Virus record (IMG/VR): IMGVR_UViG_3300023174_003959
Location: 1-22,995 of that record
Length of the DNA stretch: 22,995 nucleotides
Reading direction: 5' to 3' (one strand)
Source: a virus
Part shown: positions 1-22,995 of the stretch, one piece after another
How positions within the stretch are numbered: the stretch's first letter is position 1
How the letters are laid out: every line of letters begins with the position of its first letter
The notes under the pieces: generated by a model
Databases searched by the model: none
Seen by the model: only the letters and a program-made list of their open reading frames with translations
What the model was told of the DNA's origin: nothing
Translations under genes and position numbers: made by a program

Positions 1-57
1 AATATTGATAGAATTGTTCCAGAAGAAAAAAAGCCTAAGTCTATTAAGATCAAGTAG
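1..57 (+). CDS. C-terminal end of an upstream gene (partial)
   Basis: The window opens inside a reading frame that runs to a TAG at 55-57. Only 18 residues are visible, ending in a lysine-rich tail (PKSIKIK). No family can be named from so short a piece. A consensus -10 hexamer for the next transcript abuts its stop codon. Confidence 0.6.
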   Translation, partial: NIDRIVPEEKKPKSIKIK

Positions 58-63
58 TATAAT
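58..63 (+). promoter_or_regulatory. -10 box of a promoter for the candidate structured RNA
   Basis: TATAAT lies directly after the stop codon of the upstream gene. No good -35 is visible at the expected distance. A start site 6-8 nt downstream would fall at about 70-72, just before the first paired base of the inverted repeat at 73-83. That coincidence supports a short RNA whose 5' end is the stem itself. Confidence 0.5.
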
Positions 64-72
64 GTAGATAGT

Positions 73-151
73 CCCTACACAGGACCTTGGGATGGAGTAG
101 TTACCTTTCTATATATTCCCTGGCTATCGTGCCTGGAATGCCTGTGTAGGG
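73..151 (+). ncRNA. Candidate structured RNA closed by an 11-bp perfect stem
   Basis: CCCTACACAGG at 73-83 is exactly complementary to CCTGTGTAGGG at 141-151. The enclosed 57 nt can form a second hairpin, with GGGA at 89-92 pairing with TCCC at 117-120 and a GUAG/CUAU extension. A third hairpin, GGC-UAUCGU-GCC, lies at 122-133. Together they give a three-way junction of about 80 nt. It is not a tRNA: there is no T-arm consensus or anticodon arm. I recognise no known riboswitch or Rfam-type consensus in it. No T-run follows, so its 3' end is undefined. It could be a stand-alone small RNA or the 5' leader of the HNH gene. Confidence 0.45.
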
Positions 152-162
152 CTTATACACGC

Positions 163-171
163 TGATATAAT
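163..171 (+). promoter_or_regulatory. Extended -10 promoter of the HNH gene
   Basis: TGATATAAT is an extended -10 element (TGn-TATAAT) ending 8 nt before the ATG at 180. No Shine-Dalgarno sequence lies between. Transcription would start on or next to the start codon, giving a leaderless mRNA. The 10-mer CTGATATAAT recurs at 1965-1974 in front of the gene at 2000. Confidence 0.5.
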
Positions 172-179
172 TATGTTTA

Positions 180-455
180 ATGACTGACAAAGAGTTAGAT
201 AATTATAACAAGCAAGAGTATAAACTTCGTCTTGCTAAAATAAAAGAAAATTCTGGTTGTTTTGATTGTGGAATTAAAAATCATATTATATTAGATTTTG
301 ATCACATAAGAGATAAAAAATATAATATTTCAAGAATGATTCACGATGGATTTTCATGGAAAGCAATTAAAAAAGAAATAGAAAAGTGTGAAGTTGTTTG
401 TGCAAATTGTCATAGAATAAGAACACACGAAAGGTTGACAAACAAGATAGCATAA
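180..455 (+). CDS. Small HNH-type endonuclease-like protein
   Basis: This 91-residue protein has the layout of small free-standing phage HNH nucleases. A structural zinc site is formed by C27-x2-C30 and C74-x2-C77. A DFDH motif at 39-42 supplies the first catalytic-type His, and a CANCHRIRTHE segment at 74-84 supplies the rest of the beta-beta-alpha metal fold. Such proteins nick or cut DNA; some act in phage DNA packaging, others as homing enzymes. There is no intron or DNA-binding extension here, so its target is unknown. It is probably read from the extended -10 at 163-171. Its TAA overlaps an in-frame ATG at 455 by 1 nt, but the better start of the next gene is further on. Confidence 0.82.
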   Translation: MTDKELDNYNKQEYKLRLAKIKENSGCFDCGIKNHIILDFDHIRDKKYNISRMIHDGFSWKAIKKEIEKCEVVCANCHRIRTHERLTNKIA

Positions 456-493
456 TGATACAATTAATGTATTGTTATTACAATGGAGAAAAT

Positions 494-667
494 ATGCCAG
501 TATATGATTATAAATGCAATGCGTGTTCTTCTACTATAGAATTCAAAAGAGAATTTGGTGAAGATAGAGAACCATCATGTTGTAATGACATAATGCAAAG
601 ACAATGGTCTGCTCCTGGGGTAATGTTTAATGCACCAGGATTTTATTCGTCTGATAATAGAAAGTAG
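494..667 (+). CDS. FmdB-family zinc-ribbon protein
   Basis: The 57-residue product begins MPVYDYKC and ends APGFYSSDNRK, both hallmarks of the FmdB (CxxC) putative regulatory family. C8 and C11 form the first knuckle. The second is degenerate, with adjacent C29-C30 instead of CPxCG, so metal binding is uncertain. I chose the ATG at 494 because it restores the family N-terminus and has a GGAG 6 nt upstream (484-487). An in-frame ATG at 455 would add 13 unrelated residues and overlap the HNH stop. FmdB-like ribbons are common in actinobacteria and phages, and their molecular role is not settled. Confidence 0.8.
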   Translation: MPVYDYKCNACSSTIEFKREFGEDREPSCCNDIMQRQWSAPGVMFNAPGFYSSDNRK

Positions 668-676
668 CGGTATACT

Positions 677-931
677 ATGAATACAATGATTGCAGAAAAA
701 GTTGTAAGCAAAGAGTGGACTTTAAGTGCTATTGATCGCTGTGATTCGTGTGCAGCAGAAGCACTAGTAAAAGTAACTGGAATCTCTGGAGACTTAATGT
801 TTTGTGGTCATCACTATAATAAGATTATTGATGATGCCGAAGGGTACAAAAAAATGATGTCATTTATGATTAGCATTATTGATGAAAGAGATAAACTAAT
901 TGAGGATAAAGAGAAAGGTAAGGACTACTAA
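677..931 (+). CDS. DUF7455-type Cys/His zinc-binding protein
   Basis: The 84-residue protein contains DRCDSC at 20-25 and FCGHHYNK at 42-49, the C-x2-C ... C-x-H-H arrangement of the DUF7455 family. That family is widespread in actinobacteria and actinophages and is often encoded near sigma or WhiB-type regulators. The function is unknown; a zinc-stabilised fold is likely. A TATACT hexamer lies at 671-676, right against the ATG, and an alternative ATG at 686 (residue 4) lies 9 nt beyond it. A leaderless start at 686 is therefore possible. The stop overlaps the next start by 1 nt (TAATG). Confidence 0.75.
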   Translation: MNTMIAEKVVSKEWTLSAIDRCDSCAAEALVKVTGISGDLMFCGHHYNKIIDDAEGYKKMMSFMISIIDERDKLIEDKEKGKDY

Positions 932-1338
932 TGTATGAGTATTTTGTTAAAGAAATAAAAAATGTTGTTGATGGAGATACCATTGACGTTGTTATTGATT
1001 TAGGGTTTGATATTTTATTTGCATCTCGTGTAAGACTTGCAGGTATTGATACACCAGAATCTCGCACAACAGATAAGGCTGAAAAGGCTCTTGGTCTTGA
1101 GGCTAAAGAATATCTTAAGAAGCATCTAAAGGATGCTAAGTCTGTAGTTATTCGTACAGAAAAAATGGATTCATCAGAAAAGTATGGTCGCATTCTTGGC
1201 TGGGTGTATGTTAATGGGGAATCAGAATCAGTGAATAATAAAATGATTAATGATGGATATGCTTGGGGATATCTTGGTGATACAAAAATTAAAGATTTTG
1301 ACGCATTAAAAAAGGCTAGACTAAAGTCTGGTAAATGA
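931..1338 (+). CDS. Staphylococcal nuclease-like (thermonuclease, SNase) protein
   Basis: The 135-residue protein has the SNase OB-fold signature: DGDTIDV at 14-20, RVRLAGIDTPES at 33-44 and KYGRILG at 84-90. The catalytic trio of the family, R35, E43 and R87, is present even at the same numbering as mature staphylococcal nuclease. Metal-ligand positions D19 and D40 are also visible. It would cut DNA and RNA using calcium. No signal peptide is seen, so it probably acts inside the cell, for instance degrading host DNA or recycling nucleotides. It is translationally coupled to its neighbours: 1-nt overlap upstream and ATGA overlap with the thioredoxin gene. Confidence 0.9.
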   Translation: MYEYFVKEIKNVVDGDTIDVVIDLGFDILFASRVRLAGIDTPESRTTDKAEKALGLEAKEYLKKHLKDAKSVVIRTEKMDSSEKYGRILGWVYVNGESESVNNKMINDGYAWGYLGDTKIKDFDALKKARLKSGK

Positions 1339-1613
1339 AAACTGTATTCTATTTTACAGCAGATTGGTGTCAGCCATGCAAAAAAGTAAGGCCAATTGTT
1401 GAAGAATTGTCAAAAGATATGTTTCCAAACACTTTTCAAATTATAGATGCCGAAATTGAAATGGCTTTGTCTAAAAAGTTTGAAATAAAATCTGTTCCAA
1501 CATTTATCCTAATAAAAAACGGTGAGGAAATTAACCGTATAACTGGATTACAAACAAAGGAAAAGTTAATTGAGTTTATTACTAATAAAAAAGATATTAA
1601 AAAGAATGTTTAA
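1335..1613 (+). CDS. Thioredoxin-like protein
   Basis: A 92-residue thioredoxin fold with the active site WCQPC at 11-15 and the cis-proline loop SVPTF at 53-57 (P55). The middle of the CxxC is QP rather than the usual GP, which suggests a shifted redox potential. It may reduce phage ribonucleotide reductase or other disulphides, or act as a processivity factor as host thioredoxin does for T7; neither partner is in this window. It starts inside the nuclease stop (ATGA). It lacks a signal peptide, so it is cytoplasmic. Confidence 0.9.
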   Translation: MKTVFYFTADWCQPCKKVRPIVEELSKDMFPNTFQIIDAEIEMALSKKFEIKSVPTFILIKNGEEINRITGLQTKEKLIEFITNKKDIKKNV

Positions 1614-1968
1614 TCCTGACGATAAAAATATGATTCCAAAAGATCAAGAGATTATGGACTATTTGATTCTTAATGGTGGATTAGAGATAGTTGGGGTTGA
1701 TTCATCAAACGGATCTTTCTTATACTCATTTACCACAAAAATTAAAGAACTTATGCCAGATCTATACATAGAGCATATAAATACAATCAATCAAGATATG
1801 TTATCTCTTTGGGAAAAAGGGTATATAAATATAAACTTTCTTGCTGATGATCCAGTAATAACCTTATCAAAAAAATCTCTTATAGACTTAGAAGTGGCAA
1901 AACTAAGTAAAGATGAGCAATGGTCAGTTATGGAACTTAAACGTCTTATGTTTAAGAAAGAAAACTGA
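1606..1968 (+). CDS. Conserved phage-type hypothetical protein
   Basis: A 120-residue soluble protein, acidic in the N-terminal half, with the segments LILNGGLEIVGVDSSNGSFLYSF and an ending ELKRLMFKKEN. The helix-strand pattern with a turn at NGSFLY could be a small winged-helix-like fold, but no motif proves this. I chose the ATG at 1606, which overlaps the thioredoxin stop by 8 nt (ATGTTTAA). A TTG at 1570 would overlap by 44 nt. Similar short proteins occur in actinophages, and I know no function for them. Confidence 0.65.
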   Translation: MFNPDDKNMIPKDQEIMDYLILNGGLEIVGVDSSNGSFLYSFTTKIKELMPDLYIEHINTINQDMLSLWEKGYININFLADDPVITLSKKSLIDLEVAKLSKDEQWSVMELKRLMFKKEN

Positions 1969-1993
1969 TATAATCAGTATATAACCTAGGAGG
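1966..1993 (+). promoter_or_regulatory. Extended -10 promoter and strong ribosome-binding site before the gene at 2000
   Basis: TGATATAAT at 1966-1974 is an extended -10 with only a weak -35. It sits in a perfect interrupted palindrome, CTGAT-ATA-ATCAG (1965-1977), which could be a repressor site. AGGAGG at 1988-1993 lies 6 nt before the ATG, so this transcript is led by a Shine-Dalgarno sequence, unlike several leaderless genes in the window. Confidence 0.6.
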
Positions 1994-1999
1994 TTTATT

Positions 2000-2797
2000 A
2001 TGCCAGCAGGAAAAGGAAAGCCAGCAGGGGGATACCATGCAGGCAAAAAAGGTAGTTCTGGATGCGATGGATATCCAACGGTAAGTGCAGATGGAACAGT
2101 ACATGGATGCCATCCAACAAAGGCTAAAGCAGCAGCACAGGCTCGTGCTATATGGGCAAGTACTGCTCGTAAGTCAATTACATTAGTAGAAAAATCAATG
2201 GTCACAGAAGGTGACTTTGTTATGTTTATTAATGAAGATGATGAAATTGAAGTTGGTCGTGTTGAATATGTAATGACAAACCCTGGAACTCTAGGACTTC
2301 CTGGTTCTGAATATTCAATGGAATATGCTGAAGATGATAAGCCAGTTATTGTTCGTTGCTATGAAGAAGAAAATGGTTCATGGTCTGAAGAAGAATATGT
2401 TTATTATGTTCGTATGTCAGAAGTAGTTAAAATTGAATCATTATCAGTATCTGTAGACTTAGTTGTTGAAATGGGTTCAAATAATTCAGGAATTCCACAA
2501 CCAGACTCTGAAATGTTAATGGCAATGTACGATGCACAAATGGGTAAAGCAGCAAAACCTAAATATGAAGATTTAATTAAACCACGTAGAGGTGGATCAA
2601 CTCCTTCAAATCCAAAATTATATGCAACAGTTGTACAAGCAGCAAAAGATAAATTTGATGTTTATCCATCTGCAGTTGCTAACTCATGGGTAGTGCAAGA
2701 GTATAAACGTCGTGGCGGAATGTATAAGACAGATTCACAAAATACAACAAAAAGTATTTGGGATGGTTCTTTTGATCCAAAAGGATTTGCAAAGTAA
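2000..2797 (+). CDS. Multi-module phage protein (Cys/His-Ala-rich N-terminus, DUF5872-like C-terminus)
   Basis: The 265-residue protein has three parts. Residues 1-58 are rich in Gly, Lys and Ala, with GCDGYPTV and HGCHPTKAKA motifs; this module recurs at the N-termini of actinophage head-associated proteins. Residues about 65-160 are strongly acidic and beta-rich. Residues about 210-245 (YATVVQAAKDKFDVYPSA, then WVVQEYKRRGG) resemble the DUF5872-type module of phages and large DNA viruses. A virion or capsid-maturation role is possible, but no catalytic motif is visible. It has the best ribosome-binding site in the window, suggesting high expression. Its stop overlaps the next start (TAATG). 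Confidence 0.6.
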   Translation: MPAGKGKPAGGYHAGKKGSSGCDGYPTVSADGTVHGCHPTKAKAAAQARAIWASTARKSITLVEKSMVTEGDFVMFINEDDEIEVGRVEYVMTNPGTLGLPGSEYSMEYAEDDKPVIVRCYEEENGSWSEEEYVYYVRMSEVVKIESLSVSVDLVVEMGSNNSGIPQPDSEMLMAMYDAQMGKAAKPKYEDLIKPRRGGSTPSNPKLYATVVQAAKDKFDVYPSAVANSWVVQEYKRRGGMYKTDSQNTTKSIWDGSFDPKGFAK

Positions 2798-2955
2798 TGG
2801 CTAAAAGATCTTCTGCTTCTTATTATTCAAATCATGCATTTAATCCAATGCAAATTAAAAATGGAAGAATTGTTCGTTTAAGAAAAGATGGATCTGTTAA
2901 AGCAGACCTTGGTCCGTATTTAAGTAAATCACAGAAAAAGACTGTAAATGGCTGA
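2797..2955 (+). CDS. Small basic protein, 52 residues
   Basis: The frame opens at the ATG overlapping the upstream TAA and ends at a TGA inside the start of the next gene (8-nt overlap). The product is Lys/Arg-rich, with the segments IKNGRIVRLRKDGSV and LSKSQKKTVNG. That suggests nucleic-acid or capsid contact, but no family is recognised. Tight coupling on both sides and codon use like its neighbours are the main evidence that it is real. Confidence 0.55.
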   Translation: MAKRSSASYYSNHAFNPMQIKNGRIVRLRKDGSVKADLGPYLSKSQKKTVNG

Positions 2956-3313
2956 CACATACTCTCCCAATGATGGCATGAAGTCTGCAGCACGTCGTGC
3001 TCTTAAATGGAAGGCTGATGGCAAAGCAACAGGTGCTGGCACTCCAGTTGGTTGGGGCAGAGCAACAGATATAGTTAATGGATCCTCTATGTCTCTTGAT
3101 ACTGTTAAAAGAATGTATTCATTTTTTTCACGTCACGAAGTAGATAAAAAAGGTAAAGATTTTTATAATACTAGCAATCCATCTAATGGTCGTATCATGT
3201 GGGATGCATGGGGTGGAGACGCTGGGTTTACATGGAGTCGTGCAATTGTAGAGCGTGAAAAGAAAAAAACAGAAAAGGTTTGGCAAGGAACTGCCTTTGA
3301 TCTAAGAAAGTAG
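2948..3313 (+). CDS. Conserved phage module protein (HEVDKKGK / WDAWGGDAG)
   Basis: The 121-residue protein contains a compact domain seen in many phages: AARRALKWKADGK near 14-26, SMSLDTVKRMYSFFSRHEVDKKGKDF in the middle, and IMWDAWGGDAG near 83-93. In other phages this module stands alone or is fused to head-maturation or ParB-like proteins. Its biochemical role is not established. The start is fixed by an 8-nt ATGGCTGA overlap with the previous gene. Position next to the module protein at 2000-2797 supports a shared, probably structural, context. Confidence 0.65.
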   Translation: MADTYSPNDGMKSAARRALKWKADGKATGAGTPVGWGRATDIVNGSSMSLDTVKRMYSFFSRHEVDKKGKDFYNTSNPSNGRIMWDAWGGDAGFTWSRAIVEREKKKTEKVWQGTAFDLRK

Positions 3314-3319
3314 GGGGAT

Positions 3320-3481
3320 ATGGAAGATCTAAGTAAAGAAGAACTCATTCAGTTAACAACTTTTTATAAGCAAAAGGCTTCAGATACTGAACTTGAGTTA
3401 TTAAAATTACAACTTAAGTATAATAAACTTAACTCTGTTATTTTAAATTCAACACAAGAGCCAGCAAAAAAGTCTAAGTAA
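3320..3481 (+). CDS. Small coiled-coil protein, 53 residues
   Basis: The ATG at 3320 follows GGGGGA (3313-3318) by a short spacer and the frame ends with TAA at 3479-3481. The product is almost entirely helical, with Leu heptads in LSKEELIQLTTFYKQK and ELELLKLQLKYNKLN, so a short coiled coil and dimerisation are likely. The C-terminus is basic. No family is recognised. It fills an otherwise empty gap between two genes of the same strand. Confidence 0.55.
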   Translation: MEDLSKEELIQLTTFYKQKASDTELELLKLQLKYNKLNSVILNSTQEPAKKSK

Positions 3482-3489
3482 AAATAAAT

Positions 3490-3918
3490 ATGGAATACCT
3501 ATTAGTTGTAGGCTTGACATTCGTTGTGTCATGGTCTATAATTAAAATATCAAACAAAAAAAGAGGAAGGTTTTTATCAAAGATTAGATATAGACAAAGC
3601 AATATCTATGAAATGGTTAAAGATGTTATTCCAAAAGAAATGTTTGATAAACCAAAAGTTATAACGCAGTCTCAAAAACATGTTCAAAAAAATATGTTAA
3701 AAGTTGTAATAACTGAAGGTAAAGCATATTGGATATTAAATAATGTGTTTTATACTGCTAACGCTATCAATGGAAGGGTAGATGAAAGCACTGTAGAACC
3801 ATTAGATATTCAAAATTTGTCAAAAAAAGATTTAAGTAAGATGTTATCAATATTAGATGATTTAAGAAAAGGGATGGAATCAAATGATAGTGGCAGTGCA
3901 GGGAACAGCGGAATTTAA
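3490..3918 (+). CDS. Membrane-anchored hypothetical protein
   Basis: Residues 3-20 (YLLVVGLTFVVSWSIIKI) form one transmembrane helix, followed by a positive stretch (NKKRGRF), predicting a cytoplasmic soluble part. The remaining 115 residues include a beta-rich core (KVVITEGKAYWILNNVFYTA) and a helical tail ending in a Ser/Gly/Asn-rich stretch. I recognise no family. The 3' end overlaps the next gene by 35 nt in another frame. A perfect consensus promoter lies inside the codons for the membrane helix. Confidence 0.6.
   Translation: MEYLLVVGLTFVVSWSIIKISNKKRGRFLSKIRYRQSNIYEMVKDVIPKEMFDKPKVITQSQKHVQKNMLKVVITEGKAYWILNNVFYTANAINGRVDESTVEPLDIQNLSKKDLSKMLSILDDLRKGMESNDSGSAGNSGI
3514..3542 (+). promoter_or_regulatory. 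Perfect sigma-70-type consensus promoter inside a gene
   Basis: TTGACA at 3514-3519 and TATAAT at 3537-3542 are separated by exactly 17 nt, matching the housekeeping-sigma consensus at all 12 positions. It lies within the first 18 codons of the membrane-protein gene. Transcription would start near 3549 and read toward the SLOG-like, WhiB and glycan genes. Confidence 0.6.
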
Positions 3919-4234
3919 CGACTATACTGTTTTTTTACGTGCTATGAGTGTTGCCATGTCTGGAATGAAACAAGATGATAAAGAATTTATAATTTATTCA
4001 GTTGGTCCAGCAAGAGTTAATAACTTTGTTTCTGAATTTTCTAATTTATCTGAACGTGGTATGAAGGCTAGGGGTAAAAAAATTAAGTTTTATAATACTG
4101 CTCCTTCATGGCTTGATACAAACATGAATCAGATAAATTATTTTGTTTTTTTAAGCAAACCAAATGAATCAAAATCTAGATTAGTTTCTAGTGCTGAATC
4201 AAAAAATATTGAAGTTGGAATTTTTAGGTATTAG
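3884..4234 (+). CDS. SLOG/DUF2493-like Rossmann-fold protein
   Basis: The 116-residue protein opens with MIVAVQGTAEFNDYTVFLRA, the beta-strand plus G-x(n)-F-x-D/N-Y pattern of DUF2493 (YspA/SLOG) proteins. It closes with SKPNESKSRLVSSAESKNIEVGIFRY, the typical last Ser-rich helix and strand. SLOG domains bind nucleotide-derived ligands; phage copies are often small and uncharacterised. The start is the ATG at 3884, needed to keep the first strand, although it overlaps the previous gene by 35 nt. GGGATGG lies just upstream as a weak ribosome site. Family placement is by pattern only. Confidence 0.6.
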   Translation: MIVAVQGTAEFNDYTVFLRAMSVAMSGMKQDDKEFIIYSVGPARVNNFVSEFSNLSERGMKARGKKIKFYNTAPSWLDTNMNQINYFVFLSKPNESKSRLVSSAESKNIEVGIFRY

Positions 4235-4242
4235 GAGAGCAT

Positions 4243-4452
4243 ATGATTATTAGAAGTTTAAATACAATGGATAAAATTATAAACAAAAATAATAATCTTA
4301 TTTGGGATGGCTGGGATGTTATTGATTTAAAAGAATCAGATATGGCAAAAACATCTGTTAATGGAATTAGGGTAAAAGATAAGTGGTACTTACATAAAAT
4401 ATACAAGCCAGGTCGTAATGGTTGGGATATTCCAAATAAGTATAGGGAGTAA
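4243..4452 (+). CDS. Conserved small hypothetical protein, 69 residues
   Basis: The ATG at 4243 is preceded by AGGAG. The protein is rich in Trp (four residues) and basic, with NNLIWDGWDVIDLKESD and a C-terminal KPGRNGWDIPNKYRE. The Trp-rich ending looks like a conserved interaction tail. No family or function is recognised. It sits directly upstream of whiB with 2 nt between stop and start. Confidence 0.6.
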   Translation: MIIRSLNTMDKIINKNNNLIWDGWDVIDLKESDMAKTSVNGIRVKDKWYLHKIYKPGRNGWDIPNKYRE

Positions 4453-4454
4453 AC

Positions 4455-4742
4455 TTGAAGCAGCACTTATGGAAAGATCAGGCTGCTTGTTTAGGTCTTG
4501 AAACAAATTTATATTTTGATAAATATGAAGATAATGAAAGCATTAGACCTAACGTTGATGCGCTTTGCAAGCAATGTCCAGTTAGAAAAACATGCTTTGC
4601 AAATGGCGTTTCTGGCAAAGAGTGGGGTGTTTGGGGTGGAGTTTATCTTGAAACTGGAGAAATTTCAAGAGAATTTAACAAACATAAAACTAAAAAAGAC
4701 TGGTCAGATATCTGGACCTCTTTAACAATGGAAGAAAAATGA
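4455..4742 (+). CDS. WhiB-family iron-sulphur transcription regulator
   Basis: The 95-residue protein has the four WhiB cysteines (C12, C38, C41, C47) that hold a [4Fe-4S] cluster, in C-x25-C-x2-C-x5-C spacing. The GVWGG turn follows at 58-62. WhiB proteins bind the primary sigma factor region 4 and redirect transcription; mycophage WhiB proteins such as TM4 WhiBTM4 inhibit host WhiB2. The family is essentially restricted to Actinobacteria and their phages, so this is the best host marker here. The start is TTG at 4455 with AGGGAG 5 nt upstream. The basic tail with the AT-hook-like part of some WhiBs is only partly present. It overlaps the glycosyltransferase gene by ATGA. Confidence 0.92.
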   Translation: MKQHLWKDQAACLGLETNLYFDKYEDNESIRPNVDALCKQCPVRKTCFANGVSGKEWGVWGGVYLETGEISREFNKHKTKKDWSDIWTSLTMEEK

Positions 4743-5656
4743 TATACACAATTCTAAAAGATTCAAAAAAAATATCAGATATTCAGTTTTATTCTGATAT
4801 TCATCAAATTACTATTAATAATTTATCAATTCCACTTTTATCTCCAAATCTTAGCAATACAATTACAATAACTGAAAATTTTTTAAAGTTTGTATCTCCA
4901 AGAAAAAAAATATTTATTTCATTAGACCCAAACTACTATCATTTTCATAATGATTCTTTAGGTATATTATTTGGATATTATGAAACAATAAAAGATTGTA
5001 TTTTTGTTCTTGATATTTCACAAATTGCTGACTACCAAAATTGTTCATTTTATAATTTTTTTATTGATTTTTTAAAAAATAATAACATTGACTATGAATT
5101 GATTAACTGCAATAAGGATACAGTTATACATGCAAATAATTTTTTTGCTGTTAAGTCTTTTCCCAATGGCAAGATTAATATCCCTGAAACAGTTTTTAAT
5201 TTTTATAAAAATAGCATAAATGATTTAAGTGTAAAACCATATAAAAATGTTTACCTATCCAGAAAAGATAATAGGGGAATTAGCAATAATAATAAAGTAG
5301 AAAAATGTTTTAATGATCTTGGATTTGAAACTATTTATTCAGAAGATTTTAAAAGTTTTAAAGAACAAATTGATTATTTTTATAGCGTTAAAACACTAGC
5401 ATCTGTAAGTGGTGCAGGATTAACTAACGCTATATTCATGCAAGAAAATACTTTAGTTTTAGAAATTATGACACCAAATACCTTAGACATCACATCAGCA
5501 GATAAAAAGATACTTGAAAAAAACACAAAACAATTACACTATTTTTATAATCTACTTACTTTTTTAAAAAATCAAACATATCTAGGTATTCCAAATATTA
5601 ATAATGATGCAGACAATGTAGTTCATAAATTAAATAGTTTAGGATTAAAACAATGA
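4739..5656 (+). CDS. Glycosyltransferase family 61 (DUF563-like)
   Basis: The 305-residue protein carries the GT61 core in its C-terminal half. NVYLSRKDNRGISN (around R175) is followed by a GFE strand, SFKEQIDYFYSVK, and SGAGLTNAIFMQENTLVLEI (G225-N230). In GT61 enzymes this region binds the nucleotide sugar; plant and bacterial members transfer xylose, GlcNAc or similar. The N-terminal half is more divergent. No membrane helix is visible, so it is cytoplasmic. It begins an ATGA-coupled cassette with a sugar nucleotidyltransferase directly downstream, whose product may be its donor. Acceptor unknown. Confidence 0.82.
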   Translation: MIYTILKDSKKISDIQFYSDIHQITINNLSIPLLSPNLSNTITITENFLKFVSPRKKIFISLDPNYYHFHNDSLGILFGYYETIKDCIFVLDISQIADYQNCSFYNFFIDFLKNNNIDYELINCNKDTVIHANNFFAVKSFPNGKINIPETVFNFYKNSINDLSVKPYKNVYLSRKDNRGISNNNKVEKCFNDLGFETIYSEDFKSFKEQIDYFYSVKTLASVSGAGLTNAIFMQENTLVLEIMTPNTLDITSADKKILEKNTKQLHYFYNLLTFLKNQTYLGIPNINNDADNVVHKLNSLGLKQ

Positions 5657-6747
5657 ACATTGTTATTCCTATTGCTGGTCTTGGAACAAGATTTTCTAAA
5701 GTTGGCATTGATATGCCGAAACCACTTATAAAAGTAAATAATAAAACTCTTATTGAGCATTCTCTTTCATCAATAAATATTGATGCAAACTATATCTTTA
5801 TTACAAAAGAGTATGAAGATAAAAAATATAACCAAGATTTAAGCGCTTTATTAAAAAAGATAAAACCAAATAGTATTGAAATTAAAATTAATTTTTTAAC
5901 ATCTGGTCCTGCAGAAACATGCCTTTATGCAAAAGAATTAATCAATAATGAAGAAGGGCTAATAATAACAAATTGTGATCAAATTTTTGATTGGGATTTA
6001 AATAACTTTTCTAATTTTATAGAAAATACTGATGGCGATGGTTGCGTTGTACTACATAAATCAAACAACATAAAACATAGTTATGTAATTATTAATGATA
6101 ATAAAATTACTAAAATTAAAGAAAAGGAAGTAATAAGTGATGACGCTTTAGTTGGTCTGCATTATTGGAAGCATGGAAAAGATTTTGTTTCTAGTGCTGA
6201 AAATTTAATTAATAATTTATTTAGTAATACTGAAAGTTATATATCAACTACCTATCAATACCTAATAGATATCGGTAAAACTATTGTTCCGTTTTATGCT
6301 CCGCAAAATTCATATATCTCTTTAGGTACTCCAGAGGATCTTGATATATATGTTGCTAAAATTAAAGAATATTATACAAAAAAACCAAAAACAATATTTT
6401 GCGATATTGATGGAACAATATTAAAACATGCACACAAGTTTAGTCATATAGGAAAAGAAGATGCTTTAGAACTTCCTGGAACTATTGATAAGTTTAATGA
6501 GTGGGATACTTTAGGGTATAAAATTATTTTAACAACAGCAAGAAAAGAATCTGCAAGATATATTACAGAAAAACAATTAACAGAACTTGGATTTTGTTGG
6601 GACTATTTATTAATGGGGATTACCAGTGGGACAAGAGTTCTTTTAAATGATAAACTAAAAGAGTTAGATAATGATCGTGCAGTTGCAATTAATTTATTAA
6701 CTGATAGTGGATTTAAAAATATTAACTGGAAGACTTATGGTTTATGA
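5653..6747 (+). CDS. Bifunctional sugar-1-phosphate nucleotidyltransferase / HAD phosphatase fusion
   Basis: Residues 1 to about 235 form a nucleotidyltransferase. The NTP loop GLGTRFSKVGIDMPKPLI lies at 9-26, with the metal/nucleotide Asp in NCDQ (D109). Residues about 245-364 form an HAD hydrolase with DIDGT at 251-255 (nucleophile D251, acid/base D253) and the Thr motif ILTTARK. Such a pair can activate a sugar phosphate (or an alcohol phosphate such as phosphocholine) and remove a phosphate from a precursor, as in heptose activation. The exact substrate cannot be read from the sequence. It overlaps both neighbours by ATGA, consistent with a dedicated nucleotide-sugar module feeding the adjacent transferase. 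Confidence 0.85.
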   Translation: MNIVIPIAGLGTRFSKVGIDMPKPLIKVNNKTLIEHSLSSINIDANYIFITKEYEDKKYNQDLSALLKKIKPNSIEIKINFLTSGPAETCLYAKELINNEEGLIITNCDQIFDWDLNNFSNFIENTDGDGCVVLHKSNNIKHSYVIINDNKITKIKEKEVISDDALVGLHYWKHGKDFVSSAENLINNLFSNTESYISTTYQYLIDIGKTIVPFYAPQNSYISLGTPEDLDIYVAKIKEYYTKKPKTIFCDIDGTILKHAHKFSHIGKEDALELPGTIDKFNEWDTLGYKIILTTARKESARYITEKQLTELGFCWDYLLMGITSGTRVLLNDKLKELDNDRAVAINLLTDSGFKNINWKTYGL

Positions 6748-7076
6748 AAATAACAAGAATTGAAGATTATATTGGTGGCTGGTTTATTGGAAATTTTGAA
6801 CCTGCTGCATATAAAACAAATGGCTTTGAAGTATCTTATAAAATACATAAAAAAAATGAAAAATGGGATTGGCATTATCACGAGCATTTAGATGAAATTA
6901 ATTTGCTTGTTCGTGGCAAGATGACAATACAAGGAAAAACTTTAATGTCTGGAGATGTTTTTGTTTTAGAGCAATTAGAAATTGCTGATCCAGAGTTTTT
7001 AGAAGACTGTGAAATAATTTGCATAAAATCTCCTAATATTACAAATGATAAAGTAGTTATAGAAAGAACATTGTAA
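6744..7076 (+). CDS. Small single-domain cupin
   Basis: The 110-residue protein matches cupin motif 1, with H44-x-H46-x4-E51-x6-G58. Motif 2 is degenerate: MSGDVFVLEQL lacks the usual His and Asn. A metal could be held by the first-motif ligands alone. Cupins in sugar clusters act as isomerases or epimerases, or simply bind ligands. The N-terminal WFIGNFEP segment resembles small cupins that accompany NTP-transferase genes. Start at ATGA overlap; the stop overlaps the next ATG by 1 nt. Confidence 0.78.
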   Translation: MKITRIEDYIGGWFIGNFEPAAYKTNGFEVSYKIHKKNEKWDWHYHEHLDEINLLVRGKMTIQGKTLMSGDVFVLEQLEIADPEFLEDCEIICIKSPNITNDKVVIERTL

Positions 7077-7516
7077 TGAAAAAAATTTCACATAGAGGTA
7101 ATCTTAATGGTCCAGATCCAAAAAATGAAAATACAATTGAATCAATTTTGTTTGCATTGCAAGAAGGATTTGATGTTGAAATTGATATATGGGTTGTTAA
7201 TAATTTAATATATTTGGGTCATGACAGACCAAAAACACAAATTGATAAACCTTTTATTAATCAAATTGGAAATCGTGGATGGTTTCATTGTAAAAACCTA
7301 GAAGCACTAACATTTTTATCAAAATTTGAAGATGTTAATTATTTTTATCATAATAATGATGACTATACGTTAACAAATACAAAATATATTTGGACTTACC
7401 CAGAAAAAGAAGTATCTTCTCAGTCAATTTTGGTACACTTAGATAAGCCAAATGTTAAAGATTTTAATGTTTTACCTGCTGGCATTTGTAGTGACTATAT
7501 GTATTGGAATGAATAA
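7076..7516 (+). CDS. GDPD-like (glycerophosphodiester phosphodiesterase fold) short protein
   Basis: The 146-residue protein begins ISHRGNLNGPDPKNENTIES. H6-R7 and E18 correspond to the HRG and PENT motifs, E35 and D37 (VEIDI) to the metal ligands, and H49-D50 (LGHD) to the second catalytic His motif. Family members are usually about 230-250 residues, so roughly the second half of the TIM barrel is missing. All the N-terminal catalytic motifs are nevertheless kept. It may act on a phosphodiester in a glycan or lipid carrier. It lies between the cupin and a small unknown, each with 1-nt overlaps, so it belongs to the same pathway. Confidence 0.7.
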   Translation: MKKISHRGNLNGPDPKNENTIESILFALQEGFDVEIDIWVVNNLIYLGHDRPKTQIDKPFINQIGNRGWFHCKNLEALTFLSKFEDVNYFYHNNDDYTLTNTKYIWTYPEKEVSSQSILVHLDKPNVKDFNVLPAGICSDYMYWNE

Positions 7517-7746
7517 TGTATACAGATAACATGAGAAAAGCATTTCATTCTATAAATGCACCTAAAAATTTTAGTGTAGAAGTTATTGACAATGAATATT
7601 TTCTTACAATAAAATTGGATGAAAAAAAGTTTTTATATATGGGGCATGATGATAAAATATCAGCCTTGCAGTATGTGGTAAAATTAAAAAAGGCTTTAGA
7701 AGATTGTGGAGCAGTTATTTTAGTAACTAGAGAGGCAATAAAATAA
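7516..7746 (+). CDS. Small hypothetical protein in the halogenase cassette
   Basis: A 76-residue acidic/basic mixed protein with predicted alpha-beta content (FSVEVIDNEYFLTIKLDEKKFL, then a helix around VVKLKKALEDCG). No catalytic motif or family is recognised. It is coupled by 1-nt overlaps (TAATG) to the GDPD-like gene and the halogenase, so a partner role, for example as a small binding protein, is conceivable but unproven. Confidence 0.6.
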   Translation: MYTDNMRKAFHSINAPKNFSVEVIDNEYFLTIKLDEKKFLYMGHDDKISALQYVVKLKKALEDCGAVILVTREAIK

Positions 7747-9347
7747 TGTCAAAAATAATTAACGATATTGTAATTGTTGGTGGCGGATCTGCTGGATGGA
7801 TGACAGCATCAATTTTAATTAAAGACTTTCCAAATAAAAATATAAAACTTATTGAGAGTCCAAATATACCAACAATTGGTGTTGGAGAAAGCACTTTTGA
7901 TGGAATTAATTATTATTTTGAATACTTGGGAATAGATAAAAACGATTTTATTAAATTTACAGATGCGTCAATAAAACTAGGACTTAGATTTAAAAATTTT
8001 TATAAAAAAGATAATACATCATTTTTGTATCCATTTGGCAGGCCATACCTTGAAGAAACTAAATGGGGTATGCAAGATTGGTTAATTAAAAAATACAAAG
8101 ATGACTCAGTTCCAGTTACTGACTTTGCACAAACATACTTCCCAGTAGCACATCTTATTGAAAATAATACTTTTTGTGATAATAAAGATGGTCAGTTGCC
8201 TGCTTTTGATCCAAGAATTAACACAGCATTAAATTTTGATGCACAAAAATTTGCATTATGGCTAAAAGAAAAATATGCAAAAGTCCGTGGTGTAAAAAAT
8301 ATACTTGCAGAAGTTATTCATGTAGAAACAGATGATGATGGAATTAAATATTTATTATTAGATAATGGGAAAAAAATAACAGCAGATTTATATATTGATT
8401 GCACTGGATTTAATAGTTTGTTGCTTGGAAAATCATTAAATGAAGAGTTCATAGATTATACAAATAAACTACCAAATAATAGTGCATGGGCTGTGCAAAT
8501 TCAATATAAGGATAAAAATAAAGAAATGCTTACTGTTACAACTTGCACTGCGTTAAAAAATGGATGGGTTTGGCACACTCCTTTGTATTCTCGTATAGGT
8601 ACTGGATATGTTTATAGTGATAAATTTACAAGTGATGAAGATGCACTTAAAGAATTTAAAGAATATCTATTAAGTAAAGATTCAACAAACAAGATATCAA
8701 AAAAAGAAATAAATAATTTAAATTTTAATAATTTAAAAATGCGTGTTGGCATACATAAAAGAACTTGGGTTAAAAATGTTGCAGCAATAGGTTTGTCTGC
8801 TGGTTTTATTGAACCATTAGAGTCAAATGGTTTATTTACTGTTCATGAGTTTTTATTTAATCTTGTAAGTGTATTAAAACAGGAAAAAATTACATCGTGG
8901 AATATACACAACTACAACGAAGTTAATAAAAGAATCTATGACTCTTTTGTTGACTTTATAATAGTTCATTATTGCTTAAGCATAAGAGATGATTCTGAAT
9001 ATTGGAAATCAAATAGTGAAAGGGTGTACTCTTTTGATAATATAGATAAAAAGAAAGAACTTTCTTCAAACTTGTTTGCGTTATATGAAATGAAAACTAG
9101 AACACATGATACTGTTGGCGGTACTGGATATAATCTTGCAATGACATGTATCGCAACTGGAATGAACTATTTTATATTAGATAATGTTTTTTCACGAATT
9201 GGAGAAATTTCTTATAATGTTGATTATTCAGAAACAATGAAAGATTATTTTACAATATCTGATTATAGGAAAAACGAATGGGAAAAAATTGCAAAAGAGT
9301 CACCAACAATGTATGAGTATTTAAAGGAGAGATATTATAATGATTAA
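7746..9347 (+). CDS. Flavin-dependent tryptophan-halogenase family protein
   Basis: The 533-residue enzyme has the FAD-binding GGGSAGW at 12-18, GVGES at 45-49, and the catalytic lysine K77 in ASIKLGLRF. It has W274-V-W276-H-T-P, close to the WxWxIP signature that blocks monooxygenase activity, and E356 in GFIEPLES, the region of the catalytic Glu. Length and spacing match PrnA/RebH-type enzymes. These use FADH2, O2 and halide to form HOCl or HOBr, which reaches the substrate by way of the Lys. A cyanophage member (VirX1) is known to iodinate diverse substrates. No flavin reductase is nearby, so host FADH2 is likely used. The natural substrate is unknown; the sugar-gene context suggests surface glycoconjugate or secondary-metabolite chemistry. 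Confidence 0.9.
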   Translation: MSKIINDIVIVGGGSAGWMTASILIKDFPNKNIKLIESPNIPTIGVGESTFDGINYYFEYLGIDKNDFIKFTDASIKLGLRFKNFYKKDNTSFLYPFGRPYLEETKWGMQDWLIKKYKDDSVPVTDFAQTYFPVAHLIENNTFCDNKDGQLPAFDPRINTALNFDAQKFALWLKEKYAKVRGVKNILAEVIHVETDDDGIKYLLLDNGKKITADLYIDCTGFNSLLLGKSLNEEFIDYTNKLPNNSAWAVQIQYKDKNKEMLTVTTCTALKNGWVWHTPLYSRIGTGYVYSDKFTSDEDALKEFKEYLLSKDSTNKISKKEINNLNFNNLKMRVGIHKRTWVKNVAAIGLSAGFIEPLESNGLFTVHEFLFNLVSVLKQEKITSWNIHNYNEVNKRIYDSFVDFIIVHYCLSIRDDSEYWKSNSERVYSFDNIDKKKELSSNLFALYEMKTRTHDTVGGTGYNLAMTCIATGMNYFILDNVFSRIGEISYNVDYSETMKDYFTISDYRKNEWEKIAKESPTMYEYLKERYYND

Positions 9348-9459
9348 GTTACTTATTTGTAAGATTAAAAAACATAACTTGTTTGATGCTGGATCCTGTC
9401 CATTTACTGGTAAAACCTATATGGGATGTTTAAGATGTGGAGGAACAATAGAAAAATGA
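9340..9459 (+). CDS. Mini zinc-ribbon protein, 39 residues
   Basis: The ATG at 9340 overlaps the halogenase stop by 8 nt (ATGATTAA). An AAGGAGAGA run at 9323-9331 provides a ribosome site. Cysteines at 7, 20, 30 and 33 (GSCPFTGKTYMGCLRCGG) resemble small phage DUF1660-like zinc ribbons that begin with an LxCKxxxH segment. Probable structural zinc; function unknown. Confidence 0.6.
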   Translation: MIKLLICKIKKHNLFDAGSCPFTGKTYMGCLRCGGTIEK

Positions 9460-9587
9460 AAAAAAAGATAACAATATTAATATTAGCAATAATTTCAAGC
9501 ATTATTGCATTTTCTTTGTTTTTTGCTTCAAGAATGAGCAGACTATCTGAACTAGATTTATTTAATATTGAAGAAGATGATTTTTAA
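9456..9587 (+). CDS. Small single-pass membrane protein, 43 residues
   Basis: Starts in an ATGA overlap with the mini zinc ribbon. MKKKI is followed by about 20 hydrophobic residues (TILILAIISSIIAFSLFFA) and an acidic tail (ELDLFNIEEDDF). The charge pattern predicts N-terminus in, acidic tail outside. It could serve in lysis timing or membrane signalling; no family is recognised. Confidence 0.5.
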   Translation: MKKKITILILAIISSIIAFSLFFASRMSRLSELDLFNIEEDDF

Positions 9588-9604
9588 TACCTTACAGAAT
9601 AGAG

Positions 9605-9610
9605 TACAAT
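9605..9610 (+). promoter_or_regulatory. -10 box of a leaderless promoter
   Basis: TACAAT ends 7 nt before the ATG at 9618, with no ribosome-binding site between. The -35 region is poor. Spacing predicts transcription starting at or next to the start codon. Confidence 0.4.
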
Positions 9611-9617
9611 AGATAGT

Positions 9618-9977
9618 ATGAGAACTGGTATTTTAATGTTTTTTGCAACAATGTCAATATCTTTTGCAATTGCATATTTATCTTTATTTGATAAATTAAA
9701 AAAATGTAATCTTGCTATTACAAAACTGTTCCTTGAAAATGAAGGATTAAAAGAGATTATTCTTCAAAATAAAAACATTGACACTCAGTCTGACGATGTA
9801 GTACATAAGGAAAACTTTATAAAATTCTTATCTGACTCAAGAGATTGGGCATTTGAATATATTGAAACATCTCAAAAAACAATTAAAGAAGTTTCAGAAG
9901 AATTAAAAAATCAAGGTCTTAATCATTACTCAAAAAAACTTATGGAATTACTTCCAGAAAATATAACAAAGGATTAA
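9618..9977 (+). CDS. Membrane-anchored coiled-coil hypothetical protein
   Basis: A 119-residue protein with one N-terminal membrane helix (residues 5-24). A helical region with ENFIKFLSDSRDWAFEYIETSQ follows, a segment that recurs in small actinophage proteins. The rest is a charged amphipathic helix. It precedes the XapX and holin-like genes, so it may belong to a membrane or lysis group. Its own -10 box lies 7 nt before the ATG. Confidence 0.6.
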   Translation: MRTGILMFFATMSISFAIAYLSLFDKLKKCNLAITKLFLENEGLKEIILQNKNIDTQSDDVVHKENFIKFLSDSRDWAFEYIETSQKTIKEVSEELKNQGLNHYSKKLMELLPENITKD

Positions 9978-9980
9978 AAA

Positions 9981-10139
9981 ATGAAAGAAATATTTTTTTC
10001 TATATTAACAGGTTTTGGGTGCGGTGTCGTGTTCGCAGCACTCAAATTGCCAGTTCCAGCACCACCAGTTTTTGCGGGAGTCGCAGGAATTATTGGTTTA
10101 TGGATTGGCTTCACAACGATAACACGAATTATATCCTAG
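9981..10139 (+). CDS. XapX-domain (DUF1427) small membrane protein
   Basis: The 52-residue protein has two hydrophobic stretches joined by LKLPVPAPPVFAGVAGIIGL, the hallmark of XapX proteins (P-x-PAPP-x(3)-AG-x-x-G). XapX proteins are two-helix membrane proteins of unknown function. The TAG stop is embedded in the AGGAGG ribosome site of the next gene, so the two are coupled. GC content is slightly higher than in the preceding genes. Confidence 0.75.
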   Translation: MKEIFFSILTGFGCGVVFAALKLPVPAPPVFAGVAGIIGLWIGFTTITRIIS

Positions 10140-10147
10140 GAGGAATA

Positions 10148-10432
10148 ATGAATAACATACTAAACGATAAAACAAAGGCAATGCTTGCATCATACGGACG
10201 ATCTGTTCTTGGATCAGTCATTGCACTTTATATGGCTGGCGTAACAGATCCTAAAGATCTTTGGGCTGCATTAGTTGCTGCCCTTGCACCCGTTGCATTG
10301 AGAGCACTTAATCCTAATGACAAGGCTTTTGGCGTATTGCCAGATACAGGAGCAATTTCAGATGCTCTTGGTAAAATTGTGCCTGTTAAGAGTGCACCAA
10401 AAAAGAAAAAGGCTGCTGCTAAAAAGAAGTAG
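10148..10432 (+). CDS. Holin-like small membrane protein with Lys-rich tail
   Basis: The start is the ATG at 10148, which has AGGAGG at 10138-10143. The 94-residue product has two hydrophobic helices, about 17-32 (RSVLGSVIALYMAGV) and 37-53 (LWAALVAALAPVALRAL). It ends in a run of lysines (KKKKAAAKKK). Two helices and a strongly positive C-terminus are typical of class II holins. No endolysin gene is in the window, so holin function is inferred. An intrinsic terminator follows directly. Confidence 0.55.
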   Translation: MNNILNDKTKAMLASYGRSVLGSVIALYMAGVTDPKDLWAALVAALAPVALRALNPNDKAFGVLPDTGAISDALGKIVPVKSAPKKKKAAAKKK

Positions 10433-10444
10433 TTAGTTAATTAG

Positions 10445-10489
10445 GAAGGGCGAATTTACTTAAAATAAGTTCGCCTTTCTTAATTTTTA
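10445..10489 (+). terminator. Intrinsic terminator after the holin-like gene
   Basis: GAAGGGCGA at 10445-10453 pairs with TCGCCTTTC at 10471-10479 (one G-U), and ACTTA/TAAGT extends the stem inside. A TTAATTTTT tail follows. It ends the rightward transcript after the holin-like gene. Confidence 0.8.
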
Positions 10490-10493
10490 TAAT
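10488..10493 (+). promoter_or_regulatory. -10 box before the Stealth-like gene
   Basis: TATAAT overlaps the T-tail of the terminator and ends 8 nt before the ATG at 10502. GAGGA lies between, so either a leaderless or a very short-leadered transcript is possible. The -35 is weak. Confidence 0.4.
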
Positions 10494-10501
10494 GAGGAAA
10501 C

Positions 10502-11194
10502 ATGGATTTTGTTTATATATGTAAAGATGGAGTCAATGAAGAACTAAGGTATTCAATTAGATCTGTTGTTGAAAGTTTTCCAGACTCAAAAATATGGATT
10601 GTTGGTGGTAAGCCAAGTTGGTATGCTGGAAACTATATAAATGTTAGACAAGTATTAACAAAGTATAGGAATGCAATTCAAAACCTTCGTGCAATATGCA
10701 ACTCAAACGAAATATCTGAAAAATTTATATTAATGAATGATGACTTTTATATTATAAAAAATATTAATTCAATTAAAACATATCACGGTGGTTTGCTTTT
10801 AGATAAAATAAATTTATATCAAAAAATAAATTCAAACTCAAACTATACTAGAAAACTTGCATCTACATATAAAAAAATTAAATCACTTGGCATTGAAAAT
10901 CCACTTGACTATGAACTACATATACCTATGGTTATGGAAAAGAAAAAATTAAAGCAAACGCTTGAAGACAATGATTCATTTTTGTGGAGATCTATATACG
11001 GAAATGTATTTGCTGTAGGTGGAGAGCAAATGGAAGATGTAAAGGTTTACAGCAAAGGTCCATTAGTTTTAAAATCATATAACATAAATAAAGATGAACA
11101 TGTGTATTTATCAAGTGCTGATAATTCATTTGATATAATATTAAATAATATACTTAAAGAAAAATTTATTAAAAAAACTAAATATGAGAAATAA
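10502..11194 (+). CDS. Stealth-like sugar-phosphate transferase / glycosyltransferase
   Basis: The 230-residue protein starts with a strand-turn pattern (VYICKDGVNEELRYSIRSVVESFP). It carries FILMNDDFYIIKNI with M78-N79-D80-D81, the NDD(F/D)(F/Y) motif of Stealth conserved region 2. Stealth proteins transfer hexose-1-phosphate from a UDP-sugar to build capsule or teichoic-like polymers. The short length keeps mainly the CR2-type core, as in several actinophage homologues. Cytoplasmic, with no membrane helix. Its 3' end overlaps the leftward gene at 11178 by 17 nt with no terminator between. Confidence 0.65.
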   Translation: MDFVYICKDGVNEELRYSIRSVVESFPDSKIWIVGGKPSWYAGNYINVRQVLTKYRNAIQNLRAICNSNEISEKFILMNDDFYIIKNINSIKTYHGGLLLDKINLYQKINSNSNYTRKLASTYKKIKSLGIENPLDYELHIPMVMEKKKLKQTLEDNDSFLWRSIYGNVFAVGGEQMEDVKVYSKGPLVLKSYNINKDEHVYLSSADNSFDIILNNILKEKFIKKTKYEK

Positions 11195-12215
11195 TATCTA
11201 AATAACTATTGTTTAAATTTTCTGGTGCAAAGTTTGTATATCCTATATTAAATGCATTTTGTTTATTTATATTCTTATCTTGATTAATAAAGTAATCATC
11301 AATAGTCATTGCAAAAGTTTTTATATCTGCTTCAAATAATTCAATTCTAGCCTTTGTTCTAAAAGTACCCAAAGAATGAGATTTAACTAACCATTCTTTT
11401 GGCAGGATTGCGTTATTAGGAGATATGTCAGTCATAAAAACTGGCAGGGCACTCATAAGAGCCTCATTCATAGGTAAACAAAGACCAGCATATCGTCTAG
11501 GAAGAACCATAGCATCAAATCCACTATACATATCTTCTCTATCCTTTATGTTGTCTATCTCTATCGTAAGCCTTGAATCTTTAATATTTGTTTCTATTTC
11601 ACTCTGGCTTCTAATAACTAATTCATAATCTGCTTTAGAATATTTAAGCATTTCAAGAACACTATTAGTTCCATTTCTATCTTTTGCTGCTTTTTTACCA
11701 GCAATATGCAAAAGTCTGCTATGCGATTTTGACATGTTTATTTCTTTAGCGTTAGAAAAAGTTAAAGAATTGGTTGGTGGTGGCAAATGTATAACTTTAG
11801 TTTGGTTGCGAAAAAGTTTTTTAACATGATCAATATGCCAAACGCTTGGAGATAAAAGAACATCTGGTAGTGCAAGGTTTGGTGCTGCTAGATTTGCAAA
11901 AAGTTCATAATTGTATTGAAGTATAGTTTTTACACCATATTTTTTTGCATATTTTATAAAGTTTTGATCATAAAATGTTTCACAACTAATAACAACATCA
12001 ATATCAGCAAGAAATAGTTTTATTTGTTGTAAGGTTGGAAATCCAGTTGATCTAATACAGTTATATTCGCTGTACCATTCTGGGTGCTGTTTATTTTTAT
12101 TAAATGGTGTTGAATCTATTAGTAATATTTTATCTGGCTTTAGCATATCAACAAGTTCTTTTGTTTGATTTCCAAGTCCAGTGTTATCTGATCTAGCAAT
12201 AATTCCTAGTCTCAT
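11178..12215 (-). CDS. GT-B glycosyltransferase (family 1/4-like)
   Basis: The 345-residue protein has the C-terminal nucleotide-sugar region of GT-B enzymes: MVLPRRYAGLCLPMNEALMSALPVFMTDI gives the E-x7-E-like pattern with a P-x-N-E-A helix. The N-terminal LGIIARSDNTGLGNQTKEL is the glycine-rich acceptor-domain loop. Retaining transfer of an activated sugar to a glycan is expected. It starts at an ATGA overlap with the preceding transferase and is the last gene of the leftward glycan block. Donor and acceptor are unknown. Confidence 0.78.
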   Translation of the reverse strand: MRLGIIARSDNTGLGNQTKELVDMLKPDKILLIDSTPFNKNKQHPEWYSEYNCIRSTGFPTLQQIKLFLADIDVVISCETFYDQNFIKYAKKYGVKTILQYNYELFANLAAPNLALPDVLLSPSVWHIDHVKKLFRNQTKVIHLPPPTNSLTFSNAKEINMSKSHSRLLHIAGKKAAKDRNGTNSVLEMLKYSKADYELVIRSQSEIETNIKDSRLTIEIDNIKDREDMYSGFDAMVLPRRYAGLCLPMNEALMSALPVFMTDISPNNAILPKEWLVKSHSLGTFRTKARIELFEADIKTFAMTIDDYFINQDKNINKQNAFNIGYTNFAPENLNNSYLDIISHI

Positions 12216-12973
12216 TTTTTATTAAACCAAACATCATCATCTGATGTAAACTTTCTTCCATTTTCACGACCATCTAAATGATAAGATCTTTTAATGTTTC
12301 CTTCTGGATGGTATATCCATAATTTATGTTTATCCCAACCCTCTTTGTTAAAATTATTATATGGAGAAATTTCATCTTGAATTCTTCCATGAGTTGTATC
12401 TTCAATAAATACTTTATCTTCAAGTGGTGGAAGTATTACTTCTCTATAATATGAAACCTTGCTAAGGTGTGGTCTTTGACTCCACTGAGACGTTCTAATA
12501 AAACAATCATCAAAGCCAAACATTAAATGATTGTGTGGCTCTGGTATAAAAGATTCATGGTGAAAACGAATTGTATTTGCTTTTTCATATCCAAGCATAT
12601 CAAAACATTTTTGCCAATCAATCTCTACATCTGTAGTTAGTGGGGCATCACCTTCAACATAAAGCAAAACAGATGTTTGAATATCATCAATAGTCTTACG
12701 CATCATTGTGCTTTGATGACTATGCTTATCAAATATTATTGGAAGTATGTTCTGATATTCATGCATACATTTCCAAAGAATTTTATTTTTATATTCATTG
12801 TAATCTATTTCACGATCCATTTGTTCTCTTCGTAATCCATCAATTTGCATTATGATTTCATTTTTTGGAAAATGAAACCTAATAGATTTAATAGTTTCAT
12901 CAATAATTTTTGTGTCTGGGTGACTTGGTAAAACAGATGTTGCTAAAATAATTGTTACATCATTTTTATTCAT
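12212..12973 (-). CDS. GT-A type glycosyltransferase
   Basis: The 253-residue protein begins with VTIILATSVLPSHPDTKIIDETIKSI, the first strand-helix of GT-A folds. It has LLYVEGDAPL around residues 102-111 as the likely DxD-like metal motif (E-G-D). A later FIEDTTHGRI may supply the base. Related proteins are found in phage and cyanophage sugar clusters. It is coupled by an 8-nt overlap (ATGAATAA) to the upstream gene and by ATGA to the downstream one. Confidence 0.65.
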   Translation of the reverse strand: MNKNDVTIILATSVLPSHPDTKIIDETIKSIRFHFPKNEIIMQIDGLRREQMDREIDYNEYKNKILWKCMHEYQNILPIIFDKHSHQSTMMRKTIDDIQTSVLLYVEGDAPLTTDVEIDWQKCFDMLGYEKANTIRFHHESFIPEPHNHLMFGFDDCFIRTSQWSQRPHLSKVSYYREVILPPLEDKVFIEDTTHGRIQDEISPYNNFNKEGWDKHKLWIYHPEGNIKRSYHLDGRENGRKFTSDDDVWFNKK

Positions 12974-13814
12974 TAATTTGCCTCATTAGTTTTATTCCAA
13001 GATCTCGCTTATACTTTATCCACCAGCATACCACCTTATGCATATTGTGAGGGTATTGATTTAATAGTTCAGGAACCAAAAAACGTAAATCAGCCCAATT
13101 AGAAACAAAATTAACTGGTATATTTCCTTCAAACAAAATATTATAAAAATCAATATTCCTATTTTTTGAATCAACACTATCTCCTATTGGTAAACATAAC
13201 ATTTCTATAGCCTCAAAAAATCTAAAGGAATCTATTGTAACTGCCCCAGATGGTGCTGGAGCAATCCTAGCACTAGCAAGGTTGCGGTAGTAGTCTATTG
13301 CCTGATCGCCCTGTGCAAAGCCTGCTGTAGGCTTATAAAGGGTATTTGGCATTGTCTCTATAGCCTTTGCCAACTGTTTTCTTCTTGAATGAGTTATTTG
13401 ACCACCAAAATATAAATCATAATTCTTAATAGGATAATCTGGAATAAATTGTTTTAAATGTTGGGGGACTCCAATAGGCAATTTATTATATTGTTTATTG
13501 CTTTCATTAAAATATTGAACCCATATTTCAGCATTAGGATGGTTAATCTTACTTATATCAAATCTGCTTTCTTCATCCCCCGTAATAAATAACACAAGTC
13601 TAGAAAGGTTTTGTATTTCTTTGTTAACATTATCTTCGTATCCAAGATTTTGTGGTCCAGGAACAACAACAAATCCACGATCAACTTTAGGAATAGAAGT
13701 TACTTTTATTTGATCTATATTATATTTATCAAAAACTTCTTTGAGAAGACCATAATCCCATTTATCAGCAGCACAATCCTCTTCATTAAAAGAGTATAAG
13801 TATGCATTTATCAA
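12966..13814 (-). CDS. Exostosin-like (GT47-type) glycosyltransferase
   Basis: About 282 residues. The core LYFGGQITHSRRKQLAKAI, then YYRNLASARIAPAPSGAVTIDSFRFFEAIEMLCLPI, follows the exostosin/GT47 pattern: short conserved strand, R-rich helix, C-terminal DSxRFxE-G-x-PI donor site. I chose the TTG at 13814. It has GGAGAG 7 nt upstream and overlaps the PIG-L stop by 4 nt (TTGA). A TTG at 13829 would add five residues. It probably transfers a sugar from a nucleotide donor within the glycan block. Family assignment is by pattern. Confidence 0.62.
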   Translation of the reverse strand: MINAYLYSFNEEDCAADKWDYGLLKEVFDKYNIDQIKVTSIPKVDRGFVVVPGPQNLGYEDNVNKEIQNLSRLVLFITGDEESRFDISKINHPNAEIWVQYFNESNKQYNKLPIGVPQHLKQFIPDYPIKNYDLYFGGQITHSRRKQLAKAIETMPNTLYKPTAGFAQGDQAIDYYRNLASARIAPAPSGAVTIDSFRFFEAIEMLCLPIGDSVDSKNRNIDFYNILFEGNIPVNFVSNWADLRFLVPELLNQYPHNMHKVVCWWIKYKRDLGIKLMRQINE

Positions 13815-14428
13815 TTTACTACTCTCCAAAGTTTTTCTTCTACAACAAGTTTACCAATTAAATCTTCATCTATGTATGATGGATTTTGTGCGTATGTTAT
13901 CTGTGAGTTATATTTTTTTATTGCATTAATTTTATGTTGTGTAAAGTTAATACTAACATTTTCTAAAATATGGTTTGATTCAAAGATTCTTAATCTTGTT
14001 CTATGTAATTCTGGATATAATAATCTATATGGTAACTCAGCATAAACAAAATATGTTTTATTAAAATCTTTCATTAAATTGAATAAAATATCTGATAAAA
14101 AAACATGATCTGGATGATGAATTCCCAATGGAATATATACATTGTCAAAATTTATTATAGTATTTTTTATCCAATTAGTTAAATCATCTTCATTCTGTTT
14201 TCCATAAACATCATCTAATAAGTCTCCATTAATAACTTTAGCATTAATCATAGAACAGGCTTCAGAATGTTCCTGTCTCAACGTAGTGTGTTTTTTATAT
14301 CCAACATCATCTGTTGGTATCCCAGCAAATGCGGATGCAATAGTAAAATTATGATCATTATCAATGATATGATCGCCTAAAGAAAAAATTGCATCGTCTG
14401 TGTGTGGAGAAAAAATAAGACTATTCAT
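13811..14428 (-). CDS. PIG-L/LmbE-family N-acetyl-sugar deacetylase
   Basis: The 205-residue protein has PHTDD at 8-12 and IHHPDH at 103-108, the two metal-binding motifs (H9, D12, H105/H108; general base D11). PIG-L enzymes remove acetyl from GlcNAc-type sugars; actinobacterial relatives include MshB and Mca of mycothiol metabolism. Here it sits among glycosyltransferases, so deacetylating a glycan or sugar intermediate is likely. I chose the ATG at 14428, which overlaps the upstream stop by 8 nt (ATGAATAG) and starts just before the PHxDD strand. The longer frame from 14458 adds ten residues of unlikely sequence. Confidence 0.85.
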   Translation of the reverse strand: MNSLIFSPHTDDAIFSLGDHIIDNDHNFTIASAFAGIPTDDVGYKKHTTLRQEHSEACSMINAKVINGDLLDDVYGKQNEDDLTNWIKNTIINFDNVYIPLGIHHPDHVFLSDILFNLMKDFNKTYFVYAELPYRLLYPELHRTRLRIFESNHILENVSINFTQHKINAIKKYNSQITYAQNPSYIDEDLIGKLVVEEKLWRVVN

Positions 14429-15128
14429 AAAATAAATGAACCTCATGTTGATAGTCAAGTAATACTTCTTTGTAACCCAATTCTTTTATCCATTGTCTAA
14501 GATTATATAAAGATTCATTCCATTGTTGCAACATAAATTCAGGATGTCCAGATAGCCATATCTTAGGCTTATACTCTTTAAGAACCTTCTCAGCCCCTCC
14601 TAAGACTCGCCATTCACTACCTTCTACATCTAAAGAAATTGCGGTAGGTGGTTTAATCCCGTGATCATATACACATGAATCTATAGTAATTTGACCATAT
14701 GAATCACCTTCAAGATATAACTCTTTAAATCCATGTGCTGCTATAAGTTCATTATCAACTTCTGGTGGCCATTCATTATAATAAATACGTGCAAGGCTGT
14801 TTATTTTATCAGAAGCAAATCCAGGAATACAAACTAATGGAAGTTCTAAATTATTTGCAGTCCAAGTTGCAGGAAAATGTGACCATACTTTGGGGTTTGG
14901 TTCAAATAAAACTACTTCTGCTCCCCACATTTGACAAAGTGCTGGAAACTCTCCTTCTTCTGCACCAACATAATAAACAACATCGCCATTGGTAATATTA
15001 TTATGCATTGATTTTAGTCTAGGTTTTTCCCATCCATCAGGTTCATACCAATCTGGTCTGTCTGCACGATGCTTTGGAAGAAACATTTCAAATTCACCAT
15101 TAAGTGTTGCCTTAATCATTCCTGTCAT
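14421..15128 (-). CDS. FkbM-family SAM-dependent methyltransferase
   Basis: The 235-residue protein has a SAM-binding first strand VVYYVGAEEGEFPALCQMWGA and VVLFEPNPKVW as the acidic ribose-binding strand. Near the C-terminus AISLDVEGSEWRVLGGAEKVL is the diagnostic FkbM D-x-EG-x-E motif. FkbM enzymes O-methylate sugars or polyketides; in phages they are frequent in glycan clusters. The glycine-rich motif I is altered (VGAEEGEF in place of the common VGANxGxx), which is typical of FkbM. Coupled by ATGA overlap upstream and 8 nt downstream. Confidence 0.85.
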   Translation of the reverse strand: MTGMIKATLNGEFEMFLPKHRADRPDWYEPDGWEKPRLKSMHNNITNGDVVYYVGAEEGEFPALCQMWGAEVVLFEPNPKVWSHFPATWTANNLELPLVCIPGFASDKINSLARIYYNEWPPEVDNELIAAHGFKELYLEGDSYGQITIDSCVYDHGIKPPTAISLDVEGSEWRVLGGAEKVLKEYKPKIWLSGHPEFMLQQWNESLYNLRQWIKELGYKEVLLDYQHEVHLFYE

Positions 15129-15634
15129 TTGGTTGCCTCAATAAAATAAAATTCATGTTCTCTTGTATCAAGTTCATAAGATTTATTATTTGAAAATGTG
15201 GTTTGTTTGTATTGTGTTTTTGTTATATTTTTAAATCCACTATCACTTAGTTTATATTCTAATGCTTTTTCAGTTAATAATGATACTGATGTTGAATACC
15301 AAGTTAACCAAGAAGAAAAACGTCTATCTAAATTATGCTCAGAGTTAGGAAAAAAGTTCATGTTGTTATTTTTATATGCATCAAATCCAGAAATAATATC
15401 TGGCAGACTAATTCTAAGTATTCCATTAGGTTTTAAAACTCTATAAAATTCTAATAAAGTTGCTTTAATTTCATGATACCGTATTGAACAAATTGTTGCA
15501 TGGGAAACAATTATGTCTGCTGATGCATCTGTAATGAGATGTAAGTTTTTATGTTCTGTTTTATATTCTGGATCAAGATCTATATTAATCCAATCAGGTG
15601 GCTGAATGCTTCCACATCCAAAGTTTATATTCAT
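15125..15634 (-). CDS. Class I SAM-dependent methyltransferase (short)
   Basis: The 169-residue protein begins almost directly with the SAM loop NFGCGSIQPPDWINIDLDP. It continues through ITDASADIIVSHATICSIRYHE to FYRVLKPNGILRISLPDI, the Methyltransf_11-type core. The N-terminal helix normally before motif I is missing, as in other short members that start MKLNLGCG. The C-terminal SGFKNITKT segment follows the usual last strands. Substrate unknown; a sugar or lipid-carrier intermediate is plausible from context. ATGA overlaps both ways. Confidence 0.8.
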   Translation of the reverse strand: MNINFGCGSIQPPDWINIDLDPEYKTEHKNLHLITDASADIIVSHATICSIRYHEIKATLLEFYRVLKPNGILRISLPDIISGFDAYKNNNMNFFPNSEHNLDRRFSSWLTWYSTSVSLLTEKALEYKLSDSGFKNITKTQYKQTTFSNNKSYELDTREHEFYFIEATK

Positions 15635-16560
15635 TTGTTCTCCATGTAAAAATCAACTATTTCTTTCATTGTATCTTTCATAGTATGTTCTGACTTCCAC
15701 CCAGTTTTTTCTTGTAGTAAGGATGAATTCATAAATTGTTTTTTAATTTCAAATCCATCACTTGCAACTATCTCATGTCTAACTTTTTTACCAATTACGT
15801 CTTGCACAATGTTAAATACTTCAAGAGTTGAATATCTTTCGCCAGAAGATATATTAAATGATGGAATGTTATTAATTGTTTCTCCGTATGTAAGTATGTT
15901 GGAGTATGCTGACACAACATCTTTAACATTTATATACTCTCTAATATCTCTACCAGCATTTCTTATGGTAAATAATACGTCGTTTTTATATGCCCTTACA
16001 ATTCCAGGGATCAATCGTTGAACATTGTTATCACCAGTTCCATAAATGTTGCATGCACGAGTAGTTATAACAGGCATATCGTAAGTATTTCTGTAGGAGT
16101 TACAAATGATATCTGTGATTGATTTAGAGGCATCATATGGATAAACTCCATTTAAAATATGATCTTCAAAGTATTCATCTTTAGTTAATTCACCATAGGC
16201 TTTATCGCTAGATGCAACGATAATTGATTTACATTTTTTATACTCTCTTAATGATTCAAGAACATTTAGTGTGCCAATTACATTTGTATAAAAAGTACTG
16301 TATGGGTACTTGATTGAATCATATGCTTGTGTTTGTGCTGCAAGATGAATAAAATAATCTGGTCTTGACTTTTCTATAAAGAAATCAATGTCTATTTTAT
16401 TATTAATACTTCCATATACCTTGTTTACATCTTTAGAAAGTTCTGTACGGCTATGCTCATCCTTTAATAATACAAAAACATCCCAGCCCAAAGAAAGATA
16501 ATGGTTTGATAAATGAGAACCAAGCAGTCCAGTTGCTCCAGTAATTGCTATGCTTTTCAC
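15631..16560 (-). CDS. NAD-dependent sugar-nucleotide epimerase/dehydratase (extended SDR)
   Basis: About 309 residues. The Rossmann TGATGLLG lies at 7-14, SSDKAYG at 117-123 and the catalytic Y142-x3-K146 (YDASK). The SDK-x-YG form and overall layout resemble CDP-glucose or GDP-mannose 4,6-dehydratases, so a 4-keto-6-deoxy sugar nucleotide is a likely product. The start is GTG at 16560, which overlaps the upstream TAG by 1 nt and places the Rossmann strand at residue 4. An ATG at 16593 would overlap 34 nt and add an unrelated MGCNNQ segment. It probably feeds donor sugars to the transferases of this block. Confidence 0.85.
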   Translation of the reverse strand: MKSIAITGATGLLGSHLSNHYLSLGWDVFVLLKDEHSRTELSKDVNKVYGSINNKIDIDFFIEKSRPDYFIHLAAQTQAYDSIKYPYSTFYTNVIGTLNVLESLREYKKCKSIIVASSDKAYGELTKDEYFEDHILNGVYPYDASKSITDIICNSYRNTYDMPVITTRACNIYGTGDNNVQRLIPGIVRAYKNDVLFTIRNAGRDIREYINVKDVVSAYSNILTYGETINNIPSFNISSGERYSTLEVFNIVQDVIGKKVRHEIVASDGFEIKKQFMNSSLLQEKTGWKSEHTMKDTMKEIVDFYMENK

Positions 16561-17516
16561 TATATACCCAACTCTCTGATTATTGCATCCCATCTGTGTA
16601 CATAGGTATGTTCTTTCTTTGTTCTTTCATGCCCATTTACTCTTATGTTTTCTCTTGATACTCCATCAAAAAGATATTGATCTATTTTTGTTTTTAAATC
16701 ATCAAAGTTTCCATGCTCATAAAATATAATCTCTTTATTATCTTCAAAATACTCTTCAAGACCTTTAATACGAGGGTAAATGGTAAAGCCACCACGACCA
16801 GTACTTTCAAATAGCCTATCACTAGTGTAGTAAGGATAGTTAAAGTTAATATTTAAACTATCTCCTATCGCTACTTTGCTTTTTGCGTAGATACGATTTA
16901 AAGCATCTCCACGAACAGTTCCAGTATCCCCATCTCCACCAACATGAAGAAATCTTTTACCATATGTTTTTCTTAAAAAGTCTATTAGTTCTGGACGATA
17001 TTTATGTTCATGATGATAGCCTCTGCTGCCAACAAATATTACATCATTTTCAAAATTATTAACATCGTAATCAGAATGTATATAACATTCTTTATCATAA
17101 ACACCAGCAGGAATAAAGTGTCCTTTTACATTTGTGTTTTCATTAAACCAATCAGCCATTAGTTTATCAACTGTAAAGAAATGACCAATTGTTTTATAAA
17201 AGTTATCATTCTCTAAATCTTTTTGTCGTTCAATTCCAAACCATAAATCAAGATGGTATGTCATGGTAGGAATACCAGCAGAGTTTAATTGTCTTAGTAC
17301 TTCATCCATTAGAATTGATCCTGGTGTATTCCATCTATGTGTGTGAACCCATATAAATAGGTTTGACTGCAATGCTTTTTTTAATATTTGTTTGCTTGTT
17401 GCTTTCTTTTCTTGCAATTTTTCAACGGTATGTCCAAGAGACTCTAAAGACTTAGCATGATGATTCTCACTACTATAAGATACCTCAAAGTTACCAAGAA
17501 AAACTATATTAGCCAT
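16560..17516 (-). CDS. GT-B glycosyltransferase (CgeB / Glyco_trans_1_2-like)
   Basis: The 318-residue protein has NDVIFVGSRGYHHEHKYRPELIDFL at the start of its C-terminal domain. SDRLFESTGRGGFTIYPRIKGLEEYF and IIFYEHGNFDDLKTKIDQYL complete the pattern, ending YVHRWDAI. This matches spore-maturation CgeB-like and Glyco_trans_1_2 enzymes. The N-terminal domain (NIVFLGNFEVSYSSENHHAKSLESLGH) is the acceptor half. First of the glycan block in transcription order; starts in an 8-nt overlap (ATGGCTAA) with a small upstream gene. Confidence 0.8.
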   Translation of the reverse strand: MANIVFLGNFEVSYSSENHHAKSLESLGHTVEKLQEKKATSKQILKKALQSNLFIWVHTHRWNTPGSILMDEVLRQLNSAGIPTMTYHLDLWFGIERQKDLENDNFYKTIGHFFTVDKLMADWFNENTNVKGHFIPAGVYDKECYIHSDYDVNNFENDVIFVGSRGYHHEHKYRPELIDFLRKTYGKRFLHVGGDGDTGTVRGDALNRIYAKSKVAIGDSLNINFNYPYYTSDRLFESTGRGGFTIYPRIKGLEEYFEDNKEIIFYEHGNFDDLKTKIDQYLFDGVSRENIRVNGHERTKKEHTYVHRWDAIIRELGI

Positions 17517-17685
17517 TATCTTCTAAATATTCTTTAAATAATTCCATAACTCTAATCGTATACTTGTCATATTCTATATCAATAATATAATTGTCCGTAT
17601 CTAGTTTATGAACTTTTAAATCCTGTCCAATATCAAGAAGTATTGATTTTATTCCATCTTCAAGATTTTTCAAGTTGAACCTCAT
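17509..17685 (-). CDS. Small acidic hypothetical protein, 58 residues
   Basis: The frame from ATG 17685 ends in a TAA at 17509-17511 that overlaps the start of the glycosyltransferase by 8 nt. The product is acidic, with NLEDGIKSILLDIGQDLK and a helical end VMELFKEYLEDNG. It fills a gap that would otherwise be non-coding in a packed operon. The start overlaps the previous gene by 26 nt; a later TTG at 17673 is an alternative. No family recognised. Confidence 0.5.
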   Translation of the reverse strand: MRFNLKNLEDGIKSILLDIGQDLKVHKLDTDNYIIDIEYDKYTIRVMELFKEYLEDNG

Positions 17686-17887
17686 TCTGGCCTCTTGCTA
17701 TGGCAGCAGATATCTCAAATGCTTTTTGAGTTCTACGAGATTTATTTAATCCTTTAGCCTTCCAAAGTTTTGAAGTGCCTTCAATATCTACAGCAATTTG
17801 ATCTCTAATTTCTTTTACTGTAAAAACAATGAAGTCCCAAACCTGTTCTTTTTGTTTTTCTGTAAGTTCTTCTGTCCAGTTAGTCAT
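17660..17887 (-). CDS. Conserved small helical protein, 75 residues (paralogue of the gene at 18237)
   Basis: Starting at ATG 17887 (8-nt ATGACTAA overlap with the upstream stop), the protein is helical and charged. It carries KEIRDQIAVDIE and ends with FEISAAIARGQNEVQ. The same two segments, KEMREQIAKEIE and LLAAKIARG, occur in the 45-residue protein at 18237-18374, so the two are probably paralogues flanking the tRNA cluster. No family name or function is recognised. Confidence 0.62.
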   Translation of the reverse strand: MTNWTEELTEKQKEQVWDFIVFTVKEIRDQIAVDIEGTSKLWKAKGLNKSRRTQKAFEISAAIARGQNEVQLEKS

Positions 17888-17981
17888 CTTCATCCTCAAA
17901 ATCTCTCAGGGCACTTGAATTGCTAAAACAATTGTTACAATCACCATTAACTAACCTGCCACCACAGTAGTTACAAAACAT
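17880..17981 (-). CDS. Tiny zinc-ribbon protein, 33 residues
   Basis: Starting at ATG 17981, the product MFCNYCGGRLVNGDCNNCF plus an acidic tail has two CxxC knuckles (C3/C6, C15/C18), a complete minimal zinc ribbon. The open frame continues upstream into the tRNA-Arg, but that part is tRNA sequence, not protein. TATCAT ends 6 nt before the ATG, matching the leaderless arrangement seen at other genes here. Confidence 0.6.
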   Translation of the reverse strand: MFCNYCGGRLVNGDCNNCFSNSSALRDFEDEDD

Positions 17982-17987
17982 ACATCT

Positions 17988-17993
17988 ATGATA
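17988..17993 (-). promoter_or_regulatory. Possible -10 box of a leaderless promoter
   Basis: TATCAT on the minus strand lies between the 3' end of tRNA-Arg and the zinc-ribbon gene, 6 nt before its ATG. No good -35 is visible, as it would fall inside the tRNA. Weak on its own; supported by the shared spacing. Confidence 0.3.
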
Positions 17994-18001
17994 CCAGATA
18001 G

Positions 18002-18074
18002 TACCCCTGGCAAGAATTGAACTTGCGACACATGGCTTAGAAGTCCATTGTTCTATCCACTGAACTACAGAGGC
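18002..18074 (-). tRNA. tRNA-Arg (anticodon UCU)
   Basis: A 73-nt cloverleaf. Acceptor GCCTCTG/CAGGGGT has two G-U pairs (1-72 and 4-69). The D stem is GTTC/GAAC and the T arm GCAAG-TTCAATT-CTTGC. The anticodon loop CTTCTAA gives UCU, reading AGA/AGG. The last anticodon-stem pair is an A31-G39 mismatch. The CCA end is not encoded. AGA is the dominant Arg codon in these AT-rich genes, so this tRNA would help translation. Confidence 0.92.
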
Positions 18075-18078
18075 TTTG

Positions 18079-18151
18079 CTGGTCTGGCAGGGCACGATCC
18101 TGCAACTTCCAAATTAACAGTTTGGCACTCTACCAATTGAGTTACAGACCA
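18079..18151 (-). tRNA. tRNA-Asn (anticodon GUU)
   Basis: A 73-nt cloverleaf with a perfect acceptor (TGGTCTG/CAGACCA), D stem ACTC/GAGT, anticodon stem CCAAA/TTTGG, loop CTGTTAA and discriminator G. The T stem is GCAGG/CCTGC, but the T loop reads ATCGTGC. Positions 54 and 58 are A and T instead of the near-universal T and A. CCA is not encoded. It lies 4 nt from both neighbours. Confidence 0.9.
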
Positions 18152-18155
18152 CTAG

Positions 18156-18229
18156 TACAGCAGGTAGGACTTGAACCTACGATAGCCGAATTATGAGTTC
18201 GGTGCCTTGACCAACTTGGCTACTGCTGC
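18156..18229 (-). tRNA. tRNA with anticodon CAU (elongator Met or Ile2)
   Basis: A 74-nt cloverleaf. Acceptor GCAGCAG/CTGCTGT has a G1-U72 pair, and the D stem GCC/GGC a long loop. Anticodon stem is CCGAA/TTCGG with loop CTCATAA, and the T arm is GTAGG-TTCAAGT-CCTAC. It lacks the C1-A72 mismatch and the three G-C pairs of an initiator. CAU may read AUG, or AUA if lysidine-modified by host TilS. The heavy AUA use in the neighbouring genes makes Ile2 attractive, but this is not decided by the sequence I can read. Confidence 0.88.
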
Positions 18230-18236
18230 TTAAAGA

Positions 18237-18374
18237 TTATCCTCTTGCAATTTTAGCAGCAAGCAATTTCATGCCAACAGCGTTTTCAATACTATCTCTA
18301 ATTTCAATAGCCTCAATCTCTTTGGCTATCTGTTCTCGCATTTCTTTCATGTGCATGCTTAATGTTTTTTCCAT
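18237..18374 (-). CDS. Small helical protein, 45 residues (paralogue of the gene at 17660)
   Basis: ATG at 18374 follows GGGTGGA in the transcript and the frame ends with TAA at 18237-18239, just before the tRNA cluster. The protein is a single charged helix with KEMREQIAKEIEAIEIRDS and ends LLAAKIARG, matching parts of the product of 17660-17887. Function unknown. Confidence 0.55.
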   Translation of the reverse strand: MEKTLSMHMKEMREQIAKEIEAIEIRDSIENAVGMKLLAAKIARG

Positions 18375-18392
18375 TTTTTCCACCCAATCTTT

Positions 18393-18545
18393 TTAGTTCT
18401 CTGCTCTTACATCTGGACTTTTCAAATAAAATACCAGAGTCATTTTTAATCCGCAAGGGCAGTGAAAATTATAGTCTAATTCTTTATGTATTTCCATAGT
18501 AATCTTTGTACCACAGCCATCACAAACAAACTCATATGTGTGCAT
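18393..18545 (-). CDS. Mini zinc-ribbon protein, 50 residues
   Basis: ATG 18545 to TAA 18393-18395. The product opens MHTYEFVCDGCG and has a second knuckle FHCPCG (C8/C11, C29/C31), resembling a shortened FmdB-type or rubredoxin-like ribbon. The second pair is C-P-C-G, with only one residue between the cysteines, so zinc geometry may be altered. The start overlaps the upstream TAA by 1 nt (TAATG). Confidence 0.58.
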   Translation of the reverse strand: MHTYEFVCDGCGTKITMEIHKELDYNFHCPCGLKMTLVFYLKSPDVRAEN

Positions 18546-18643
18546 TACTTATCTTCCTTTTCCCATACTATCCTACCATTTTTCCAGACAGGCCAATACC
18601 CAAGACCTCTCCAGTCCATGCTCATAATCTTAGGTTCTTTCAT
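18545..18643 (-). CDS. Tiny Trp-rich protein, 32 residues
   Basis: ATG 18643 overlaps the upstream TAA by 1 nt and the stop overlaps the next ATG by 1 nt. The product has MSMDWRGLGYWPVWKNGRIVW, with four Trp in 32 residues. No family recognised. Coupling on both sides is the evidence for translation. Confidence 0.45.
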   Translation of the reverse strand: MKEPKIMSMDWRGLGYWPVWKNGRIVWEKEDK

Positions 18644-18726
18644 TAGTTAACCTTATATGTCATTACAAAATAACATGCAACGTATCCCAAAATAAATACT
18701 GGTATAAGAAATAATATATTAATCAA
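18643..18726 (-). CDS. Tiny membrane peptide, 27 residues, TTG start
   Basis: TTG at 18726 is preceded by GGGGGC (18731-18736 region) at a good distance, 16 nt or so from the predicted start site of the promoter at 18749-18777. The product is one hydrophobic helix (INILFLIPVFILGYVACYFVM) with a short polar end. It would be the first gene of the leftward operon. Very short, so confidence is limited. Confidence 0.45.
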   Translation of the reverse strand: MINILFLIPVFILGYVACYFVMTYKVN

Positions 18727-18748
18727 TTTAGCCCCCTTTTATATATCT

Positions 18749-18777
18749 AGTATAGCAATTTTAAGACAGAATGTAAA
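18749..18777 (-). promoter_or_regulatory. Promoter of the leftward small-gene / tRNA / glycan operon
   Basis: On the minus strand TTTACA (18777-18772) and TATACT (18754-18749) are 17 nt apart. Transcription would begin near 18742 and read through the micro-genes and tRNAs. With no obvious terminator on the way, it may continue into the glycan genes down to 11178. Confidence 0.68.
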
Positions 18778-18825
18778 GATATAATGAGGAGATAAAAACT
18801 ATATCTTACTTGTAAAATATTCAAA

Positions 18826-19524
18826 TTATTGATATTTTTTTTGTTTCCAAAAAGTTTCTTTGTACCATCCATATATTCTATGCTCATGCCTATTTTCCCT
18901 ACCTTTTTTAACCAAACCATCTTCAATTTCAGAATTCCAATTTTGTTGTAAAAATGGTATTAATTGTACAACTGGGGTTCCTTGTTTTATAACTCCTTCA
19001 AAATCATTTTTAATATAAAATGGAAGATTTCCATCTGCTTGTGTGACAAACCCTCCATCAATAATACCGCTAAGTGTAGTAAATGGTAAATCATGCCTAT
19101 TTAGTGGATGAGTTAACAAAGCGCTATATCCTTGTGGAATTGTAAATGATACATTTAACTTCCAAGCATATTCACAATTAGCATGTTTATATGGAACTAC
19201 ATTTAAATCAGAAACATTTGCTCTAATGCTTGGTGGATCTCTTAAATCTGGCATCCATGTCAAATATGGTTGTCCATCAATTTGTTTAACATAAAGATCG
19301 TATGGAAGTTTTATTAAATAACCAGTAGTCATGGCATCTAAAAATGGTACACATTGCTTTATGGTATGTCCAAATCCTGTTGGTATATCAAACATTTCAT
19401 TATTTTTCCATTTTGGTATTTTTTTATACCATTCTGGGATCAATGATTTTGCTGGAACAATTAAATTTTTATCTACTAATGGAACTGCAGATTCTTGTTT
19501 TAGAATTGGATTTTTTTTAAACAT
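18826..19524 (-). CDS. Conserved phage/bacterial protein of unknown function (possibly DUF6065-like)
   Basis: A 232-residue soluble protein. LIVPAKSLIPEWYKKIPKW near the start is followed by TIKQCVPFLDAMTTGYLIKLPYDLYV and THPLNRHDLPFTTLSGIIDGGF. A later segment reads GVIKQGTPVVQLIPF and the ending HEHRIYGWYKETFWKQKKY. The pattern of His/Asp-containing turns on a beta-rich core recalls 2-oxoglutarate or cupin-like folds, but no HxD...H set is proven. I have seen similar proteins in marine and freshwater phages near sugar or halogenase genes. It has its own promoter with the -10 exactly 6 nt before the ATG. Confidence 0.6.
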   Translation of the reverse strand: MFKKNPILKQESAVPLVDKNLIVPAKSLIPEWYKKIPKWKNNEMFDIPTGFGHTIKQCVPFLDAMTTGYLIKLPYDLYVKQIDGQPYLTWMPDLRDPPSIRANVSDLNVVPYKHANCEYAWKLNVSFTIPQGYSALLTHPLNRHDLPFTTLSGIIDGGFVTQADGNLPFYIKNDFEGVIKQGTPVVQLIPFLQQNWNSEIEDGLVKKGRENRHEHRIYGWYKETFWKQKKYQ

Positions 19525-19530
19525 ATTTAA

Positions 19531-19559
19531 ATTGTATCATAAAAAGAAGTAATTGTAAA
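19531..19559 (-). promoter_or_regulatory. Leaderless promoter of the gene at 18826-19524
   Basis: TTTACA (19559-19554), 17-nt spacer, TACAAT (19536-19531) with an upstream TGA giving an extended -10, then 6 nt to the ATG at 19524. The predicted start site is the A of ATG, so the mRNA would lack a leader. Confidence 0.7.
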
Positions 19560-19573
19560 TTTAAAAACATTTA

Positions 19574-19684
19574 TTAGAACATCTCTTCCGAACATATAAG
19601 GCAAAACTTTTTATCTTCTTTGCCCAATGTAAAATGAAAGCCCATGCGACACTTAATGTGTCGTTTCCATATCCACCAAAGCAT
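19574..19684 (-). CDS. Mini Cys-rich protein, 36 residues
   Basis: ATG 19684 to TAA 19574-19576. The product starts MLWWIWKRHIKCRMGFHFTL and ends KKFCLICSEEMF. Cysteines at 12, 28 and 31 plus H17 suggest a small zinc site, in the style of phage mini-ribbons. It follows the 62-residue membrane zinc ribbon by 6 nt, so they are probably co-transcribed. Confidence 0.5.
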   Translation of the reverse strand: MLWWIWKRHIKCRMGFHFTLGKEDKKFCLICSEEMF

Positions 19685-19690
19685 AAAATA

Positions 19691-19879
19691 TTAGTGGCAC
19701 ATAGTGCAGTAAAAAGGTGTTCTTATATTTGCCTCCGATACAACAGATATTTTAGAACACTTAATGCAGACCACTTTTACAAGCCCATCTTCAATACGTT
19801 CTGGATTGATAGACAAAGATCTGGTGTAGTATATTTTAGTTAAATACCAAGTAATTGCAATAGCGAGTAGAGTTATCAT
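19691..19879 (-). CDS. Membrane-anchored zinc-ribbon protein, 62 residues
   Basis: Residues 2-14 (ITLLAIAITWYLT) plus following aromatic residues form an N-terminal membrane segment. The C-terminal part has VVCIKCSK and PFYCTMCH, two CxxC knuckles of a zinc ribbon. The product would sit on the membrane with the ribbon in the cytoplasm. It has a near-consensus promoter (TTGACT-N17-TATACT) ending 6 nt before the ATG. No named family. Confidence 0.6.
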   Translation of the reverse strand: MITLLAIAITWYLTKIYYTRSLSINPERIEDGLVKVVCIKCSKISVVSEANIRTPFYCTMCH

Positions 19880-19885
19880 ACATTT

Positions 19886-19914
19886 AGTATATCAAGATTT
19901 GGCGATAAAGTCAA
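19886..19914 (-). promoter_or_regulatory. Leaderless promoter of the membrane zinc-ribbon gene
   Basis: TTGACT (19914-19909), 17-nt spacer, TATACT (19891-19886) with an upstream TGA (extended -10), then 6 nt to ATG 19879. It lies directly after the HAD gene stop, so the gene can be expressed separately from its upstream neighbour. Confidence 0.72.
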
Positions 19915-19916
19915 AA

Positions 19917-20285
19917 TTATATAGCCCAGAATTTTTTCATATCTGGAAGTGTGGCAGGATCTTTTGTTGGTATACCTGCTCTAGAATAGGCTGCCCTCAT
20001 GGTTTCATTATTATCAATTGCTAAATTAACTTGAGATCGTAGTTTCATACCAACCTCATATTTATATTTTGCGGTATCTGCAGAAGAACCTGGATTCATA
20101 ATAAGTCTAGAATACTTAACTCCTGCTGCTCTTAACGCTGCCACAGTTTCTTTACGTTGTGAAACATTTCTGCCTGTTACGATAATTAATGATCCTGGCA
20201 AAGCATTGACATAATCAATAACTCGGCGGATAGGTTGAGTTCCGTTTCGCAGAAGAGTATCGTCAATATCAACAATTGTGGCCAT
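19917..20285 (-). CDS. HAD-superfamily phosphatase-like protein
   Basis: The 122-residue protein has motif I VDIDDTLL (D6 nucleophile, D8 acid/base), motif II in LIIVTGRN (T37), and motif IV AIDNNE (around D90). No cap domain is present. The size and TGR motif recall the phosphatase half of T4-type polynucleotide kinase-phosphatase, so nucleic-acid 3'-end repair is one possibility. A small-molecule phosphatase is another. The base composition is higher in GC than the glycan genes. A TATACT box ends 6 nt before its ATG. Confidence 0.8.
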   Translation of the reverse strand: MATIVDIDDTLLRNGTQPIRRVIDYVNALPGSLIIVTGRNVSQRKETVAALRAAGVKYSRLIMNPGSSADTAKYKYEVGMKLRSQVNLAIDNNETMRAAYSRAGIPTKDPATLPDMKKFWAI

Positions 20286-20291
20286 TTGTTA

Positions 20292-20297
20292 AGTATA
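20292..20297 (-). promoter_or_regulatory. -10 box of a leaderless promoter for the HAD gene
   Basis: TATACT on the minus strand with exactly 6 nt (TAACAA) before ATG 20285. The -35 region is poor. No ribosome-binding site can fit. Confidence 0.5.
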
Positions 20298-20429
20298 GCA
20301 TTCATTAAGTTCGGCGGAAAATAGAACTATCAAACCTCCCTATGCCCTAAAGGGCACTATCGGTGAGTAGTCTTCATATGCCTAAATAAAGAATCGTGAG
20401 CAAAGATACCCCATCTGAGTTCCCATTCT

Positions 20430-20672
20430 TTATTGCAGGTAGGACAGATTATTATCCTCATTGTTTTTCCAAACCACTAAACATTTTGTACATTGAATTC
20501 CTGGCTCTCTCATATACCAAGTATGGCTACACTCTGCTTTATCTAAAAGTTGTTTTTTCCATCCCGCAGGAGGTGGCCAAGCAACTCCAAGGGAAGCAAG
20601 GGATGCTTTAGTCCAACCACCCTTAGCGGTTTTTAATGATTCTATTTTTGCTTCCATTTGTGCTCTTGTCAT
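20430..20672 (-). CDS. Conserved small phage protein with WPPP-GW module and zinc knuckle
   Basis: The 80-residue protein has MTRAQMEAKIESLKTAKGGW and LGVAWPPPAGWKKQLL, a short module that recurs in phage proteins, alone or fused to nucleases. The C-terminal half has C48 with H50, then C61 and C64 (QCTKC), a likely zinc site. No enzyme motif. Starts in an ATGA overlap with the 34-residue gene upstream. Between its stop and the next gene (20286-20429) I see only the HAD promoter and a short hairpin, TGCCC-TAAA-GGGCA, at 20343-20356. Confidence 0.65.
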   Translation of the reverse strand: MTRAQMEAKIESLKTAKGGWTKASLASLGVAWPPPAGWKKQLLDKAECSHTWYMREPGIQCTKCLVVWKNNEDNNLSYLQ

Positions 20673-20773
20673 TTTTTATTAACGCACCACAATTTGCCTG
20701 GAAGCCATTGATGGGTTTCGTAAAAGTCTTCTTCAAATTCTGACATATTACATTCATTACATTTAGTATCCAT
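20669..20773 (-). CDS. Mini CxxC protein, 34 residues
   Basis: ATG 20773 to TGA 20669-20671, overlapping the next ATG by 4 nt and the upstream stop by 11 nt. The product is MDTKCNECNMSEFEEDFYET followed by HQWLPGKLWC. C5/C8 and C30 with a nearby His suggest zinc binding. No family recognised. Confidence 0.5.
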   Translation of the reverse strand: MDTKCNECNMSEFEEDFYETHQWLPGKLWCVNKK

Positions 20774-20969
20774 TTAAACACACATTTCTAGTATGGTAAA
20801 GTCTGGTTTGTATAATTGTCTTTTTGGTGGGGGCACAAATCAATTCACCACAACACCCACAGTTCATAGACCATTCTCCAGCAAACCAATCATATATAAA
20901 CCCATTAGACTTACGTTCTTTCCTAGCCACAAAGTTAGCAAATGGATCTGGGATTTCCATGTTAATCAC
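20763..20969 (-). CDS. Small Cys-rich hypothetical protein, 68 residues
   Basis: The GTG at 20969 overlaps the upstream TGA by 4 nt (GTGA), favouring it over the ATG at 20960. The product has EIPDPFANFVARKERK and a Cys cluster NCGCCGELICAP, then RNVC, so a zinc site is plausible. Function unknown. Part of a chain of coupled micro-genes from 21243 to 20430. Confidence 0.55.
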   Translation of the reverse strand: MINMEIPDPFANFVARKERKSNGFIYDWFAGEWSMNCGCCGELICAPTKKTIIQTRLYHTRNVCLNGY

Positions 20970-21085
20970 TCAAAGTCCATCTGTGTTTCAAAGATACTAT
21001 TGTCCATGTCATCATCCATTGCGCCACAAACGCTACAAGTTATAGAACCATCAAGGTCTAAGGCATAGGTGCAGTCGTGTGTCAT
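20966..21085 (-). CDS. Mini acidic zinc-knuckle protein, 39 residues
   Basis: ATG 21085 overlaps the upstream TGA by 4 nt (ATGA) and the TGA overlaps the next GTG. The product has HDCTYALDLDGSITCSVCGA followed by a Met/Asp-rich acidic tail. C5/H3 and C17/C20 could hold zinc. No family recognised. Confidence 0.5.
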   Translation of the reverse strand: MTHDCTYALDLDGSITCSVCGAMDDDMDNSIFETQMDFE

Positions 21086-21243
21086 AATTTAGATACAAAA
21101 ATAGAAGCCATTTTCAAACCCTTAACCAAGCCATCATGGTAGTCCTGGTTCTTAACAACCTTAGCGCTATCCCAGACACGGTAGGATTCTTTGTTTAATA
21201 GGTCTGCTATTTCTATTTTTAAAACCATTTCTTCTATATTCAT
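21082..21243 (-). CDS. Small helical protein, 53 residues
   Basis: First gene of the 21243-20430 chain. The product is MNIEEMVLKIEIADLLNKES and a second helix with DYHDGLVKGLKMASIFVSKL, mixed charge, no Cys. The DYHDGLVKGL helix resembles small phage proteins of unknown role. Its promoter (TTGACT-N17-TATGAT) ends 6 nt before the ATG, so translation should start without a leader. Confidence 0.58.
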   Translation of the reverse strand: MNIEEMVLKIEIADLLNKESYRVWDSAKVVKNQDYHDGLVKGLKMASIFVSKL

Positions 21244-21249
21244 ATATCT

Positions 21250-21278
21250 ATCATATCAAATTTTGCGGGGGAAGTCAA
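21250..21278 (-). promoter_or_regulatory. Leaderless promoter of the five-gene micro-operon 21243-20430
   Basis: TTGACT (21278-21273), 17-nt spacer, TATGAT (21255-21250) with an upstream TGA, then AGATAT (6 nt) and ATG 21243. Confidence 0.7.
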
Positions 21279-21330
21279 TAAGAACCTTACCACCCCTATA
21301 AGACATAACCCTATATGCCAAACCTTGTTT

Positions 21331-21480
21331 TTAGCAATTATGTGTACAGCCACAATCAGGACATTTTTCTCCTGGATTGGAGATACAATCATCACACCAA
21401 TCTGGTGGATTTTGTTTATATCCTGGTATCTTGTCTGGTCCAAAGTCCAGATATGCTTCTAGATTATCTAATATTCCCAT
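21331..21480 (-). CDS. Small Cys-rich protein, 49 residues
   Basis: ATG 21480 to TAA 21331-21333. The acidic N-terminal half is followed by DWCDDCISNPGEKCPDCGC and THNC: cysteines at 29, 32, 40, 43, 45 and 49. Four of these form a zinc ribbon and two are extra. TATGCT ends 6 nt before the ATG. The 3' side up to 21244 has a CAAACC copy and the next promoter. Confidence 0.58.
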   Translation of the reverse strand: MGILDNLEAYLDFGPDKIPGYKQNPPDWCDDCISNPGEKCPDCGCTHNC

Positions 21481-21486
21481 GTATCC

Positions 21487-21492
21487 AGCATA
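21487..21492 (-). promoter_or_regulatory. -10 box of a leaderless promoter
   Basis: TATGCT on the minus strand with 6 nt (GGATAC) before ATG 21480. A TTGTCC lies 17 nt further upstream as a partial -35. Weaker than its neighbours but with the same spacing. Confidence 0.42.
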
Positions 21493-21533
21493 GCATATTA
21501 ACCTGATATGGACAATATCGGATCCAGGATGGT

Positions 21534-22195
21534 GGTTTGATACCCTCCCAAAATAGGCTTAGAAGGCTTTTAAATACCATCTGATGAGGTTTGATAGGAT
21601 AATTAAATCTTACTGATATTTTTTAGATTTGGTTAGAATGGAGGAAAGTGGAGTGAAGTGGGGGATAGAGCGCATATATATGGGGCGTTCGTAATGCCAA
21701 ACCACTACATCTAGTATCTAACAAACCTTCAAACCTTCCAAACCTCATATCCCGATAGCGGATTATACTCCCAAACCTTCTATTTGTCAAACCTTGTATG
21801 CGAAAAACCCCTATAAATTTTGTACAAAAATGTAGCAAAAATGTAGGAAAATCTAGCAAAAAGAATAGAAAGGTTTGGTATTTATTTAAAAAACCAGAGA
21901 AAAGGTTTGATATCTTATAGGGGGTAAAAGTTGTATGTTTCTGGATCCCCCGCTAAACTTCCTGGGATTTTTTGAGGCCCTTCGTAATGTCTAATAGGAT
22001 AATTAAAACGCTTTAAGGCGGGGGATAAAAAGATATGATCGTAATACCCCTAGTAGTATAACAAACCCTATATCCTGGTTTGAAGGTTTGGCAGATATAA
22101 GGTTTGACAATAGAAGGTTTTTATGATATGAAGGTTTGGCATGAATCTGGAAAATTATTTAGGTCTTCGTAATGTCTTTTAGAGAAAATGGTTTG
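21534..22195. repeat. Non-coding control region with 16 GGTTTG/CAAACC repeats
   Basis: The gap 21481-22244 has no convincing gene. GGTTTG starts at 21534, 21588, 21872, 21904, 22077, 22085, 22101, 22133 and 22190. CAAACC starts at 21698, 21722, 21730, 21739, 21772, 21788 and 22062. Many steps are near multiples of 8 (24, 8, 9, 33, 16; 32; 8, 16, 32). The commonest extended form is GAAGGTTTG. On uniform base composition about 0.3 copies would be expected by chance. CGTAATG-type motifs, two GGGGGATA and two ATAGGATAATTAAA copies lie among them. An iteron origin or an array of repressor sites is likely; no initiator gene is in the window. Confidence 0.72.
21826..21857. repeat. A-rich tandem repeat, three units of 10-11 bp
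   Basis: AAAAATGTAGC, AAAAATGTAGG and AAAATCTAGC follow each other, then AAAAAG. The block lies between the left cluster of CAAACC and the first right-hand GGTTTG at 21872. It could be an easily melted element or protein-binding repeat. Confidence 0.6.
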
Positions 22196-22244
22196 GTACG
22201 ATATGTCCGATTTGATATGATTTGGACCCGCCCCGCCGCAGGCG

Positions 22245-22508
22245 CTATTCTTGAATAGAATTAAGTAGTTCGTCTAGGCTTTCAAACCCTATATCCTCTG
22301 CACCCAATGAAGCAACTAACAAATCATATGTTTCATTAACATACACCTCTGATTGCTTTGTTGGCAAAACCAATTCATTCATTAAGAAATAAGCCATTGG
22401 CAAACCAAGATCATTATATTCTATAAAATCTTTTAACTGGTCATCATCTCTATAATTCATCCACAACTCTGCAAGGATAGAAATCTTATTAGAAAAGTCG
22501 TTCGGCAT
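22245..22508 (-). CDS. Conserved small phage protein (EYNDLGLPMAYF)
   Basis: Using ATG 22508 the product is 87 residues, acidic and helical. KISILAELWMNYRDDDQLKDF leads into IEYNDLGLPMAYFLMNELV and an end GFESLDELLNSIQE. The central NDLGLP segment recurs in small actinophage proteins of unknown role. A GTG at 22535 would overlap the upstream gene by 47 nt; ATG 22508 overlaps by 20 nt and has GGGAA in front. The stop codon sits in a CTATTC-TT-GAATAG palindrome. A GC-rich patch (22225-22244) follows. Confidence 0.62.
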   Translation of the reverse strand: MPNDFSNKISILAELWMNYRDDDQLKDFIEYNDLGLPMAYFLMNELVLPTKQSEVYVNETYDLLVASLGAEDIGFESLDELLNSIQE

Positions 22509-22719
22509 AGTATTTCCCAATCTCTCTGTATTCACTTACTTCTTTATTATACTCTGTTGCTTCTAATACTTCCAATGCCCTCGCATAAATCACATAGGGC
22601 TGAGTGGTTGCTAAATATTTTCCAATGGCTTCAAGGTCAAGGGAGAAATCTGAGAGCAGTCTGCCAATAGATACGGCAACCTTTTCTTCTTTACTAATAC
22701 CTAATGTAATTCGTCTCAT
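22489..22719 (-). CDS. Small helical hypothetical protein, 76 residues
   Basis: ATG 22719 is preceded by GAGGGGAG, a clear ribosome site. The product is helical, with ISKEEKVAVSIGRLLSDFSLDLEAIGKYLA followed by VIYARALEVLEATEYNKE. The IGRLLSD...LEAIGKYL pattern could be a helix-turn-helix-like or dimer helix, but no known motif fits well. It overlaps the next gene by 20 nt and shares two candidate promoters upstream. Confidence 0.6.
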   Translation of the reverse strand: MRRITLGISKEEKVAVSIGRLLSDFSLDLEAIGKYLATTQPYVIYARALEVLEATEYNKEVSEYREIGKYYAERLF

Positions 22720-22736
22720 TTGTTTCTCCCCTCAAA

Positions 22737-22742
22737 ATTATA
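22737..22742 (-). promoter_or_regulatory. Second -10 box before the gene at 22489-22719
   Basis: TATAAT on the minus strand about 17 nt before ATG 22719, directly before the GAGGGGAG ribosome site. No convincing -35. It may be a secondary start for the same operon. Confidence 0.4.
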
Positions 22743-22823
22743 GTGAGCAGTTTTAACTCTTACTCAGGAGTCCACTTTAGGCACTTGTGCGTAATGACAA
22801 CACCCTATAGTGGGAACTCTATA

Positions 22824-22852
22824 ATTATAGCAAAAAAGTGTGGGGAAGGCAA
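22824..22852 (-). promoter_or_regulatory. Promoter overlapping the upstream terminator
   Basis: TTGCCT (22852-22847), 17-nt spacer, TATAAT (22829-22824). The -35 lies inside the terminator stem of the preceding gene and the -10 lies in the palindrome CTATAATTATAG (22819-22830). Transcription would begin near 22817 and give a leader of about 98 nt before ATG 22719. Confidence 0.62.
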
Positions 22853-22876
22853 GCCCACCACAAACCTGCCTTCCCC
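22842..22876 (-). terminator. Intrinsic terminator of the gene entering from the right
   Basis: On the minus strand GGGGAAGGCA, a 15-nt loop and TGCCTTCCCC form a perfect 10-bp stem, followed by ACACTTTTTT. It ends the transcript of the partial gene at 22883-22995. The loop contains one CAAACC/GGTTTG copy. Confidence 0.8.
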
Positions 22877-22882
22877 CTAGCA

Positions 22883-22995
22883 TTAGCGGGAGTTGACCCT
22901 TGCTCCTCGCTTTAGAGCAGTAAGCGATGTATTATCTACGAACTTACCACCCTGTCGCAGGACCACACGTTGGCTTTGGCCATACCGTGTATTCC
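22883..22995 (-). CDS. C-terminal end of a minus-strand gene (partial)
   Basis: One frame stays open from the window edge to a TAA at 22883-22885 and gives about 37 residues ending VVLRQGGKFVDNTSLTALKR and GARVNSR. The other two frames of this strand are interrupted. It is basic and Gly-rich near RQGGKF. No family can be named. The terminator directly downstream supports a gene end here. Confidence 0.55.
   Translation of the reverse strand, partial: NTRYGQSQRVVLRQGGKFVDNTSLTALKRGARVNSR

Follow-up and report, generated by a model that had tools for sequence, protein, structure and literature searches.

Array and flanking genes

The window, meaning the whole stretch of DNA analysed here, comprises 22,995 bases and is part of a longer virus record, of which it is a fragment, and the gene strand referred to below is its minus strand. 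A WhiB-like gene, judged from sequence (4455-4742), suggests an actinobacterial host. GGTTTG, or its complement CAAACC, was found in 16 exact copies and in both orientations within 662 nt (21534-22195), and every copy reported in a preliminary description of this DNA was recovered. The density of the hexamer was 24.2 per kb in the array and 1.16 per kb in the remaining window, so an equal density elsewhere, named in that description as grounds for rejecting its reading, was not observed. The best 662-nt stretch among 200 Markov simulations held 4 copies, compared with the 16 in the real sequence, and CAAACC/GGTTTG was the most clustered hexamer of the entire window. The array is bounded by gene B and by a small zinc-ribbon-like gene, and lies in the longest non-coding stretch of the window (about 760 nt, 21482-22244). 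The preliminary description had called this the only long non-coding region; it is the longest, but 18230-18825 is also without a long open reading frame. The features of the region are as follows.

21331-21480, minus strand: gene for a small zinc-ribbon-like protein of 49 aa, the first to follow the promoter in the window; not conserved in relatives
21534-22195, both orientations: GGTTTG/CAAACC octamer array, arrangement conserved in relatives
21534 and 21588: two further GGTTTG copies, left of the left cluster
21588-21593, plus strand: GGTTTG (on the gene strand it reads CAAACC, at +29 relative to the core), where 45 relatives carry paired DnaA boxes
21610-21623, minus strand: core AAAAATATCAGTAA, candidate unwinding element, from comparison of related records
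21689-21695, minus strand: core-proximal ATTACGA
21698, 21722, 21730, 21739, 21772 and 21788: left cluster, six CAAACC copies
21762-21767, minus strand: -10 hexamer TATAAT; a second GGTTTG lies in the 17-nt spacer, at a distance of 16 nt from the first
21785-21790, minus strand: -35 hexamer TTGACA, overlapped by GGTTTG (GGTTTGACA); promoter matches 12 of 12 consensus positions
21821-21871, no strand: A/T-rich tract immediately upstream of the promoter, its phased A-tracts reading as T-tracts on the gene strand, from tandem repeats finder
21872, 21904, 22077, 22085, 22101, 22133 and 22190: GGTTTG copies of the right part
21964-21988, minus strand: bipartite repeat ATTACGA...CCC, copy 1
22022-22045, minus strand: bipartite repeat ATTACGA...CCC, copy 2
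22062: single CAAACC of the right part
22149-22173, minus strand: weaker copy of the bipartite repeat (ATTACGAAGACCTAAATAATTTTCC), read from sequence
22245-22508, minus strand: gene B, 87 aa, acidic, pI about 4
22492-22719, minus strand: gene A, 76 aa, predicted to form three helices, belonging to no known family

The copy positions bear out the opposed arrangement proposed earlier, with a left CAAACC cluster and a right cluster of mostly GGTTTG, and the A-rich tandem repeat placed between the two clusters is real; in relatives, the AT fraction peaks at its position (0.79). Distances near multiples of 8 had also been pointed out, and these hold as a property of the family. Among 82 related loci the best period of GGTTTG spacing was about 8.2 (R = 0.53), and the distances between same-strand neighbours peaked at 8-9, 15-16 and 31-33 nt. 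Two parts of the region had been overlooked, namely a second repeat, TTCGTAATG (21688, 21981 and 22166), and a perfect TTGACA-17-TATAAT promoter on the minus strand (21790-21762). A strong terminator-like stem of 16 pairs was also observed at 22842-22876 (minus strand), overlapping a promoter-like site upstream of gene A.

Conservation of the module in related viruses

Twenty-one loci were found via the neighbouring gene A, most of them with an array in a similar order of orientations, and their alignment revealed a shared perfect promoter and the core. Viral contigs were also scanned with AAAATATCAGTAANATTTA alone, a search that has no bias toward gene A, and the loci already found were added. 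This gave at least 104 distinct loci, at least 82 of which carried the array or the promoter. Comparison with related phage genomes had been recommended as a check in the preliminary description, and it showed that the region recurs with a conserved order of parts in 82 viral loci. Contigs collected by a scan for triple GGTTTG (e.g., L041, L063 and L068) were set aside, as their repeats were evenly spaced in one direction and they matched neither the promoter nor the core. The region gave no blastn match in phage or plasmid collections, and the combination of core and DnaA box was found in none of 84,980 prokaryote genomes, either as host or as prophage copies.

Gene A lay upstream of the core in all 51 loci with enough upstream sequence, with identities among its members down to about 20%, and gene B was present in 41 of the 51. 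The commonest downstream gene family, on the other hand, occurred in only 15 of 61 loci, indicating turnover of the genes past the module, which is itself retained. A conserved protein encoded within the stretch would have spoken against the earlier reading, and none was found; downstream gene content is variable and the leader has no shared open frame. A coding region was therefore ruled out. Iteron origins have a linked Rep initiator gene. The gene linked here in 51 of 51 loci, gene A, gave no Pfam, PHROG, PDB-sequence or fold match and no match in the phage collection, and an initial model of its structure, built on 18 sequences, was of poor quality. The analysis recognised neither an initiator nor a GGTTTG-binding protein.

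The promoter points away from the conserved upstream genes and toward the variable ones. GGTTTG lay over the -35 hexamer in 45 of 74 related promoters, and GGTTT(T)G was located within the spacer in 63 of the 74. Some lineages have the palindromic form TTGACAAACCATGGTTTTG in place of GGTTTG.

A bipartite repeat with a single orientation

The second repeat family is strictly one-way. ATTACGA occurred on the gene strand of related loci at a mean of 3.78 copies per locus in the sense orientation versus 0.012 in antisense. The upstream copies form a bipartite repeat, ATTACGA-N14-18-CCC, counted 123 times in sense, 0 times in antisense and 0 times in the reversed control, and each of the 82 loci has an ATTACG placed 60-80 nt before its core. 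ATTACGA thus represents the multiple direct repeats of one orientation, in a non-coding region, that are typical of iteron origins. In two genomes (L150:8734 and L157:3944), an extra ATTACGA...CCC was seen about 0.5 kb downstream of the core; these extra copies stand a few nucleotides after TATACT, a -10-like hexamer.

The AT-rich core and the exchange of DnaA boxes for CAAACC

The core is located about 165 nt downstream of the promoter. Of 15 related records, 11 contained it exactly once, while the reversed control gave 0. Across related loci the core region has an AT fraction of 0.80 and keeps a fixed spacing to the promoter and to the DnaA boxes. The core would provide the AT-rich unwinding element that lies beside the repeats of iteron origins.

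Of 81 loci, 45 carried DnaA boxes (TGTGGATAA) at +21 and +32/33 relative to the core, often with more boxes, giving 2-5 per core region. Distances between pairs of boxes were phased at 11 bp (R = 0.857, n = 143). The other 36 loci, which include the close kin of the window, were free of DnaA boxes up to 135 nt from the core. No DnaA box was found in the window, so that an oriC-like cluster of boxes is a feature of the 45 related loci and not of the window itself. Loci were classed as box-free when no DnaA box lay within 60 nt of the core. CAAACC was found between +18 and +50 of the core in 27 of 36 box-free loci versus 1 of 45 box-bearing loci (Fisher p about 1e-12, a value that overstates the independence of the cases because the loci are related). 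The CAAACC copies that replace the boxes sit mostly at +28/29. On a tree of gene A and a second upstream protein, the state changed 8 times between box and CAAACC, at least 7 of these by well-supported branches, and recombination between the module and these genes could inflate this count.

The core, the position of the exchange and the one-way second repeat are the most telling parts of the region. We tentatively suggest that the paired DnaA boxes (+21/+33) and CAAACC (+28/29) might be alternative switches of the same AT-rich core, such that control by host DnaA was exchanged repeatedly, site for site, for a phage-encoded GGTTTG-binding protein that also gates the embedded promoter. If true, the repeated exchange would offer a natural experiment in which viruses come to depend on the host initiator or cease to do so.

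Replication genes and DnaA boxes of the phage group

A 112-kb relative encodes a C-family DNA polymerase, a primase, a DnaB-like helicase, SSB, UvsX and a RuvC-like resolvase. Its polymerase was closest to those of Streptomyces phages (Stanwilliamsviridae/Loccivirinae, 51-53% identity). Despite this replisome, no phage-encoded DnaA was detectable. The Phage_integrase family and a ParA-type ATPase (PF13614) were absent in six relatives of about 100 kb, as was RHH_1 (PF01402), which lowers both the partition and the lysogeny-repressor readings. The group is probably lytic. A record of 112,019 bases (G001; ends L145 and L150) carries a direct terminal repeat of 123 nt and is therefore probably a complete, circularly assembled genome.

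DnaA boxes are not confined to the array. Ten relatives together held 51 copies of TTATCCACA, compared with 7 for the reversed control, and further boxes lie at other places in the relatives' early region; one pair, spaced by 41-42 nt, was seen in five relatives. Several clusters were located in early-region intergenic spaces (L149:17018-18936, corresponding to 97.0-98.9 kb of the 112,019-base record), and these clusters could be a second origin or regulatory sites. Four isolated Loccivirinae phages of Streptomyces have DnaA-box clusters with a conserved spacing of 255-256 nt. In BillNye, the cluster lies in a non-coding stretch and reads TTATCCACAGGGTTTATCCACAACTGTGGATAACG; at 119.4-119.7 kb of this phage (L163:27410-27715), a DnaA-box cluster was seen beside GGACAT repeats. 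Clusters of the BillNye type are a candidate origin of Loccivirinae. Given that boxes are found both in the relatives and in isolated Loccivirinae, the clusters look like a family trait, yet one not exclusive to the array.

A compound origin or a regulatory region

We consider it reasonably likely, judging from the sequences compared, that the region is a compound replication origin of the iteron-like kind, in which a repressible promoter is embedded. DNA copying in these uncultivated actinobacterial viruses probably begins here or has its onset controlled from here. In iteron origins, repeats stand together with DnaA boxes and an AT-rich unwinding element (PMC4980987). The preliminary description had compared the array with such an origin, and the comparison strengthens that view, since the arrangement is conserved in 82 related loci with a core, one-way repeats, a strong promoter and, in 45 of 81, DnaA boxes. 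The comparison itself gives the sites, their spacing, their conservation and their exchange, and from these we infer the binding events and the role in replication. In the proposed mechanism, the bipartite repeats would bind a phage initiator and the core would melt. In lineages with DnaA boxes, host DnaA at +21/+33 would open the core and aid the loading of the phage's own DnaB-type helicase; in lineages without boxes, the window included, a GGTTTG-binding protein would take the place of DnaA at the core. Transcription from the embedded promoter toward the core could aid opening or priming, and a GGTTTG-binding protein that shuts this promoter would couple the array to initiation. For the window, the origin reading rests on homology with the relatives because its own copy has no DnaA boxes.

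What appears to speak for an origin is a module conserved regardless of the downstream genes, phased DnaA boxes, a single core, one-way repeats, the exchange of CAAACC and boxes, and an own replisome without DnaA. On the other side, DnaA boxes also occur elsewhere in the early region and none occurs in the window, and a plain regulatory region would equally show a consensus promoter that drives a variable operon. The cumulative GC-skew minimum that had been anticipated at the array was not observed. The turning points lie at coding-strand switches, off the array, and give no support for an origin; as the coding strand explains them, GC skew is not informative here as an origin marker, and skew at third codon positions gave no clear signal either.

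The main and serious rival is that the region is a promoter-operator region only, in which a phage repressor binds the GGTTTG octamers cooperatively and controls the strong promoter of a variable accessory-gene operon, the DnaA boxes being host-factor regulatory sites with no replication role. MetJ and omega-type proteins bind 7-8 bp repeats. The placement of GGTTTG on the -35 hexamer or in the spacer of most related promoters and the direction of the promoter, from conserved upstream genes to variable ones, both agree with this explanation, and the 8-bp phasing of direct and inverted copies resembles the contiguous omega heptads over promoters of pSM19035 (PMC9499535). However, no operator is required as far as 165-250 nt downstream of the promoter, which is where the core and the phased DnaA boxes are situated. 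Some GGTTTG copies are several hundred nucleotides away from the promoter, the module is kept while the operon changes, and no RHH_1 family protein was found in six relatives. We therefore regard an operator without a replication role as possible but rather unlikely. Dispersed stoperators of the L5 type, which the preliminary description had also entertained, are not supported, because the sites form one main cluster and GGTTTG is near background outside it in the 112-, 104- and 98-kb relatives. An RNA-based origin or regulatory RNA, in which a leader spanning the stretch from promoter to core would fold and serve as a primer or riboregulator, as proposed for mycobacterial prophage origins of the non-RepA kind, would account for a strong promoter followed by a conserved leader of 165 nt in which no open frame is shared, and RNA-based origins are known in actinophages (PMC7157519). 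But RNAalifold detected no structure shared by 31 diverse leaders, whichever strand was folded (energy 0, z = 0.28), and no Rfam match was found in the region, which makes this explanation improbable.

Two further explanations concern the handling of the genome rather than its copying or expression. Repeats that mark concatemer processing or terminal repeats, comparable to the short-repeat blocks near the ends of phage T7, would make the region a genome terminus or packaging signal. The isolated relative BillNye has long non-coding regions flanking its terminal repeats, and several environmental contigs end a few kb or less from the array; yet these ends do not recur at one place, the junction of the 123-nt repeat in the 112-kb record is about 3.8 kb from the core, and neither a consensus promoter nor a DnaA box is a feature of packaging sites. 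A terminus is thus hardly probable. The octamer-phased direct and inverted repeats over a promoter also resemble omega/parS of pSM19035, as would be expected of a centromere-like partition site of an extrachromosomal prophage, but this is very improbable given six relatives of about 100 kb without a ParA-type ATPase, a Phage_integrase or an RHH_1 protein.

Comparison with known systems

As an iteron/DnaA-like origin candidate, the region shares direct repeats, DnaA boxes, an AT-rich unwinding element and a fixed order within one non-coding stretch with the plasmid and phage origins P1 oriR, F, pSC101 and RK2 oriV (PMC4980987). It differs from them in that no linked Rep gene was recognised, the DnaA boxes are replaceable by CAAACC, there are two repeat families, one of them 8-bp phased in both orientations, and a consensus promoter lies inside the array. 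Bacterial oriC likewise has DnaA boxes in helical phase, set at a fixed distance right next to an AT-rich core; the boxes here number only 2-5 and are lacking from 36 of 81 loci and from the window, and there is no dnaA nearby. By DNA polymerase, the closest isolated relatives are the Stanwilliamsviridae (Streptomyces phages BillNye, Wakanda, Annadreamy and Blueeyedbeauty), which also have non-coding DnaA-box clusters, late in the genome, whereas the 57 kb of BillNye examined held no GGTTTG array, core or consensus promoter.

MetJ boxes are 7-8 bp repeats, direct and inverted, that overlap a promoter. The omega heptads (parS) of pSM19035 are of the same kind, 7-8 bp repeats in direct and inverted orientation over a promoter (PMC9499535). 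In contrast to both, the repeats here are mostly non-contiguous (8, 16 or 32 nt), and no ParA or RHH_1 was found in six relatives. Operators and stoperators of mycobacteriophage L5 are similar in being short asymmetric repeated sites, one set of which is tied to the direction of transcription. More than 20 such 13-mer sites are spread over the L5 genome (PMC9283540), whereas the sites here form one cluster, and Phage_integrase was not detected in six relatives. RNA-based origins of the cluster A parABS mycobacteriophages are also non-coding, promoter-containing actinophage origin candidates, while no conserved RNA structure was found here, and no ParA or Phage_integrase in six relatives. To our knowledge, the replication origins of lytic actinophages are largely unmapped, and we know of no description of an iteron/DnaA-like candidate with two repeat families, an operator-laden embedded promoter and an exchangeable DnaA/CAAACC site. 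The group is known here from metagenome contigs only, and the 19-nt core, recognisable in dozens of contigs, offers a concrete, testable origin candidate for the whole group.

Two other genes of the window were recorded. The protein encoded at 18826-19524 (minus strand) belongs to phrog_7084, and its best phage relatives, about 30% identical, are from haloarchaeal tailed viruses and Staphylococcus phages. At 7746-9347 (plus strand), a protein of the flavin-dependent tryptophan halogenase family (PF04820, E 3e-102) is encoded among sugar-nucleotide and glycosyltransferase-like genes, an unusual accessory gene for a phage.
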